64,000 bases of DNA from an uncultured bacterium (GTDB taxonomy: Bacteria; Cyanobacteriota; Vampirovibrionia; Gastranaerophilales; Gastranaerophilaceae), in NCBI GenBank assembly GCA_902775025.1, contig CACYKP010000008.1, forward strand, positions 1-64,000. Direction: 5' to 3'. The notes beneath the pieces were generated by a model. That model worked only from the letters and a program-made list of their open reading frames with translations, did no database searches and was not told the origin of the DNA. Below are positions 1 through 64,000 of the stretch, one piece after another (within the stretch, counting starts at the first letter, position 1; each line of letters begins with the position of its first letter). Both the position numbers and the translations under genes were made by a program.

Positions 1-163
1 CATCAATAATTGAAATTGTTTTTTCAAACCGAATAGATTTTATATAATCGCCGTTATAATCTTTTTTACTTTTTATATTTATATTATATTTCGGAATTGT
101 GTTGTTTTTTGTCGGTTTGAATACATTAAATACAGGTTTAAAATTTTTTATTGCGAATTCCAT
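1..163 (-). CDS. Partial hypothetical protein, N-terminal 54 codons
   Basis: A minus-strand reading frame opens with ATG at 161-163 and stays open to the window edge, so only the first 54 residues are present. They begin MEFAIKNFKPVFNVF and are rich in Lys, Asn, Ile and Phe. There is no signal peptide or recognisable domain. The basic, Phe-containing N-terminus resembles in style the leader of the protein at 54941-56353, but that is only an impression. No clear Shine-Dalgarno sequence is visible. Function unknown. Confidence 0.5.
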   Translation of the reverse strand, partial: MEFAIKNFKPVFNVFKPTKNNTIPKYNINIKSKKDYNGDYIKSIRFEKTISIID

Positions 164-260
164 ATTATTATATAAAACCGTCAAAAAAAATTTTGCGGTT
201 TATAAGCTAAAATTATTATTTATTTTCGGAATTATACCTTCTTGCACATCTTTTTTAAAC

Positions 261-446
261 TGTATTACCCCTCACTAACTCTGTCTTGGATTTGCTCCAC
301 GCTCGAATAGCTCCGCCTTTTATGCCTTACGGCATAGTCGGCTTCGTATTCTCGCTATCTGGCATTAATGCCGTACGCAAATCCGCTCCCCATAAGTGGC
401 GAGAACCCCTTCACCTTAAGGGGAAGCTTGGGAAGGGGTGTATTAC
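261..446. mobile_element. MITE-like insertion with 8-bp target duplication
   Basis: A 170-bp segment (269-438), much richer in GC than its surroundings, is flanked by perfect 8-bp direct repeats TGTATTAC at 261-268 and 439-446. Its ends form short imperfect inverted repeats (CCCTCACTAA at the left, complement of GGAAGGGG at the right). Inside are nested complementary arms: GGATTTGC at 288-295 with GCAAATCC at 377-384, TATGCC/GGCATA at 321-336 and GGCAT/ATGCC at 361-372. It carries no transposase, so it looks like a non-autonomous element. The 390-bp gap 164-553 holds no other recognisable feature. Confidence 0.7.
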
Positions 447-553
447 ATGGGATAATTCCGTTTATTTTATTGAGGTGAACTAAAACGACTAAAACTATAT
501 GCTTTTGTATTTATGATAAAATTATTATATCAATACATGAGAGGATAAATATA

Positions 554-2113
554 ATGGAAAGATTTTATGCAACGACTGCAATAGACTATGTTAACGGTGC
601 TCCGCATATAGGACACGCTTATGAAAAGATTTTGACAGATGTTATTTATAGACACTATACCCAAAGATGTGATAACACCTTCTTTTTAACCGGTACAGAT
701 GAACACGGGATTAAAATCCAAAAAACATCTGCAGAAAAAGGTATGACACCAAAAGAATTTTGTGATATGAATGCCCAAAGCTTTAAAGATGCTTGGAAAA
801 AATTAGACATAGGATATTCAAAATTCATAAGAACAACCGATGATTATCACGAAAAAGTTGTACAAAAGATTTTCCAAAAACTTGTTGATAAAGGTGATAT
901 TTATAAACACGCTTACACAGGACTTTATTGTTCAGGGTGTGAAGCATTTTTGAGCGAAAAAGACCTAACTGAAGACGGACTTTGTCCCGACCACCAAAAG
1001 AAACCTGAAGTTGTAAGCGAAGAAAACTATTTCTTTAAACTAACAAAATATAAAGATGCGATTATTAAGCATATTCAAACACATCCTGATTTTATAATGC
1101 CGTCTTGGAGGGCAACAGAGGTTCTTAATCAATTGGAACATATTGAAGACATATCAGTTTCACGTTCAAAATCAAATGTAAGCTGGAACATTCCCGTTCT
1201 GGGCGATGACGAGCAAGGTATTTATGTTTGGATAGATGCGCTTTCAAATTATATAACAGGCATCGGTTATGATCCTGACGGCTCAAGCGAGCAGTTTAAT
1301 AATTTGTGGCCTTGCGATGTTCACGTTATAGGTAAAGATATTCTTAAATTCCATAGTATTTATTGGATTGGAATACTTATGGCACTTGAGCTTCCGCTTC
1401 CTAAACATATTTTTGCTCACGGCTGGATTACAATAGACCAAACTAAAATGTCAAAATCGTTAGGTAACGTAATCTCACCGACATCAATATTGGAGGCATT
1501 TAATCTTGAAATTCCTGATCCTCTAAGATATTACATGGCAGTTGCTGCACCTTGCGGAAAAGACGGAAACTACTCTGACGATGATTTTAAAGAAAAAGTA
1601 AACGCTCATCTTGCAAATTCTATGGGCAACCTTTTGAACAGAACTCTATCAATGCTTGTAAAATACTTTGACGGTGATATTAAACCTGAGTTTTTGGGCA
1701 AAAATGAGCTTGCTGATCAGGCAATTGAAACAATAAAAGCAGTAAAACATCACTTTGATTACTTTGAAATAGCTGAAGCAGGACAAAAAATTATTGAGCT
1801 TGTTGATATTACAAACAAATACGTTACTGATAATGCACCTTGGACACTTGCAAAAGAAGGTAATATGGAAAAATGCGGAGTTGTTTTAACAAACGTACTT
1901 GAAGTTATGTGCGTTATAACATCACTTATTTACCCCTTCTGCCCGAATATAGCACAAGCGATGTCTGAACAATTAAGCTTTGATTTGAATACAAAGCTGG
2001 ATGATTTAACTTGTTCTAACTTAAAATCAGGACATTTAATCGACAAAGAAAACATTAAACCTGTATTCTTAAGAATGGATAGCGAACTTGCCGACAAAAG
2101 CAAAAAGGGGTAA
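554..2113 (+). CDS. metG: Methionine--tRNA ligase
   Basis: Charges initiator and elongator tRNA with methionine in the cytoplasm. This class I synthetase has its HIGH motif at residues 18-21 and KMSKS at 298-302. A zinc-knuckle-type insertion around residues 124-147 carries CSGC followed by CPDH. At 519 residues it is the short form without the C-terminal tRNA-binding/dimerisation domain. A GAGG Shine-Dalgarno lies about 9 bases before the ATG. It appears monocistronic: a repeat-bearing gap follows, then a gene on the other strand. Confidence 0.97.
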   Translation: MERFYATTAIDYVNGAPHIGHAYEKILTDVIYRHYTQRCDNTFFLTGTDEHGIKIQKTSAEKGMTPKEFCDMNAQSFKDAWKKLDIGYSKFIRTTDDYHEKVVQKIFQKLVDKGDIYKHAYTGLYCSGCEAFLSEKDLTEDGLCPDHQKKPEVVSEENYFFKLTKYKDAIIKHIQTHPDFIMPSWRATEVLNQLEHIEDISVSRSKSNVSWNIPVLGDDEQGIYVWIDALSNYITGIGYDPDGSSEQFNNLWPCDVHVIGKDILKFHSIYWIGILMALELPLPKHIFAHGWITIDQTKMSKSLGNVISPTSILEAFNLEIPDPLRYYMAVAAPCGKDGNYSDDDFKEKVNAHLANSMGNLLNRTLSMLVKYFDGDIKPEFLGKNELADQAIETIKAVKHHFDYFEIAEAGQKIIELVDITNKYVTDNAPWTLAKEGNMEKCGVVLTNVLEVMCVITSLIYPFCPNIAQAMSEQLSFDLNTKLDDLTCSNLKSGHLIDKENIKPVFLRMDSELADKSKKG

Positions 2114-2130
2114 AGGGGTAAAGGGGTAAA
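2107..2130. repeat. Three tandem copies of GGGGTAAA
   Basis: An exact 8-bp unit occurs three times in tandem. The first copy contains the TAA stop of metG, and the others lie in the untranslated tail. Single similar units occur elsewhere, for example near 33948. It is probably a slippage product and could vary in copy number without changing the protein. Confidence 0.8.
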
Positions 2131-2168
2131 TATAATTTACGTTTTTTAGCAAAAGACCACGCCCTGTC

Positions 2169-2193
2169 GTCATTCAGAGCGTAAGCGAAGAAT
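2169..2193 (-). repeat. Dispersed intergenic repeat, copy 1
   Basis: Read on the minus strand, this contains TTCGCTTACGCTCTGAATGAC. It matches the core of a second copy at 30851-30876 apart from a couple of bases. Both lie in untranslated gaps and are more GC-rich than their surroundings. The rest of this gap (2131-2288) holds a hairpin (TCGGTTT/AAACCGA near 2229-2246) and no gene. Confidence 0.5.
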
Positions 2194-2288
2194 CGCCACA
2201 ACTTTTTGCAATACACAGTTTTTGTCTCGGTTTAGTAAAACCGACCTATAAACTGGCATTTAGAGAGGGTAACCGCTCGTTCAATGGT

Positions 2289-2456
2289 TCAAAACAATCT
2301 ATAAATGATTTCATTTTGAATATTAATTGCGTATTCCAGCGTTATTGTTTCAGGAATATAATCTTGCTTTTCACATGAATTTTTTGTTGTTTTGATTAAG
2401 CCGCATACGTCAACTGCCATCTTTTCAAGTTCTTCTATATCTTCTTGCGTTAGCAT
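2289..2456 (-). CDS. Small acidic helical protein, 55 aa
   Basis: The chosen ATG at 2454-2456 has a strong AAAGGAGA Shine-Dalgarno, whereas the longer open frame upstream has none. The product starts MLTQEDIEEL and is predicted to be mostly helical, with two cysteines and no membrane segment. A consensus promoter lies directly upstream, divergent from and overlapping that of the HTH gene at 2600. No family is recognised. The arrangement resembles the 30280-30468 / 30586-30747 pair, where another small helical protein is divergent from a DNA-binding protein. Confidence 0.65.
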   Translation of the reverse strand: MLTQEDIEELEKMAVDVCGLIKTTKNSCEKQDYIPETITLEYAINIQNEIIYRLF

Positions 2457-2532
2457 AGCATTCTCCTTTATGTAAAGTTTTGTATAATCATAGAAGCAAA
2501 TTTGCTTTTTTGGAAGCAAAATAGCTTCTTAA

Positions 2533-2561
2533 ATTATATAAAGTTGAAACAATTTTGTCAA
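2533..2561 (-). promoter_or_regulatory. Perfect sigma-70-type consensus promoter
   Basis: Minus strand TTGACA (2556-2561), a 17-bp spacer, then TATAAT (2533-2538), all exact consensus. It drives the 55-aa gene ending at 2289. It overlaps the divergent promoter for the HTH gene, so the two are likely to compete or share an operator. Confidence 0.85.
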
Positions 2562-2573
2562 TAATGATACAAT
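2544..2573 (+). promoter_or_regulatory. Promoter for the HTH gene and mraY
   Basis: Plus strand TTGAAA (2544-2549), an 18-bp spacer, then TACAAT (2568-2573), about 27 bases before the start at 2600. It is interleaved with the minus-strand consensus promoter. A regulator bound here could act on both directions. Confidence 0.6.
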
Positions 2574-2599
2574 TTAGTTGCGAAAGAGAGTAGTACAAA

Positions 2600-2815
2600 A
2601 TGTCATCAAAAGAAACAGTAAAAATATTATTAGTAAAAAGAAACATGAAAGTAAAAACTTTGGCGGAACAGTTAACTGAACAAACTGGGAAAAAATATTC
2701 TCGTCAGGTTCTGTCAAGAAAAATCAATCGTAGTACAATTAATTATGACGAGATGGAAGAAATAGCAAAAATTCTCGGGTATAAGATAGTTTTTGAAGAC
2801 ATAGAGGGAAAATAA
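2600..2815 (+). CDS. Small helix-turn-helix protein, 71 aa
   Basis: A compact DNA-binding protein of the XRE-like type common in gut bacteria. The segment from about residue 16 (MKVKTLAEQL) through the RQVLSRKI recognition-helix region to the NYDEMEEIAKILGY tail gives the usual helical pattern, with no extra effector domain. It lies two bases upstream of mraY and is probably co-transcribed with it. It is divergent from the 55-aa gene, and autoregulation through the overlapping promoters is a reasonable inference. Its role in cell-wall gene control is not shown. Confidence 0.8.
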   Translation: MSSKETVKILLVKRNMKVKTLAEQLTEQTGKKYSRQVLSRKINRSTINYDEMEEIAKILGYKIVFEDIEGK

Positions 2816-2817
2816 TT

Positions 2818-3777
2818 ATGATAATGCTTGCAGTTGGGTTGCTTTTAAGTTTAGTGTTATGCCTTTTATTTGGCGTACCATATATTGATTTTTTGAAAAA
2901 GAAAACGATAGGTCAGTATGTTCTTGACCTTGCTCCTGAGGCACATGCAAAGAAACAGGGAACTCCTACAACAGGTGGTGTATTTATAATAACCGCTATA
3001 ATTATAGCTTCTATAATAACTTTGTACATGGCACAGCAAGCAGGTAATGCATCTTGGATAATTCTTATTACACTTGGGTTTATGGCGCTTGCAGGATTGC
3101 AGGATGATTACTTAAAAATTAAGGGAAAGGAAAATAAAGGTTTAAGTCCGAGAGGCAAACTTGTCAGACAAATTCTTATTGCTCTTATTCCTACAATATA
3201 CGCTATGGCACAATATGGAACGGTCATTACTCTGGGTTCAAAGAGTTTTGATATATGGTATTTGTATCCTATTTTATCTGTTTTTATCATAACAGGAGCA
3301 TCAAACGCATATAACTTGACTGACGGACTTGACGGGCTTGCAGCATCAACAGGAATTCCTGCATTTTTGGCTTGTGGAATATTGGCATTCTATGGCGGTC
3401 ATACCGATGTAGCAATCATTTCAGCCTGTGTCGTCGGGGCTTTAATCGGTTTTTTGAGATACAACAAACCTAAAGCACAAGTATTTATGGGTGATACAGG
3501 TTCTTTGGCGCTCGGAGGTTTACTCGGGACGCTTGCTGTTATAGGAAGATTTGAGCTCCTTTTAGCTATTTTGGGCGGTGTTTTTGTCATGGAAACATTA
3601 TCTGTAATTATTCAGGTAACAAGTTATAAATTAACAGGCAAAAGAGTGTTCAAGATGTCGCCTATACATCACCATTTTGAACTTTGCGGACATAGTGAAA
3701 AGCGTATAGTGATTGAATTTGCAATAGTTTCTCTAATTTTGTCTATCATAGCCGTTGGATTGAATTTTATAATCTAA
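2818..3777 (+). CDS. mraY: Phospho-N-acetylmuramoyl-pentapeptide-transferase
   Basis: Makes lipid I by transferring phospho-MurNAc-pentapeptide to undecaprenyl phosphate at the inner membrane. The 319-aa polytopic protein has the family's Asp-containing motifs: GLQDDYLK, NLTDGLDGLA, FMGDTGSLALGG and the histidine-rich SPIHHHFELCG. GAGGGAAAA serves as Shine-Dalgarno for ATG 2818; ATG 2824 is an alternative. It stands apart from other mur genes and follows an HTH gene, which is an unusual location. Confidence 0.97.
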   Translation: MIMLAVGLLLSLVLCLLFGVPYIDFLKKKTIGQYVLDLAPEAHAKKQGTPTTGGVFIITAIIIASIITLYMAQQAGNASWIILITLGFMALAGLQDDYLKIKGKENKGLSPRGKLVRQILIALIPTIYAMAQYGTVITLGSKSFDIWYLYPILSVFIITGASNAYNLTDGLDGLAASTGIPAFLACGILAFYGGHTDVAIISACVVGALIGFLRYNKPKAQVFMGDTGSLALGGLLGTLAVIGRFELLLAILGGVFVMETLSVIIQVTSYKLTGKRVFKMSPIHHHFELCGHSEKRIVIEFAIVSLILSIIAVGLNFII

Positions 3778-3787
3778 ATACTTACCA

Positions 3788-4558
3788 CTATACAATTGAA
3801 AATTTGTTTTCTTTTGAAAAATGTTCTTCTCTTAATTCATTTAATCTTTCACGGGCAAAAACCGCATCTTCTGAAAATCTTTTTATTTCTAAGAATTTTT
3901 TGTAATAACGGATAGCATCTTTATATTTTGCCATTTTGTCAAAACTCATTGCTATTCCTAGATAAGCTTTATAATAATCAGGGTTACGTTTTATCAATTG
4001 GAAAAAGGTACAAGATGCCTCCATATAGCTGCCCATTCCCATAAGCATTGCAGCTTTGTTATAGTACGCTTTTAAAAATTCAGGGTTTGTTTCGATAAGC
4101 TTGTTATAAATCATGAGTGATAAATCTGTTTCATTAACAAGCTCGTGTGCAATTGCTAACTGGATTTGTGCTTCAAGATTTTCTCGATTAATCAGAATAG
4201 CTTTAATCAAATACTGAATAGCTTCTGCAGGGCGTCCGTCAAGCAGATGACAAACTCCTAATTCAAAAAAGTATTCATCGTTTGAATCATCAATTTCAAC
4301 TATCTTTAATAACGTATTAATTGCTTTTTTATATTCTTTTAAATACTTGTATGCACTTGCAAGTCCCGAATACGCTTTAATTTCATTTCTATCAAGCATA
4401 ATTGCCTGCAAATAAGTTTGAACAGCATCTTGATACATTTTAGCAAATCTTAAAGCATCAGCTTTAACGCACAGATTATACGCTTTAGAATGCTCAGGCA
4501 TAGTAACTTTTGACATTACTTTAGCCAAATTCTTATTTACAGACAAATCAACCTGCAT
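3788..4558 (-). CDS. TPR-repeat protein, 256 aa
   Basis: Soluble protein made of about six tetratricopeptide repeats (for example AYSGLASAYKYLKEYKKAI and YFFELGVCHLLDGRPAEAI). There is no signal peptide, so it is probably a cytoplasmic scaffold for protein contacts. A GAGGGAG Shine-Dalgarno precedes the ATG. It converges on mraY with a 10-base gap. The partner cannot be inferred from the context. Confidence 0.85.
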   Translation of the reverse strand: MQVDLSVNKNLAKVMSKVTMPEHSKAYNLCVKADALRFAKMYQDAVQTYLQAIMLDRNEIKAYSGLASAYKYLKEYKKAINTLLKIVEIDDSNDEYFFELGVCHLLDGRPAEAIQYLIKAILINRENLEAQIQLAIAHELVNETDLSLMIYNKLIETNPEFLKAYYNKAAMLMGMGSYMEASCTFFQLIKRNPDYYKAYLGIAMSFDKMAKYKDAIRYYKKFLEIKRFSEDAVFARERLNELREEHFSKENKFSIV

Positions 4559-4626
4559 ACTCTTCTCCCTCTTCTATAGTAAACAATTGGGAATAAAAGA
4601 GTATCAACCGGAGGATTTAAATTTAT

Positions 4627-4642
4627 TAGACCATTTGGTCTA
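4627..4642. terminator. Palindrome between two minus-strand genes
   Basis: TAGACCA and TGGTCTA form a 7-bp inverted repeat with a 2-base centre, just after the stop of the exported SH3-like protein. No T-tract follows, so it could be a weak terminator or a protein-binding site. Confidence 0.35.
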
Positions 4643-4660
4643 TTTATATAATTAGTTCGC

Positions 4661-5287
4661 CTATTTTACATTAGGGAAAATATAAATCTTTCCGTCATCT
4701 CCCCGCCATCTTATGAATCCCATTTTCGGAGTTTTATCCAAGTCAAAAACGGATACTAATGCCCAATTACCGGAAATTTTAGTTAGTTTTATTGATTTTG
4801 CATAATTAATCTTAGCTACACTTTGGGACAAATCATCACTCTTTGAGTGCAGAATATCAACAGAATCAGGAGCATCCTTTAATATTTTCAAACCATATTT
4901 TCTGCCATACATGTTGTAAAAATTAAGCCACGGCATGAATTGAAAACGGTCTTCCGTCATAACCCAGCCTTTTGCCCCTGTTTTTTTATCATATATTATC
5001 TCAACCCAGCCATCATCACCTATATCTGAAACATATATAAAACCAAGTTTTCTTTCATTTATTAAAACACCAAATAATCCATCAGGCATGGTTTCAGGAT
5101 TATACGATAAATCAAATTTTCTTAATACATTGGAATTCGCTTCAGGATGTGAAAAAATTGTTAATGTATCACCTGTTTGATAAACTCCGATTGCATCTTT
5201 TGGAATTGCATTTGTATAATATGGAAATGTATCCGCAAATACAGGCAACAATAACATCATAATTAACATTAATATAAACTTTTTCAT
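4661..5287 (-). CDS. Exported SH3-like domain protein
   Basis: The ATG at 5285-5287 is preferred because it has AAAGGAACAG upstream and begins an obvious signal peptide (MKKFILMLIMMLLLPVFA). The mature part of about 190 residues is rich in short beta strands. It contains two segments reminiscent of bacterial SH3 domains (GDGWVEIIYDKKTGAKGWV and SGNWALVSVFD..GFIRWRGDDGK). Such domains often bind peptidoglycan or peptides in the periplasm. The fold call is by eye and no specific family is claimed. Confidence 0.65.
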   Translation of the reverse strand: MKKFILMLIMMLLLPVFADTFPYYTNAIPKDAIGVYQTGDTLTIFSHPEANSNVLRKFDLSYNPETMPDGLFGVLINERKLGFIYVSDIGDDGWVEIIYDKKTGAKGWVMTEDRFQFMPWLNFYNMYGRKYGLKILKDAPDSVDILHSKSDDLSQSVAKINYAKSIKLTKISGNWALVSVFDLDKTPKMGFIRWRGDDGKIYIFPNVK

Positions 5288-5407
5288 CTCTGTTCCTTTA
5301 ATCTTTCCTATGAACTTACCTAATATTTTACATTCTATATAACGAAAACTCAATGTTTAATGTTCAATAAAAAATAATATGATATAATCAAAAAAAAAGG
5401 AAAAATT

Positions 5408-5878
5408 ATGACAACAGCACTATATGCAGGAAGTTTTGACCCGATAACACTGGGACATTTGGATATAATAGAACAAAGCGCTAATATTTTTAACAGGGTT
5501 ATAATCGGTATAGCTTATAATTCGGAGAAAAAAGGATTTATTTCCGTTCCGGACAGACTAGAACTTATAAAAGAATCTGTAAAACATTTTTCAAATTGTG
5601 AGGTTTTTTCTTATGAGGGATTAACCGTAAATTTTGCAAAAGAACACAATGCTTCCGTTTTAATCCGTGGCATAAGGAATTCTGCGGATTTTGAATATGA
5701 ACTTCAACTTTCAAGGGTAAATTTTGATTTAAACAAAAATATTAAAACTGTATTTTTAACTTCAAAACCTGAATACAACCACATTTCATCTACAGCTATA
5801 AGAGAATTGCTATTACATAAATGCGATATTTCAAAATACGTTCCCGCATCAGTAAGTAATTACTTTCAAAAAATTTAG
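5408..5878 (+). CDS. coaD: Phosphopantetheine adenylyltransferase
   Basis: Catalyses the penultimate step of coenzyme A synthesis, 4'-phosphopantetheine plus ATP to dephospho-CoA. The 156-aa nucleotidyltransferase-fold enzyme has the N-terminal GSFDPITLGHLDII motif with the T/H-x-G-H signature, RGIRNSADFEYE in the middle and ISSTAIREL near the end. Normal length. AAAGGAAAAA precedes the ATG. It converges with the cheA-like gene and is probably monocistronic. Confidence 0.97.
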   Translation: MTTALYAGSFDPITLGHLDIIEQSANIFNRVIIGIAYNSEKKGFISVPDRLELIKESVKHFSNCEVFSYEGLTVNFAKEHNASVLIRGIRNSADFEYELQLSRVNFDLNKNIKTVFLTSKPEYNHISSTAIRELLLHKCDISKYVPASVSNYFQKI

Positions 5879-5883
5879 ATTAT

Positions 5884-8800
5884 TTATCCCTCATGATATT
5901 TTGTTAAAAGCGTTTTGACCTGTTGAGTAAATTCTTCCTGATTAAAGTTTTCTTTACATATATAATAGTCTACATTTAAGCTAGATAATCTTTCCATTGC
6001 AATATTTTTTGCAATAGAACTCATTACTATAATAGGAATATCCGCATACATTTCATCTGCCTTAAGCATACTTACAAACTGATACCCATCAATTTGAGGC
6101 ATTGTTAAATCCGTAATAATTAAATCGTAATGATTCATCTTAAGTTTTACAAAAGCTTCTTCCGCTTCTGCAACAACGTCAACCATAAAGCCTGAATTAA
6201 GTAAAATATTTTTTATCATTGTTCTGGTAGTTATAGAGTCATCAAGAATAAGTATTTTTTTATAAGACAATATGTCTGCAGGCAAAAGATTTTGGTTTGC
6301 AGCCGAATTTATTGCTTTATTAAAGTCATAATGAAGTATGTCTTGCATGTTTAAAATCAAGCAAAGTTCACCTGATGCAAGGTTTGTAATTCCTGATATA
6401 TTTTTGACTTTATATAACGGTGCCGACAATTTTTTCTGTAATATATCCTGATCGCCCAAAAGTTTATCTACCACCAAGCCGACAGTTTTTTCATCGGATT
6501 CAATAATCAATATCGTTTCCTTTTCCCCCCTCGGTTCAGGTGTCATATCCAAGATATCTGACATATAGTAAAGCGGAATAATATTTCCGTTATAAACAAT
6601 AGAACGAATTCCGTTATTTGTTTTTATTTCAGATTGCTTCTTAACAATAAATGTTGTAATAACTTGAATAGGTATCGCAAAAGTCTGCCCTGAAATTTTT
6701 ACTAAGAAAACTCTTAAAGTTGTTAATGTAACCGGAATTTCTATATGAATACAACTTCCTTTACCAAATTCCGATATTACTTTTACCTTACCGTTAAGTT
6801 GAGATATTTTTGTTTTAACTACATCAAGCCCAATACCTCTTCCTGAAATGCTTGTAATTGAATCACCCGTAGTAAATCCTGGCCAGAAAATAATATTCAT
6901 AATTGCTTCATCCGTCATTGAAGCAATATCTTCTTTTGTTAAAAAACCTCTTGAAACAGCCCTATCTTTGATTTTTTCCAGATTAAAGCCCCTTCCGTCA
7001 TCTGCTACATCAATGATTACAGTATTATCATCTTGTTTTGCAGAAAGCATAATTCTTCCTACAGGATCTTTTCCTGCAGAAATTCTTTCTTCCTTTGTTT
7101 CAATACCGTGGTCAATTGCGTTTCTGAGTATATGAATAAGAGGAGTTTTAATCTCTTCAATAATCTTTTTATCTGCACAAGTATCCTTACCTTCTATCTC
7201 AAAATCAATATCTTTACCTTTTTCGCTTGCTATATCACGAACCATTCTAGTAAAGGAATTAAATACTGTAGAGATAGGAAGTACACGAATATTTTTAACC
7301 ATTGACTCCATCTCATCAATAATTAATCTCATTTTCATATCGTCTTCTTTTGAAGAACGATATAGTGAGTTCAAATCATATATGGTTCTTGAGACATTTT
7401 GCGTAATATCAGACAGCAGCGAGAAAACCTGCTTTACAAATGCAGTTGTGTATTGTTCGGGATTTTCTGCCTGTAAATATTTACGATTATAGTATCTTAA
7501 ATAATTTGATGTTTTTAATAAATCCTTTTGACAATTTTCATTTGCATTTTTTATTGAATCAATTTTATCAAGATTTTTTTCGGTTTTAATCTTTGTAATA
7601 ATAAGCTCGCCAAGCTGATTAACAAGCAAATCAAGCTTTTGAGCATTAACGTGAAGGGTTTTAATCTCTGTTGAAGAAGAAGATTTATTAGTTTGAGCTG
7701 TTTGAGCTGAAAGCGTTTTAATCTCATTAACACCTGAGTCTTTTTTGTAGCTTAACTCAAGCAATTGTTTCATAATTTCCAGTTGTTGAACAATCAAATC
7801 GCTGTCAATGTTTTCATTTGGAGAGGCGCAATACTCAATCCCGCTTTTTAATGTTTGAACCATTTGTTCTTCAAGTTGTACAGAGTTTTCAACAACAAAA
7901 TCCAAGATTTCTAATATTGCATTTAATATTTCCAATATGTTGGAATCGTCAACATCTTCTTTGAGTTTTAGTATATCTTCTTTAATTTCTGTTGTATAAA
8001 CACTGCTACCTTGCAGCATAGACATTTTTTCAGCAACATCAAAAAATGAAAACCCCTTAGTTTCTGTTTGAATGCAAGAAGTAGTAAATTTAGATGCTGC
8101 AGAACTTAGTTCATTTCTTAATTCCAAAATTTCACTAACGGTAAGCGTATTCGTTCCATTCATTACAAAATCAATTTTTGTTATGATATTTTCTAAAGAA
8201 GATTTAATCTCATACATATCAGTATCTTTAAAATATGCATAAATTTTTTCGACTTCTTCTTTTAGAATAACCGTATCTTGAGACTCTTCTTCAGGAACAA
8301 TACTGTCTATTATTTCAAAGCAAGAATTAAATCCTAAATTAATCTCTTCTTGATGTGCTGATAGATTTTTTTGAGCATCATCGCTAATAGAACCTATTTC
8401 TATATTTGTTTCTCCAATTTTAGGCAGATTAAATTCACTCATATCGATTCCAGGTATATCGAGCCCCGGAATTTCCAGCCCCGGAATTCCGCCTTGAGAA
8501 TTGTTCGGCAAAATATCATTTTGACTACCAACCTCTATATCAAGAATGTATTCCAAATTTGAAATAGCATCCTTATAACGTTCATCAATAATTTCTCTGC
8601 CGTTTTTTATTGATTCCTGTATATAATCAGAAACTATCTCTAACGAACGGGAAACTAAATCTATAATACGATACTCTAATGTTAATTTAGAGTCATTAAC
8701 GGCGTCAAAAATATCTTCCATTTTGTGAATTAAATCTTGAATGTTGTTAAAGCCAACCATCCTTGTTGCGCCCTTCAAGCTATGAAGGTCGCGGTAGACT

Positions 8801-8934
8801 TCTGCAATAATTTCTTTATTGGCAGGTGTTTTTTCAAGAGCTTCAAGGTTAGAAAATAACCTTTCGATTATATCATCACTTTCACCTTGAAAAATCTGCA
8901 TTAATTCACTATTATCGTTATTTAAAAAATCCAT
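5884..8934 (-). CDS. Hybrid CheA-type histidine kinase with receiver domain
   Basis: Kinase core of a chemosensory array, 1016 aa. Order of domains: N-terminal HPt with phospho-acceptor H51 in DLHSLKGATRM; a long variable region to about residue 410; a dimerisation region; the CheA ATPase (RNAIDHGIE, ADDGRGF, SGRGIGLDVV); a CheW-like coupling domain; and a C-terminal receiver (about 892-1016) with LILDDS and phospho-acceptor D942 in IITDLTMP. This fused CheA-receiver layout is that of WspE/FrzE. A short 22-base gap separates it from the upstream receptor gene, so the two form an operon. No cheR, cheB or cheY is adjacent. Confidence 0.93.
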   Translation of the reverse strand: MDFLNNDNSELMQIFQGESDDIIERLFSNLEALEKTPANKEIIAEVYRDLHSLKGATRMVGFNNIQDLIHKMEDIFDAVNDSKLTLEYRIIDLVSRSLEIVSDYIQESIKNGREIIDERYKDAISNLEYILDIEVGSQNDILPNNSQGGIPGLEIPGLDIPGIDMSEFNLPKIGETNIEIGSISDDAQKNLSAHQEEINLGFNSCFEIIDSIVPEEESQDTVILKEEVEKIYAYFKDTDMYEIKSSLENIITKIDFVMNGTNTLTVSEILELRNELSSAASKFTTSCIQTETKGFSFFDVAEKMSMLQGSSVYTTEIKEDILKLKEDVDDSNILEILNAILEILDFVVENSVQLEEQMVQTLKSGIEYCASPNENIDSDLIVQQLEIMKQLLELSYKKDSGVNEIKTLSAQTAQTNKSSSSTEIKTLHVNAQKLDLLVNQLGELIITKIKTEKNLDKIDSIKNANENCQKDLLKTSNYLRYYNRKYLQAENPEQYTTAFVKQVFSLLSDITQNVSRTIYDLNSLYRSSKEDDMKMRLIIDEMESMVKNIRVLPISTVFNSFTRMVRDIASEKGKDIDFEIEGKDTCADKKIIEEIKTPLIHILRNAIDHGIETKEERISAGKDPVGRIMLSAKQDDNTVIIDVADDGRGFNLEKIKDRAVSRGFLTKEDIASMTDEAIMNIIFWPGFTTGDSITSISGRGIGLDVVKTKISQLNGKVKVISEFGKGSCIHIEIPVTLTTLRVFLVKISGQTFAIPIQVITTFIVKKQSEIKTNNGIRSIVYNGNIIPLYYMSDILDMTPEPRGEKETILIIESDEKTVGLVVDKLLGDQDILQKKLSAPLYKVKNISGITNLASGELCLILNMQDILHYDFNKAINSAANQNLLPADILSYKKILILDDSITTRTMIKNILLNSGFMVDVVAEAEEAFVKLKMNHYDLIITDLTMPQIDGYQFVSMLKADEMYADIPIIVMSSIAKNIAMERLSSLNVDYYICKENFNQEEFTQQVKTLLTKYHEG

Positions 8935-8956
8935 TTTCTATACTTTTAGACTTTTA

Positions 8957-10036
8957 TTATGCATTATTTTTTTTAGAAGACTTTATATCATTTGATAAAT
9001 TGTTAAGCTTAGATATTTTCTCAGCATGGCTATTTAAAAACTGCATAAAATCAGAAGATATTGTTACCATCTCTTCATCTATACTGCCCAGTTTTTCTAT
9101 AATATCACTTTGCTTTTGAGCATTGTTGTTAATGGCTTCTAACGAATCTAGAACTTCTTTAATTAATACAAGTAAAGTTTCAGAATCAGAAGAAAGAGTA
9201 TTTATATCTCTTACAACAGACTCAATTTCCTTAGTGCCTTCTTCTGTAGCCATTACGGTAGAGTTAGTTGTGTATTGTATATTGCTTGTAAGCGACGTAA
9301 TTTTTGTAATTGCCTGCTTCGATTCATCTGCAAGCTTTCTGATTTCACCTGCAACTACTGCAAAACCCTTACCATGTTCACCGGCTCTTGCCGCTTCAAC
9401 TGCGGCGTTAAGTGCAAGCATATTGGTTTGTTCAGCGATATCATCAACAACACTGATTGTACTTCCGATTTGTTGAGAATGTTCTGAAAGTTCAAGGATT
9501 AATTCTGCAATCATTTGAATTTTTTGTCTTAAAACAAGCATTTTTTCTGCATTAGCAGAAATAAAATCATGCTCCTTCTGTGAAAAATTTATCGATTGGC
9601 TTATTTGCTTTTCTGTATTTTTTGACATTGTAACAGAATCTTCTGATATAACTTTTAATTTATCTAACAAATTTGACATTGCTTTATTGTTAGAAGATAT
9701 TGTTTCAAATTTTATTTTTTGGTTATTAACAGATTCCAAAACTTGTTCTGTTGCTGCAAGAATTGATGCGGATTGTTGATTAAAAGATTGTTGTATAATT
9801 TTTGCAATCCAATGTTTTGTAATAAAAATTGACAAAAAATTAATAACTGTAATCACAGTAATAAATATGAAGATATCGTATGGTGCAATTTTCTTTGTAA
9901 TTGCAAAAATTAAAAATAATATGATTGATAAAATAAAAACACCTATATCGATAAAACATTTTATATTAAATTTTTGTTCTAAATCAGAATGCCATTCTCT
10001 ATCCACTTCTGCTCTCCTATAGTTTTTTTTAAACAT
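8957..10036 (-). CDS. Methyl-accepting-type chemoreceptor without periplasmic domain
   Basis: Chemoreceptor of 359 aa feeding the adjacent CheA. Two closely spaced membrane segments at about residues 28-47 and 53-72 leave only a few residues outside, so there is no periplasmic sensor. The rest is a long coiled coil with the signalling hairpin tip [19 protein letters not shown] and [16 protein letters not shown]. No HAMP domain is obvious. The signal must come through the membrane, the cytoplasmic linker or partner proteins. Adaptation by methylation cannot be assumed because no CheR/CheB lies nearby. Confidence 0.93.
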
Positions 10037-10091
10037 TTATTATATAATTATCTTATACTAAAACTTGAGAAATTGGAATATATTAATAAAT

Positions 10092-11558
10092 ATGACTGTT
10101 AAAATTTTATTGGTAGAAGATAGTGATTCACAGCGAGAATTTTTAAAAGAGGGGCTTTCTAACCACGGATTTGAAGTAGAAATTGCAAGAAATGGTGCAG
10201 AAGGATACAAAAAACTTTTTGAGTATGTTCCGGACTTGGTCATTTCTGATATAATGATGCCCGCAATAGACGGTTACCAGCTATGCAGACTAATAAAAAA
10301 TAAAGACGAAACCAAAAAAATTCCGGTTATACTTTTAACCATGCTGGATAAAAAAATAGATAGTTTTTGGGGGAAAAAGGCAGGAGCACAATTATTTCTG
10401 TCAAAATCAATTGATATAGAGGAGCTTATTAAAAATATTAATGCGACATTAAGACGGTATCCCGTAACAGCAGAGTATAAGGCAGCAATGACCGCGCAAA
10501 TCTCAGGAGATAACTCAGCACAATCACAATTAAATGTAATTCTTAATGATTTATTGTTAAAATCAGTTTTTGCCAATGAATTTCGTAATTTGAGCGACTT
10601 TTTAAATTATGAAAGAATTTTAGTAGAAAAGTTATTTTCTTTGTTGAGTTCTTTTGTAGAATACCACGTTGCAGGGGTTTATTTTGCATCGCCGGATAAC
10701 TTTTCAGAAAATATTTTATACATAGATACTTTAGGAAGAAATCTTTCGAAAAATCTTCTTTCCGATATCCAGTATGATTTTTTTAGAAAACTGGAAGAAA
10801 TAAAACCCATTAGAGACAACAAGTTTGAAGTTGTAAGAATGTTATTGGGAAAAGAAATGGATTATTCTTTTAACGATATGAAGTCAAAAATTATCATCCC
10901 TTTGGTATTCGATAAAAAACTTATCGGCGGAATTTGTTTCTATACTCGTTCCGATACAGATTATGCATCATTTAGATTCTTTGATATTATGATTAGCGAA
11001 CTTCTTGCTATCTTCAAGATGAAATATCAATACACCGAAAAAGAATTTATGTCCGTTCTTGACGGTTTGACTGGACTGTATAACAGACGCCAGTTTGAGC
11101 TTGGTTTGGAACAAGAATTCAATCGTACAAAACGTCATCCTGCTGATTTTAGCTTGGCAATATTAGATATCGACTTCTTTAAAAAGGTTAATGATACATA
11201 CGGGCATCAATACGGTGATTATGTTCTAAAAACAGTGTCCGACTTAATGAAATCGTCTTTCAGAAAAACCGATTTGTTATACAGATACGGCGGTGAAGAG
11301 CTTGTAATGATAATGCCTGAAACAAACATTGAAGGTGCATTAATTCCGGTTCAAAGGTTGCGCAAGGCTATAGAAGATTACGCTTTTGAATATAATGGTG
11401 TTAAAGCAAAAGTAACTGCAAGTATAGGTTTAACTATGAACTTCATTGAGTTTAAGAACGCTACTGAGCTTCTTAAATCCGCAGACGAAGCTTTGTATAA
11501 AGCTAAAGAAAGCGGCAGAAACAGGGTAATTATTCACGAAGGAAATGCTCATGATTAG
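10092..11558 (+). CDS. Response regulator with GAF-like linker and GGDEF diguanylate cyclase
   Basis: Likely output of the array: phosphorylation controls cyclic di-GMP synthesis. Residues 1-120 form a receiver (LLVEDSDS, phospho-site D53 in VISDIMMP). A GAF-like region spans about 170-330, and the GGDEF domain runs from about 330 to the end. The active site reads GGEEL at 400-404, and an RxxD inhibitory site (R391-D394) stands five residues before it, so activity and product inhibition both look intact. ATG 10092 was chosen; a TTG at 10065 would add nine residues. It overlaps the tandem CheW gene by 8 bp. Confidence 0.93.
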   Translation: MTVKILLVEDSDSQREFLKEGLSNHGFEVEIARNGAEGYKKLFEYVPDLVISDIMMPAIDGYQLCRLIKNKDETKKIPVILLTMLDKKIDSFWGKKAGAQLFLSKSIDIEELIKNINATLRRYPVTAEYKAAMTAQISGDNSAQSQLNVILNDLLLKSVFANEFRNLSDFLNYERILVEKLFSLLSSFVEYHVAGVYFASPDNFSENILYIDTLGRNLSKNLLSDIQYDFFRKLEEIKPIRDNKFEVVRMLLGKEMDYSFNDMKSKIIIPLVFDKKLIGGICFYTRSDTDYASFRFFDIMISELLAIFKMKYQYTEKEFMSVLDGLTGLYNRRQFELGLEQEFNRTKRHPADFSLAILDIDFFKKVNDTYGHQYGDYVLKTVSDLMKSSFRKTDLLYRYGGEELVMIMPETNIEGALIPVQRLRKAIEDYAFEYNGVKAKVTASIGLTMNFIEFKNATELLKSADEALYKAKESGRNRVIIHEGNAHD

Positions 11559-12561
11559 TGATATAAGTTATATTGAACAGAAAAAAAATACTCATCTGTG
11601 CTTTAAGCTGGGAACAAGTCAGTATGCCGTGAATACGTCTAATGTACTTGAGATAATGAAGCTCCCTGCTCTTGATTATCCTCAAAAGCTGCCCAATAAT
11701 ATCATTGGACTTTTAAAATATAATAATTTTGTGATTAACGTAATTGATATACGTTTTTATTTGAATATTGAAGTTACACCATATACTGCAAATAGTGAAC
11801 TGTTAATCGTAAAGACGGACGAAACAATTTTCGGTATTATAACAGATAAGGTTATTGGGATTGTTCCGTTTGAGTCTTCAAGAATTGATACAATACCTTT
11901 TGTTGATAATAAAACGATTATTGATTCAATTTATAAAGAAAACCAAAATACAGTATTTATTATAAACATATATTCAATAGAAAATTTGTTAAAACAAACA
12001 GTCAACGTAGATAATGTAGATATTCAAGCACTTTTTCCAAGTGATGCAGCTTCTGTTTCCATAATGAAACATAGAATGCAGGAAATTACAGAGAAATCAA
12101 CTCTTTCCCTAATGAGTGAAGGTTTACATACAAAGAAAAAATTAATATCTTTTAACTTGAATAATGATTTATACTGCATAGAATTGGATTATGTAAAAGA
12201 GGTTTTGAAAGATACAACAATCACAAATGTACCTGGTACTCCTGATTTTGTGGAAGGAATTATGAATTTGCGAGGAGATTATATAACTGTAATCAATATA
12301 AAGAAATTTTTAAATATCAATAAAGAAGATAAAAAAACTGATATAGAGAAAAACCCTGTTATTATAGTTAATGCAAATGATATGGTACTGGCTTTTTTAA
12401 TTGATAAAATTAATGAGTTATTTGAAGTGCAGGAAGATAAAATTATGGGTTCAGGCGAAAGCTATTTTGCAAGTGAATTTATACTGAACGATGTTCCGTA
12501 CACAATTCTTAACATAGAGAAAATATTCACCGACAAGCGCATTATCGTTACTGATATGTAA
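11551..12561 (+). CDS. Tandem CheW-domain coupling protein
   Basis: Adaptor joining receptors to CheA. Two CheW-like domains are present: a divergent one at about residues 10-150 (VLEIMKLPALDYPQKLP) and a canonical one at about 190-335 (VKEVLKDTTITNVPGTP followed by GIMNLRGDYITVINIKKFL). Start at ATG 11551, which has GAAGGAA 7 bases upstream; ATG 11545 sits directly on the Shine-Dalgarno. Translation is coupled to the cyclase gene, whose stop overlaps. The two domains could replace the separate WspB and WspD couplers of Wsp systems. Confidence 0.88.
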   Translation: MISDISYIEQKKNTHLCFKLGTSQYAVNTSNVLEIMKLPALDYPQKLPNNIIGLLKYNNFVINVIDIRFYLNIEVTPYTANSELLIVKTDETIFGIITDKVIGIVPFESSRIDTIPFVDNKTIIDSIYKENQNTVFIINIYSIENLLKQTVNVDNVDIQALFPSDAASVSIMKHRMQEITEKSTLSLMSEGLHTKKKLISFNLNNDLYCIELDYVKEVLKDTTITNVPGTPDFVEGIMNLRGDYITVINIKKFLNINKEDKKTDIEKNPVIIVNANDMVLAFLIDKINELFEVQEDKIMGSGESYFASEFILNDVPYTILNIEKIFTDKRIIVTDM

Positions 12562-12613
12562 TTCACATAAATAATGTATAGTTAGATTTTATATAATATG
12601 CTACAATCGATGT

Positions 12614-15046
12614 ATGAAGCATTATACTAAAAGAACAATAGCGTTGTGTTTAGCATCGTTAGTAACTGTTGTGGGGGCTTTTGGAGCAGAAAATTATCAA
12701 AATAATTTAATGTCCTTGAAGATAAATAATGGTTCCGGCGGTTATGTTAGTATGACTGCGTATACAGAGAAACCATATAACCTTCCGATAAAAATAATGA
12801 GAAATGATGCTAATACTTATATATTAGTATTCCCCGGAACGGGTTGCGAAGCAAAACTTCCTAAACTTTCCAATTATGAAAACATTGAGAGTATTGGTAT
12901 ATCAACTTTTCCATATACTTATGAAAGAGAAGGATACACACAAATTACAATAAAAACTATTGGTGCACCTAACCTAAAAGCAAGCACTATGCTTTTTATA
13001 CCGGAAAAAAAGTCTGATATAAATGAATCTAAAGTAATTGAAGATAAAAAAGTTAATGAACAAAAATCCAGCTACTGGGATTCACATGAGGTTAGCGAGA
13101 CTTCATCTGAAGAATCAAGAGAAGTAAATAATGCAAGAAATATTACAACATCTAAAACACAAATAGATAAAACCGTCGAGGACAATAATACAAATAAAGC
13201 TCCTACAGAAACTGCCAATAACACTGCACCTCAGTATAATCCGGAGGACTATAATAACCTAGGCTCTGTATCCGAGCATACCACAGCAATAATATGCGTA
13301 TTTGTTCTTATTTTGTTAATCGGCTTTATAATGATGGTCGGCAAGGATAAAATGGCAGGTGTTGTAGGTGATAATAATGAATTTGACTTGGAAGATCAAG
13401 AAGATAAAAAAAACAAAAAAACATCAAAAACAAAAAAAATACGCAAAACAATTAACAAATTAGATAAAACGTATCAAGCATCCAGACATAAAGAAAGCAA
13501 TATCGTACGTAACACAGAATTTGCTGATGATATTGAACAAGATAAGCCGCAGATGGAAGAACAAGTTGATATAACTCCTCAAGAAGTAGTAGATTTAGAT
13601 GTTCTTTATCAGGAAAAAACTCTGCAAAAAGAAGCAGAAACAGATGATTTAGCTGAATTATTAAATGAATTTACTTTTGATGAAGAGCCTGAAGTTTCGG
13701 AGGAAACCCCCTTCAATGAAGAATTGTATCAAGAAATAATTAACAATAACAATATACAATTTTCTAAGTCTGATATTGATAGAATAAACCAGTTAATGCA
13801 ATTAGAAATAACGCCGGAAACGATTGATAATCTCAATCAATATATAAAAGCTGTTGCATCAAAGCCTAAAAAGCAGACAAAATCACAAATTTTAAATAAT
13901 CTTTTAACAACATATTCTATATCGCAAAATATCAGTTTTTCCAAAGAAGATGTAGAAGCAATGAAAAAGATTATGAATGTTGAGTTGGACAGTTCATTTA
14001 TAACTGATTTATCAACAAATCCTGCCAGAGTAAAAGAAGTTGAAGAAGAACTTGCTAAACAACATACTAAACCGCATAAAACCTCAGAGGTTTTGACATT
14101 AAATGTAAAGAATTTGCTACCGAATTTATCGCAAGAACTGGAAAAACAGGGTAACAAACCAATAGTATCTGAAGTTAAAAATGATGTAGTATATTATAGC
14201 GAGGGGTATGAAGTCAGCAAATTATCCGTTTCAGAGGAATTAAATAATATTTCTACAGCATTACAATCAAAAGATGATAATGAATATCGTCCTTCTGATT
14301 TCTTGCCAATAGTTGAAAACGGGTATGAGTATTCGACACTTTCAATAAAAAATGAACTTCCTGATTTAGAGGATGTAAAAGCTCATCCTGAAAAATACGC
14401 AGAGAAAAAACAAGAGAAAGTAGAAGTTGATGAAAATGCTCTATTGAACAGCATTTCTAATGTTACATTTAAACCTTTTTATACTGATGTTCAAGAAGAG
14501 TCAAATCAATTTGAGGAATTTGAAATAATAAATTCGGAGTCTGAACAAAACATCGCCGAACAAAGCCATAAACAAGCCTCTTACACTAAAGAGGACAGGG
14601 TTAATGACGATGCAGCAAGACTTTTAAAATTAATTGAAACGCAACAAACGCAACGTGCATTAAAAAAACATGCTTTAGAAGAAGCTAGGGAATTCAAAAA
14701 AGAATTACAAAAAGCATCAAAAAGAAATGAAGAGGTTAAAGATTCTCCACAGATTATTTTTGAGTTTGAAGGGCAAAAATATATTTTGTTAAAGACTTCT
14801 TCTTGCGGTGATAGTGCAGAATGTAATTTGACACAGTCTGAAGACGGATATAATATTTTCGGATATATAAACGGGAAGCGAAGCATCTTAAAACACTATG
14901 ATTCACTAAAAACTACAAACATGCAATTAAGAGAAAGCGAAAAAGATAACAATGGCAATGTTCAGTATTTAGTTAGAATAGGAAATCATAAATTTATAAT
15001 AAAAATAACGGATGATAACATGGAGTTTGTAATGGATTTATGTTAA
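12614..15046 (+). CDS. Large unknown membrane protein with long acidic cytoplasmic region
   Basis: Not assigned to a family. An N-terminal signal peptide (residues 1-25) is followed by a beta-rich region at about 28-130 reminiscent of an AMIN-type periplasmic domain, a Ser/Thr/Asn-rich linker, and a membrane segment at about 223-242. About 570 residues follow, rich in Glu, Lys, Asn and Gln, and a small folded region ends the protein (about 710-810). The topology suggests a periplasmic sensor or binding head joined to a disordered cytoplasmic arm. The stop overlaps the start of the lipoprotein gene at 15040, so the two are coupled. Confidence 0.7.
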   Translation: MKHYTKRTIALCLASLVTVVGAFGAENYQNNLMSLKINNGSGGYVSMTAYTEKPYNLPIKIMRNDANTYILVFPGTGCEAKLPKLSNYENIESIGISTFPYTYEREGYTQITIKTIGAPNLKASTMLFIPEKKSDINESKVIEDKKVNEQKSSYWDSHEVSETSSEESREVNNARNITTSKTQIDKTVEDNNTNKAPTETANNTAPQYNPEDYNNLGSVSEHTTAIICVFVLILLIGFIMMVGKDKMAGVVGDNNEFDLEDQEDKKNKKTSKTKKIRKTINKLDKTYQASRHKESNIVRNTEFADDIEQDKPQMEEQVDITPQEVVDLDVLYQEKTLQKEAETDDLAELLNEFTFDEEPEVSEETPFNEELYQEIINNNNIQFSKSDIDRINQLMQLEITPETIDNLNQYIKAVASKPKKQTKSQILNNLLTTYSISQNISFSKEDVEAMKKIMNVELDSSFITDLSTNPARVKEVEEELAKQHTKPHKTSEVLTLNVKNLLPNLSQELEKQGNKPIVSEVKNDVVYYSEGYEVSKLSVSEELNNISTALQSKDDNEYRPSDFLPIVENGYEYSTLSIKNELPDLEDVKAHPEKYAEKKQEKVEVDENALLNSISNVTFKPFYTDVQEESNQFEEFEIINSESEQNIAEQSHKQASYTKEDRVNDDAARLLKLIETQQTQRALKKHALEEAREFKKELQKASKRNEEVKDSPQIIFEFEGQKYILLKTSSCGDSAECNLTQSEDGYNIFGYINGKRSILKHYDSLKTTNMQLRESEKDNNGNVQYLVRIGNHKFIIKITDDNMEFVMDLC

Positions 15047-16053
15047 AAAGACTATTAATCCTTTTTATTATTCCATTTATATTGTGTGCCTGTTCACACA
15101 GTAATGTTGAAGAAATTAGTTTTTCTTCTTGGGGTTCCGTTACTGAAACTCAGATATTAAGCAAGTTAATTACCGATTATGAAAAACAAAATCCTGATAT
15201 AAAAATTAATTTTATACATATCCCGCAAAATTATTTTCAAAAAATTCATCTTCTTTTTGCATCTAACACCGCACCTGATATTATTTTTATCAACAATCTG
15301 TACTTACCGCTCTACTCTAATAAATTAGAGGATTTGAGTGCTTATGCTAATGAAAGTTTTTTTTACCCCCAAGCTCTTAAAGCATTGAGTTATAACGGCA
15401 AACTATTTGCTATTCCGAGAGATATTTCAAATTTTGTAATTTATTATAACAAAGATATAACAGGAGAAATTAACCCGAATTGGAATTTTGATGATTTCAA
15501 AAAAATAATAGAAAAATCAACAAACTCAAAGCATTATGGTATAAGTTATGAACGTGATATTTATTGGGCATCTCCTTATACATTAACATTGGGATTTGAT
15601 GAAGGAATAAAATATTATAAAGGAATAGAAGGAAAGTTTGCTCCGACTCCGGCACAAGTGGGAAGTTCGACTCTTGCTCAAATGTTTTTAGACGGCAAAC
15701 TTGGTTTGTACTTGTCAGGAAGATGGATGTACCCAAAAATCAGCGAAACTTCAAAATTCCCTTTTGGAGTTGTAACATTCCCAGGAACAGTCTCTGCTGA
15801 TGCTTCCGGCTGGGCAATATCAAAAAATTCTAAACACAAAGATGCTTCAATAAAATTTGTTAAGTATCTTTCTTCAAAAGAGAGCATAGACTATTTCACT
15901 AAATCGGGTTTAATTGTTCCTGCAAGAATAGACTGTTCTGAAGGAATCAAAGAAAAAGCTTTTTTGGAGGCAATCAAAAAATCTGTTCCCAATAATGTTG
16001 ATAAGAATTTTAGTAAAAAAAGAGATGAATTGAATAAAAAATTGTTTAATTAA
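15040..16053 (+). CDS. Extracellular solute-binding lipoprotein, sugar ABC type
   Basis: Captures a ligand, probably a sugar or oligosaccharide, for an ABC importer. It has an N-terminal lipoprotein signal ending LCAC (lipid-modified Cys at about 18). The body has the family 1 binding-protein pattern: SWGSVTE, INFIHIPQNYFQKI, APDIIFINN, and a C-terminal SGWAISKNSKHKDASIKFVK helix. At 337 residues it is shorter than the usual 400-430. Its ATG overlaps the previous stop. No permease or ATPase is adjacent; the only permease in the window is at 29403. Confidence 0.85.
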   Translation: MLKRLLILFIIPFILCACSHSNVEEISFSSWGSVTETQILSKLITDYEKQNPDIKINFIHIPQNYFQKIHLLFASNTAPDIIFINNLYLPLYSNKLEDLSAYANESFFYPQALKALSYNGKLFAIPRDISNFVIYYNKDITGEINPNWNFDDFKKIIEKSTNSKHYGISYERDIYWASPYTLTLGFDEGIKYYKGIEGKFAPTPAQVGSSTLAQMFLDGKLGLYLSGRWMYPKISETSKFPFGVVTFPGTVSADASGWAISKNSKHKDASIKFVKYLSSKESIDYFTKSGLIVPARIDCSEGIKEKAFLEAIKKSVPNNVDKNFSKKRDELNKKLFN

Positions 16054-16095
16054 ACCGTTATTTATGGTATTCTTATTCCAAAAGGGAGTATAAAA

Positions 16096-16821
16096 ATGGA
16101 TAGAAATGTTATTTGCATCAAATGGGGAACAAAGTTTGGACCGGAGTATGTTAACAAGCTGTACAAAATGGTAGAAAGAAACTTAACTCTGCCGCATAGA
16201 TTTGTTTGTTTTACGGATAATGCCGAAGGTATTGTTGAAGGAGTTGAGATTAGACCTTTACCCGAACTTAATGATGAAGGGATTCCTGACAGAATGTGGA
16301 AAAAATTGGGGCTTTTTGCTAATCCTTTGTCAGATTTAACAGGTACTGCTCTGTTTTTAGACCTTGATATTATTATAAGAAGCTCACTCGATCCGTTTTT
16401 TGAGGTGGAAGGCAGCTTTTTAATCTCTAAAGATTACGATTTTCCTCACGATATTATAGGAAATTCTTCTGTTTTTCGTTTTGAAGTCGGTAAACACCCT
16501 GAAATTATTGAACATTTCTATCAGGAAGGTTTAACAATAAGAGAAAGATATAAAAACGAACAGGCATTTTTATCTTATGAAATGGATAGAAAAGGACTGC
16601 TGAAATATTGGCCAAAAGATTGGGTGGTAAGCTTTAAACGTCAATGCTTGCATAAATTCCCTATGTGTTGGTTTAAAGTTCCGAGAGATCCTGAAGAAGC
16701 TAAAATTCTTATCTTCCACGGAAAACCGAACCCTGAACAAGCTTATAGAGGTTACTTCGGTAAAATGGGCTTCAGATATATCAAACCTACAAAGTGGCTT
16801 GATAAATATTGGGAAGGGTAA
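16096..16821 (+). CDS. Glycosyltransferase-like protein
   Basis: Cytoplasmic protein of 241 aa with a GT-A-like pattern. ICIKWGTKFGPEYVNKLYKM opens the sequence, RFVCFTDN follows, and then LFLDLDIIIRSSL, whose D-L-D matches a DxD metal/nucleotide-sugar site. FHGKPNP near the end resembles the closing motif of GT8-like enzymes. A GGGAG Shine-Dalgarno precedes the ATG. The sugar donor and acceptor are unknown. It ends just before a hairpin shared with the convergent gene. Confidence 0.7.
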   Translation: MDRNVICIKWGTKFGPEYVNKLYKMVERNLTLPHRFVCFTDNAEGIVEGVEIRPLPELNDEGIPDRMWKKLGLFANPLSDLTGTALFLDLDIIIRSSLDPFFEVEGSFLISKDYDFPHDIIGNSSVFRFEVGKHPEIIEHFYQEGLTIRERYKNEQAFLSYEMDRKGLLKYWPKDWVVSFKRQCLHKFPMCWFKVPRDPEEAKILIFHGKPNPEQAYRGYFGKMGFRYIKPTKWLDKYWEG

Positions 16822-16846
16822 ATATTTTTGTTAGGATAGTTTACAG

Positions 16847-16866
16847 GTCGGCTTTACCAAGCCGAC
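16847..16866. terminator. Hairpin between convergent genes
   Basis: GTCGGCTT and AAGCCGAC form an 8-bp stem with a TACC loop between two genes that converge. There is no long T-tract, so it may be a weak bidirectional terminator or a 3'-end stabilising hairpin. Confidence 0.5.
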
Positions 16867-16880
16867 AATAATACTCTAAA

Positions 16881-17699
16881 CTATAAGCTTAAATAGTATT
16901 CCTTCATTAGTTTTGCATCATCTTCAATATTCGGGCTTTCACATACGATTGCACCTTTAATGTTAAAGTCTTTGAAAGCTTTAAGTAGGTCTTTGTAGTT
17001 CATATCGGATTCTTCAAGGTTAAGGTGTTTCTTTTCACCCTTTGCACCGTATTCAATCCCTGCAATATGTGCGTGAAAATTATCCAAAGCAATTTGACCG
17101 AGTTCATTACCTATTGTTTCAAAGATTTTTGCAAACTCGTCATAAGTATTTGATATGCCGTTATATCTTGCATGCAAATGTGAAAAATCAACGCAAGGAA
17201 GTACTGTTTCAAACTCTTTAGAAAGTCTTACGATTTCTCCTAAATCGCCCCATTGAGTTGCTTTTCCTGTTGTTTCAGGTCTTATCCAAATTTTGTTATT
17301 AACTTTTTTAAGCTCTGTTGTAATAATCTCAATTTTATCTCTAATCTGCTTATAAACACTTTCTTTATCCATACCGAGATAAAAACCTGCATGGAAAGTT
17401 ATACTAAATCCGCCAAGCTCATTTGCGGTTTGTGCGGTTTCAATAATACGCTGAATACTTGCATCAACCTTATCTTCTTCTCTTGCGTTAAGATTTACAT
17501 AAAAAGGTGCGTGAGCCGTAATAACTTTTGTTGTTGCACCGACAACTTCCCTGCTTTTATCACTAATTCTTACACCTCTTACAAATTCAAGTTCAAGTCC
17601 GTCTAAACCCATGTCATCAAGGACTTTAAACCCTGCTTCGTATCCTTTATTCCCTGCTCTTAGCGGAACACCCGCTGTTATAAAATTCAATTTATCCAC
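16881..17699 (-). CDS. Endonuclease IV-like TIM-barrel protein
   Basis: Resembles AP endonuclease family 2 (Nfo-like) or related sugar-phosphate isomerases, which use a metal-lined TIM barrel. Candidate metal ligands appear in ITAHAPFYVNLN, FSITFHAGF, IRPETTG, VDFSHLHAR and NFHAHIAG, in the order expected for endonuclease IV. GTG 17697-17699 has GGAG six bases upstream; the alternative ATG at 17711 lacks one. It is third in an apparent operon behind the formyltransferase. DNA repair is the likely role, but an isomerase is not excluded. Confidence 0.75.
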   Translation of the reverse strand: MDKLNFITAGVPLRAGNKGYEAGFKVLDDMGLDGLELEFVRGVRISDKSREVVGATTKVITAHAPFYVNLNAREEDKVDASIQRIIETAQTANELGGFSITFHAGFYLGMDKESVYKQIRDKIEIITTELKKVNNKIWIRPETTGKATQWGDLGEIVRLSKEFETVLPCVDFSHLHARYNGISNTYDEFAKIFETIGNELGQIALDNFHAHIAGIEYGAKGEKKHLNLEESDMNYKDLLKAFKDFNIKGAIVCESPNIEDDAKLMKEYYLSL

Positions 17700-17721
17700 G
17701 ATACACTCCATTTGTCCAATT

Positions 17722-18663
17722 CTATTTGAATTCTTCACCTATTTTTGGATTGACTATTCTTATAAAATCTTTGCTATCTCCCATAAAGAAACTTCCAAAC
17801 TGCATTACTGTCGGTACAAGAAGTCCCTTAGAGGTTGCAATAAAGAATTTGTCATCTTCGATTTTTGCAATAGTTCCTGCCGGATGCGGAAGGCTGAAAG
17901 CATCAGACGCGACTTCTGCTTTCATAATCTTCATCATATTCCCTCTGAATGTTGTACTTGCTAAAATAAACGGATTTAATGCACGAATAAATCTTTCAAG
18001 CTCCTCTGCTGGTTTTTCGTAATTTATATAAATCTCTTTATTAGACAATCCGTTTCCTGAAATAAATTCACCTTTCGGCTGAGGAATACGAGGTAAAGGC
18101 TGTGTTTCATAGAGCTGTAAAACTTGGAGTAACAGTTCAATACCTATATAGTTTAATTCATTAAAAATTGTTCCCATTGTAGCCTTAGATGGGATGTGAT
18201 AAGGTTTTTGAGCAATAATATCACCTGTATCAAACTCTGTATCCATAAAATGAACAGTTACCCCTGTTTCTGTTTCACCGTTCATAATCACTCTTGAGTA
18301 AGGATTTCCGCCTCTGTATTTTGGGAGCATTGAAGGATGGATATTAATAAAACCATCACGGGTGGCCTCCATCAATACTTTTGGAATTTTGTAGTTGTAT
18401 GAACAAACAACCGCCGCATCAATATCCAGCTCTTTAATTTTTTCTATGAGCTGAGGTTCATCGAGCTCGTCAAAATCAATATAATTAAGTCCTCTTGCCT
18501 GAATAAACATTTTAAAATCTTCATACATATTGTGGTCTTTTTTAGGCCCCATAACTCCAACAATATTTACTCCCGACATCAAAAGTCCGTCAATTCCTAT
18601 ATATGCCATATCAGGAATCCCGACAAATAATATTCTTTTTTTAAATGTCGTTCTGTTAAACAT
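17722..18663 (-). CDS. Formyltransferase, methionyl-tRNA formyltransferase family
   Basis: Formyl-tetrahydrofolate-dependent transferase of 313 aa. The catalytic triad of the family is visible: N107 and H109 in INIHPSMLPKYRGG, and D145 in EFDTGD. A C-terminal domain of the Fmt type follows (about 205-313). It may be the cell's Fmt, or a relative acting on sugars or amino groups; the neighbours do not decide. The start overlaps the stop of the upstream C_GCAxxG gene, indicating translational coupling. Confidence 0.8.
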   Translation of the reverse strand: MFNRTTFKKRILFVGIPDMAYIGIDGLLMSGVNIVGVMGPKKDHNMYEDFKMFIQARGLNYIDFDELDEPQLIEKIKELDIDAAVVCSYNYKIPKVLMEATRDGFINIHPSMLPKYRGGNPYSRVIMNGETETGVTVHFMDTEFDTGDIIAQKPYHIPSKATMGTIFNELNYIGIELLLQVLQLYETQPLPRIPQPKGEFISGNGLSNKEIYINYEKPAEELERFIRALNPFILASTTFRGNMMKIMKAEVASDAFSLPHPAGTIAKIEDDKFFIATSKGLLVPTVMQFGSFFMGDSKDFIRIVNPKIGEEFK

Positions 18664-19061
18664 TAAACCTTAACCTTAATAATTTCTTTAACGATTTTAG
18701 AGCACTCGTCAACCATATTAGCACAATGAGCCTTTCTTTCAGGTGAAGCCATATCCATGCCGGCAGTCAAAACTCTGCAGCAAGTTGCTTTATGATTTTT
18801 CTTAAATTCGGATATAAATTCTTTTGCCTTAATTCTGGCAAGATAATCGTTACCTTCAGAATTATTTTTTCCGAACAGGTAACCTATAATACATTGAGAT
18901 GCACCAATTGCCCCGCAAAGGCATCCTGAGCCCATACCGCCCGAAAAAGATGACACGACAGGAAGAAGCTCCTTTGGAACAATCCCTTCATCAATTGCGC
19001 CCTGCATAACGCTTTCTGCACAGGAGTAACCTTGCTCCATAAAATATTCCACTGCCTTCAT
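18663..19061 (-). CDS. C_GCAxxG_C_C family redox protein
   Basis: Small protein of 132 aa with the family signature: an early Cys (GYSCAESV), then GCLCGAIGASQCIIG, then CCRVL and HCANMV. The spaced cysteines suggest a metal or iron-sulfur site. Members are widespread in anaerobes, often beside redox genes, but their reaction is unknown. First gene of the three-gene minus-strand operon. Confidence 0.9.
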   Translation of the reverse strand: MKAVEYFMEQGYSCAESVMQGAIDEGIVPKELLPVVSSFSGGMGSGCLCGAIGASQCIIGYLFGKNNSEGNDYLARIKAKEFISEFKKNHKATCCRVLTAGMDMASPERKAHCANMVDECSKIVKEIIKVKV

Positions 19062-19138
19062 CTTTCAAACCTCACGATTATTTATCCCTATTTTAGCATT
19101 AAATCTGATTTTGTGGAAGAAGAAAAGATACACAATTT

Positions 19139-21370
19139 CTATTCTCTATTTAAAGTCAACAAAACTTCTTGCGGAAGGTAAGTGTTTTTAACTGCAGAAT
19201 CTGTATTTGCCATAAAAAATTCAACAGTTTCACCTTCTTGTACACCAAGTTTGTCAAACGGAATGGCAACATCTATAACATCTTCATATACCATTTTTAT
19301 CCCTTCAGGATTATCAAGAGTCCAAATGTCAGGATGTAAAACTGTTGTCATTCTTAGCGGGTACAAAGTATCTTTGATAAGTGTAAGTGTAAGTTCGTGT
19401 TCAAATTTTTCCGTCAAAACAGGATAAGGATTGTCCGTTCTGCTTATTAGTCTGATATGCGCTCTATTTCCTATTCTGCTCGCATTACGAGTATAAATAT
19501 AAAACTGGTTAATTCTGTCAATAAAGCTAATATCACCTGCTCCTTTTGCGACATGAAGCCTAAAATAAATATTATCTTTATCACACCCAAAGTCTATTTT
19601 ATCAACATTTTTGTTTTCCCTGTACACAGGCCCGTCAAGCATACTTATTGTTCCTGCATTGTACCAATCGTCAGAACTGCTGCTCATTCCATCCATAGAT
19701 GGAGTAATACTGCGTTTAGGCAGTTTAAAAGGCATTTCTATCTTGGTAATAATAGAATTGTCTAAGTAAGAAGGATAATCCAAGCCCAGTAAAGTATATA
19801 CGTGTTTTAACCGTTCCCTAAACATATAGTCAAACAAGAAATCTTGACCTGAGTTATTCGGCTCACCATACCACCAAAACCAGTCGCTACCTTGCGCTAT
19901 TAATATCTCACGTTTTGCTTGCAAAAGATTCGGATGATTTTTATTGGATTTTTTAAATGCATTAAAATCATCTTTTGTATTTTTTAGTGCAGACCAAGCT
20001 TTATTTTTTTCAGGTTCCCCAATCCAATATTGAAAAGTTTTATCAATCCAAGAACCTGAATATATTTTTTTAAGACTCTTTTTGTGCTTATCGTTTTCTA
20101 TATAATCGCTTATCAAAACTGTTTCAAGAGTTTCATCATTTTCTATAAGTCCGTATATTTTTTCTAAAAATTCTTTTCCGTCATTCTGATAATTTTCCCA
20201 ACAGTTTTCACAGTCAGCTGCAATTGTTAACAAGTGGGTTTCGTCAGGTGACACAAGAAGTTTATTTTGTATTGTTTTAATTTTCTCATACATATCGCCT
20301 GCAGCCATATCAGGGTTTATTCCTGCATACTCAAAGTTTATAAGATTAGGAATAGAACGGTCACGGAAAACAATATCAATATCTGATTGTTTTGTTTGAT
20401 AATTATAAACCTTCAAAAGATGATAAGGATCAGACATATTACCCTTAAAATCTCTCACAAAATCAAAATTTATAGAACTTGATAAAATTCCTTCATCCGA
20501 TATAGTCCATTTAATACCTTCGTGAGCGAAAACTGTAAGCGTTTTTGGCCCTATACAAAGTTCAGGAGGCCACATTCCTTTCGGACGAACTCCAAAAATG
20601 TCTTCTATTCTGTCCAAAGCAGCTTTAATCTGAGTCCTTGCATCATCGCCCATCCCAAGCCTGTCAGGAAGTCCCGCAGATGTCAATCCTGTTTTTGCAG
20701 AAGATTTTGCATCAATCAGAATCGGTAAAATAGCGTGGTAATAAGGACTTGTTGTAAGTTCTATCCTGCCTTCAGAGATGTATTTTTTAAAGGTTGGAAT
20801 AATTTCCCTTATAATTTGCCTTTGAATATCAAGGATTTCTACCCTATCATCTCTTGTATAACAATATTTCTTGTTCCACAGTTCTTGAAGCCTTGGGTAT
20901 CTTTCATAATGAACAGGATCTATCCAAACAAGGTTGAATACTGCCATCAAATCAGCATATTCTTGAGCATTAAAATCATCTATTCCAAAATTTTCTCTGC
21001 TGAAACGTTTTTGGTATAAATTCCTGTATGTTTCGTTTTTATATACCATTGTTTCAAACTTTGTGTTGAAAAAGTTGTTTATAATAAAAGATTTTTCTTC
21101 ATCACTCAAATTGTCCGTGTCAATTGTAGTAAGCTCTGAGTGAATATCATTAAATCCCTTTTCGCCATAATCTATAATTGCATCTAACAATGCAGGAACA
21201 ATATTAAAATTCAGCTTTAGTTTTGGGAATTTATCCAAAATAAGCGCCATATCAAGATAATCCTTGATGGCATGGAGTCTTACCCAAGGCATTAAATATG
21301 TTCCTTCCAACTCATAAACCGGTTGATGCATGTGCCAATAAATGGCAAGCGATAGTTTTTTCCTGTTCAT
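19139..21370 (-). CDS. Glycoside hydrolase family 57 enzyme (alpha-glucan-active)
   Basis: Retaining alpha-glucan hydrolase or transferase, 743 aa, no signal peptide, so cytoplasmic and probably acting on stored glycogen or imported glucans. The GH57 barrel opens with LAIYWHMHQPVYE. MWPPELCIGP carries the likely Glu nucleophile, and ADCENCWENYQNDG the likely acid Asp. A C-terminal beta-rich region of about 190 residues (from about 560) looks like a DOMON/glucodextranase-type module. Fits with the ROK kinase and sugar-transport genes in the window. Confidence 0.88.
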   Translation of the reverse strand: MNRKKLSLAIYWHMHQPVYELEGTYLMPWVRLHAIKDYLDMALILDKFPKLKLNFNIVPALLDAIIDYGEKGFNDIHSELTTIDTDNLSDEEKSFIINNFFNTKFETMVYKNETYRNLYQKRFSRENFGIDDFNAQEYADLMAVFNLVWIDPVHYERYPRLQELWNKKYCYTRDDRVEILDIQRQIIREIIPTFKKYISEGRIELTTSPYYHAILPILIDAKSSAKTGLTSAGLPDRLGMGDDARTQIKAALDRIEDIFGVRPKGMWPPELCIGPKTLTVFAHEGIKWTISDEGILSSSINFDFVRDFKGNMSDPYHLLKVYNYQTKQSDIDIVFRDRSIPNLINFEYAGINPDMAAGDMYEKIKTIQNKLLVSPDETHLLTIAADCENCWENYQNDGKEFLEKIYGLIENDETLETVLISDYIENDKHKKSLKKIYSGSWIDKTFQYWIGEPEKNKAWSALKNTKDDFNAFKKSNKNHPNLLQAKREILIAQGSDWFWWYGEPNNSGQDFLFDYMFRERLKHVYTLLGLDYPSYLDNSIITKIEMPFKLPKRSITPSMDGMSSSSDDWYNAGTISMLDGPVYRENKNVDKIDFGCDKDNIYFRLHVAKGAGDISFIDRINQFYIYTRNASRIGNRAHIRLISRTDNPYPVLTEKFEHELTLTLIKDTLYPLRMTTVLHPDIWTLDNPEGIKMVYEDVIDVAIPFDKLGVQEGETVEFFMANTDSAVKNTYLPQEVLLTLNRE

Positions 21371-21422
21371 CTTGAGGACTATTATACATTATTTCTGGAA
21401 CTTTCGCAAGGAAAGATATTGT

Positions 21423-22313
21423 TTAAACAATTGTTTTTCTTTTATGAGTTATAACAAAAATTACTCCCAGCAGTATTAATGTAATTCCCAAAATGATTTT
21501 AACCGTTAAAACTTCTTTAAATAAAATAACACCGAAAAACAAGGCTGTTAATGGCTCTAAAGCCCCCAGTATTGCTATTTTTACAGGACCTATTAATTTT
21601 ATTCCTATTGATATTGATTCTAAAGATATTATTGTCGGAAATAGAGCAAGCATAATCGCACAAACTATTGTAATCCAATCGTTGAGAGGTTGAAGCTTGG
21701 TACATAAATCCAGATTCCAAATATACACACTCAAACCCAATAACATGATATAAAAAGTCAGTTTATCAGCTTTTAAATGCTTTATTGCTTTGATTTGCTT
21801 TATTCCTACCATATAAATTGCGTAAGACAAAGATGATAGTAAAACCAAAGCAACACCTTTAATGCTTAAACTTCCGTCAGGCTTTCCCGTGTACAAAAAA
21901 CTTATACCTAAAAGTACCATAAATAATGCAAGCCATACAATACCGGATATTTGTTCTTTAAAAATAAATTTTGATATAAAAGTTACCATAAGCGGATAAG
22001 CAAAAAGAATTGTACAGGCTAAACCGGATTCCATATAATTAAATGCATCAAATAAAAATAATGAAGAAAATGAAAAGATTATTCCTAAAATAAAAAGTAT
22101 TCCAAATTCTTTCAAAGATATTTTTAATGATATTTTTTTATATAAACTAAGCCACAATCCATAAATAATTACCGCAAAAAAATACCTGTAAAATAAAACA
22201 GAATTAACACAAATTCCTCTTGAAAGCATAGGAAGTGCAAACAAAGGGTTTGTGCCATAACTTACTGAGGCAATTATTCCGCTAATGTAACCTTTTAATT
22301 TATAGTTTTTCAT
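21423..22313 (-). CDS. EamA-type drug/metabolite transporter
   Basis: Polytopic protein of 296 aa with ten predicted membrane helices in two repeats of five (residues about 5-140 and 148-290). The second half carries the typical GPVKIAILGALEPLTALFFG and FKEVLT motif. The family exports amino acids, nucleobases or small metabolites; the substrate is unknown. It stands alone between the GH57 gene and an acetyltransferase. Confidence 0.88.
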   Translation of the reverse strand: MKNYKLKGYISGIIASVSYGTNPLFALPMLSRGICVNSVLFYRYFFAVIIYGLWLSLYKKISLKISLKEFGILFILGIIFSFSSLFLFDAFNYMESGLACTILFAYPLMVTFISKFIFKEQISGIVWLALFMVLLGISFLYTGKPDGSLSIKGVALVLLSSLSYAIYMVGIKQIKAIKHLKADKLTFYIMLLGLSVYIWNLDLCTKLQPLNDWITIVCAIMLALFPTIISLESISIGIKLIGPVKIAILGALEPLTALFFGVILFKEVLTVKIILGITLILLGVIFVITHKRKTIV

Positions 22314-22434
22314 AAGTTTTATTTTAAACGAAATATAAATTGACTTAAAAAATAAATAACAAAAAACAAGTATTTATATACGAGAATGATAAAATAGGAA
22401 CTCGATTTACTGTAAAATTATATAGTTACCAAAT

Positions 22435-22986
22435 TTATTGTTCAATCGTACGAATTACTTTTGCAGGGTTACCCACAGCAAGTGAATTTTCCGGAATATC
22501 TTTTGTTACGACTGAACCTGCACCTATTACACATCCATTTCCGATTTTAACCCCCGGAAGAATTATTACGCCGCCGCCAATCCAGCAATTTTGACCTATT
22601 GTAACAGGCTTTGCTGTCTCAATAAAAGTATTTCTTGTTGTGTAATCCAATGGATGAATCGGAGTGTATATTTGAACACTCGGCCCAATAAGAGTATTGT
22701 TACCTATTTTAACGGGTGCTGAATCTAAAATTACACAGTTCATGTTTAAATAAACATTATCACCAAGCTCTATATTACAACCGTAATCACAGTTAAAATT
22801 CGGCGTAATAAAACACTTATCACCCACCTTGGCAATAAGTGTTTTCAATATCTTTTCACGAGCTTGAAAGTCAGGCTCGTTGTTAAATTCTCTTGATAAA
22901 TTCCATGCTTTTTGTCTTAAGCTGACTAAATATTCATCATTTGGGTTGTAATCTTCACCCGAAATCATTTTAGTATATTCTTCCAT
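22435..22986 (-). CDS. Sugar O-acetyltransferase, maltose acetyltransferase type
   Basis: Acetyl-CoA-dependent left-handed beta-helix enzyme. From ATG 22986 it is 183 aa, the usual family length; a longer upstream frame adds an unlikely hydrophobic leader. The N-terminal Mac domain (MISGEDYNPNDEYLVSLRQKA) is followed by hexapeptide repeats, catalytic His in YTPIHPLD, and IGGGVIILPGVKIGNGCVIGAGSVVTKD. Physiological acceptor unknown. No clear Shine-Dalgarno. Confidence 0.9.
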   Translation of the reverse strand: MEEYTKMISGEDYNPNDEYLVSLRQKAWNLSREFNNEPDFQAREKILKTLIAKVGDKCFITPNFNCDYGCNIELGDNVYLNMNCVILDSAPVKIGNNTLIGPSVQIYTPIHPLDYTTRNTFIETAKPVTIGQNCWIGGGVIILPGVKIGNGCVIGAGSVVTKDIPENSLAVGNPAKVIRTIEQ

Positions 22987-23008
22987 AGGAAGATTATACC
23001 AAAACAGT

Positions 23009-23045
23009 AAAACAAAAAACACTTATTACTATAGTAATAAGTGTT
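23009..23045 (-). terminator. Strong rho-independent terminator with 28-bp perfect palindrome
   Basis: Arms 23018-23031 and 23032-23045 are exactly complementary over 14 bp. On the minus strand the hairpin is followed by TTTTTTGTTTT (23009-23019). It ends the transcript of the 58-aa gene at 23073-23249 and isolates it from the acetyltransferase gene. Confidence 0.85.
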
Positions 23046-23072
23046 ATAAACTTGTATTTATTCATATCAAAC

Positions 23073-23249
23073 TTATGCAAAACCGTTTCCAAAAATACTA
23101 TTATTTGCCATGTACCCTCCGCCAGCTTCATTTACTTGCGTTACATTTTTTTCTTGTAATTTTTTTATTTGCAAATATTCATTTATTCGATCCATAGGAC
23201 TTTTGGGAGTGTCGTAATTATAAGCACTTCTGTTATATTCTTTACCCAT
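23073..23249 (-). CDS. Small protein, 58 aa, own transcription unit
   Basis: ATG at 23247-23249 with AAAGGA upstream opens a 58-codon frame starting MGKEYNRSAYNYD and ending SIFGNGFA. A central charged helix (MDRINEYLQIKKLQEK) is followed by a Gly-rich stretch. There is no membrane segment. The gene is real by context: a dedicated promoter (23292-23357) shared with other small genes, a good ribosome site and a strong terminator right after the stop. No family is recognised. Confidence 0.75.
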   Translation of the reverse strand: MGKEYNRSAYNYDTPKSPMDRINEYLQIKKLQEKNVTQVNEAGGGYMANNSIFGNGFA

Positions 23250-23291
23250 TCTATCATTCCTTTCTTCTTGTTATACTCTGTTTGTGTTTGT

Positions 23292-23357
23292 ACATGTATA
23301 TAAAGTATTTTGAGAAGTTTCAATTTCAGATTTGATTAATATTTTTACAAAACTTTA
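23292..23357 (-). promoter_or_regulatory. Three-block promoter shared with the 62012-62182 gene
   Basis: On the minus strand: TAAAGTTTTGTAAAAAT (23341-23357), TGAAATTG (23321-23328) and AATACTTTATATACATGT (23292-23309). The same three blocks stand at identical spacing (20 and 40 bp) upstream of the 56-aa gene starting at 62182. The third block also precedes the small gene at 37101. The form differs from a standard 17-bp-spaced sigma-70 promoter. Confidence 0.65.
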
Positions 23358-23413
23358 CAAACTCAACAACCATATCAAGCCCTTATCAAAAAACATAAAA
23401 ACTTTCTTTTTTA

Positions 23414-23442
23414 TTGAAACCGGATTATTTTCATGTTAGCAT
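23414..23442 (+). promoter_or_regulatory. Promoter of the SRP RNA
   Basis: TTGAAA (23414-23419), a 17-bp spacer and TAGCAT (23437-23442) place the transcript start near 23448, exactly where the RNA's closing helix begins. Confidence 0.7.
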
Positions 23443-23447
23443 TTTAT

Positions 23448-23709
23448 TACCGTACTCCACGGGGATTGTGGCGAATCTCTCGACTTCAGCTGCTTTGAAG
23501 GTGCAGAGCCTGCTGTGAGGGGTATAGTAAAAAGGCGTATGTTTATATGGCTGTTGATAGCTTAAAATATGATGGCGTAAGATATCGAACCGTGTCAGGA
23601 TGGAAACATAGCAGCACTAAGATAACCCTTGCGGGTGTCGTACTTTTAAGAAGTAGGTTATATAACCAAAAACCGTTTTATTTACTTCGATAGGCAGTGG
23701 TACGGTTTT
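23448..23709 (+). ncRNA. ffs: Signal recognition particle RNA, long form
   Basis: The Ffh-binding domain is unmistakable: GTGTCAGG, a GGAAAC tetraloop hairpin, then AGCAGCAC at 23592-23617, giving the symmetric loop of all SRP RNAs. About 145 bases precede it and 90 follow. The ends pair (ACCGTACTCCAC near 23449 with GTGGTACGG near 23698) to close a molecule of about 260 nt, and a TTTTTT tract ends it. The flanking bases (TGTTGA...GAACC before, TAAG after) match the layout of the long Bacillus-type RNA with an Alu-like 5' domain rather than the ~100-nt 4.5S form. Confidence 0.88.
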
Positions 23710-23725
23710 TTATTAAATTTTAATT

Positions 23726-24157
23726 TTATCGAATCTCATTTGGTTGGAATTTGCCGAAGTTATTTAATAATCCGCCTATTGGATACATATTGGAGGTCGG
23801 ATCTTGCATCTCTTGGGGATACATTTTTTGCTGCTCCATAGCTTCCAGTCTGGCATTATAGTCGCTGTTTTTTTGGTATTGTTTTACTTTTAACTCTTGA
23901 TAACAAGCAATTTTTGCATCAGTTTTTTCTACACTTCTGCATTTTTCTATTCCCTTATCAAACTCAGCTTTTCTTTTATACCAATAAGCAATTACATCAT
24001 TAAATTTATTTAAACCCTTTGGTTCTTGAACATTTTCATAAGCTTTTGGAGCAAAATCTTTCCATTGAGGTTCGTCAACACCATTTATAACTTCTTGTTC
24101 CGAAGCAATTACAAATAGCGGTACAAACAGTAATAATATTGTGATAATCTTTTTCAT
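23726..24157 (-). CDS. Exported protein, 143 aa, unknown
   Basis: Start at ATG 24157, which has AAAGGA seven bases upstream and begins the signal peptide MKKIITILLLFVPLFVIAS. The mature part of about 125 residues is hydrophilic. It has two cysteines (KCRSVEKTDAKIACYQEL), likely a disulfide, and a Met/Pro/Gln-rich tail. It ends the minus-strand operon that begins with the aminotransferase. Function unknown. Confidence 0.7.
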   Translation of the reverse strand: MKKIITILLLFVPLFVIASEQEVINGVDEPQWKDFAPKAYENVQEPKGLNKFNDVIAYWYKRKAEFDKGIEKCRSVEKTDAKIACYQELKVKQYQKNSDYNARLEAMEQQKMYPQEMQDPTSNMYPIGGLLNNFGKFQPNEIR

Positions 24158-24187
24158 ATTTTTAATCCTTTTTTCAAAGTATAACAT

Positions 24188-25039
24188 TTATTTTGTTTTT
24201 TCGCTTGTCTCATCCTTGTCAACGATTTCAGCAAGTACGCTTCTGTCAACAACTACATTTTCTATTGCTTCTTCCACGACAGAACAATCTGCCATTTTCT
24301 TTTCATTCTTTAACTCACGCTTAAGAGCTTTTGCATTTTTCTTTTCTATTCTGTGCGCGGCCTGACGTTCAAATCTTGCATTTCTCTCATCAATTTTTTT
24401 AGAAAGTTTTTCAGCTTTCTTTTGAGAAATATCTTTTATTTGTACTTGGTCATCACTTCCTAACTCAATAGGTTTTCCCTTTTGCGGGAACCAGAATATT
24501 GAATTGTCATAAGCATTTCTTACTCCTGCTTTGAACCAATGCGGATGTTTTTTTCTTTGTATTGCACCTTTAATAAAAAAGTATCCGATATCAACTCCCG
24601 GGGCAAATAATGCAGCACCCTGAGTTACAACAATTTCCGTACCCAAAATCCATGCTTCTTTTTTATCAATATCTTCGTGTTTTCTTACTGTTAAATAAAT
24701 ATCTTTATCGGAAACGTCAATTGGTATATCTGAAACGTCTAGCGGAGTATAGCTTACAAGCTTACACAAAATAAGCCCGCCTTTATGCCATCTAAGTTCT
24801 CTTTGAGCTTTTAATATTTTTAATTTTATAAGTGAATTTTCAGGTATTGATATTACATTTGGAATTGTTTTTGCTTGTGTTGTTGTAAAAGTTATTTCAT
24901 CAGGTAAATCTTGATATTTTATCGAAAATTCTTCATTTACATCAGCTCGCATCTTCATATTTGTTTTTGCAAAACAAGATGAAAAAGGCACTATTAATGC
25001 CAAAAACACAATAAAAACCTTTATTAAAAACTCTTTCAT
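24188..25039 (-). CDS. Exported protein with charged C-terminal helix, 283 aa, unknown
   Basis: Signal peptide of about 24 residues (MKEFLIKVFIVFLALIVPF..FA). A beta-rich middle part at about 35-185 has a repeated VSDIPIDVSDKDI-type phrase. The C-terminal third is a Lys/Glu/Arg-rich coiled coil. It lies between a small membrane protein gene and another exported protein gene, all on one strand with short gaps. No family recognised; an envelope role is inferred only from export. Confidence 0.7.
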   Translation of the reverse strand: MKEFLIKVFIVFLALIVPFSSCFAKTNMKMRADVNEEFSIKYQDLPDEITFTTTQAKTIPNVISIPENSLIKLKILKAQRELRWHKGGLILCKLVSYTPLDVSDIPIDVSDKDIYLTVRKHEDIDKKEAWILGTEIVVTQGAALFAPGVDIGYFFIKGAIQRKKHPHWFKAGVRNAYDNSIFWFPQKGKPIELGSDDQVQIKDISQKKAEKLSKKIDERNARFERQAAHRIEKKNAKALKRELKNEKKMADCSVVEEAIENVVVDRSVLAEIVDKDETSEKTK

Positions 25040-25047
25040 TTTTCTAC

Positions 25048-25383
25048 CTATATAAGTATTATAAAAATTACACTTAATATAACACAGAATAATTGAAAAA
25101 TGCTATAAAATTTTAACTTTTTATAAGTTACAAGTTTTCCTATAATGAACGGGGATAGAGTAAAAATAAGCATTATGAATTTAAATTTCATTATCGGAAT
25201 TAAAACACAGAGAACAAATCCAAAAAAAATATAAGCAATAAATAATCCTCCGAGTAATGCCATAAAGGGAGAATTCTTTTTGCTATCCTTAAACAGATTT
25301 GGTAGAAAAGTTCTTAACGAAAATAAAATTGTAAGTAATATACTTATAGATACAAAAATATATTTGGAAATCATTAAATACAT
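25048..25383 (-). CDS. Small integral membrane protein, 111 aa
   Basis: Four predicted membrane helices (about 6-24, 39-60, 64-85, 90-110) with short loops. The ATG has AAGGAG five bases upstream and lies inside the 3' end of the hydrolase gene (10-bp overlap), so translation is coupled. No recognised family. Confidence 0.7.
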   Translation of the reverse strand: MYLMISKYIFVSISILLTILFSLRTFLPNLFKDSKKNSPFMALLGGLFIAYIFFGFVLCVLIPIMKFKFIMLIFTLSPFIIGKLVTYKKLKFYSIFQLFCVILSVIFIILI

Positions 25384-26207
25384 ACAAGCTCCTTTTCTTC
25401 ATTTTTGACTAATAAATGAGAGTTCAAAAATTCAAGAGCTTTATTGAACACAAATTCTTTTTCATTGTCATATAAAACCATGTGGTAGCTATCATATAGT
25501 ATTATTAATTCTTTATCTTCTGAAGATATGTTTTTATAAACGACATTAGCTGATTTTGTACTTGTAATATCATCTTCATGAGAGTGTATTAGAAGTATTG
25601 GCGTTTTAAAGTTATTCAGCTGTTTTCTAACAACAGCCGACAATTTTAAAAGCTCATAAAACCCTGTCATCGGAAAATCATTCATGCCTACATCCCCTTT
25701 TGCAAGAAGTTTTTTTACAATATTTCTTGTTTTAAGGTTCTTTATGCCGTGCGGTTCACATTCAGGATAGTTGTAATAATACCTGACAATTGTTGCTAAC
25801 CCTATAGGTATAAGGCATTTGTACCAAGGAAGTCTCCAACCGTCTAAATAAAGGGTTGTAGATAGTGATATAATTCCTGCAACTTGTTCTTTGTATTTAA
25901 GTCCTATAGCTAGAGCCAAAACTGCACCAAGACATAAACCCGACACAAATACATTTTCGTATTTTGATTTCAAATTTTCAAAATGAGAATATGCAAAATT
26001 AAGCCAGTCTTGATATTTAACAGTATAAATTTCTTCAAATTTTTCACCATGCCCGGGCAAGCATTCAGCAAAAACATCATAACCGTTATTATACAAAAAC
26101 TGACCGTATTTTTTCAATTCAAAAGGACTGCCCGTAAGCCCGTGAAAGAGCAGGACAGCACCTTTTGATTCTATATCTTCATGAATTAGTTCAAAATCTA
26201 ATGACAT
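25374..26207 (-). CDS. Alpha/beta hydrolase with Cys in the nucleophile elbow
   Basis: Carboxylesterase-like protein of 277 aa. The oxyanion segment LLFHGLTGSPFE and the PGHG motif are typical. The nucleophile elbow reads G-L-C92-L-G where most family members have Ser. Candidate acid D212/D213 lies in HEDDITS and the base H242 in DSYHMV, so a Cys-Asp-His triad like that of dienelactone hydrolase is possible. No signal peptide. It follows the aminotransferase gene by 14 bases and overlaps the small membrane protein gene. Confidence 0.8.
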   Translation of the reverse strand: MSLDFELIHEDIESKGAVLLFHGLTGSPFELKKYGQFLYNNGYDVFAECLPGHGEKFEEIYTVKYQDWLNFAYSHFENLKSKYENVFVSGLCLGAVLALAIGLKYKEQVAGIISLSTTLYLDGWRLPWYKCLIPIGLATIVRYYYNYPECEPHGIKNLKTRNIVKKLLAKGDVGMNDFPMTGFYELLKLSAVVRKQLNNFKTPILLIHSHEDDITSTKSANVVYKNISSEDKELIILYDSYHMVLYDNEKEFVFNKALEFLNSHLLVKNEEKELVCI

Positions 26208-26221
26208 CTTGTATTGTCAAC

Positions 26222-27625
26222 CTATTTTGTTAATCTTGTTAATAATTGATCAATCAAATCAATAGCCATTTCGATTTCTTCATCTGTTATATAAAGTTGA
26301 GGAACAAGTGTGATAACGTTTTTGTAGAAACCGCCATTATTAAGAACAAGACCACACTTTTTGCCTTGATAGCTTAAATTACCTTTTAAGCCTTCTTCCT
26401 GCATAGCATCACAAAGTTCTCTGTTTGGAGTAATACCGTCTTTTTGAGTTAATTCAATTCTTAACGCAAAACCGATACCGCCAACATCACCGACTTCAGG
26501 ATATTTATTCTTTAAGTAATTCAAACCGCGCATAAATAATGCTGATTTTCTTTGAATTTCTGATTCTAACTTATGTTCTTCTTCTTCAACTATGTTCATA
26601 ACTTCATAAGCAGCTCTTACACCGATTGGATTAGAACAATAAGTTGAGTGAGCAGAACCCGGAGTGAATACATCAGGAGCGATATATTTTTCCTTAGCCC
26701 AGAAACCTGCAAGCGGATTCATGCCGTTTGTTATTGATTTAGCAAATGTCATAACATCAGGAACAATACCATAATTTTCGATTGCCCAAAGTTTACCCGT
26801 TCTGAACATACCCATTTGAACTTCGTCAATTACTAACATAATACCGTGGTCATCAAGAACTTGTTTCATTTCTTTCCAATACCATTCCGGCGGATTAATA
26901 TAGCCGCCTGTACCTAAAATCGGTTCAGCAAAGAATGCTTTGTATTCACATTCTTTTGTTTTTGGGTCATAAATTGCTTTATATTCACTTTCAAAGTTTC
27001 TTGCAAATTGTTTTACGCAGAAGTGATTACAAGATTCACACTTCATGCCGTAAGGACATCTGAAACAGTATGGGAACGGAACAAAGTTTGCTCTGTCGCC
27101 AAAGTGTCCGTATTTTTCTCTGTAACGGAAACTGGAAGTTATACAAGTTGCAGCAATTGTTCTTCCGTGATAACCACCTTGGAATGCGAACATACCGTTT
27201 CTTTTTGTATAGTTTCTTACAACTTTAATAGCATCTTCATTAGCTTGAGCACCACCTACGTTAAAGTGCATTCTGCCTTTTGTATGAAATCTTTTTTCAA
27301 TCATTTTTTCCATTTTTTCGGATAAAAGTGATTTATATGGTTGTAAAAATTTTGGAGTTAATTGAGGCATTGTATTCATCTGGTCAATAACTGCATTTGT
27401 AATTCTTTGGTTTCTGTAACCAAAGTTAGCAGCTGAATACATCATTTGTAAATCAAGATAAGGTGTGTCGTTAGCATCATACATATATGAGCCTTCACAA
27501 CCTCTGAATACTTTTGGATCAGCTGAATAATGAACAGTATCACCCCAAGAACTGTATTCAGCATCTAATTCTTTTACTTGTTGATCAGATATCATATCTA
27601 CTTTTTCATCTTCTAAACAAATCAT
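26222..27625 (-). CDS. Class III pyridoxal-phosphate aminotransferase
   Basis: Transfers an amino group from an omega-amino or similar donor, 467 aa. The cofactor lysine is K296 in TFAKSITNG; the IDEVQMGMFRTG and GGAQANEDAIK segments bind the cofactor. A cysteine cluster (C187, C190, C196, C199, C203) forms a possible metal site, as in some GABA-type members. AAGGAG precedes the ATG. First gene of a five-gene minus-strand operon. The exact substrate is not determined by context. Confidence 0.88.
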   Translation of the reverse strand: MICLEDEKVDMISDQQVKELDAEYSSWGDTVHYSADPKVFRGCEGSYMYDANDTPYLDLQMMYSAANFGYRNQRITNAVIDQMNTMPQLTPKFLQPYKSLLSEKMEKMIEKRFHTKGRMHFNVGGAQANEDAIKVVRNYTKRNGMFAFQGGYHGRTIAATCITSSFRYREKYGHFGDRANFVPFPYCFRCPYGMKCESCNHFCVKQFARNFESEYKAIYDPKTKECEYKAFFAEPILGTGGYINPPEWYWKEMKQVLDDHGIMLVIDEVQMGMFRTGKLWAIENYGIVPDVMTFAKSITNGMNPLAGFWAKEKYIAPDVFTPGSAHSTYCSNPIGVRAAYEVMNIVEEEEHKLESEIQRKSALFMRGLNYLKNKYPEVGDVGGIGFALRIELTQKDGITPNRELCDAMQEEGLKGNLSYQGKKCGLVLNNGGFYKNVITLVPQLYITDEEIEMAIDLIDQLLTRLTK

Positions 27626-27780
27626 TATATAATTACTCCTTTTATCTTACGACAAGTACAAAATTACCATATTGAAAAATAAAAATCAATAGTCCAACAT
27701 CAGACCATTAACATTTGTAACATTTTTTATTAATCATACAGGCAATTTAAATATTTTAATTTAATTATTATCATAATTTT

Positions 27781-29367
27781 ATGCAAAATGAATCTAACTC
27801 AGTTTATCAATATGACAGATGTGTATCAAGGGGTATTTGTTCGATAAATCCTGCAACAGCATCCTTGCAGGAGGTTATAATTATTTATCTTAAATATATT
27901 TCTTATTATGGACTTAAACTTGAAGAAGAAGGAATTGAAGATAAAAGTATTTGTAATTTTATCCTTAATACTATATCTATATTGTGTTCTAATTACGAAA
28001 TCTCACAGACTGATTTTTACACTATCAATTCAAGCTTTTCTCAAGAGTTTTCAAAAATAATTGATAAGTACGAAGAATTATGCATGGAAAAAGGAGTTAC
28101 ACCTGAACATTTGAATACACAGATTGTATTCAGTAAAAACTTAAATATCAATGACTACATACGATTTGGGGAAAGAGAATTTAATAAAAGAGTTAAAAAT
28201 TTGTCAGAAGACATTAGAAATTTATATAGAATACTTTTTATTCTAATAAAAAGTATTTGCATAAATATTTTGACTTTTGAAAGTTACGGAATGGTAATAC
28301 ACGATGAAATATCCGAGGTAATGCACACTTTTAATCTTTTGAACACAAGCAAAAAAGATAAAAACGAGCTTAAAAAATTTGCACTTAAGCTTGCTGCTTC
28401 TGATTGCAAACTTATGAAAAAACTCAAAGCCGTTCAGGAAAAAACTTACGGAAAACCTGAAGAAACAGAAGTATCTTTTTCTACAACAAAAGGTAAGGGC
28501 ATTCTCGTAGTCGGTTCAAATATTAAAGAGCTTGAACAAATTTTGGATAAAACAAAAGATGAAGATATTGATATTTACACCCACGACAACATGATTCTTG
28601 CACATACTTATCCCAGATTTCGAGAATACAAAAATTTGAAAGGACAATTCGGTCAAGGCATGGAAAATTGTCTTTTAGATTTTTCAACTTTCCCGGGGCC
28701 TATAATTTTAACAAGACATTCTCTGTTTAACATAGAAAATTTATACAGAGGAAGACTTTTTTCAACAGGAATTGCTTACTCTAAAGGTGTTGTTCAAATA
28801 AAAAATAATGATTTTTCAGAAGTCATAAATTCTGCAAAAGAAACAAAGGGATTTAAAACAGGGAAAAAATGTGCCCCAGAAAAAATCGGATATGATTATG
28901 AAAAAATTAATGAAGATATTAAAGAAAAGCTCAAAACTCAAAACTATTCAAACATTATCATTATCGGAGTTCAAGGATATTCTAATGATGAAAAAGAGTA
29001 TTTTGAAAATTTTATTAAACATATTCCAAAAAATGCTTTAGTAATCTCACTTCCATGCTGCGATTCTTACGATAATATTATTTGTCTTAATTCTAATTAC
29101 GATTTCTATTCTATGCTTAAAATATCAAACGAAATTCTTAATATTGAAAAAAACAAAAAGATTAATCTGATATTTCCTTTCTGCAACAGACATACACTTT
29201 CTATAATGCTTCGTCTTTCAGAATTTGATAATGCTAATATTTATTTTGGTTCTTGGAATCAAACCACGATTAACCCAAACATTATGGAAAGTTTAAAAAC
29301 AGATTTTGGAATGCATGAAATTATCTCGCCCAAAAAAGATTTACAAAAAATTATTAGTGAGAATTAA
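27781..29367 (+). CDS. Degenerate hybrid cluster protein (hydroxylamine reductase) homologue
   Basis: The 528-aa sequence follows the Hcp fold along its length: VVGSNIKELEQIL, DIYTHDNMILAHTYP, FPGPIILTRHSLF and ALVISLPCCDSY align with well-known Hcp segments. Most metal ligands appear replaced. N-terminal VYQY stands where CxxC is expected, leaving C14 and C20. S246 replaces the GHD histidine, N270 the THGEM glutamate, S314 a cluster cysteine and V397 the persulfide cysteine. Only C426/C427 seem kept. It is probably not a functional hydroxylamine or NO reductase. It is followed at 35 bases by an ABC permease. Confidence 0.75.
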   Translation: MQNESNSVYQYDRCVSRGICSINPATASLQEVIIIYLKYISYYGLKLEEEGIEDKSICNFILNTISILCSNYEISQTDFYTINSSFSQEFSKIIDKYEELCMEKGVTPEHLNTQIVFSKNLNINDYIRFGEREFNKRVKNLSEDIRNLYRILFILIKSICINILTFESYGMVIHDEISEVMHTFNLLNTSKKDKNELKKFALKLAASDCKLMKKLKAVQEKTYGKPEETEVSFSTTKGKGILVVGSNIKELEQILDKTKDEDIDIYTHDNMILAHTYPRFREYKNLKGQFGQGMENCLLDFSTFPGPIILTRHSLFNIENLYRGRLFSTGIAYSKGVVQIKNNDFSEVINSAKETKGFKTGKKCAPEKIGYDYEKINEDIKEKLKTQNYSNIIIIGVQGYSNDEKEYFENFIKHIPKNALVISLPCCDSYDNIICLNSNYDFYSMLKISNEILNIEKNKKINLIFPFCNRHTLSIMLRLSEFDNANIYFGSWNQTTINPNIMESLKTDFGMHEIISPKKDLQKIISEN

Positions 29368-29402
29368 TTGACCTATGCGTTGAATAATGAGATAATCAAC
29401 GT

Positions 29403-30275
29403 ATGAATTATTATAAAAAATATACACCGTATTTATTTTTGCTTCCTGCTGCAGCAGTGCTTATCGTGTTCTTTTTTATACCGTTTTTTCAAACTTTCGG
29501 ACTAAGTTTTTTTGATTATTCATCAAGTATTTACCACCCGACATTCAACGGTTTGGATAATTATGCAAAACTTTTTAGGGAACCAATTTTTTACAAGGTT
29601 ATGTTCAACACATTTATGTACCTTGTAATTGCTGTACCTTTTTTGGTAACATTTCCCCTGTTTTTAGCAATATTGATTAACCAAAAAATCAGAGGAATAA
29701 CTCTATATAAAATACTTCTTTATCTTCCGGTAATTGTTTCAATAGTAGTTGCGGCAATAGCTTTCAAATGGCTTTATGCAGGGCAGGGAATTTTAAATTA
29801 CGCTCTTTCGCTGATGCATTTATCCCCTATAAATTGGCTTATAGATACTCATTGGGCATTATTTTCCGTTGCGGTTGTAACAATTTGGAAGGGTATCGGA
29901 TATTATATGATGATTTATTTAGCATCATTAATGAGCGTTCCGCAAGAATTATATGAAGCCTGCGATATAGATGGAGCAAACTTTTTTACAAAACATTTAA
30001 CGGTAACAATTCCTCATATTATGCCTACAATTGCTCTTGTTTCAACTATTAGTACAATATCTGCGATGAAGGTTTTTGCAGAAATATATGTTATGACAAA
30101 AGGCGGACCTTTGGATTCTACAAAAACAATTGTTTATTATATATACGAACGAGCGTTTGAAAACCTTGATTTAGGCTACGCTTCAGCACTTGCGGTTGTA
30201 CTTTTGATAATCGTAATGATATTTTCTTTAATAAACATACTTTGTTTTGAAAAAAATAAATATACAGATATATAA
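29403..30275 (+). CDS. Sugar ABC transporter permease, MalF/UgpA type
   Basis: Inner-membrane subunit of 290 aa with six membrane helices. The EAA loop reads EACDIDGANFFTKHLTV, the contact site for the ATPase. FVPFFQTFGLSFFDY-type N-terminal and WKGIGYYMMIYLASL segments are typical of carbohydrate uptake CUT1 permeases. No second permease or MalK ATPase is next to it; the only binding protein is at 15040. The partners must be encoded elsewhere. Confidence 0.9.
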   Translation: MNYYKKYTPYLFLLPAAAVLIVFFFIPFFQTFGLSFFDYSSSIYHPTFNGLDNYAKLFREPIFYKVMFNTFMYLVIAVPFLVTFPLFLAILINQKIRGITLYKILLYLPVIVSIVVAAIAFKWLYAGQGILNYALSLMHLSPINWLIDTHWALFSVAVVTIWKGIGYYMMIYLASLMSVPQELYEACDIDGANFFTKHLTVTIPHIMPTIALVSTISTISAMKVFAEIYVMTKGGPLDSTKTIVYYIYERAFENLDLGYASALAVVLLIIVMIFSLINILCFEKNKYTDI

Positions 30276-30279
30276 ACTT

Positions 30280-30468
30280 CTATTGTTCTAATAAATCTAA
30301 TATATTTTTTTGTTTTATACATATTTCTTCTAAAAGTGTGTACAACATTACAGATGATGCTCGTTCTCCGTCAAGACTTTCACAATATCCTCTTAAGGCA
30401 TCAATTCTGAAATAATTATTTAAGATTTCATCAGTTATATCAGCCTGACGTTCAAATAATTCACACAA
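30280..30468 (-). CDS. Small acidic helical protein, 62 aa
   Basis: A TTG start with GAGGTG upstream opens a 62-codon frame (MCELFERQADITDEIL...). It is predicted to be two or three amphipathic helices with no membrane segment. It is divergent from the RHH gene at 30586 across an AT-rich operator-like gap. The layout repeats that of the 2289-2456 gene and its HTH neighbour. Function unknown; not assigned as a toxin or antitoxin. Confidence 0.6.
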   Translation of the reverse strand: MCELFERQADITDEILNNYFRIDALRGYCESLDGERASSVMLYTLLEEICIKQKNILDLLEQ

Positions 30469-30512
30469 TGATACACCTCGCTTTCTATATTTTTTAGAAT
30501 ATCATATTGTAG

Positions 30513-30528
30513 TGTATTTGCAAATACA
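30513..30528. promoter_or_regulatory. Palindromic operator candidate
   Basis: TGTATTTG at 30513-30520 and CAAATACA at 30521-30528 make a perfect 16-bp palindrome in the gap between the divergent small genes. Several TATTGTA/TACAATA repeats lie around it. It is a natural site for the neighbouring RHH protein. Confidence 0.5.
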
Positions 30529-30585
30529 TATTGTATTATATATTTAAACATACAATAAAATACAAAAATAGAATACAATATTGAT

Positions 30586-30747
30586 ATGAAAAACTTTAAA
30601 CCAATTAAACCTGAAAAAACCGTTGTTAGTATCAGACTTGATTCCGATACACTAAAAACTGTTGATGAGATAGCATTCAAAACAGACATCAGCCGTAATG
30701 AATTTATTGTCCAATGTATTGATTATGCATTGAAAAATATGAACTAG
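30586..30747 (+). CDS. Ribbon-helix-helix DNA-binding protein, 53 aa
   Basis: ATG at 30586 opens a 53-codon frame. The middle KTVVSIRLDSDTLKTVDEIA followed by DISRNEFIVQCIDYALK is the strand-helix-helix pattern of CopG/Arc-type repressors. Its length is normal for the family. Divergent from the 62-aa gene, it probably represses both through the palindrome between them. A hairpin (AGTATGGTGC with GCACCAAATACT, 30752-30782) follows the stop. Confidence 0.75.
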   Translation: MKNFKPIKPEKTVVSIRLDSDTLKTVDEIAFKTDISRNEFIVQCIDYALKNMN

Positions 30748-30850
30748 TTAAGTATGGTGCTCGAGAATGCGCACCAAATACTGAACAACAAATGTGCTAT
30801 AGTTCTGAGGGAAGTAGTTATTCAACCCGAAGAATCTATTTCAAACGAGA

Positions 30851-30876
30851 GATCCTTCGCTTACGCTCAGGATGAC
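30851..30876 (+). repeat. Dispersed intergenic repeat, copy 2
   Basis: GATCCTTCGCTTACGCTC followed by AGGATGAC shares its core with 2169-2193 on the other strand. It lies in the 289-bp gap between the RHH gene and the ROK kinase. The rest of that gap holds the hairpin after the RHH gene and AT-rich DNA, with no gene found. Confidence 0.5.
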
Positions 30877-31036
30877 TGGCACGTCTAAAGCCAAATACAG
30901 CTATTAACTATTTTTGTTTAAGTTTTTTATTAATTTAATTATTATATGTATTTGATAAATTTATATACAATTACTCCTGTTTGTGGTACGATTTTTGAGC
31001 GTTATATTATAGCTGATAGAGGAAGGAGATTTATAA

Positions 31037-31981
31037 ATGGCACAACGTATAGGAATTGACGTTGGTGGTACTAATGTCAAAATAGCTTTAGTAAGTGATA
31101 AAGGTAAAATAATTTATTCAAATTCAATTCCTACAAGAGCGGAAATGGGTTATGAACATACAGTTAACAGTATGAAAGATGCTGTTAGAGATTTACTTAA
31201 AGAAACAAAGATGAAATCCTCTGATATTGAAGGTATGGGTTTTGGTTTCCCCGGTCAAATCGATTGCAAGAAAGGTGTTGTAAGATTGGCACCCAACATC
31301 CCGGGCTGGGTAAATGTTCCTATAGCTAGTATTATGGAAAAAGAATTTGGCATCCCGACTCGTGTAGATAATGATGTTAGAACTGCGACTTTGGGCGAAC
31401 TTAATTACGGTGCCGGTGTGGGCTGTGAAAATCTTGTTTGCATAACTGTAGGAACCGGTATTGGTTCAGGACTGGTTATAAACGGGAAGCTCGTTCGTGG
31501 TGCTAATAATGCCGCAGGTGAACTTGGTCATATAAAACTTAATATGCAAGGCGGACCTCTTTGCGGCTGCGGAGATAGAGGTTGTTTGGAAGCTTATGCT
31601 TCAGGCCCGTCTATTGTTGCTATGGCAGAAGAATACATTAAAGGCGGTAAATCTACAAAATACAGAGAACTTGCTAATCCTGATATTACACCTTATATTG
31701 TTGCCGTTGCTGCAAAAGAAGGTGATCCTGTAGCAAGACAAATTTTTAGAGTTATGGGCGAATATATCGGAATGGGATTGGTAAGTGTAGTTAACTTGCT
31801 TAATCCGGAAAAAATTATCATCGGCGGCGGTGTTGCTGATGCAGGTGATATTTTATTTGATCCGATTAAAGAAACAATATCAAAGCGTGCAATGACAATC
31901 CAAAGAGAAGTAGAGATTGTTCCGGCTCAGCTTGGTAATACTGCAGGTGTAATTGGGGCGAGCTTGCTCATTAAGGCTTAG
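31037..31981 (+). CDS. ROK-family sugar kinase (glucokinase type)
   Basis: Phosphorylates glucose or a related hexose with ATP. It begins IGIDVGGTNVKIAL (phosphate-binding loop), has catalytic Asp in RVDNDVRTATLGE, ITVGTGIGSGLVING and GELGHIKL, then the ROK zinc motif CGCGDRGCLEAYASG. At 314 aa it is full length and has no DNA-binding domain, so it is an enzyme rather than a NagC-type repressor. A strong GGAAGGAG Shine-Dalgarno is present. It ends at a 12-bp hairpin. Likely acts on glucose released by the GH57 enzyme. Confidence 0.92.
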   Translation: MAQRIGIDVGGTNVKIALVSDKGKIIYSNSIPTRAEMGYEHTVNSMKDAVRDLLKETKMKSSDIEGMGFGFPGQIDCKKGVVRLAPNIPGWVNVPIASIMEKEFGIPTRVDNDVRTATLGELNYGAGVGCENLVCITVGTGIGSGLVINGKLVRGANNAAGELGHIKLNMQGGPLCGCGDRGCLEAYASGPSIVAMAEEYIKGGKSTKYRELANPDITPYIVAVAAKEGDPVARQIFRVMGEYIGMGLVSVVNLLNPEKIIIGGGVADAGDILFDPIKETISKRAMTIQREVEIVPAQLGNTAGVIGASLLIKA

Positions 31982-32004
31982 TTTAAACTTGCCATAAATA
32001 TAAT

Positions 32005-32035
32005 ATGGGTTGCAAAACTTTGTTTTGCAACCCAC
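32005..32035. terminator. Hairpin between convergent genes
   Basis: GGGTTGCAAAAC (32007-32018) pairs exactly with GTTTTGCAACCC (32022-32033) around a TTT loop. It sits between the ROK gene and the convergent sensor kinase gene and probably serves both, though T-tracts are poor. Confidence 0.65.
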
Positions 32036-32069
32036 ATTATATTAGATATTGATATAATTCAGTCATTCA

Positions 32070-33926
32070 TTAAGCTTCGCTTTCGGCAGGAAGCTGATGT
32101 TTTGGGATATATTCTTCTCTTTCTTCTTCCGGAGGGTTAATAGGTAAACGGAAACCAAATGTTGAACCTTCTCCTTCTTTAGAGTTTACGAAAACTTGAC
32201 CTTGGTGATGTTTTTCTATTGTAACTTTAACAAGATGCAATCCCAAACCTGTACCTTTCACAGTATGAGTAGCATTTTCTACACGATAAAATCTGTCAAA
32301 TACTTTCTTTTGATCTTTTTCAGATAATCCAGGACCTTGATCTTCAACGCTTACTTCAACGTATTCGCCGTCACGAGAACGTTCTGCTCTGACCTTTATA
32401 CGTTTACCGTCAGGTGAATATTTAATAGCGTTTGACAAAATATTCATAAATGCACGGGATATACTGTCAACATTTAAAGGGATTTCAGGCAGGTCAGGCT
32501 CTTTCATAATAGAAATTGTTAAATCGTGTTCTTTTGCAAGTACCTGAACCTGATTAACAGCGTCTTCAATAATTTCAACAATGTCTTGTTTAGTTTTCTC
32601 TAAATGTAAGCTTTGTGCTTCATAACGAGAAAAATCAAGAATATCATTAACCATACGGTTAAGTCTTATGATTTCTTGGTTCATAACTCCTATAAATTCT
32701 CTTTGGGTATTAAAATCAAAATCGTTACCAAAGTTGTAAAGAGTGTCAATATAACTTCTTAGAACTGTTACGGGGGTTCTGAGTTCGTGTGAAACATTTG
32801 AGATAAAGTTTGAACGAAGTTGATCCATTTCATGTTCTTTTGTAACATCAATAATGATGATGATATATCCGACATAAGAATTAGACTTTGTAAACATCGG
32901 AGATATTAAGCACTTCAAAATTCTTTGGTCAATCTCTATTGTGAAATTAATCGGACTTCCGTCATCATCAATCGGAGTATCTTTAAATTTAGCAATTTTT
33001 TCGGCAAAGCAAAATTCCCCTGTTGAATCACAAAAATCTTGAATTTGAGTGTTCAAAATATCGTCTTCCTCAACCTCAAGCATTTTCTTTGCATAATTGT
33101 TTACCATAATAACTTTGTCGTGGTTATCACAAACGACAACACCGTTAACAATACTCATCAAAACAGATTCAAGTTTGTTACGTTCAAAAGTAAGACTCTC
33201 TATTGTTTGCTCATTATATTTGCTCAAGCGTTCTGACATATCGTTGAATGCGGAATACAATTCTTTAATTTCTTTATCAGCTCCTTTATCATCAAGCATG
33301 TAACCAAATTCTCCTGAAGAAATTTTCTTAACCCCTTGGTGGAGTTTTCTGAGTTCACGAGTGATGATAGAAGAGTTCATATAAATAATTCCGACAATTA
33401 CAAGCCAAGCCAGAATGAACACAATTGCAAGCGAACCTCTTGATGTTGCACTAACCTTATCCATAATTGTTCCGGAAAGTCCTACGGTAACAGAGCCGAC
33501 ATTAACTGCAACACTACCGTTTTTTATTACCATTGGGGAACTTACTGTTATTCTTGCTTTTTCTGCCTGTTTAGGATAATCATCTTTACTTGAATAAACA
33601 ATTTTTGATTTAGGATCTTTAAAAATTATAAAAGCTATATCGTCATTACTTTTAAGAATTGATACGGAATTTGTTCTTAAGGCATCATATTTTGCAGGTT
33701 CTGTTAAATCTTTTGTTGCTTCAACCCCTTCAATTGCAAGAGTTTTGGATAAAACTTGTGCAAAATTCCTATAAGCAGTGTCCATATTTTGCCCAATACT
33801 ATATGTAGCAAAGCAAGCAACAAGAAAAATAAACAAAGTACTAACAGCCAAACCTGTTATTATAAGTCGGGTTTGCGCTGAAATGCCGTTTTTCTTTGGT
33901 TTAACTTTAAACTCATCTCCTGCCAT
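32070..33926 (-). CDS. Membrane sensor histidine kinase
   Basis: Protein of 618 aa. Two membrane helices (about 22-44 and 163-185) flank a periplasmic domain of about 120 residues; then HAMP (to about 240), PAS (about 250-370), HisKA with phospho-site H in FISNVSHELRTPVT, and an ATPase domain with N-box NAIKYSPDG, DQGPGLS and GTGLGLHLV. The order is that of PhoR/WalK-type kinases. No response regulator is adjacent, so its partner lies elsewhere. The nearest receiver proteins in the window belong to the Wsp-like island. Confidence 0.93.
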   Translation of the reverse strand: MAGDEFKVKPKKNGISAQTRLIITGLAVSTLFIFLVACFATYSIGQNMDTAYRNFAQVLSKTLAIEGVEATKDLTEPAKYDALRTNSVSILKSNDDIAFIIFKDPKSKIVYSSKDDYPKQAEKARITVSSPMVIKNGSVAVNVGSVTVGLSGTIMDKVSATSRGSLAIVFILAWLVIVGIIYMNSSIITRELRKLHQGVKKISSGEFGYMLDDKGADKEIKELYSAFNDMSERLSKYNEQTIESLTFERNKLESVLMSIVNGVVVCDNHDKVIMVNNYAKKMLEVEEDDILNTQIQDFCDSTGEFCFAEKIAKFKDTPIDDDGSPINFTIEIDQRILKCLISPMFTKSNSYVGYIIIIIDVTKEHEMDQLRSNFISNVSHELRTPVTVLRSYIDTLYNFGNDFDFNTQREFIGVMNQEIIRLNRMVNDILDFSRYEAQSLHLEKTKQDIVEIIEDAVNQVQVLAKEHDLTISIMKEPDLPEIPLNVDSISRAFMNILSNAIKYSPDGKRIKVRAERSRDGEYVEVSVEDQGPGLSEKDQKKVFDRFYRVENATHTVKGTGLGLHLVKVTIEKHHQGQVFVNSKEGEGSTFGFRLPINPPEEEREEYIPKHQLPAESEA

Positions 33927-33979
33927 ACCGAAATTATATCACGCATAGGGGTAAATGTACAGAAAAATTAACGATTAAA

Positions 33980-35239
33980 TTATATGTCGGCAGGGGTTTT
34001 GTTTTTGTTCAAAAGCTCAATTATCGGCTCCAGAAATTTTTCTTCATCAAGTCCTTCTTTTAACAAAGATTCATAAGAAATATTAATAAGCTCCTTACAA
34101 ATATCTGAGACCTTTTGTTTTCTGATTTTAGCCTCAATACCGTATTTTGGTACATTATATCTGAGTTCATTAATTTCCTGATAGAAATATCGACCGAGTA
34201 TTTTTCCGGCTTCGTTCAGGGCATCTGAGTTGTACATAATCCCTTTATAGAAAGCAGGAATTGAATATTGCAGTCCTCCGCCTACGCAGTCATGGTTTCT
34301 GATTTCTATAAAGTTTCTTAGTCTAACTTCGGGGAAATAAAGATTTGCATGAAGTTTCCAATCTTCAATATTAGCTCTAAAACCTTCGTATCCGGTATTC
34401 ATAAATTGCTTGAATGTCATTTTTCCGTTTAAGCTGACTGTTTGACCTTCCCGATTAATAAAAATCATCGGAGTATCAAGTAATTTATTAACATAATCTC
34501 TAAAACTCATTCCGTCAATAAATTTTGTTGCAAAACCGCATCTTTCATTGTCCGTATTCAACCAAGCAAGCGCTCTAAAAGATTTATATCCTGTATCTAC
34601 CCCGCCTCTGATTTTGGAATTTGAGTACATTGCGGTTACAAAAGGCATCATCAAGTTTGCTATATTGAACTTTCGCATAGCATCTTCTTCCGATTTATAG
34701 TCGATTCCAACTTGAATACCCGCCGTTTCTCTCATCATTACATCGGATAAAATTCCCCAAAGATAATTTGCCATAATTGCATATCTTCTTTTTGGCAGCA
34801 GCTGAATGTTTCTGTATGTGGTTTTTGGAGAAACGCCTTTGTTAATTAAATCAATCCCAAACTTATCTAATATAGGAAATAGTTCACTATCAATCTCTTC
34901 AATCTTATTTTTTAAACCCTGAACTCTTTCCTGAGGTTCTATGCTTAATTCAATCTGACACCCCGGCTCAAGCGTAATTGTATCGTGAAGTTTTTTTAAA
35001 CCGATAATGTTAATATCGTCTAATATGTAATCCCAATTATCAATTTTAGCAAACTCTCTTAAAAGCTCACAAATCCCGTATTCACCATAGTATGGTGCAA
35101 CTTCACCTGTTGATTTACATACAGGAATACGCTCATATTCCATTCCGACAGTCTGAGTTGTTTTGCACCCCGAAATAAATTCTTCTAATAATTGGTTGTA
35201 CTCTAAACGACTTTCAGTTTTTGATTCGCAATAGTTCAC
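33980..35239 (-). CDS. Glutamate--cysteine ligase, GCS2 family
   Basis: Joins glutamate and cysteine, the first step to glutathione or related thiols. The 419-aa sequence has the family order: VGMEYERIPV, GYGI-like YGEYGICELL, TLEPGCQIELSIEPQ, RRYAIMANYLW, MMRETAGIQVGIDYKSEEDA, and RNHDCVGGGLQYS in place of the usual RxxD region. GTG start with AAGGAG six bases upstream. No glutathione synthetase is nearby, so the product may be used as gamma-glutamylcysteine or another ligase-type role may apply. Confidence 0.82.
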   Translation of the reverse strand: MNYCESKTESRLEYNQLLEEFISGCKTTQTVGMEYERIPVCKSTGEVAPYYGEYGICELLREFAKIDNWDYILDDINIIGLKKLHDTITLEPGCQIELSIEPQERVQGLKNKIEEIDSELFPILDKFGIDLINKGVSPKTTYRNIQLLPKRRYAIMANYLWGILSDVMMRETAGIQVGIDYKSEEDAMRKFNIANLMMPFVTAMYSNSKIRGGVDTGYKSFRALAWLNTDNERCGFATKFIDGMSFRDYVNKLLDTPMIFINREGQTVSLNGKMTFKQFMNTGYEGFRANIEDWKLHANLYFPEVRLRNFIEIRNHDCVGGGLQYSIPAFYKGIMYNSDALNEAGKILGRYFYQEINELRYNVPKYGIEAKIRKQKVSDICKELINISYESLLKEGLDEEKFLEPIIELLNKNKTPADI

Positions 35240-35416
35240 GATTTTCTCCTTCCTTGATTATACTATAAAATAAAAAATGAATTGTTTAATACGACATCAA
35301 GGCATTAATTGGGTAGGATAATTAGGCAATAATAAATAGATGTTTTTGTTGGTTATTGTTTCTTACCTTACTCCCTCTTTATATATTTACCCCTTTGTAT
35401 TATTATTAAGACAATA

Positions 35417-36250
35417 ATGGATTACTATAGCAGGGCAAAATTTTTCAGAACAAAGAAACGTCTTGGACAAAACTTCCTTATTAACGGAGAAGTTATTCAA
35501 GATATTATTGATTTTGCGAAGATTACAAAAGATGATGTCGTTTTAGAAATTGGCCCCGGAGTCGGTTTTGTAACAGAGCAGCTTGTTAAATACGCAAAAA
35601 AAGTTATTGCTATAGAGCTTGACGAAGAAGCAATAAAAGAATTAAAAAAACTTGAGTGTGAAAATTTAGAGATTATACACAACGATATTTTAAAAACGGA
35701 TTTATCAACTTTATGTGATGAAAAAGTTAAGGTTGTTGCAAATATTCCTTATTATATAACTTCACCCATTATTGCGCATTTATTAGGTGAAATTGACGAT
35801 TTAGAAAATAAAAACAGGAATAAAATAATGGATATTATTCTAATGGTGCAAGAAGAAGTTGCCCGAAGAATTGTTGCAACTGAAAAAAGTTCCGCTAAAC
35901 AATACGGACTTTTAACCATACTTTCTCAATTTTGGGCTGATTGTGAAATAATAAGAACAGTCGGAAGAAAATCTTTTTATCCTGCTCCAAAAGTTAATTC
36001 TGCACTTGTTTCAATGAAAGTCAGACAAAAACCGCTTTTGGAATTATCTGACTATTCTCACTTTAGAAAAACAATTAAAGCCGCTTTTTCTCAGAGAAGA
36101 AAAACACTAAAGAATTGTCTTATAAGCAACGGATTTGATAAAGAAAAAGTAATAAAAGCTATTCAAGAACTGAAATTAGATGAAAACATAAGAGGAGAAA
36201 AGCTCCCCGTTAAAACATTCGGAGAGCTTTCAGAGTTATTGCTAAAATAG
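35417..36250 (+). CDS. rsmA: 16S rRNA dimethyladenosine transferase (A1518/A1519)
   Basis: Dimethylates two adenosines near the 3' end of 16S rRNA using S-adenosylmethionine. The N-terminal KKRLGQNFLIN, SAM-binding LEIGPGVGFVTEQL, acidic IAIELD and catalytic NIPYYITSPI motifs are all intact. 277 aa, normal length. It converges on adk with a 3-base gap. The start ATG 35417 has only a weak ribosome site. Confidence 0.96.
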   Translation: MDYYSRAKFFRTKKRLGQNFLINGEVIQDIIDFAKITKDDVVLEIGPGVGFVTEQLVKYAKKVIAIELDEEAIKELKKLECENLEIIHNDILKTDLSTLCDEKVKVVANIPYYITSPIIAHLLGEIDDLENKNRNKIMDIILMVQEEVARRIVATEKSSAKQYGLLTILSQFWADCEIIRTVGRKSFYPAPKVNSALVSMKVRQKPLLELSDYSHFRKTIKAAFSQRRKTLKNCLISNGFDKEKVIKAIQELKLDENIRGEKLPVKTFGELSELLLK

Positions 36251-36253
36251 AAT

Positions 36254-36910
36254 TTATTGATTTATTATTTTAATCATTCTATCCCAAACTTCCTCAATCG
36301 AACCGTTTGCATCAAGCTTGAATAAAACACCCTTTTTTTCATAAAATTCAATTAACGGCGCTGTTTCACGATAATAAGTTTCAAATCTTGCTCGTGCAAT
36401 CTCTTCATTATCATCTGCTCGGGTTTTTAATTCAACTTGGCATTTATCACAAATGTTTTCAACCTTAGAAGGTTTAAATTTTTTGTTATAAATTTCGCCG
36501 CACTTTGGACAAGATTGTCTGTTAATTATTCTTTCAATTAATAACTCGGTATCAATGTCAAAATATATTGCTTTAAACGATGCCGGTTCTTTATCCACAT
36601 TTTTATTAATCTCTTCAAGCATCTCAGCCTGCGCAAGACTTCTCGGATATCCGTCTAACACATAACCCTTTGCACAATCTTCTTCTGCCAAACGATTTCC
36701 TATTATTTTACCTACAAGTTCCGGCGGAACTAATTGTCCTTTATCAATAAAAGATTTTGCAACAATTCCATCCGGTGTAGCTTTTGCAATCTCTGCTCTC
36801 AAAAGGGAACCTGTATCTATATGCGGAAATCCCAAATATTCTGATAACTTGTTTGTTTGTGTTCCTTTGCCGCATGCCGGAGGCCCTAAAAATATAAGTT
36901 CTTGTTTCAT
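36254..36910 (-). CDS. adk: Adenylate kinase, zinc-lid form
   Basis: Interconverts ATP plus AMP with two ADP. The P-loop is FLGPPACGKGTQ, the AMP site HIDTGSLLRAE and DGYPRSLAQAE. The lid carries four cysteines (CPKCGEIYN and CDKCQ) that bind zinc, the long-lid form. 218 aa. GGAGAG precedes the ATG. It stands apart from ribosomal protein genes, where adk often lies. Confidence 0.97.
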   Translation of the reverse strand: MKQELIFLGPPACGKGTQTNKLSEYLGFPHIDTGSLLRAEIAKATPDGIVAKSFIDKGQLVPPELVGKIIGNRLAEEDCAKGYVLDGYPRSLAQAEMLEEINKNVDKEPASFKAIYFDIDTELLIERIINRQSCPKCGEIYNKKFKPSKVENICDKCQVELKTRADDNEEIARARFETYYRETAPLIEFYEKKGVLFKLDANGSIEEVWDRMIKIINQ

Positions 36911-37004
36911 ATTATCTCTCCTCTATAATCCAATTATAAATCAAATTCATCCTTTTACAAATAGTTAACATTATTAAGAAATTCAAAAAAAATAAAACTT
37001 GTCT

Positions 37005-37076
37005 TTACAATTCTTAACAAAAGACATTAAAAAAGGCAATTTCTAATATTATATATACTTTATATATATGTAAGTG
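37005..37076 (+). promoter_or_regulatory. Shared small-gene promoter motif
   Basis: TATACTTTATATATATGTAAG at 37054-37074 matches the minus-strand block at 62260-62280 in 20 of 21 positions and the block at 23289-23309 in about 17. An AACA-rich upstream block (37005-37021) resembles the TTTTGTAACAAT block of the other two genes only partly, one base off in spacing. Confidence 0.55.
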
Positions 37077-37328
37077 ATATTTAATAAGAGAGAATACAAA
37101 ATGAGAGATTTATACGACGCAATTGAAAGAAACAAAAAACCGGTTGGAACTTTAGAAATCCCTGCTGATTTTAATTGCTACTACTTAAATAAAAATCTTC
37201 GATAAATTAGACAGCAGACCTCTTTCTAAAATCGCTAAAGAATTTGTTAGAGAATTAGCTGATGATTCTATCAAATTCATATCTTCTTTAGTTAAATAGA
37301 GTTATAAAATTTTATTAATATCACTTAC
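37070..37328. repeat. 17-bp inverted repeats around the frameshifted small gene
   Basis: GTAAGTGATATTTAATAA (37070-37087) and TTATTAATATCACTTAC (37312-37328) are complementary apart from one extra T. They enclose the frameshifted gene. The right arm is followed by a second TCACTTAC at 37332-37339. They may pair in the mRNA, or be ends of a short element; no target duplication is obvious. Confidence 0.55.
37101..37299 (+). pseudogene. Small gene split by a +1 frameshift in an A-run
   Basis: ATG 37101 has AAGAGAG upstream and encodes 34 residues (MRDLYDAIERNKKPV...) before a stop at 37203-37205. Removing one A from the five-A run at 37191-37195 rejoins a frame that continues KIFDKLDSRPLSKIAKEF and ends at TAG 37297-37299, giving about 65 residues. 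The downstream frame is clean and protein-like. So this is a recent frameshift, a sequencing or assembly error, or a slippage site. It has a promoter like those of two other small genes and a good terminator. Function unknown. Confidence 0.65.
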
Positions 37329-37367
37329 TTATCACTTACATCTCAATTAAATATTACTTACTTTTAT

Positions 37368-37393
37368 AAAGCTCTTTTAAAGAGCTTTTTTAT
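37368..37393 (+). terminator. Rho-independent terminator of the small gene
   Basis: AAAGCTCTTT and AAAGAGCTTT form a 10-bp stem with a one-base centre (effective stem with a small loop), followed by TTTTTTATT on the plus strand. Confidence 0.8.
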
Positions 37394-37434
37394 TGCATAA
37401 AAATAGTTATTAGATGAAACCTGACAAATTCTTA

Positions 37435-38064
37435 TTATTTTTTTCTTAAATCTAAAATGGCTCTTGTCTGTTCATCACTTAAGAGATTAGCTCCGCCCAG
37501 TATTTCTGTATTTAGCACAACCTGTGCGTAAGATTCAGCAAGTTCAAGTTTGAGGTATGCATCTTTTAATGTTTTAGAGCCTATTACAAAACCATGGTTT
37601 GCCATTAAGACTGCGTCATACTCATTAAAGTATTTTACAGTATTATTAACTAATTCCATAGATGATGGAAGTGCATATTCAGCTAGCGGAATTCCGCCAA
37701 AATAAAACACATTTTCTGCCATAATCGGAGCCATCAAATCTCGATTAGAAGAAGCGAAACTGCTAAGATACGGAGGATGAACGTGTATTATAAAATCAAT
37801 ATCACCACGCATTTGATAAATAGCTGAGTGCAAAAATTTTTCGCTGGAAGGCTTTTTACCTTCTTCTTTTGATACTCCGTCAAATCCTGCATATACTATA
37901 TCTTCTTTGGTTAAATATCCGTTAGCGGAACCTGACACAGTAATAAGCATTCCATTTTCATATCTCGCAGAGATATTACCTGAATACCCAGGAGTGAAAT
38001 TTTTTATTCCGCATTCTCTGCCTACATCACATATTTGTTTTATTAAATCGTTTTTATAAGACAT
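37435..38064 (-). CDS. Class II aldolase / epimerase family protein
   Basis: Zinc-dependent retro-aldol or epimerase enzyme of 209 aa, like fuculose- or ribulose-5-phosphate enzymes. Metal ligands are visible in FIIHVHPPYL (two His) and VLMANHGFVIG (third His); GYSGNISAR near the start binds phosphate. Substrate unknown. Its ATG lies within the 3' end of the lptD-like gene (11-bp overlap), so the two are co-translated although their functions appear unrelated. Confidence 0.88.
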   Translation of the reverse strand: MSYKNDLIKQICDVGRECGIKNFTPGYSGNISARYENGMLITVSGSANGYLTKEDIVYAGFDGVSKEEGKKPSSEKFLHSAIYQMRGDIDFIIHVHPPYLSSFASSNRDLMAPIMAENVFYFGGIPLAEYALPSSMELVNNTVKYFNEYDAVLMANHGFVIGSKTLKDAYLKLELAESYAQVVLNTEILGGANLLSDEQTRAILDLRKK

Positions 38065-40246
38065 CTTCCACCGCTTTAATATCTTCTACTTGTGCGTATT
38101 GTAATACAGGTGCTTTATTTGAGTTTTGGAATTCTGCTTTTGGTTTGGCTGGTTCTTTGTTTTCTTTTTCATCTTGCGGTTTTTTGTCTTGTTTTATAAC
38201 CAATTTATCATAATCAACTTGGGTTCCTTTAGCATCTGTCATTATCAATACGTTAAAGAATGTTCCTTCACGGATAGTATCATATCCTATATTAAATTTA
38301 ATATCGTCAGGTCCGATTGATAAGAAAAATCTGTTTTCTTGGAAAAGTTTGCCATTACCGGCATCATTAGATAAATTTATAGAACCAAACCATGCTAATG
38401 TTAAATATTTGCATAATCTAATATATTCTCTTGCATAAACATTCGATTTTCCGTATCTGTATGCATCAAAAACAGGCATAGGAGTATTGTCATCATAAAC
38501 AGATTGGAAATAACCGATATCTTGCATCCAACGTTTCCATTGCGAATGCATTCGAGGCCCTACCCTGCCGATAAATTGTGTATCACCTGTTCCGTATAAT
38601 GCGGCAGAAAGTTGTGCAACCGCATCAAAGCTTAACTCTGTCTGATTTGCTTCATTTCTGTAACGATAAAAGTTTTGAGAAGCCTCCGCCATGTATCTGG
38701 CTCTTAATGTGCCTACGTTTGACGAACGGATTTTATCGTAATACTTATCAAACCCCATGTCTTGATAGTAACCGACATCTAAACGATGCCTGTATGCAGA
38801 AGTTCTTCCTTTAAGTAAAAAATCCGAACTTGAATATGATTTATCATAAACTAAATCAACACCGTATTTTGGGCGACGTCTTCCCAAGAACCATTCTTCC
38901 ATGTAGTCATTCATACCATATTGCAAATACAGATTGTCATCAAGTCTTTGCTTACCATACACTAATATTTTGCTTTGAGATGTTCCGTAGGCAGCTTGCG
39001 TAAAGTTAGTACCGCTGTGGAACCTGCCCATAGCACCTACACCTATTTTGTGGTGATAAGTTAATATTGGCATTGCTTTTAATACACTGCCTTTTGGCAG
39101 TTCAAATACAAAACCGCCGCCGATAAACATACCTAAACCTTTATATGAACCGAGTTCCCAAGAATTAGTTTCGGCATAATCATGATTTTTGTTTGTATAA
39201 ACTTTTAGGGCAGGTACTTTTAATATAGTCCATTTACCTTTTTTAACATTAGTATGTCTAATCGCAATTACTTCTAAATCACCTTTTTGCTTTATGGTGA
39301 TTTCTTTCGCTTTAACTTTGACTAAGCCATTCTCCATGTCATTTTTAAGAGTAGCTTCCTTTGGAACCATCATTCTTTGTATTTGCGGTCCCCCTGGGGA
39401 ACGTAATACTATCGGATAAGAATGGTCGACTGTTATAGAACCTTGTTCTTGAGTTATTTTATCGCCATATACATAACCTTTTTTAGCTTTAATCTCGATT
39501 GTTGCGGTTCTGGTTATGGGATTTTCTATTAATGCGCTTTCTTCATTCATATCGACAAAAATGTAATCACCGTCAATTATTTGTCCGTTTTTGACTATTT
39601 TTACGTTGCCTTCTGCCTTAATAGTATTATTCATTCTATCGTAGGTTATTTTATCAGCCTTTACAGTTGTTTGCTGCTTTACAAACTCAACGTTAACATT
39701 CCCGGTTGCATAAAGACAATAATTTTCTGTATCATAATCCATATTGTCGCAATCAAGAACTATATTTTCAGTATCTTCTGCTTTTTCCGAAACGTCATTT
39801 TTGCCTTTGAACCAATGTTTAGCCTTTTTGTTTTCTTCTACCGCTTCTTCGTCAGCTTCAAATCCGTCTGGCATCATGTTTTCATCAAACTCTTCTTCTA
39901 CTTCCTTTGAAGCAAAATCGGAGGTGTCAGTTTCCTTATTATAAATGCTTGCATTTGGATCAGTAGGAGCAAGCTCACTCTTCTTGGCTTGACGTTCCTG
40001 TTTCCATGCCTGCACGGATAATCTTAACTTTTTTATTGGCGGAGTTGTTTCTCTCTTGTTGTCTTCTGTTTTCTGAGCATCGGAAGCTTGCTCGTTTGAC
40101 GGTTTTTCCGTTTTAGTCCCACTTCCTGCCGGTGTGAAAAATGATTCTCCGGTAAAATCGTTGGGATCAACAAAAGAATACTCTGCAAACGCTGTATTCA
40201 CAATAAATAAAGTAGATATTAATAATATTGTCGCTTTTAATTTCAA
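38054..40246 (-). CDS. LptD/OstA-type outer-membrane assembly protein
   Basis: Outer-membrane beta-barrel thought to place lipopolysaccharide or a similar lipid in the outer leaflet. A signal peptide (residues 1-21) leads a Lys/Glu-rich linker to about 150. An OstA/LptA-like beta-jellyroll (about 165-345: YDTENYCLYATGNVNVEF, KADKITYDRMNNTIKAEG) follows, then a long beta-rich barrel (about 360-690). TTG start with AGGAAG upstream. It is direct evidence for a diderm envelope. It heads a minus-strand pair with the aldolase and follows the M23 peptidase gene by 19 bases. Confidence 0.85.
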   Translation of the reverse strand: MKLKATILLISTLFIVNTAFAEYSFVDPNDFTGESFFTPAGSGTKTEKPSNEQASDAQKTEDNKRETTPPIKKLRLSVQAWKQERQAKKSELAPTDPNASIYNKETDTSDFASKEVEEEFDENMMPDGFEADEEAVEENKKAKHWFKGKNDVSEKAEDTENIVLDCDNMDYDTENYCLYATGNVNVEFVKQQTTVKADKITYDRMNNTIKAEGNVKIVKNGQIIDGDYIFVDMNEESALIENPITRTATIEIKAKKGYVYGDKITQEQGSITVDHSYPIVLRSPGGPQIQRMMVPKEATLKNDMENGLVKVKAKEITIKQKGDLEVIAIRHTNVKKGKWTILKVPALKVYTNKNHDYAETNSWELGSYKGLGMFIGGGFVFELPKGSVLKAMPILTYHHKIGVGAMGRFHSGTNFTQAAYGTSQSKILVYGKQRLDDNLYLQYGMNDYMEEWFLGRRRPKYGVDLVYDKSYSSSDFLLKGRTSAYRHRLDVGYYQDMGFDKYYDKIRSSNVGTLRARYMAEASQNFYRYRNEANQTELSFDAVAQLSAALYGTGDTQFIGRVGPRMHSQWKRWMQDIGYFQSVYDDNTPMPVFDAYRYGKSNVYAREYIRLCKYLTLAWFGSINLSNDAGNGKLFQENRFFLSIGPDDIKFNIGYDTIREGTFFNVLIMTDAKGTQVDYDKLVIKQDKKPQDEKENKEPAKPKAEFQNSNKAPVLQYAQVEDIKAVEDVL

Positions 40247-40265
40247 AATATACTTCCTGTATTAT

Positions 40266-41387
40266 TTATAGTGCTACATAAGAACCCGGACTTGTCGGTT
40301 TTCCGTTTTCTCTGACTTCAAAGTGGCAATGAGGACCTGTGCTATATCCCGTAGTTCCCTCATAACCGATTACTTGACCTTTTGTAACTTGTTGACCGTT
40401 AACAGCCTTAATTGTGCTCATATGAGCATAAAGCGTAGAAACAGGTTTTCCCCTAACAACACCATGCTCTATAATTACAACTTTTCCGTAACCGCCGTAC
40501 CAGCCTGTGTATATAACTTTTCCTGAGTTAGATGCTTTTATCGGTCCATAATTTGGTCCGCCTATATCAACCCCTGAGTGAAATGTTCTTGTATTGAATA
40601 TCGGATGTACTCTCCAGCCGAACGGAGAAGTTATACGTCCTTGAATTGGCTTCATAAAGCCTGATGCTACAACGTTTGTATTTGTATCTTTTGCATTTCT
40701 ATTAATATATGAACCCAAACTTTTTGATTGCTGTGCAAGTTCACGTTCTGCTTTTTGATAAGCGGCACGGTCTGTACGGAGTTTGTTTATCATGCTTTCG
40801 TTTTTAGCTATAGCTCTTTGTATATACTCTTTCTGAGAATTTGCTAAAGCAACTGAGCGCTCATAATTGCGTTTTTTTGCCTCTATATTGTACTTCATTA
40901 ATGCAATCTCTTGAGCCTTGCGTTTTGCACGAAACATTCTGTTATAGTCATCTTTCAGTATAAGTTTCTGAAAATATACTCTATCGACCAACATATTAAT
41001 ATCTTCAGAAGATATTAACAGTTCAAAAAAAGCTTTTCTTTGTGATTTAAATACTTTCCTTATATTCACAGCCAAAACTCTATTTAAAGAAGAATAGTCC
41101 GCTGTTGCTTGTTCTAATTGTGATTGCATTCCGTATAATTCTTTTCTTGCGGAACTAATTTTTGTTTCTGATTGTTGTAGTGTAGTTTGAGCATCTTCTA
41201 ATCTTTGTTGGTTTTTATATAATTTACCTTTTTCTAAATGTTCAAGCCATCTTACCCGTTTAATATTTTCCTGCATTTGCTTTTGCTTAGCGGCAATATC
41301 ACCCGCCTGTTGTGCTGAAAACACTACAGGTGTATTAAATAAAATTCCCAGAAATATTAAAATGTTTAATACTCTTTTTATAATCAA
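40266..41387 (-). CDS. Exported M23 metallopeptidase with coiled coil (EnvC-like)
   Basis: Peptidoglycan peptidase or amidase activator, 373 aa. It starts at TTG, which begins a signal peptide (MIIKRVLNILIFLGILF..FSA). Residues about 28-225 are coiled coil, and 250-373 are the LytM/M23 domain. Catalytic residues are intact: H and D in FHSGVDIGG, and the HxH in GPHCHFEV, so it may be active, unlike E. coli EnvC. Likely works in septum splitting. It is 19 bases before the lptD-like gene on the same strand. Confidence 0.92.
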   Translation of the reverse strand: MIIKRVLNILIFLGILFNTPVVFSAQQAGDIAAKQKQMQENIKRVRWLEHLEKGKLYKNQQRLEDAQTTLQQSETKISSARKELYGMQSQLEQATADYSSLNRVLAVNIRKVFKSQRKAFFELLISSEDINMLVDRVYFQKLILKDDYNRMFRAKRKAQEIALMKYNIEAKKRNYERSVALANSQKEYIQRAIAKNESMINKLRTDRAAYQKAERELAQQSKSLGSYINRNAKDTNTNVVASGFMKPIQGRITSPFGWRVHPIFNTRTFHSGVDIGGPNYGPIKASNSGKVIYTGWYGGYGKVVIIEHGVVRGKPVSTLYAHMSTIKAVNGQQVTKGQVIGYEGTTGYSTGPHCHFEVRENGKPTSPGSYVAL

Positions 41388-41403
41388 AAGCCTGCCCCCA
41401 ATA

Positions 41404-41520
41404 TTAGTTACCCAAAGCCGGTTGTATTAACATAAGCAAGCTTAAACCGACAGTCCAAACAATAAATGATATTGCGATTATACCTATAATAATTTTTTTA
41501 TGTTCTCTAAAAAATTCCAT
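41404..41520 (-). CDS. 38-aa single-pass membrane protein
   Basis: ATG at 41518-41520 has AGAGGTG upstream and encodes MEFFREHKKIIIGI..., one hydrophobic helix at about residues 10-32 with a basic, cytoplasm-facing N-terminus and a short tail. It sits between a polytopic membrane protein gene and the M23 peptidase gene, 16 bases from the latter. Context suggests a small envelope or division-related accessory protein; nothing more can be said. Confidence 0.6.
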   Translation of the reverse strand: MEFFREHKKIIIGIIAISFIVWTVGLSLLMLIQPALGN

Positions 41521-41582
41521 ACTGCACCTCTTAATTTCATCATATTACAAAAAAACAATTAGGGCAATTATGTAACACTCAT

Positions 41583-42611
41583 TTATTCTTCGTCATCTTT
41601 CTCCATTGCCCGACGAATAATATCATCATCAATTTTTTTCTGTGAATATTTTTTCTTTGAAGCTTCCATCAACTTTTCGCTTGGACGTTTTGCGGTTTTA
41701 TTTTTCTTTTTGCTTGATTTTGCAGGTAAATCTTGCGATAAAATTCCGTTATTCAGTTCTTTGTACCAGAGAGACCACAAAATTGAACGCAGCGGTAATG
41801 TATATTGGATTATAATTTGTGATAATATTATTTGAATTGCAACAGCAGCTATGTGCAAATGCGTTATAGCAGAAACTCCGTATTTTTCCAAATGGATTTC
41901 CGGAAAGAGCTTAACAAATGGAAGTATTGAATTAGAGAGTCCGGTTGAGATTCCTGTATAATTTAATCCCGTTAAAATAATTTGAGGAATAATATAATAC
42001 GTTAGTAATCCTATAAATACCATAAGCATAAGTGTTTGACCGAAATGCCCTTTTATAAGCGAAAGACTTCTTCTCACACATCCAAAAGGAGATTGTTCCG
42101 GCTCAAACGTAAATACTTGGAATACAAGTACAAAATATATAGCAAAAATCCCGCATAATACCCACATAAGAGGACACAAGGCAACTAAAGAGAAAATTCC
42201 GAATAAAAACCACAAACCTATAAAAGGCAACGCCCTTCTGTTTATCAATTCTTTGTGTGCATCAAAATCATAAACCCTGCCCGATTTTAGCATATTGCTT
42301 ACCATAGAGTTTACAGCCCCATAAGCAACCAGATAATCCCAAAAGGCTTTGCAAAATATAGCAAATCCCGGAAGAGTTATAACAATTGATATCCCGACTA
42401 AAGTCCAAAAGTCATTAAGATTAGGATATTTGTCAAGCAGCTTGGGAAGATTAATTGTGTAAAAATATGTTATAAAAAATATAATTCCCAAACCTGCAAT
42501 TTGCCCCAAAACAGGGAATGACATGTATTTTATAAATTTATCAAAATTTGAAAAGTATAAGCCTGATGCTTCTGCGAATATTCCAAGCGGTGTTTTTTCT
42601 GATTTTGCCAT
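41583..42611 (-). CDS. Polytopic membrane protein, 342 aa
   Basis: ATG 42611 has GGAG six bases upstream; a TTG at 42621-42623 would put the Shine-Dalgarno inside the gene. About six membrane helices lie between residues 30 and 285. The segment FGCVRRSLSLIKGHFGQTL followed by hydrophobic helices resembles the membrane part of GPDPase-type or DUF-class proteins. A Lys-rich cytoplasmic tail ends the protein. Lies between the CCA enzyme gene and the 38-aa gene. Function unknown. Confidence 0.7.
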   Translation of the reverse strand: MAKSEKTPLGIFAEASGLYFSNFDKFIKYMSFPVLGQIAGLGIIFFITYFYTINLPKLLDKYPNLNDFWTLVGISIVITLPGFAIFCKAFWDYLVAYGAVNSMVSNMLKSGRVYDFDAHKELINRRALPFIGLWFLFGIFSLVALCPLMWVLCGIFAIYFVLVFQVFTFEPEQSPFGCVRRSLSLIKGHFGQTLMLMVFIGLLTYYIIPQIILTGLNYTGISTGLSNSILPFVKLFPEIHLEKYGVSAITHLHIAAVAIQIILSQIIIQYTLPLRSILWSLWYKELNNGILSQDLPAKSSKKKNKTAKRPSEKLMEASKKKYSQKKIDDDIIRRAMEKDDEE

Positions 42612-42647
42612 TGCATTCTCCAAACTATTAAGAAGTAAAAATTATTT

Positions 42648-44069
42648 TTATATTTGTTTTGAGTTTATAAACTCTATTGCTTCTTCTTTTGTATTAACTT
42701 CTCCATTTAATTGTGCCTCATGTAATTCATTTATAATTTGACCTAAAATCGGTGATTGTTTAATTTTTAATATATTCATTATTTCACGACCGTCAATCAA
42801 TTTTGGTAAAGGTTTCAAAGTCGGTTTAACTTCAAAATAGAAATTAAGAAGTTTGTTTAATCCTTTAAGGTTATTTTCTGTCATCTCTTTTGTAACCTCA
42901 ACGCCTTGCGCAGAAAGTCTGTCTGCTTTTGCGAGTATAATGTTATCTATTACATTATTGCCCATTTTTCTGACATATCTCATTAAAACTTTGTTATCAA
43001 GATTCGGTGCGGATATTACACTTGACGGATAAATATGTTGTCGTATTAGTTCTGATATATATTCAATTTGTTTGTTTGAAAATTTTAATTCTTTAAGCAG
43101 CGGTTTAACAAGTTTTGCACCTTCTAAATCATGCTTTATAAAGCGGTGTCGGTAAGGTTTATCCTTGGGGTATTCCGTTCCGTCTTGGACAGTCCATATT
43201 GTTTTTTTATCCTCCTCAAGAGTCCAAGTTGACGGTTTGCCTATATCGTGTAAAAAACCGGCAAGTTTGAGGTGATTAATTCTGGGATATCCGCCAAAGT
43301 CTATCTGATTGAGATGGCTTTTAATATCATTATTCCCATCATTGTATAAAAACTCAATTTGTCTGACCGTTTCTATAACGTGGTGTATCAAATCTAAGTG
43401 ATGATGCGAATTTGAAGGTACTGTTTTTATCTCTTTTACACAAGGAAAAATCAGTTCTAAAATTCCGTCATCAAGCATTTTTAGCAGCGTTTTCGAAGTA
43501 TATTCTCCTCCGAATAGTTTCATTATCTCATCATGAATTCTCTCCCTTGCCGGTTTTAATATCAAATTTTTATGCTTTACAAGTATCTGCTCCAACTCTG
43601 CATTTAAAGCGAAGCCTGTTGTTGCCATAAATCTGTAGGCTCTTAATATTCTAAGCGGATCATCAATAAAATTTTCTTCTTTTATTGAACGCAAACATTG
43701 ATTTTTTATATCATCTATTCCGTTTGTTACATCAATAAATTTTTCTTCTTTAAGATCATATGCAATTGCATTTATTGTAAAATCTCTTCTTAATAAATCT
43801 TCTTTTATGTTTTCACCGCACATTTCAGATATATCAAGATAGTTCTCCTTGTCTTTTAAAACCAGTCGGTATATTTTATTTTCATTATCTAACGTAATAA
43901 AAGTTGCATCAAGTTGTGATGCGAGTTTTTTTGCAAATTTTTCTGCTCCTTTAATAGAGATGTCCCTATCTTTAGTATTATATTCTTCCATAAGAAAATC
44001 TCTGACCATACCGCCGACAAGATATCCTTCATTTATGTTTTTTAAGACAAAATCATCCTTGATATTCAT
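42648..44069 (-). CDS. CCA tRNA nucleotidyltransferase with HD domain
   Basis: Adds or repairs the CCA end of tRNA, 473 aa. The class II head has GGMVRDFLME and the DxD in KDRDISIKG; the template motif LLRRDFTINAIAYDL and RILRAYRFMATTGF follow. An HD phosphohydrolase domain (HHHLDLIHHVIETV, FLHDIGKPSTW) occupies about 220-380, as in bacterial cca/pcnB relatives. A poly(A) polymerase is the main alternative. Its start overlaps the end of rsmE by 17 bp. Confidence 0.9.
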   Translation of the reverse strand: MNIKDDFVLKNINEGYLVGGMVRDFLMEEYNTKDRDISIKGAEKFAKKLASQLDATFITLDNENKIYRLVLKDKENYLDISEMCGENIKEDLLRRDFTINAIAYDLKEEKFIDVTNGIDDIKNQCLRSIKEENFIDDPLRILRAYRFMATTGFALNAELEQILVKHKNLILKPARERIHDEIMKLFGGEYTSKTLLKMLDDGILELIFPCVKEIKTVPSNSHHHLDLIHHVIETVRQIEFLYNDGNNDIKSHLNQIDFGGYPRINHLKLAGFLHDIGKPSTWTLEEDKKTIWTVQDGTEYPKDKPYRHRFIKHDLEGAKLVKPLLKELKFSNKQIEYISELIRQHIYPSSVISAPNLDNKVLMRYVRKMGNNVIDNIILAKADRLSAQGVEVTKEMTENNLKGLNKLLNFYFEVKPTLKPLPKLIDGREIMNILKIKQSPILGQIINELHEAQLNGEVNTKEEAIEFINSKQI

Positions 44070-44784
44070 AAATGATATCTCCCAACCCCACTATTACGGC
44101 AGTTTCAGCTTTTAGTATTAAATCTCCAAGTGATATAATCGGTAAATTTTTATTTTTAAAAAAGTCAAATTCTTTTTGTGAAAACCCTCCTTCAGGGCCT
44201 ATAATTACAAGTATTTTTTCAGCTTTTTTTATCGGGTTTTTGCTTAAAAACTGTTTTAAGCTTTGCTCTGTAGAACGTTCGCCAAACACTATAATTTTAT
44301 CATACTTATTTTCAAGGACTTGGTTTATTGTTGTAACAGGATTACAAGTCGGAATTTTCGCTCTTTCACATTGTTTTGATGCTTCATACATAACCTTTTG
44401 CCATTTTTCTACTTTTGATATTGCAATATTTTTTTTGACAGCACAATTGTCAGTCATTATCGGAAAAACACTTCTTACGCCAAGTTCTGTTGCCTTTTCC
44501 ATAATTGTTAATTGAGCATCACTCCTTAGAGGCGATTGAGCTAAAAACAAATCGAATTCTAAATCCCTTTCTGAAAGATAAGATTTATCAATATGGCAAA
44601 CAATTTCATTATTTGTAATATTAAAAATACTCGTCTCATACTGAATTTGGTTTTCATCAATCAGCAAAATCTTTTCGCCGATTTTTGCACGAAGAGCCCT
44701 TGCTATATGGCGGTAATTTTCATTATCGCTGATTGTTATAGAATTGTTTTTTACATTTTCTGATTTTATGAAAAAGTGCGGCAT
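44053..44784 (-). CDS. rsmE: 16S rRNA m3U1498 methyltransferase
   Basis: SPOUT-fold enzyme that methylates U1498 of 16S rRNA. 243 aa. An N-terminal PUA-like part (ENYRHIARALRAKIGEKILL) precedes the knot, with KATELGVRSVFPI, IGPEGGFSQKEFD (SAM-binding GPEGG) and LILKAETAVIVGLG. GGAG is placed four bases before ATG. It is translationally coupled to the CCA enzyme gene; both act on structural RNAs. Confidence 0.95.
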   Translation of the reverse strand: MPHFFIKSENVKNNSITISDNENYRHIARALRAKIGEKILLIDENQIQYETSIFNITNNEIVCHIDKSYLSERDLEFDLFLAQSPLRSDAQLTIMEKATELGVRSVFPIMTDNCAVKKNIAISKVEKWQKVMYEASKQCERAKIPTCNPVTTINQVLENKYDKIIVFGERSTEQSLKQFLSKNPIKKAEKILVIIGPEGGFSQKEFDFFKNKNLPIISLGDLILKAETAVIVGLGDIIYEYQG

Positions 44785-44797
44785 TTTTCTCCAACCC

Positions 44798-45316
44798 TTA
44801 TATTCTGCTATTGTCGTCTAATTTAGCATTTATTGCATTAATTTTTTCTTTTGCTTGATTTTTTCCCCTATCATAGGATTTTTTGTAAAATTTGAGTGCC
44901 TTACGGTAATGTTCTCTTTTATAGAAAAAATCTCCCAAATGATAATAAGGTTCAGGGTTTGATTTATCTATATTCATGGCTCTGTAGTAATATCCCTTTG
45001 CATAACGGTCTTTACCTATTACATCATATAATTTTCCCACCTTAAGTGGATATATAACATTTTCAGGGTAAGCTTCCGCAAGCATTCTATATAAGTTAAG
45101 TGCGGATATCATATTATTATCGTACGTTTTGGAGTTTACTGCTTTTATGAAAAATGCTTCTGCCTTAGACTCCGTTTCAGTTTGATTTATTTTTGTATAA
45201 TCAAAAGGTATTCCGTTTTCTACTCTTCCTTGAATCATAGAATATGATGGAAGTATTGTTATGCAAACTATTAAAGGTATTAATAAAAATCTATACATCT
45301 GAGCTATATAATTCAT
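44798..45316 (-). CDS. Exported TPR protein, 172 aa
   Basis: N-terminal hydrophobic signal (MYRFLLIPLIVCITILPSYS from the second Met) followed by about three TPR units (YPLKVGKLYDVIGKDRYAKG, EPYYHLGDFFYKREHYRKAL). Probably periplasmic and involved in protein contacts. The start is uncertain between 45316 and 45298. It is divergent from the nuo operon and 13 bases upstream of rsmE. Confidence 0.75.
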   Translation of the reverse strand: MNYIAQMYRFLLIPLIVCITILPSYSMIQGRVENGIPFDYTKINQTETESKAEAFFIKAVNSKTYDNNMISALNLYRMLAEAYPENVIYPLKVGKLYDVIGKDRYAKGYYYRAMNIDKSNPEPYYHLGDFFYKREHYRKALKFYKKSYDRGKNQAKEKINAINAKLDDNSRI

Positions 45317-45386
45317 CTTAACATTCTATAATAATATCTATTATATCAGATTATTTTAAAGTAGAATATATACAGAGGATTTTGTA

Positions 45387-45740
45387 TTGAAAGAGCTTGT
45401 TTGTTTATCAATTTTTATCATTTTATCAACATTATTTGCAATAGCAATGGTTATTGCGGGGTTTATATGTGAATATAAAGGTAAGAATCAAATCAAAAAT
45501 TCTACTTACGAATGCGGAATAAAACCTCTTCACGATGCCAGAATCAGGTTTGACATAAAATATTTTAACTATGCGGTAATGTTTTTAGTGTTTGATATAG
45601 AAACAATTTTTCTTTATCCTTTTGCGGTTTATGTAAACGGATTGGGATTATTTGCAATTATTGAAGCTTTTATTTTTATTGCAATTCTGCTTTTAGGCTT
45701 ATTCTTGGCAATAAATAAGAAGATGTTGAGGTGGATATAG
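45387..45740 (+). CDS. nuoA: NADH-quinone oxidoreductase subunit A
   Basis: Small membrane subunit of complex I, 117 aa, three helices. Signature [23 protein letters not shown] and [11 protein letters not shown]. The start is TTG with AGAGGA seven bases upstream. First gene of the eleven-gene nuo operon; its TAG stop shares a base with the GTG of nuoB. Confidence 0.95.
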
Positions 45741-46267
45741 TGGGATTTTTTGTAACTTCAATTGATTGGATATTGAATAATGCAAGAGCAAATTCACTTT
45801 GGCCTCTTACGTTTGCAACTTCTTGCTGCGGTATTGAGATGATGCATACAGTAGCTTCAGATAATGATATTGCGAGATTCGGTTCGGAAGTTTTCAGAGG
45901 TTCTCCAAGACAAGCTGACTTATTAATCTGTGCAGGTACGATTACACACAAAATGGCACCGGTTTTGTTAAGACTTTATGAACAAATGGCAGAACCAAAA
46001 TATGTTATAGCAATGGGGGCATGCACTTGCGGTGGCGGAATGTTTTACGATAACTCATATTCGGTTGTGAGAGGCATTGATAAAATTATTCCTGTTGATA
46101 TTTATTTGCCGCAATGTCCGCCTAAACCGGAAGCTCTTATAGATGCAGTAAGAAAACTTCAGAAGAAAATTATTAAAAATGAATCTATTTTAAGCAGAAA
46201 AAAATTTGTGAATTCTCATACATCAAAATTAACGGATAATGGTGAACTATTAACGGAGGTCAAGTAA
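45740..46267 (+). CDS. nuoB: NADH-quinone oxidoreductase subunit B
   Basis: Carries the N2 iron-sulfur cluster next to the quinone site. Ligands: TSCCGIEMM (two Cys), MGAC and [10 protein letters not shown]. An extra Cys follows in MGACTCGGG where Ala or Ser is usual. GTG 45740 is chosen because AGGTGG stands five bases before it and it overlaps the nuoA stop; GTG 45731 is the alternative. 175 aa. Confidence 0.95.
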
Positions 46268-46701
46268 TGGATTTAGAAGAATTAAAAACTCTTATAGAAC
46301 AATGTGAGCTTGACGGCAATAAAATTTGTATAAAAAATTCTTTATATGATATTGTTAATATTTTGAAAAATAAATATTCATACAATTTGTTGAAATCAAT
46401 AACAGCAGTAGATTTAGGTGATGAGACTGAACTGATTTACAACTTATATTCTACTATTGATGAGGAGGATGTAATTTTATCTGTCAAAGTAAAAAATGAA
46501 GCAGAAAGCATTATAGATTTATTTGATTCTGCAAAGGCAGATGAAAATGAAATTTATGATATGTTTGGAATAAGTTTTATTGGTAATGATGACTTAAAAC
46601 GTCTTTATATGCCGGAAAATTGGACGGGGTTTCCGTTAAGAAAAGATTATGTGCAAGATGATACGAGGTTAGCTTGGAACGATGACACAGACAACGCTTA
46701 A
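46267..46701 (+). CDS. nuoC: NADH-quinone oxidoreductase subunit C
   Basis: Peripheral-arm subunit of 144 aa. It has the typical NEIYDMFGISFIGNDDLKRL and ENWTGFPLRKDY end. It is shorter at its N-terminus than many relatives. Separate from nuoD (not fused), overlapping it by 20 bp. Confidence 0.93.
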   Translation: MDLEELKTLIEQCELDGNKICIKNSLYDIVNILKNKYSYNLLKSITAVDLGDETELIYNLYSTIDEEDVILSVKVKNEAESIIDLFDSAKADENEIYDMFGISFIGNDDLKRLYMPENWTGFPLRKDYVQDDTRLAWNDDTDNA

Positions 46702-47773
46702 ACTCAATCTCGGACCGCAGCACCCATCTACTCACGGAGTGTTGAGGCTTATATTAGAACTCGAAGGAGAAAAAATATTATCCTGCGAGCCTGATATTGG
46801 CTATCTCCATCGAGGAATGGAAAAAATGGCGGAAGGTATGACATATATTCAATATCTTCCTACCGTTGACAGAATTGATTATTTGGCAGGTTGTTTTTAC
46901 TCTGAACTTTTTTGCAGAACAGTAGAAAAAGCTCTTGGCATAACTTTGCCGGAGAGAGTTCGTATAATAAGAGTTATCCTTCTTGAACTCAACAGAATTG
47001 CGTCTCATCTTCTTTGGATAGGGGCATTTCTTATGGATTTAGGTGCTGTTTCTCCGTTTTTCTATGCGATGAGAGAACGTGAGATGATATTAAGATATTT
47101 TGAAAAACTCACAGGGCAAAGAATGATGTACAATTATTTTGTATTTGGAGGTATTCGTAAAGATATTGATTTCCTTGAAGATATTGACGAAATTCTTAGA
47201 ATTTTACCTTCAAAAATACAAGATTACGAAAGAATAATAACCGATAATCCGATTTTTTTGCAAAGAACAAAAGCTAAGGGTATTTTAGAACCTGAGATAG
47301 CTTTAAATAACTCTGTTACAGGTGTTAATTTGAGAGCTTCGGGAATAAATTATGATTTAAGAATAACTGACAAATTGTATGAAGGTTTTGAGTTTAGTCC
47401 TGTTGTTTTGGAAGGAAAAGATGCTTGGTCCAGATATAAAGCAAGAATCTTAGAGCTTAGTACGAGTATGAATATAATTAAACAAGGTTTGGATAGACTA
47501 AATGAAAACAAAACTTTTGAACAAAAATTGATTAATCCGTTAACATTAAAACTTCCGGAAGGAGAATTCTATAGTGAAATAGAAGCGCCAAGAGGATTAG
47601 CATCAGTTTACATAAAATCAACCGGTACGGAAACACCGTATAGGTTAAAATGGAGAACTGGGTCTTATTACTCGGTTAATCTTTTGAGAAAACTTCTTGT
47701 CGGTGAATATCTTAATGATGCAATTGCAATTGCAGGATCATTAGACATAATCTTACCGGAGGTTGATAAATAA
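46682..47773 (+). CDS. nuoD: NADH-quinone oxidoreductase subunit D
   Basis: 49-kDa quinone-site subunit, 363 aa, a short form. LGPQHPSTHGVLR, DIGYLHRGMEK, NRIASHLLWIGAFLMDLGA, RASGINYDLR and the C-terminal SLDIILPEVDK are preserved; the nickel-site cysteines of hydrogenase relatives are absent. So it is complex I, not a group 4 hydrogenase. Confidence 0.95.
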   Translation: MTQTTLKLNLGPQHPSTHGVLRLILELEGEKILSCEPDIGYLHRGMEKMAEGMTYIQYLPTVDRIDYLAGCFYSELFCRTVEKALGITLPERVRIIRVILLELNRIASHLLWIGAFLMDLGAVSPFFYAMREREMILRYFEKLTGQRMMYNYFVFGGIRKDIDFLEDIDEILRILPSKIQDYERIITDNPIFLQRTKAKGILEPEIALNNSVTGVNLRASGINYDLRITDKLYEGFEFSPVVLEGKDAWSRYKARILELSTSMNIIKQGLDRLNENKTFEQKLINPLTLKLPEGEFYSEIEAPRGLASVYIKSTGTETPYRLKWRTGSYYSVNLLRKLLVGEYLNDAIAIAGSLDIILPEVDK

Positions 47774-48882
47774 TGAACTACCTCTATCATTTATATATTG
47801 AATTTTTACTAAATCACGGAATTCCAAAAATGTTTGGAGATATTACATTTTTTATACTTCCGTTTTGCATAATTGCCTTTGCTTTACTTATTGTTGTTCT
47901 TGGTCTTGTTTTGGCGGAAAGAAAACTCTTAGGCTGGTTTACACAACGTAAAGGTCCTAACCGTGTAGGATGGTGGGGACTGCTTCAAACTTTAGCAGAT
48001 GCATTCAAGCTTTTGATAAAAGAAAATATTACACCTGAAAAATCGGACAAGTTTTTGTTTAACCTTGCACCGATATTAGTGTTTGTGCCTGTTATGACCG
48101 TATTGTGTATGATTCCGTATAGCTCGGAATTTACGTTTGTAAACACTTCTACAAATGTAATTCTATATCTTTTACTGGCTGCTTTTCCGGTATTAAGTAT
48201 TTTTCTCGGCGGCTGGGCAAGCAATAATAAATATTCATTAATAGGTGCAGTGAGAGCCGTGGCACAAGTTTTGAGCTATGAAATTCCGATGACTTTTGTT
48301 GTATTATCGGTAATTGTTTTGGCATCATCAATGAATCTTACAAGTATAACATTAGCTCAATATTCAAGATTTGGTATTTTTGGTTGGTATTTACTTCCTT
48401 GTGTAGTAGGTTTCGGAATAATGTTTATTTGCACTTTAGCTGAACTTAACAGATGTCCGTTTGATTTACCTGAGGCAGAAAGTGAACTTATTTGCGGATA
48501 TAATACAGAATATTCAGGCATGAGATTTGCATTATTTTATTTGAGTGAGTATGCTTTGCTTTTTGTAAGCTCTGTGTTTCTTGCAATAATGTTTTTGGGC
48601 GGTTATCTTTCTCCGTTTGGAGTGTACTTAAGTACACTTTTGGTCAATGATTCTTTTATGAGCAATATTCTAATATATTTTGAACAGGCTTTTTGGCTCA
48701 TATTAAAATCTTGTTTAATTATTTTTGCAATAATATGGATAAGAGCAACTCTGCCAAGATTAGCGTCATTTGATTTACTTAAGTTTTCGTGGACAATACT
48801 TTTGCCGCTATCTATATTTAATTTATTTTTTATGGTGATTCTTAAATATTTGGAAGGAGGTGCTATATGCGCGCTCTTTTAG
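47773..48882 (+). CDS. nuoH: NADH-quinone oxidoreductase subunit H
   Basis: Membrane anchor forming the quinone cavity, 369 aa, eight or more helices. AERKLLGWFTQRKGPNRVG, LAELNRCPFDLPEAESEL and EYSGMRFALFYLSEYA are diagnostic. Overlaps nuoD by one base and nuoI by 16. Confidence 0.96.
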   Translation: MNYLYHLYIEFLLNHGIPKMFGDITFFILPFCIIAFALLIVVLGLVLAERKLLGWFTQRKGPNRVGWWGLLQTLADAFKLLIKENITPEKSDKFLFNLAPILVFVPVMTVLCMIPYSSEFTFVNTSTNVILYLLLAAFPVLSIFLGGWASNNKYSLIGAVRAVAQVLSYEIPMTFVVLSVIVLASSMNLTSITLAQYSRFGIFGWYLLPCVVGFGIMFICTLAELNRCPFDLPEAESELICGYNTEYSGMRFALFYLSEYALLFVSSVFLAIMFLGGYLSPFGVYLSTLLVNDSFMSNILIYFEQAFWLILKSCLIIFAIIWIRATLPRLASFDLLKFSWTILLPLSIFNLFFMVILKYLEGGAICALF

Positions 48883-49229
48883 AAGGTTTATTAACTGTAT
48901 TGAAACATATTTTTATGCGGCCTGTTACATTAGAATATCCTGAAAAGAAGCGATTCCAATCTGATGTGTTCAGGGGTAAACCTGCAGTTATGGGGTGTGT
49001 AGGTTGTGGTGTTTGTAAAAAAGTTTGTCCTTCTAATGCAATTGAATATGTGAAAAATGACGACGGAAAGGTTATTTCATATACATTTGATTTAAAGAAA
49101 TGTATCTTTTGCGGAAATTGCATGTATTATTGCCCTCATAAAGCAATAAATCTTACGCAGGATTTTGAACTTGCAACAGAATATAAAAATGAATTAATGT
49201 TAACATATAAAGGAGGGGCTGATGATTAA
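48867..49229 (+). CDS. nuoI: NADH-quinone oxidoreductase subunit I
   Basis: Ferredoxin-like subunit of 120 aa binding clusters N6a and N6b through CVGCGVCKKVCPSNAI and CIFCGNCMYYCPHKAI. In the absence of NuoEFG this is the outermost iron-sulfur subunit encoded here and a plausible docking point for ferredoxin or another donor. Confidence 0.95.
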   Translation: MRALLEGLLTVLKHIFMRPVTLEYPEKKRFQSDVFRGKPAVMGCVGCGVCKKVCPSNAIEYVKNDDGKVISYTFDLKKCIFCGNCMYYCPHKAINLTQDFELATEYKNELMLTYKGGADD

Positions 49230-49755
49230 TAATCCTATAGTTTTTTACATAGCCTCATTCCTTATTATTGTGTTTGGATTGTTTTCGATGTTTCTAAAAA
49301 ACATAATATATTCTCTTCTTTGTGCAATAATAGTATTCTTTTCAACTTCTATATTATTTTATATTTTAGGAAGTGAATATAATGCAATAATTCAAGCTGT
49401 AATATATGGTTTTGCCGTTCCTGTAATTATAGGACTTTCAATAATGTTTACAACAGGGAAAAACAATAATTCAAAAAAAGGGTTTACACTTCACTATATT
49501 ACTCTGCTGGCTGGCGCAATATTTGTTTTGGCGTTAGTTTATGTAATTATGATATCTCTCGCCATGATGCCTGATTCATTTCATATAACTGAGCTTGCTC
49601 AATTTAATTCTTATGAAGTTATGTCTGCTTTTGCAAGAGGAATTTTTATTGATTACGTTTGGGCATTTGAACTTTTGTCATTACTTTTAACAGTTGTAAT
49701 TGCAGGTTTTACGTTGTTAAGTATAAAAAGCAAAACAGGAAATAGAAAATTATAA
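49222..49755 (+). CDS. nuoJ: NADH-quinone oxidoreductase subunit J
   Basis: Membrane subunit of 177 aa with five helices. The third helix has the usual AIIQAVIYGFAVPVIIGL pattern. GGAGGGG Shine-Dalgarno within the end of nuoI; the genes overlap by 8 bp. Confidence 0.92.
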   Translation: MINNPIVFYIASFLIIVFGLFSMFLKNIIYSLLCAIIVFFSTSILFYILGSEYNAIIQAVIYGFAVPVIIGLSIMFTTGKNNNSKKGFTLHYITLLAGAIFVLALVYVIMISLAMMPDSFHITELAQFNSYEVMSAFARGIFIDYVWAFELLSLLLTVVIAGFTLLSIKSKTGNRKL

Positions 49756-49768
49756 AAAGAGGCAAAAA

Positions 49769-50083
49769 ATGTTTAGTACTTCTATTACAATATATCATTA
49801 TTTATTCATAGGGTTAATTTTATTTTTAATAGGAACAATCGGTTCTATTATTGCTAAAAATGTAATCAAAGTTCTTATCGCAATAGAATTTATGCTGACA
49901 GGAATAAACGTAAATCTGATTACTTTTGCTTCATATTGCAGCAGTGGTAATTTTGACGGATATGTATTTGCTCTTTTCTATGTAGGAATTGGAGCGGTAG
50001 AGCTTGCGGTTGCTCTTTATATTTTTTATCTTATGTATAGAAAAAAGGAAAGTGATAATATAGAAAGTTATAGTGAATTATAA
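49769..50083 (+). CDS. nuoK: NADH-quinone oxidoreductase subunit K
   Basis: Small proton-path subunit of 104 aa with three helices. Conserved Glu residues sit in VLIAIEFMLTGINVNLI and VGIGAVELAVALYIF. Follows nuoJ by 13 bases. Confidence 0.95.
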   Translation: MFSTSITIYHYLFIGLILFLIGTIGSIIAKNVIKVLIAIEFMLTGINVNLITFASYCSSGNFDGYVFALFYVGIGAVELAVALYIFYLMYRKKESDNIESYSEL

Positions 50084-50098
50084 AAACAAAAGGAAACA

Positions 50099-51916
50099 AT
50101 GGAAAACTTAATCTTAGATAATATATCATTAATACTTCTTTTACCGCTATGGATTTTTTTAATCATAATGGTTGGAAGGTTTTTCTCGGTATACGTTCAT
50201 AAAAATATTATATATTTGGTAACACTTTTGTCTTCTTTACTCGGAGCAGGTGCTTGCGGACTTGCGTTGATTAATATTAAGGAACCGGCGGACTTTATAT
50301 ACCCTTTTATACAAATAAATGATTTTTCAATAACATTTGGACTTCATGTTGATAAATTGTCTTTAATAATAGCTTTGTTACTATTTATAATCAGCTTTAG
50401 CATCCAATTATTTTCTATATCATATATGAAAAATGAAAAGAAAAATTATAGATTTTTTGCTCTTTTAAATTTCTTTAATTTTTCAATGGCATTTCTTCTG
50501 TTTAGTCCAAACTTGTTTCAATTATATGTTTTTTGGGAACTTGTAGGAGTTGTTTCATATCTTCTGATTGGTTTTGAATATAACAATCCATTAAAATCCA
50601 TAGCTTCAAATAGAGTTTTTATTATAAACAGAATAGGTGATACAGCTCTTATTTCGGCAATAGTTCTAACCTCATTTTTTATGTATCGATATGTTGACAA
50701 TCCTAATCTGGTTACACTTTCTATTGATGATCTTAATTCAATATCTTCATTGTTGCTTGCATATACTACAAATATAGGTTTTTATATAATTTGCGTATTA
50801 TTTATAATAGCTTGTGCCGTAAAGTCTGCTCAATTCCCATTTTATACATGGCTGCAGGACGCAATGGAAGCTAAATTACCTGTTAGCGCACTTTTACACT
50901 CTGCGACAATGGTAGCAGCAGGAGTTTATCTTCTTATCAGACTTATGCCGTTTTTTACATTAGAGCAAGGTTTAATGAATTGTATTCTTGTAACAGGTAC
51001 TGTAACTGCGCTTATTTGCTCTATTTTAGCATCTATAGAAACACAGCCCAAAAAAGTTTTGGCATATTCAACCTCTGCCAATTTAGGACTTATGTTTATG
51101 GCATTAGGACTTAATAATATAAGGGTTGCCATTCTGTTTTTAATTGCTCATGCGTTTATAAAAGCTATGTTGTTTATTTTGCTTCCTAAAGAGAATAGTA
51201 CATCAAAACTGAATTTAATATTGTTTGCAATATGCGGATTAAGCCTTGCAGGGATAATATTTTCCGGTTTATCCGTAAAAGAGCTTCTTTTTGGGGATTT
51301 ACAATTAAATAAAACATTATCCGTAATATTCTTATTTATATCTTTTTTAACAGCTTATTATATTTCAAGATTAGGATTTTTGCTTTATAAAAAAACCGAA
51401 TTAAAAAATTGTTTAAATATTTCTGAACTTACTGCTTTTATAATATTGATTGCGGGTAATATTTTTGTTTATTTAATATTAAAAAATACTTATCATATAA
51501 AAGAACCTTATATTGCAGCAATTGGCGGTTTGTGTTTGGGTATTTTGTTATTTAAAAATAATGCTCTTGAAAAAATAAATAATACACCAAAACTTATTGA
51601 AAGGTTGTGTAATAATTTTGTTCCCTATATCTATAACAAATTTTCATCAGCAATGAATTATATTGATGAAAAAGTTTTATCTGATTACAAATCTTTTATA
51701 TTTATATCAAAACTTCCGGTAAGATTAATTGGTTGGATAGAAAACAATATCATGAATCGAGCAGTAACACTCATCAGCTATGTTTCTAATAATATATCAA
51801 AAGGTGATACCCTTCTTCAAAGCGGAAATGTACAAACATATAACGCATATGGATTTATAATAATCACTTTGATAATTGCACTTGTGATTATAGGATACAC
51901 AATAATACTGAATTAA
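50099..51916 (+). CDS. nuoL: NADH-quinone oxidoreductase subunit L
   Basis: Antiporter-like proton-pumping subunit of 605 aa with a C-terminal lateral helix. Key motifs: LYVFWELVGVVSYLLIGFEY (conserved Glu) and AQFPFYTWLQDAMEAKLPVS (Lys/His channel region), then SALLHSATMVAAGVYLL. Full length. Confidence 0.96.
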   Translation: MENLILDNISLILLLPLWIFLIIMVGRFFSVYVHKNIIYLVTLLSSLLGAGACGLALINIKEPADFIYPFIQINDFSITFGLHVDKLSLIIALLLFIISFSIQLFSISYMKNEKKNYRFFALLNFFNFSMAFLLFSPNLFQLYVFWELVGVVSYLLIGFEYNNPLKSIASNRVFIINRIGDTALISAIVLTSFFMYRYVDNPNLVTLSIDDLNSISSLLLAYTTNIGFYIICVLFIIACAVKSAQFPFYTWLQDAMEAKLPVSALLHSATMVAAGVYLLIRLMPFFTLEQGLMNCILVTGTVTALICSILASIETQPKKVLAYSTSANLGLMFMALGLNNIRVAILFLIAHAFIKAMLFILLPKENSTSKLNLILFAICGLSLAGIIFSGLSVKELLFGDLQLNKTLSVIFLFISFLTAYYISRLGFLLYKKTELKNCLNISELTAFIILIAGNIFVYLILKNTYHIKEPYIAAIGGLCLGILLFKNNALEKINNTPKLIERLCNNFVPYIYNKFSSAMNYIDEKVLSDYKSFIFISKLPVRLIGWIENNIMNRAVTLISYVSNNISKGDTLLQSGNVQTYNAYGFIIITLIIALVIIGYTIILN

Positions 51917-51948
51917 AGGAAAATGAAAAAGAATACGAGGGAAATATA

Positions 51949-53448
51949 ATGAATATGATACTTTCAATACCGATTTTGATACTGATACCATGTGTGATAT
52001 CTTTAATTTTGTTATCACCTTTGTTTACCTCAAATGAAGTTACTATAAGGCGGTTTGCAAAAAGTGTTTGTGCATTCCACTTTGCATACACTATTTTAAT
52101 GCTGATATTTTTTGATTCAGCAAATCCTTATACTGCAAATATAAGTTTTTGGGGAGCAGATTGGGTTCAGGCATTGGGTATAAAGTTTTCATTCAAAATT
52201 GATGAAATATCAATGATACTATGTGCTTTAACCTCCTTTGTTTTTTTAATAGCATCTATATCAAGTAAATTCAATATAAGAAAAAATCATAAATTTTATT
52301 ATTCAATGTTGTTGCTTTTGGAGGCTGCAATTATAGGAATATTTACTTCTTCAGATATGTTTCTATTCTTTTTGTTCTGGGAATTAGAAATGATACCTGC
52401 ATATTTTTTAATTGGTGGCAGCTTTAACTACGGTGCGAAAAATTATGATGAAGAGCGTGAGCGTGCTAAAAAATCCGCAATAAAATTCATTTTATTTACT
52501 TTTTCAGGAAGTATGTTTATGCTTCTTGGTATTCTATTATTACATCACTATAATTTCATTATAAACGGAGTTTTATCTTCGTGTTTTACAGATATTAACG
52601 ATTCTGCTATACCAATGAGTATACAACTTTTTATTGCATCATGTTTACTTATAGGTTTTGGTGTAAAACTTCCTATAATACCTTTGCATACTTGGCTTCC
52701 GGATGCTCATACAAATGCATCTACTCCGGTTAGTATGGTTTTAGCGGGTGTTCTGTTAAAAACAGGGGCTTATGGGATTTATAGATTTAACTATGAAACA
52801 CTTCCGCAATCATTTCAAATTATTGCACCAATTTTAGCTATCTTAGCTATTATAAATATAATTTATACTGCTTTTGTTTGTTACGCTCAAACTGATATTA
52901 AAAGAATTGTTGCTTATTCAAGTATTTCAAATATGGGTTTAATCCTTTTAAGTTTGTGTGCATTTAATAAAATAGGTTTAGCGGCATCGGTATTTCATAT
53001 GATTGCACACGGACTTGTTACATGCGGATTGTTTATGATTACAGGAATTGTTTATTTAAGGTTCAAAGATAGAAATATTAATACTTTGCAAGGTGTTGCG
53101 ATGGTAATGCCAAGACTTTTTGGTTTTGCAGTGTTAATTGTTTTAGCATCAATAGGTGTTCCGATGTTTGCACCGTTTATAAGTGAGATACTTACAATAA
53201 TCAGCGCAATGAATTCAGAATTATCATTTGTTATAAGAATTTCGGCATTACTTTCATTACCTCTATTAATCTTAAGCTCTTGTTATATGCTAAAGTTTTT
53301 GCACAAAGGATTTTATGGTGAATTAAAAGAAGAATATTTGAAAGTAAATGATTTGTCTGTACATGAATTTGTGGTTCTTGCATCAATTCTTGGCGGACTT
53401 TTAGTTTTCGGCTTGTTCCCAAATTCAATATTAAGTATGATTTCGTAG
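51949..53448 (+). CDS. nuoM: NADH-quinone oxidoreductase subunit M
   Basis: Second antiporter-like pump subunit, 499 aa. FLFFLFWELEMIPAYFLIGG holds the conserved Glu; VKLPIIPLHTWLPDAHTNAS and TPVSMVLAGVLLKTGAYG form the channel, and KRIVAYSSISNMG the second half. Intact. Confidence 0.96.
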   Translation: MNMILSIPILILIPCVISLILLSPLFTSNEVTIRRFAKSVCAFHFAYTILMLIFFDSANPYTANISFWGADWVQALGIKFSFKIDEISMILCALTSFVFLIASISSKFNIRKNHKFYYSMLLLLEAAIIGIFTSSDMFLFFLFWELEMIPAYFLIGGSFNYGAKNYDEERERAKKSAIKFILFTFSGSMFMLLGILLLHHYNFIINGVLSSCFTDINDSAIPMSIQLFIASCLLIGFGVKLPIIPLHTWLPDAHTNASTPVSMVLAGVLLKTGAYGIYRFNYETLPQSFQIIAPILAILAIINIIYTAFVCYAQTDIKRIVAYSSISNMGLILLSLCAFNKIGLAASVFHMIAHGLVTCGLFMITGIVYLRFKDRNINTLQGVAMVMPRLFGFAVLIVLASIGVPMFAPFISEILTIISAMNSELSFVIRISALLSLPLLILSSCYMLKFLHKGFYGELKEEYLKVNDLSVHEFVVLASILGGLLVFGLFPNSILSMIS

Positions 53449-53472
53449 TATAAAAATTATTAAGGATAAAAG

Positions 53473-54906
53473 ATGATAAACGATATTTTTAACATATTAT
53501 TACCGCAGGTCGGGTTAGGTATATTTATAATACTGCTTTTTATATTAAGCATGCTTCTTTCACCACGGTGCTATAAATATGCAAGAATAATATCTGCAGT
53601 CGGAATATCAATTGCGATTACTCTTTTATCTACTGTTCAGACGGAGCCTCAATATTTTGGGTTTAGGGGCTCTATAATGAGTGATAGCTATACATTATTG
53701 TTTGATTTTATAATCTTACTGTGCGGTTTTTTTACCGTTTTATTAACAAAAAACTTGGTAAAAACCATTAAAAGAAACGCATTCACATTTTTTGCACTTC
53801 TTTTAAGTGCTATAATGGGTGCAATTAATGTGGTTTCAGCGAATGATTTCCTTACTCTTTTTGTTTCCATAGAGCTTTTAGGCTTTTCTACGTATTTTTT
53901 AATATCGGTATCAAAAGGGTACTACTCAAAAGAAGCTGCATTTAAGTATCTGATTACATCTGCTGTTTCTTCCGGTTTTTTTCTTTTCGGTGTTTCTTAT
54001 TTGTATGGAATTACGGGTTCAATAAATTTTTCTCAAATATATGAGTATATTACAGATAATGAAACCTCACTTGTATATTCAGTTTCAGCAATTATGATTG
54101 TTCTTGGATTAGCTTCAAAACTTGCGGTATTTCCGTTTGCAAATTGGATTATTGATGTTTATAAGGGATGTGAAACATCAATACTTGCATTTTTATCAAC
54201 TATTCCAAAACTTGCTATGTTTGGGATTATATGTCGTTTAATGGTATTTCCTTTGGGCAACAGTTTTGAACTTACATTTGTTATTGCGGTACTTTGTTTG
54301 ATTACGGCTTTTTGGGCAAATACTTATGCCATAAGAGAAAATAATGTTAAAGTCATTTTTGCGTGTTCTGCATCAGCAAATGCCTCTTATGCACTAATGA
54401 CTGCAAGTTTGGTTTCTGTTTATAACCTTTCAACAGTGATTTTTTACCTTTTATGCTATGTAATAATGAATTTGGGAGTTTTTGCATTTTTAAATATGTT
54501 CGGAGAAGAAAAACCTTTTGATGTTAGTAATTTTTCAGGAATTTTCCATAGAAATCACGGATTAACTGCCGCTTATGCATTATCGGTACTTTCTCTTGCA
54601 GGCATTCCTGTTATGTCAGGATTTATTGCTAAAATATATCTGTTTACCGCTATATCGAGTTCCGGATTTGTTTTCGTTCCGTTCCTTTTAGGTTTGTTGT
54701 TGCTAATGGTAATGGCACTATTTTATTACCTTAAAGTTATTTTACCGTTATTTGAGAATTATGACAAAAATAATGAAACAGTAAAAATTAAAGCTAACTT
54801 TTCGCAGCAATTTGTACTATATTTAACAACAGGTTTGACATTATTTATAGGAATTTGTCCGGAATTTTTAATAGAACTTTGCAGGTTTATAGCATATAAC
54901 ATTTAA
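53473..54906 (+). CDS. nuoN: NADH-quinone oxidoreductase subunit N
   Basis: Third antiporter-like pump subunit, 477 aa. DFLTLFVSIELLGFSTYFLI and AFKYLITSAVSSGFFLFGVS are typical; SKLAVFPFANWIIDVYKGC is the channel segment. Last gene of the nuo operon. No nuoE, nuoF or nuoG follows; the next gene is on the other strand. Confidence 0.95.
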   Translation: MINDIFNILLPQVGLGIFIILLFILSMLLSPRCYKYARIISAVGISIAITLLSTVQTEPQYFGFRGSIMSDSYTLLFDFIILLCGFFTVLLTKNLVKTIKRNAFTFFALLLSAIMGAINVVSANDFLTLFVSIELLGFSTYFLISVSKGYYSKEAAFKYLITSAVSSGFFLFGVSYLYGITGSINFSQIYEYITDNETSLVYSVSAIMIVLGLASKLAVFPFANWIIDVYKGCETSILAFLSTIPKLAMFGIICRLMVFPLGNSFELTFVIAVLCLITAFWANTYAIRENNVKVIFACSASANASYALMTASLVSVYNLSTVIFYLLCYVIMNLGVFAFLNMFGEEKPFDVSNFSGIFHRNHGLTAAYALSVLSLAGIPVMSGFIAKIYLFTAISSSGFVFVPFLLGLLLLMVMALFYYLKVILPLFENYDKNNETVKIKANFSQQFVLYLTTGLTLFIGICPEFLIELCRFIAYNI

Positions 54907-54940
54907 AGTTACGATTTTTATGTTTTAATTTTAATGTAAA

Positions 54941-56353
54941 TTATTTAATTTTAGACTTATCTTTGTTACTTTTTGTTTGCTTAGGAGTATATTTTGCAAC
55001 AATCTTTTGAAGTTTTTCTTTTGTTGCATCTGCAAATCGTTTTTCTATATATATTATTTTATTTTCTATTTTTTCTCCTAGTTTTATAGGCACAGAAGTA
55101 TCTTTCTGCGCAAGTTTAGCTTCTTTTTCGCATTTGCGCATAAGTTCATATTGATAGTTCAAATCATATTCAGGTGGTAAACCATAATTACGAACAGTTT
55201 TGAATAAACCTGTCGACCGGTTTATGTGTCTTTGGGTTTTGCATTCTTGAAGTTCGTCTTCTCTAAGCTGAATATTTGCATCTTTGCAATATTGTAAAAA
55301 TCTATCTTTTGCAGCAGCATTCTCTTCTGGTAAAAGCCTTCTCCACAAATCTATCAACGGAGCGTACATTTTATCGAGCTGTTTACCGTCAAAGAATTTG
55401 AAACGTTTATCATCAAAGGCTTTCCCGTCAGACATTTTTGCACCCATAATCTGCAGCTCAAATGGTCTTGAGCCTTTTTCTGTTGATTGCAAAATTAAAT
55501 GCAAAGCACAATAATTTCCTTTTGTATACCTTGGCAAAGGTCTGTCTACTAATTGGATTTTATCAGGATTTGTTTCCAGACCGTTTATAACTTCTTCCTG
55601 AGCGTCTTCTAGCTTGTCTAAAAAAGTTTTTGAAACATAATCAAATTCTTCTTGCTCCTTCTTGTAAAAAGATTCAATTGTTTTAGGATTGTGTATCTCA
55701 ATTGCCTTAGGACGCTGCAATTCAATCTCTTTAAGTACAATTTGTTTAGTTTTTATAAGTGGAATAAATCTGTCAAGAACAATTTCTGCTTCTTTTTTTC
55801 CTGTTTTGTAATTAAAAACAGTCTTCCTTCCGTTCAAATCAGTCATATTTTCTAATATTTCATTTATGGAATTCCAATCTCTTGTAGAGCTTTTTTCCAT
55901 TATTGATACATCTGATTTTGCTCTGCCGGACATTTTTAAGATCGGATTTTTAGGTTCCGATTCTGTTACAACAAGGTCGCCAAAAATTCTTTCCATAAAA
56001 TTATCAATTTGTTTTTGCGATTTTAAAATCATTTCACGAATTTGTCTTGCAGTAGATATAGAAACACCCTGTTTTCTTTCTTCACCTGAAAGATTCTTTT
56101 TTGTAGGCCCTGCTGTATCCGGTGCTTTTTTTGATTCTGCAACCAACTTTGCATCTCTTAATGCCCTTGCTTCTTTTCTTGCCTTCGCAGCCGCTTCTCT
56201 AACGGAGATTTTAGGCATTTTACCATTAAATGAAACAGTATCAACACTAAGCGGTTTTGCCATTCTTACACCATATTGAGAATTATTAAAACCAGCTCTG
56301 CTCATTGACGGTGTTATATTAAATTTTGCGCTATAAATTCTTTGAATATTCAT
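54941..56353 (-). CDS. Divergent RelA/SpoT-synthetase-like protein
   Basis: Unassigned protein of 470 aa. The middle matches the (p)ppGpp synthetase fold motif by motif: GRAKSDVSIMEKS (143-155) for the usual GRxKSxxSIxxKM, TDLNGRKTV (171-179, acidic D172) for DxxxxR, YTKGNYCALHLIL (276-288, Y281 and H285) for the guanine-stacking GYxSLH, and FELQIMGAKM (298-307, E299) for the catalytic ExQIR. The region between is longer than usual. Residues 1-100 are a basic, low-complexity leader. There is no HD hydrolase or TGS/ACT domain. It could be an alarmone synthetase, a tRNA-modifying toxin relative or an inactive fold. Confidence 0.6.
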   Translation of the reverse strand: MNIQRIYSAKFNITPSMSRAGFNNSQYGVRMAKPLSVDTVSFNGKMPKISVREAAAKARKEARALRDAKLVAESKKAPDTAGPTKKNLSGEERKQGVSISTARQIREMILKSQKQIDNFMERIFGDLVVTESEPKNPILKMSGRAKSDVSIMEKSSTRDWNSINEILENMTDLNGRKTVFNYKTGKKEAEIVLDRFIPLIKTKQIVLKEIELQRPKAIEIHNPKTIESFYKKEQEEFDYVSKTFLDKLEDAQEEVINGLETNPDKIQLVDRPLPRYTKGNYCALHLILQSTEKGSRPFELQIMGAKMSDGKAFDDKRFKFFDGKQLDKMYAPLIDLWRRLLPEENAAAKDRFLQYCKDANIQLREDELQECKTQRHINRSTGLFKTVRNYGLPPEYDLNYQYELMRKCEKEAKLAQKDTSVPIKLGEKIENKIIYIEKRFADATKEKLQKIVAKYTPKQTKSNKDKSKIK

Positions 56354-56431
56354 AATCTGACTTTCTTCATTTATTCATTCAAAAACACGTAAAAAAATTT
56401 TTTGCTAATTATATTTTTTTAATTTTATTAA

Positions 56432-57106
56432 TTATACACCATCTGTTTCTTCAATTTTATTCTCAAATCCGGTATATTCACAAATTTGCCTTGCCCATTC
56501 TTTAAGTATTTCATCTTCCGGCAGTTTGTAAGAAATAGGCGTTCCTACTGTTGCTGTTACATGTTTTTCAAAAAGTTTATGTGCGTAACCGTCAAACCCT
56601 TTTATACCGACAGGAACAATATCTGCTTCAAATTTTTTCGCAAACATTATAAAACCTTTATGAATATCTTTTATAACAGGTTCTTTTATAATTCTTCCCT
56701 GAGGAAAAATTCCAAGCGACCAAGGCGTATTAAATATTGATTTTATTGTTTTAAAAGTTGCAAGTTCAGGTTTTTCTCTGTTTACTGCAAAAGCACCCAA
56801 AATATGGACAAGAAAACGTAAAACCTTATTCGTTTCTTCTTCAAACAATTCTTTTTTAGCCATATATGCTACGCACTTACCTACAGCAAGAGACACAATA
56901 GGAGGATCAATATAAGAAACGTGATTTCCTGCAAAAATTACTCTGGAAGTTTTTGGAACATTTTCTTTGCCTACAACTTTTAAATTATACATGAATTTTG
57001 TAACTGTCCAACACACAAATGTTACGAATGTTTTATAAAAAAGCATACGCCAAAAACCGTAATCTTTTTCTGTCCTTCTGTTGTAATTTTTTACTTCTTT
57101 TCCCAT
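56432..57106 (-). CDS. 1-acyl-glycerol-3-phosphate acyltransferase, copy 2
   Basis: PlsC-type enzyme making phosphatidic acid at the membrane, 224 aa. The catalytic NHVSYID (HxxxxD) and FPQGRIIKE (substrate) motifs are intact. A hydrophobic N-terminal helix (about 15-42) anchors it. It lies 17 bases after a paralogue, with which it shares length and layout. GGAAG precedes the ATG. plsY is about 4 kb away. Confidence 0.88.
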   Translation of the reverse strand: MGKEVKNYNRRTEKDYGFWRMLFYKTFVTFVCWTVTKFMYNLKVVGKENVPKTSRVIFAGNHVSYIDPPIVSLAVGKCVAYMAKKELFEEETNKVLRFLVHILGAFAVNREKPELATFKTIKSIFNTPWSLGIFPQGRIIKEPVIKDIHKGFIMFAKKFEADIVPVGIKGFDGYAHKLFEKHVTATVGTPISYKLPEDEILKEWARQICEYTGFENKIEETDGV

Positions 57107-57123
57107 TCATACTTCCCTATCAA

Positions 57124-57792
57124 CTATTGTGCATTCGGTATATATTTAAGTCCAGTTAAGTTTTGTATTGCTTCGCCCCATTTTGAAACCATTTCATCTA
57201 TATTATCAGAATACGGTATTACCTTACCTATTTTAACAACAATTTTTCCTGAAAACGGAATCCTTTTTGCAACTTCGGTTCCCGTTATTCCAATTGGTAA
57301 AATGCCGCATTTATTTATTTTAGCAATATTGGCAAATCCTTTGGTAATATTTTTAATTTCACCATCTAACTGTCTTGTTCCCTGTGGAAAAATTCCGAGA
57401 ACCCATTTGGTATTTTTAATAGCTTTAACTGTTTTTAGGGTAGAAACACTAACGTGTTCTCTATCAACGGCAAAAGCTCCAAGCCAGTTCAGCCACCATC
57501 TGAGAAAAGGATTTTCAAACAACTCTATTTTTGCCATGCAAGCAACACCTCTGTCCATAACTGCACAAATTAAAGGAGGATCAAGAGTAGATAGGTGATT
57601 TGCTGCAATTAGAAAATTATTATCCTTAGGAATATTTTCCCTTCCCTGCACCTCTAAACGATATACCAGCTTAAATCGTATCATATAAAATATATGTGTT
57701 ACAAGAAATAGAAAAATTCTTCTCCATATATTATAAAATTTTGCTTCTCTATACGAATGATTTTTATTTGTTTTTGCAGCCTTTTCAGACAT
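57124..57792 (-). CDS. 1-acyl-glycerol-3-phosphate acyltransferase, copy 1
   Basis: PlsC-type enzyme, 222 aa, with NHLSTLD (HxxxxD), AFAVDREH and FPQGTRQLDG. Strong GAGGAG Shine-Dalgarno. First of a tandem pair that probably arose by duplication. The two may differ in acyl-donor preference or one may acylate a different lysolipid. Confidence 0.9.
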   Translation of the reverse strand: MSEKAAKTNKNHSYREAKFYNIWRRIFLFLVTHIFYMIRFKLVYRLEVQGRENIPKDNNFLIAANHLSTLDPPLICAVMDRGVACMAKIELFENPFLRWWLNWLGAFAVDREHVSVSTLKTVKAIKNTKWVLGIFPQGTRQLDGEIKNITKGFANIAKINKCGILPIGITGTEVAKRIPFSGKIVVKIGKVIPYSDNIDEMVSKWGEAIQNLTGLKYIPNAQ

Positions 57793-57845
57793 ATTTAACT
57801 CCTCGCACAGTACTAATTATACACTAAAAATATTGTATAAAATAG

Positions 57846-58232
57846 TTAATTAGGGCTATTTGTGTTTTTCCTGTTCTTTTCTTTTTGTCTGCCCTGTTCT
57901 TTTTGCTTTTGATTATCTTCACTATCTGAAGTCTCTTCATCCTCTTCAAATATATCTTTTACAGATTTTTTGTGCTTGTTGGCATTTAAAACACCTGCTA
58001 CATTATTCATTGCTAATGAATTTAGCGTCGCTCTAAGCAACGCACTTCTGTCAACATAAGGCTGATTAAAGAAACCGTCTTCCTCTTCTTCTCCTTCTGC
58101 CGGAGGAAGGTACATAGCTTCGGAACCGTATTTTTCTTGGCTCATTTTAGCTGCAGTACCGGAGGGGTCCCCGCTTTTAAAATTAAAGGCACCACCAATT
58201 CCGTAAAATCCTGCTGAACGATTATCTACCAC
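57846..58232 (-). CDS. Small hydrophilic protein, 128 aa, unknown
   Basis: GTG start with GAGG seven bases upstream. Residues 1-55 are Gly-rich (AGFYGIGGAFNFKSGD), a short acidic run EGEEEEDG follows, then a helix (VDRSALLRATLNSLAMNNV). A very charged Glu/Lys/Gln tail from about 88 is likely disordered. No signal peptide. The upstream DNA (58321-58341) contains two GTTACA-type repeats like those near the small gene at 62182. No family recognised. Confidence 0.6.
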   Translation of the reverse strand: MVDNRSAGFYGIGGAFNFKSGDPSGTAAKMSQEKYGSEAMYLPPAEGEEEEDGFFNQPYVDRSALLRATLNSLAMNNVAGVLNANKHKKSVKDIFEEDEETSDSEDNQKQKEQGRQKEKNRKNTNSPN

Positions 58233-58342
58233 TATTTGACCTCATGCTGAGCGTATTTTTCAAAAATACATACAAATACCCTCATAGTGTAATATAACCC
58301 CTAAAAATATAATTTGCTATTCTGTTACAAAATTGTTACATT

Positions 58343-58948
58343 TCAGAATTTAAAACCAATTATTACCAGATTTCTTTGATAAATCTCTTCTAATGGTAGT
58401 GTGTATTCAATAATATTAATAATTTTCGCATTATATTTTTTCATAACCGCCTTGGCGCAATCAATCTCTGCATCAACTTTTTTAGATTTGTATGCGACAA
58501 AAACACCATCCTTTTTTAGCAATGGAAGGGCATATTCTGATATTTTTGATAAATCTGCGACTGCACGACTTGTTATTATGTCAAATTTTTGTTCTCTTAA
58601 ATTTTCAACTCGGTCGCAAATTAAAACAAGATTGTTTAAATTTAAAGCTATTTTAATTTCTTGTACGGCATTAATTTTTTTTCTTATACTATCTATTCCG
58701 ACTACATTAACATTAGGGTATTCTATAGCAATCGGAACACAAGGAAAACCGCCACCGCAGCCAATGTCCAATATTGAAATTCCATCTTGGATTCTATTTG
58801 TAAGTTTTATTGCCAAAGAATCATATATATGTTTTTCATACAAGTATTTTTCATCATTTTTTGAGATTAAGTTGAGTTTAGAATTTTGTTTTAAAAAGAA
58901 TTCCATATAAGCAGAAAAGTCCTTTTCTACAGTAAATTTATTTTCCAT
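58343..58948 (-). CDS. rsmG: 16S rRNA m7G527 methyltransferase
   Basis: Methylates G527 of 16S rRNA, 201 aa from ATG 58948, which has GAGG six bases upstream. LNLISKNDE, ILDIGCGGGFPCVPIAI (SAM site), DIITSRAVADLSK and VAYKSKK are the family motifs. It overlaps the NTPase-TPR gene by 11 bp and is therefore translated with it. Confidence 0.93.
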   Translation of the reverse strand: MENKFTVEKDFSAYMEFFLKQNSKLNLISKNDEKYLYEKHIYDSLAIKLTNRIQDGISILDIGCGGGFPCVPIAIEYPNVNVVGIDSIRKKINAVQEIKIALNLNNLVLICDRVENLREQKFDIITSRAVADLSKISEYALPLLKKDGVFVAYKSKKVDAEIDCAKAVMKKYNAKIINIIEYTLPLEEIYQRNLVIIGFKF

Positions 58949-61199
58949 ATCTATCCTCAATCTCTTGAATATCAAAACGATTCATTCTTAGCTTCATATC
59001 ATCAATTCTTTCTTGTATTTTGCGGATATCAACAGAACCGCCAATATTTTCTGCTATTTTTTTTGCTTTTAAATACTCGGTAAACGCTTCTTTGCTTGTA
59101 CTTTTGTAATTGTAATAATAATCTCCAAGTGCTATCGTTGCTTCTAATATATAAAAATCTTCATTTATAAATTCTGCACTTTGTTTTGCTTCTGTTAAAT
59201 ATTGATATGTTTTTTCCTTATCGTGCAATTCATTGTATATTTTAGCTAAATAAGAAGAAACGTAATATATTCCTTCATAATTATTATTATCTTTCTCAAG
59301 CTGATAGGCTTTTAAGAAACAGCTTTCAGCATTATCATTGTCATACTTTTCGTAATAACATGAACCTAAATTAGAATATGCAGCAGCTTTATAAGAATTA
59401 TTATGATCTATCGAAAGACATTTATTATAATACTCAAAAGCTTTTTCTTCATCCTCTTTCTCGTCGCAAATTAAAGCTAATTTAAAATATAGTTCGCTTA
59501 ATTTTTCGTTTGATGTATTTTCATCAACTGATTCAATTGCTTTTATGTAATATTTGTAAGCTTCATCAAGGTTTGAAGTGTCGGTATGAATATTTCCTAA
59601 CCTGATACAGGCATCTACCATTAAAGACTGCGGCGTGTCAACAGAATATATTACTTTTTTTGCAGTTTCAATGGCACGCTCTGTTTTATACATAGAAAAA
59701 TATAGTCCTGCAAGTTCGTAATAGAGATAATTAAGGTTTATGAATTCTTCTTGTTTTTCATAGTATGTTTCTGCAAGTTCATAATATTGTTGCGCCTTTG
59801 AAAAATCATTTATTGTATAATATAATCTACCAAGTTCAACTCTTATTTCTGCAAGTGAATTTAGATTTGGTTTATATTCTTCAATTATTTTTTTATATCC
59901 TTCAATAGCATCTGTATATTTTTTTGCGTCTGCAAGTTTTTTTACTTCTGCCATTTTGCTATTAAGGTTATTCTGCTCTTCGGAAATGGGCTGCTGCATG
60001 TCATTTGCGGTGCTTTTTGTATGTTTATCAACAACTTTCACTTCATGTTGTTTACCGTTCTCCAATTCAAATATTCGATTTTTATGATATTCAATCTCAG
60101 ATTTTAAAGCTTGTTTTGATAATAATATAGAACGAGTTTGCAGAGGTTCTTTTAATTCTTTTTCATATATTCCTATAATGTATTTGTGTAGTTTGATTTC
60201 TGTTTTTGCCGGAATTGATATATCAATATCCTGCTGAAAATAATCTTGTACATAAATAATTTCATCCTCTTGATAAATCATTAAATTATTTGTCAAATAC
60301 GAAATAGAAAATTCATCATATAATTCCAGTATGGCAAGAGCATTTATACTTATTCCGTGTCTTATAGAGCGTAAAAACCAAAAGAAATTACGGATAGAAT
60401 TAGGTATAAGATTAACATAAGTCATGCCTAAATATGAATCAAAAGCCATACCGGACATTGTAATTTTAGTAAGAAAATCATTAAGATTAATATTCATCGC
60501 CTGCATTATTTTGATTGCAAGTGCTGTATAGTAATAATACCCTCTGGATTGTTTATAAAAATTTTCAAGCCCAGTTTCATTACCGTCAATTTGATATGAG
60601 CGTACAAAATCTTTAAAAATATCTTTTGTAAAACCTTTTAAAAATATTTTCTTATCAACTTTGGTCTCACCCAAAATGTCTTGAATCATTGCCCTTGTTG
60701 ATAAAACTATTTTTATATTTTCTTCTTTTACTATGGTATTTAAAAACGCTTCAGTAAGCTTTCTGTTATCTTCTTGTATATCATCATAGGCTTCTAAAAT
60801 TATTACAAAAGGTTTTTTTATTGATGATATGTATTGTTCAAGTTTTACCGCAAGAGTTGTAATTTTTGCGGTATGGTTTACCGCTTTGGCCAGATTGTGT
60901 TTTTCTACAATATTAATAAAAGATAGTAAAATATCATCACAAACGGTTGACGGTTTGCAAACATATTTTAGTTTAATAACTTCTTTATTCAAAAAATCCG
61001 AAGAGTAATTTATAAATTGCCGCTTGCCCGTTCCCAAAAAACCATGTATATATAATAATTTTCCATCTCCTCCAAAAAAATCCAATGCTTTTAAAATTTC
61101 TGTATTATTATTTTTTAAAAGATAATGATTAATTTTACCTGAGGCGGGTAAAACAAAATCCTGTGTATTTATTTTTTCATCCAAGAAATTATATTGCAT
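58938..61199 (-). CDS. STAND-like NTPase with C-terminal TPR array
   Basis: Protein of 753 aa from ATG 61199 (a TTG 36 bases earlier is possible; neither has a good ribosome site). A P-loop NTPase occupies about 30-250: Walker A IHGFLGTGKRQF, Walker B PFVIILEAYDD, sensor VLSTRA. A winged-helix-like section follows, then a coiled coil at about 365-420 and eight or more TPRs to the end. This is the plan of signalling or defence STAND ATPases, but without an obvious effector domain. Coupled to rsmG, a housekeeping gene. Confidence 0.8.
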   Translation of the reverse strand: MQYNFLDEKINTQDFVLPASGKINHYLLKNNNTEILKALDFFGGDGKLLYIHGFLGTGKRQFINYSSDFLNKEVIKLKYVCKPSTVCDDILLSFINIVEKHNLAKAVNHTAKITTLAVKLEQYISSIKKPFVIILEAYDDIQEDNRKLTEAFLNTIVKEENIKIVLSTRAMIQDILGETKVDKKIFLKGFTKDIFKDFVRSYQIDGNETGLENFYKQSRGYYYYTALAIKIMQAMNINLNDFLTKITMSGMAFDSYLGMTYVNLIPNSIRNFFWFLRSIRHGISINALAILELYDEFSISYLTNNLMIYQEDEIIYVQDYFQQDIDISIPAKTEIKLHKYIIGIYEKELKEPLQTRSILLSKQALKSEIEYHKNRIFELENGKQHEVKVVDKHTKSTANDMQQPISEEQNNLNSKMAEVKKLADAKKYTDAIEGYKKIIEEYKPNLNSLAEIRVELGRLYYTINDFSKAQQYYELAETYYEKQEEFINLNYLYYELAGLYFSMYKTERAIETAKKVIYSVDTPQSLMVDACIRLGNIHTDTSNLDEAYKYYIKAIESVDENTSNEKLSELYFKLALICDEKEDEEKAFEYYNKCLSIDHNNSYKAAAYSNLGSCYYEKYDNDNAESCFLKAYQLEKDNNNYEGIYYVSSYLAKIYNELHDKEKTYQYLTEAKQSAEFINEDFYILEATIALGDYYYNYKSTSKEAFTEYLKAKKIAENIGGSVDIRKIQERIDDMKLRMNRFDIQEIEDRYGK

Positions 61200-61287
61200 A
61201 CTTTTGATTTTATATGATATGCAGCCTTTTTGCAAATGTATAAATTGCTTGTTTTTCTTGTATAATAGAAAGTAAGGAGAATTAAGT

Positions 61288-61896
61288 ATGATAATTAAGA
61301 TTTTTGAATTGATAATGACTGCATTTCTTGCATATTTAATTGGTTCTATCTCTACAGGGTATTTGATAGTTAAATCTAAAACGGGAGAGGATATAAGAAC
61401 AATTGGTTCAGGTTCTACAGGCGCAACTAATGTTAAAAGAGTTCTAGGTAAAAAATGGTTTTTTATTGTGCTTTTACTTGATGCATTTAAGGGTGCTTTA
61501 CCGGTAATTTTAGCAAAACTCTTTGTATCTGCAGGCTCAGGAGTCGGCTTGGCTCCTGTAATTGCATCAATTTTTGTTATAATAGGTCATAGTAAATCAA
61601 TATTCTTAAACTTTAAAGGCGGTAAATCCGTTGCTTCCGGAGTAGGTACTATTTTAGCTCTTAACTGGACTGCCGGTTTAATAATTGCAGTGATTTGGGG
61701 AACGATTACCTATATAACAAAATACGTTTCTGTAGGCTCAATTATTGCGCTGGCTTTATCACCATTTATAATGTATTTTTTAGGTTCTCCGATTGCTTAT
61801 GTTTGCTATTGCACTCTTGGCGCAATTTACATAATATACCTCCACAGAGAAAATATTAACCGCCTTAAAAATGGTTGCGAAAATAAAGTTAGATAA
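61288..61896 (+). CDS. plsY: Glycerol-3-phosphate acyltransferase
   Basis: Acylates glycerol-3-phosphate from acyl-phosphate, the first step of phospholipid synthesis. 202 aa with about six helices. Motifs IGSISTGYLIVK, GSGSTGATNVKRVLG and FKGGKSVASGVGT are diagnostic. AAGGAG precedes the ATG. Divergent from the NTPase-TPR gene. It supplies the substrate of the two PlsC enzymes upstream. Confidence 0.96.
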   Translation: MIIKIFELIMTAFLAYLIGSISTGYLIVKSKTGEDIRTIGSGSTGATNVKRVLGKKWFFIVLLLDAFKGALPVILAKLFVSAGSGVGLAPVIASIFVIIGHSKSIFLNFKGGKSVASGVGTILALNWTAGLIIAVIWGTITYITKYVSVGSIIALALSPFIMYFLGSPIAYVCYCTLGAIYIIYLHRENINRLKNGCENKVR

Positions 61897-61910
61897 TATT
61901 TAAAAATTGC

Positions 61911-61940
61911 CAAATAAAAAGCCTGATTTTTAGATCAGGC
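61911..61940 (-). terminator. Terminator of the 56-aa gene
   Basis: On the minus strand GCCTGAT and ATCAGGC form a 7-bp stem (61921-61927 with 61934-61940), followed by TTTTTATTTG. It also separates the gene from plsY, which converges on it. Confidence 0.75.
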
Positions 61941-62011
61941 GCTAATAGATAAGTAAGTTTTGGGGAATTAAATTAGTTAAGTAAGATTAAGATTGGTATT
62001 ATTTTAAAGGT

Positions 62012-62182
62012 TTATTTTTTTGCCCTTGATATGAATGTTACCCTCGACTTCATATCAATTGCGAATAATCTCATTTCATCAACCAAAATATGTGATTGAT
62101 CGCCCCTATCACCTTCGATGTAAAAATCTTTGGAAATTTGCGTTGCCATAGCATTAATGTTGTATGTGTCTAATACTGCCAT
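62012..62182 (-). CDS. Small protein, 56 aa, own transcription unit
   Basis: ATG at 62180-62182 opens a 56-codon frame (MAVLDTYNINAMATQ...ending TFISRAKK). No membrane segment; mixed helix/strand pattern with a basic end. AAAGAAAGACAGG lies upstream as a weak ribosome site. It has its own promoter (62265-62328), shared with the 58-aa gene at 23073-23249, and a terminator just after it. No family recognised. Confidence 0.7.
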   Translation of the reverse strand: MAVLDTYNINAMATQISKDFYIEGDRGDQSHILVDEMRLFAIDMKSRVTFISRAKK

Positions 62183-62264
62183 AATACCTGTCTTTCTTTT
62201 TAACTAAAGGGTTATTTAGTTCTTACTCTTTGTTATTTTTTGAACTCTCTTATAATGTGCTTAC

Positions 62265-62328
62265 ACATATATAAAGTATATAAACTTTTCCCAATTTCAA
62301 AAGCGAGTCGCATTGTTACAAAACTTAA
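62265..62328 (-). promoter_or_regulatory. Three-block promoter shared with the 23073-23249 gene
   Basis: Minus strand: TTAAGTTTTGTAACAAT (62312-62328), TGAAATTG (62292-62299), TATACTTTATATATGT (62265-62280). Relative to the TAAAGTA core the other blocks are 20 and 40 bp away, exactly as at 23292-23357. Confidence 0.65.
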
Positions 62329-62417
62329 TAAAGTGTTTTTAACAGCACTTTTATTAATGCACCAGAATATCAATAACTAAGCAGGTTTCGTCTTTGATTG
62401 TAAAGTTTTGTAACAAT
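62312..62417. repeat. Inverted ATTGTTACAAAACTT pair between divergent genes
   Basis: The arms at 62312-62328 and 62401-62417 are complementary in 16 of 17 positions. Each lies upstream of one of two divergent genes (56-aa and 156-aa). They look like paired binding sites for one regulator. Confidence 0.6.
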
Positions 62418-62487
62418 TTGAGCAAAAATCCTAAAGTTTTCAGAAAATATGCCGATATACATTATATATCATATAAGAGGTGTGTTT

Positions 62488-62958
62488 ATGTCAAATTTCA
62501 CAGTCAACGGAGTATATACATACACAAGTGCAAACATTTACTCGTACTTAGGCAGAGTACCAACTACGAGTGTTGCTTTGCAAGAGGCATTTAAAGAATA
62601 TGGCATCAGACCTACCGGAACCAATTCTGATTTAAAAAGACTCAAAAACGCAATGTACACTGAATATTCAAATCAGGTACAACAACAAATCAATAATCAA
62701 CAGGAAGAAAAACAAGTTTTACCTTGGGCAAGTCTATTATCACAAATTGGCATTCAGCCGACAGGTGATTATGACAAAGACTATACAGCATTTAATAATG
62801 CTATTCAACTGTTGAGTCAAAGTGCAATTGACGGTCAGGCTATGGCTTATTTTGCAGGACTAAGAAGTGAAGCACAAAGAGTTTTCGGCTCATACAATCC
62901 GCAAGGACAACAAGGTCAAATCTCTTTCTACGCTTTTGAAGGACAGCAACTTTCATAA
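62488..62958 (+). CDS. Protein of 156 aa with an internal repeat, unknown
   Basis: ATG 62488 has AGAGGTG seven bases upstream; the longer open frame has no ribosome site. Two related units occur: FKEYGIRPTGTNSDLKRLKN (about 34-53) and LSQIGIQPTGDYDKDYTAFN (about 82-101), separated by a Gln-rich linker. The tail is Gly/Gln-rich. No signal peptide or membrane helix. The second half of the internal unit in each case is followed by a helix. No family recognised. Ends before a stable hairpin. Confidence 0.65.
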   Translation: MSNFTVNGVYTYTSANIYSYLGRVPTTSVALQEAFKEYGIRPTGTNSDLKRLKNAMYTEYSNQVQQQINNQQEEKQVLPWASLLSQIGIQPTGDYDKDYTAFNNAIQLLSQSAIDGQAMAYFAGLRSEAQRVFGSYNPQGQQGQISFYAFEGQQLS

Positions 62959-62988
62959 GATATTTTGAAAAGTTGTATAAAAGTTGGG

Positions 62989-63013
62989 TGCCGCTATAGA
63001 GGTTATAGCGGCA
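62989..63013. terminator. Hairpin between convergent genes
   Basis: TGCCGCTATA (62989-62998) pairs with TATAGCGGCA (63004-63013) around GAGGT. It lies between the 156-aa gene and typA, which converge. T-rich DNA follows at a short distance. Confidence 0.65.
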
Positions 63014-63044
63014 TCACTGCATTTATATATTTTATTTTTAGTTA

Positions 63045-64000
63045 TTATATACTTCCGAATTTAACAAGATTTTGTTTTCTCATTCTTATATTTTCGGGAG
63101 TAATCTCAACAAGTTCATCATCGCCTATGTATTCAAGGCATTCTTCAAGCGTTAATTCTTTATGAGCTTGCAAAGTTACCATAACGTCAGCGGTTGAACT
63201 TCTCATATTAGTTAATTTTTTTGTTTTGCAAATATTTACAACTATATCTTGAGGTCTGTTTCCTTCACCTATTATCATACCTCTATATACTTTTGTATGC
63301 GGAGTAACAAAAAATACACCTCTATCCTCAAATTGAGCCAAAGCGTATGGAATAGCTTCACCTTGTTCGTGAGCAAGTATTGAACCGCTTCTTTGTTTAG
63401 GAATATCACCCGCATAAGGTTTGTATTCATCAAACGTATGATACATAATACCTTCACCTCTTGTCATTCTGATAAATTCAGAACGGAACCCGATTAATCC
63501 TCTTGCAGGAATCGTAAACTTAAGAACAGTTCTGCCGTTTGCATTGTTCATTGAGTTCATTATTGCTTTTCTGCCTGAAAGCCTGTCAATCGCACCGCCT
63601 GCATATTCTTCAGGTACATCTATAAGCAAATCTTCAAAAGGTTCACATTGTACACCGTCAATTGTTTTATAAATAACTTCAGGTTTAGAAACCTGAAATT
63701 CGTATCCTTCTCTACGCATTGTTTCAATCAAAATGCCTAAGTGAAGTTCGCCCCTCCCTGATACCTTGAAGCAGTCAGTAGAATCAGTATCTTCAACTCT
63801 TAAACTTACATTCTTTTCCAATTCATCATAAAGCCTTTTTCTTAATTGACGAGAGGTAACAAATTTACCTTCCTGACCGGCATAAGGACTGTCATTAACT
63901 GAAAAATTCATTTGTAGAGTAGGTTCATCAACTTTTATTAGCGGCAACGGATTTATATTATTTGTATCACAAAGAGTTTCACCGATTTGAATATCGGAAA
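63045..64000 (-). CDS. typA: Ribosome-associated GTPase BipA/TypA, C-terminal part
   Basis: The frame runs off the window end, so the GTPase domain is missing. Present are the segment reading IGETLCD..NPLPLIKVDEPT, then domain III (GRGELHLGILIETMRREGYE), domain V (PARGLIGFRSEF) and the BipA-specific C-terminal domain (GSILAHEQGEAIPYAL, TKKLTNMRSS, ELVEITPENIRMRK). It acts in 50S subunit assembly and stress adaptation. Ends at the hairpin shared with the 156-aa gene. Confidence 0.95.
   Translation of the reverse strand, partial: SDIQIGETLCDTNNINPLPLIKVDEPTLQMNFSVNDSPYAGQEGKFVTSRQLRKRLYDELEKNVSLRVEDTDSTDCFKVSGRGELHLGILIETMRREGYEFQVSKPEVIYKTIDGVQCEPFEDLLIDVPEEYAGGAIDRLSGRKAIMNSMNNANGRTVLKFTIPARGLIGFRSEFIRMTRGEGIMYHTFDEYKPYAGDIPKQRSGSILAHEQGEAIPYALAQFEDRGVFFVTPHTKVYRGMIIGEGNRPQDIVVNICKTKKLTNMRSSTADVMVTLQAHKELTLEECLEYIGDDELVEITPENIRMRKQNLVKFGSI

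Follow-up and report, generated by a model that had tools for sequence, protein, structure and literature searches.

Can a chemosensory array work without methylation, and if so, what would it control? The question is raised by four genes in the window (the whole 64,000-nucleotide stretch of DNA that was analysed, from a gut relative of the cyanobacteria, order Gastranaerophilales, with flagellum genes), which the original prediction had described as a compact Wsp-like array made of two divergent gene pairs. Open reading frames and Pfam domains agree on both the layout and the Wsp-like list of parts. The reverse strand encodes a CheA-REC hybrid kinase (5884–8934, 1016 aa) and, at a spacing of 22 nt, a compact chemoreceptor (MCP; 8957–10036, 359 aa). 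The forward strand encodes a REC-GGDEF cyclase (DGC; 10065–11558, 497 aa), which overlaps a tandem CheW coupler (11545–12561, 338 aa) by 14 nt. Alignment places the conserved start of the cyclase at M10, i.e., the ATG at 10092, which is probably the true start, and the two pairs diverge from the 55-nt gap (10037–10091) between this codon and the receptor start.

The arrangement is well conserved. Among 61 near-relative loci (L006–L066; CheA 62–89% identical, not sorted to genus), all four genes are found in 55, and in the remaining six the contig ends inside the array. An apparent loss of the tandem CheW gene from nine of these loci was discarded, as tblastn finds the gene in eight and the ninth is cut by its contig end. 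The genome itself, which is 96.5% complete, contains one MCP and three CheW domains, all within the cluster, making this the only array found in it; with no CheW domain elsewhere, there is no second CheA carrying one.

The domains expected of a working signalling chain were identified in each protein. CheA comprises Hpt (residues 10–98, with His51), H-kinase_dim (425–480), HATPase (597–736), CheW (742–868) and a C-terminal REC domain (894–1006, with Asp942), as well as a helical linker (185–409); no P2 domain was matched. The Hpt fold matches the CheA P1 structure 1i5n, and modelling of the linker found no fold beyond P1. His51, the N-box, G1 and G2 are invariant in 55/55 near-relative and 22/22 aligned other-genus orthologues, and the REC aspartate is kept in 55/55 and 21/22, respectively (one gap). 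In a tree of 41 rows minus one that was too short (L137), which contains no classified ACF reference, the compact CheA proteins group together as a single clade (28 rows), separated with 100/100 support from the conventional CheA of relatives. Two plasmid-borne CheA hybrids considered as Wsp references are unannotated records on long branches, and the compact CheA was therefore given no class.

The cyclase has a GGEEL active site and an RxxD I-site, and its REC Asp62 and Lys114, both I-site residues and GGEE are invariant in 54 of 54 near-relative and 17 of 17 other sequences. Its best solved relatives are PleD, followed by DgcR and WspR. Between REC and GGDEF it carries an extra middle domain, which on our reading of the structural model appears GAF-like; a Pfam assignment to GAF was rejected, having reached only E 0.25. 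The predicted fusion of the couplers is borne out by two CheW domains (11596–11973 and 12142–12534) within one protein. Together with the receptor tip and CheA P3-P4-P5, these make up an array core, and the sequences indicate that both the receptor-CheW-CheA parts and the phosphorylation-controlled c-di-GMP parts are present and intact.

The receptor was predicted to have virtually no periplasmic domain. Hydropathy places its transmembrane segments at residues 31–47 and 55–71, leaving a loop of about 7 residues, and of 82 compact receptors (the window receptor, 55 from near relatives and 26 others), the 69 in which two such segments were called have a loop of 4–17 residues. The rest of the protein is essentially a signalling hairpin, expected to fall in the 40H size class, with an MCPsignal domain at 171–322, two arms of around 145 residues flanking the tip residue E214 and no Pfam match to HAMP. 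The tip E and R are invariant in 55/55 near-relative and 26/26 other receptors. The strict methylation motif was not found in the window receptor; it occurs in just one of the 82 compact receptors (and in 5.6% of their shuffled counterparts), compared with nine of ten long receptors of relatives, which are all those in the other-genus and other-family regions, one of them (L143) from a genome without CheB. A relaxed motif is present at residue 317 of the window receptor and in 19 of the 82, which is not above the 27% of shuffles that contain it. The motif at residue 317 and the one long receptor that lacks the strict motif (L138, 702 aa) both count against reading the compact receptors as non-adapting. 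The methylation-site consensus is also not universal. Nevertheless, with no receptor motif above chance, the description ‘non-adapting’, as regards methylation, is well grounded.

The enzymes of methylation gave a more divided answer to the prediction of an array with no methylation genes. CheB was not matched anywhere in the genome, nor in any of 65 genomes of the genus, despite the presence of MCP in 63 of them, and this part of the claim stood. Joint absence of CheR and CheB did not, since five CheR-family proteins (PF01739) score above the cut-off. No CheR lies in the cluster, and all five proteins are encoded on contigs other than that of the array. As a control, Synechococcus elongatus gave matches for CheW and MCP and none for CheR or CheB; the sections of PMC5812497 consulted make no mention of CheR or CheB in cyanobacteria. 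One of the five could still methylate the receptor, with adaptation dispensing with CheB or relying on CheC/CheD-type or other mechanisms, and the FFR and SAM-binding regions of CheR can be aligned with all five. However, they have no Pfam match to CheR_N or TPR, are 21–28% identical to bona fide CheR and score 55–99 bits against 194 for the CheR of a relative. Given this divergence, their lack of linkage to the array and a receptor devoid of the strict site consensus, an adapting array seems, within a search that covered CheR and CheB, quite improbable.

The absence of CheB from the genus might instead be taken to mark a decaying chemotaxis remnant without function, in line with the published view that chemotaxis genes are missing from the gut members of this lineage (extracts of PMC3787301). 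This is extremely unlikely in light of the completeness of the four-gene locus wherever the contig allows, the invariant catalytic residues and a cyclase that remains 72–89% identical across L006–L066. The statement in those extracts may thus be refined to describe a genus that has no CheB and yet has an apparently intact array wired to c-di-GMP.

We therefore favour, with a probability of roughly 0.6, a Wsp-like, non-adapting and self-contained array, built on a single type of receptor, that sets c-di-GMP through its DGC. The membrane-anchored hairpin would be stimulated via its two transmembrane segments, or via membrane or cytoplasmic partners, and would control CheA; CheA would phosphorylate the REC-GGDEF protein and thereby raise c-di-GMP, with its own REC domain possibly acting as a phosphate sink or reset. 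Lacking methylation feedback, the output would follow the present stimulus rather than its change in time. As there is apparently no methylation-based memory, the array probably signals a steady cellular or membrane state rather than steering along gradients; surface, membrane and cytoplasm, as originally suggested, are putative sources of the stimulus. The c-di-GMP it produces would not be private to the array, because the genome holds six further GGDEF matches, which counts against this reading.

Comparison with known systems places the array close to Wsp (WspA-B-C-D-E-F-R of Pseudomonas; ACF class), with which it shares an MCP, a CheA-REC hybrid, two CheW units and a REC-GGDEF cyclase with GGEE and RxxD (here from sequence). 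In Wsp, the couplers are two separate CheW proteins and the receptor has a periplasmic sensor domain, whereas the couplers here are fused and that domain is practically missing. The division into two divergent gene pairs also differs from Wsp, as does the middle domain of the cyclase: WspR is described in PMC5907407 as one receiver, a helix and a catalytic domain. Moreover, Wsp includes a CheB (WspF) and a CheR-type WspC with TPR, and without CheB or a linked or canonical CheR the array is Wsp-like but not a member of Wsp. The same paper describes Halomonas chemosensory cluster 2, also Wsp-like, in which an MCP and a CheA-REC are combined with a receiver-GGDEF cyclase and two CheW-like proteins; unlike the window array it retains CheB2, CheR-TPR and CheY2, and its cyclase has an Hpt and two receivers ahead of GGDEF. 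The cyanobacterial CheA-hybrid systems (Pix/Pil, Tax) belong to the same phylum and are also arrays without CheR and CheB. Those systems act on type IV pili through PatA/CheY-type regulators, in contrast to the neighbouring cyclase and flagellar genes found here. In Pseudomonas aeruginosa, c-di-GMP is likewise under the control of a CheA, which in this way governs flagellar motility via the phosphodiesterase Pch (excerpts of PMC3861689), but that CheA is part of the chemotaxis machinery, and the enzyme under its control is not a cyclase.

The likely targets of the array’s c-di-GMP are the flagellum or attachment. Pfam searches matched FliF, a FliI-type ATPase, FliL, FliM, FliN, FliP, FliR, FlhA and FlhB in the genome; FliG was matched as well, and occurs in 64/65 genomes of the genus. 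Conventional motility based on CheR, CheB and CheY and driven by this CheA had been named as evidence against the original prediction, and the flagellar genes partly realise that case. The remainder was not found: besides the absence of CheB and of a second CheW-bearing CheA, FliM lacks its N-terminal CheY-docking peptide, and the one short stand-alone receiver (131 aa) lies away from both array and flagellar genes, with genes for an HTH protein and an MshEN-T2SSE protein in its vicinity. In conventional systems, FliM binds CheY through this peptide, which has a recognisable motif. By this pattern the peptide is absent in 60/60 genus genomes read, the window’s own included, and present in 19 of 22 readable CheB-positive relatives. 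(FliM was matched in 105 genomes and fetched from 103, excluding the contig-cut G049 and the split G105; nine were unreadable by pattern, leaving 94 counted.) Loss of CheB and of the peptide is not perfectly coupled, with three of the 22 CheB-positive genomes missing the peptide and four of 12 readable CheB-negative genomes outside the genus keeping it, exceptions that count against our reading.

These data also bear on whether the array is a flagellar chemotaxis kinase that acts mainly on rotation through a CheY-like protein encoded elsewhere, the cyclase being a side branch. The near-universal FliG and the stand-alone receiver would suit such a role, as would the co-occurrence of flagellum and array in the family: across 21 genomes of other family genera, all seven with FliG are among the ten with MCP and none among the 11 without (Fisher p 0.001, kinship uncorrected). 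Yet the FliM peptide is missing throughout the genus, the FliN-type protein beside FliM (173 aa, one C-ring domain) is not FliY-like, the receiver keeps no company with flagellar or array genes, and CheA has no P2 match; we regard this role as unlikely. The co-occurrence also speaks for our favoured reading, and three family genomes with MCP and no FliG (G066, G076 and G085) count against it.

For the favoured c-di-GMP output, a less certain route to the flagellum is suggested by a PilZ gene directly following flhA in 13/13 genus genomes examined (of 65, chosen largely for a high PilZ rank), along with the missing FliM peptide. Orthologues of this PilZ protein (47–50% identical) occur in four flagella-less relatives, which counts against this reading and shows that PilZ is not a purely flagellar partner; a PDB search with it gave just two matches, both at the level of chance (E 0.15 and above). 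A further route, also less certain, leads to pilus-type ATPases with MshEN domains. Acting on both, the array might set a choice between swimming and settling rather than steering.

Action on MshEN pilus or secretion ATPases and not on the flagellum, in the manner of Wsp or Tfp, would make the array a controller of pili or attachment. Among pilus genes the search covered MshEN ATPases: the genome has two MshEN matches, one of them a 461-aa MshEN-T2SSE protein, and MshEN is found in 64 of 65 genus genomes; Wsp offers a precedent for surface sensing, with transmembrane regions suspected (portions of PMC8846402). MshEN is, however, matched in all 11 same-family genomes without MCP, meaning that it does not need the array, and within the family the array tracks FliG better than MshEN. 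An exclusively pilus-directed output is accordingly a doubtful, though not negligible, option. We also advance, tentatively, an evolutionary version of the flagellar case, in which a whole flagellated genus of gut Gastranaerophilales runs its flagellum without CheY, having lost conventional chemotaxis with CheY, CheR and CheB as well as the FliM peptide, while the compact array took over, working via c-di-GMP and an flhA-linked PilZ brake.

The link between array and cyclase extends to further genera and families within the order. Of their 24 regions with room for it (27 regions, less L130 without a compact array and L128 and L140, which end at the receptor), 17 have a DGC adjoining the array. 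The seven regions without an adjoining DGC count against our reading. Five of them are in FliG-positive genomes (G069, G083, G087, G090 and G093), so the DGC is not strictly tied to flagella; the FliG-less array carriers G066 and G085 have no DGC beside the array, and G098, with no FliG or FliM match, has one.

In portions of PMC8846402, a chemosensory system is defined as a set of six proteins, CheR and CheB among them, and both what WspA senses and how it does so are called a mystery. An array of transmembrane segments and a signalling hairpin, with no strict methylation motif, isolates that sensing question. It asks what a receptor lacking a periplasmic domain can sense, and of what use an array without memory is. 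If the tentative evolutionary version is true, this would be a minimal four-gene, non-adapting chemosensory organelle outside the usual six-component definition, and the compact array would be ancient, needing neither methylation nor an external sensor domain.

Two genes downstream on the forward strand are possible operon neighbours of the array with a putative role in it. The first (12614–15046) encodes an 810-aa protein of no Pfam or NCBIfam family, in which an apparent signal peptide, an exported part, one transmembrane segment and a long cytoplasmic tail can be read by eye; tblastn covers at least 20% of it in 38 of the 61 loci of near relatives, a count that includes those cut by contig ends. 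The second (15040–16053) encodes a lipoprotein-like extracellular solute-binding protein (SBP_bac_1), covered to at least 60% in 33 of the 61.

The genome that contains the window (2.29 Mb in 88 contigs, 96.5% complete) encodes one MCP and three CheW domains, all within the cluster at 5884-12561, which is the only array found in the genome. Four ORFs occupy this stretch. By Pfam, they specify a CheA with Hpt, dimerisation, ATPase, CheW and C-terminal receiver domains; a receptor with an MCP signalling domain and without HAMP; a receiver-GGDEF cyclase; and a tandem CheW protein carrying two CheW domains. The near-invariance of M10 places the probable start of the cyclase at 10092 and not at the listed TTG, and the two divergent gene pairs are then 55 nt apart.

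A scan with the CheA as query returned 68 loci, 61 of them from near relatives (L006-L066, 62-89% identical). In the GTDB collection, the nearest loci carry the titles Candidatus Gastranaerophilales, Melainabacteria, cyanobacterium or uncultured bacterium and, in a few cases, Acinetobacter. The complete four-gene set was present in 55 of the 61 near-relative loci, and in the remaining six the contig ends inside the array. In the called ORFs, CheA lies on the same strand as the receptor in 56/56 loci, and the receptor and cyclase are divergently oriented in 54/54. Alignment showed the kinase His, N-box, G1 and G2 to be invariant in 55/55 near-relative and 22/22 other-genus kinases, and the CheA receiver Asp to be present in 55/55 and 21/22 (one gap), respectively. 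The receiver Asp and Lys, I-site and GGEE of the cyclase were kept in 54/54 near-relative and 17/17 other-genus sequences; the fifth position of the active site is variable (L, M, F, I or V). Two loci (L025 and L064) have the CheA split into two ORFs, perhaps through frameshifts or assembly errors.

The original prediction was of an array with neither CheR nor CheB. For CheB this holds genome-wide, as no match was detected in the window's genome, but five divergent CheR-family proteins are encoded on contigs other than that of the array (L001-L005, on contigs C25, C21, C22, C6 and C14, respectively). All are single genes, one of which adjoins a degenerate REC-GGDEF-like gene, and none of the five proteins has a CheR_N match. 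They score 55-99 bits, compared with 194 for the CheR from a relative's che operon, and are 21-28% identical to bona fide CheRs over the longer alignments and 26-37% among themselves. These five are probably other methyltransferases.

The receptor has approximately seven residues between its two hydrophobic segments. This loop is 4-17 residues long in the 69 of 82 compact receptors, i.e., those of the window's array type, for which two hydrophobic segments were called. The proposed check of its methylation sites was made against the E. coli consensus and gave no sign of methylatability. The strict motif, the consensus from E. coli work, occurs in only one of the 82 compact receptors, compared with nine of the 10 long receptors of relatives; in shuffled compact receptors its frequency is 5.6%. 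The relaxed motif was found in 19/82 (including the window's receptor, at residue 317) against 27% of shuffles, and is thus at chance level. The tip residue E214 lies 143 residues from the end of TM2 and 145 from the C-terminus, a hairpin consistent with the 40H size class. A published account (PMC5907407) assigns the receptors of Halomonas cluster 2 and of Wsp to 40H.

The AlphaFold2 model of the cyclase (mean pLDDT 87.5, pTM 0.58) consists of a receiver, a helix, an alpha/beta domain (183-297) that we would read as GAF-like, a signalling helix and the GGDEF domain. Foldseek ranked PleD first, followed by WspR and DgcR, and sequence comparison ranked PleD, DgcR and WspR. The whole-length TM-scores were just 0.31-0.37 of the query; thus, the domains of the cyclase agree with those of PleD, WspR and DgcR, while their arrangement does not. 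In the model of the CheA N-terminus, a P1 domain precedes helical bundles to which no fold was assigned. A survey of CheAs reports a receiver in about one-third of them, chiefly in F3, F5, ACF and Tfp, and no P2 in more than half (PMC10782961), so that both the receiver and the missing P2 are ordinary traits.

The search of the genome for flagellar genes, also suggested at the outset, was successful: Pfam confirmed FliF, a FliI-type ATPase, FliL, FliM, FliN, FliP, FliR, FlhA and FlhB. The CheY-docking peptide of FliM (LSQxEIDxLL) was absent from the window's genome and from every other genus genome in which FliM was read (60/60 in all). The same peptide was present in 19 of the 22 readable CheB-positive genomes and 4 of the 12 readable CheB-negative genomes outside the genus (Fisher p 0.005). 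Only one of the 17 receiver matches in the genome is a short stand-alone receiver; genes for an HTH protein and an MshEN-T2SSE protein lie nearby. Within ∼13 kb, one region (L148, on contig C48 of the window's genome) combines genes for a GGDEF protein, a stand-alone receiver, an HTH protein and a 461-aa protein with MshEN and partial T2SSE. The gene 33 nt after flhA encodes a PilZ protein of 197 aa that has RxxxR and DxSxxG; this flhA-PilZ adjacency is shared by 13/13 genus genomes looked at and by the related genomes G075, G079 and G080. Four flagella-less relatives with no FliG or MCP matches (G065, G070, G078 and G081; L271-L274) keep a 47-50% identical orthologue, which counts against a purely flagellar role and suggests a second one.

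The comparison set comprised 144 related genomes, including 65 of the window's genus and 21 of other genera of the family. CheB was found in none of the 65 genus genomes, and an MCP in 63, as a single copy in all but two; FliG, FliM, MshEN and PilZ were present in 64, 61, 64 and 64, respectively. Among the 21 family genomes, 10 have an MCP and seven FliG, with all seven among the 10 (Fisher p 0.001, kinship not corrected); MshEN and PilZ occur in 21/21. Two FliG-less members of the family, G066 (L114) and G085 (L122), keep the receptor, CheA and tandem CheW with no cyclase alongside.

Elsewhere in the order, in other genera and families, short-receptor regions contain the same receptor-CheA pair, often with the cyclase and tandem CheW, and the cyclase adjoins the array in 17 of the 24 regions with room. 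In a tree of 40 CheA cores, 28 compact kinases form one clade (100/100) separate from four conventional CheAs of relatives, with a program warning of long branches for rows outside this clade; families inside it broadly track taxonomy. Thirteen of 26 compact regions lie in genomes that carry CheB as well. The conventional operons examined (L144-L146) comprise CheR (confirmed for L144), CheD-like or CheX-like genes (labels that are our reading), REC-CheB and long receptors. The compact array is old, and the simplest history would be that both arrays were present in the order and the window's genus then lost the conventional one.

In earlier reports, flagella are described and the gut types are said to be without chemotaxis genes (Di Rienzi et al.; PMC3787301), and a termite member is reported to have flagellar and chemotaxis genes (PMC5877343). 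The Synechococcus elongatus control genome has an array without CheR/CheB, and therefore this absence alone is not new. No prior description of the array was found in the literature searched, which had most subscription journals outside its reach; nor did we find described the combination of this absence with a cyclase output, near-bare receptor and flagellar-gene host.

The intact parts and the Wsp precedent suggest that signals would pass from receptor to CheA to cyclase to c-di-GMP; gene neighbourhood and motor anatomy point to its possible targets. Without methylation feedback, the natural behaviour of such an array would be that of a level sensor. Candidate inputs are membrane state, surface contact or a partner protein, since the TMs are the receptor's only membrane-exposed part. 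An exported 810-aa protein and a solute-binding lipoprotein may be candidate partners.

These two genes span 12614-16053. That for the 810-aa protein, which has no family match, starts 52 nt after the tandem CheW gene, overlaps the lipoprotein gene and recurs in many near-relative loci. A ∼197-aa HD-domain protein is encoded directly after cheA in several genera and families elsewhere in the order (L136:3418-4014, L138:3714-4307, L142:11649-12245 and similar), and that of L136 matches Ppx-GppA domain III and HD; no such gene was seen next to the window's cheA.
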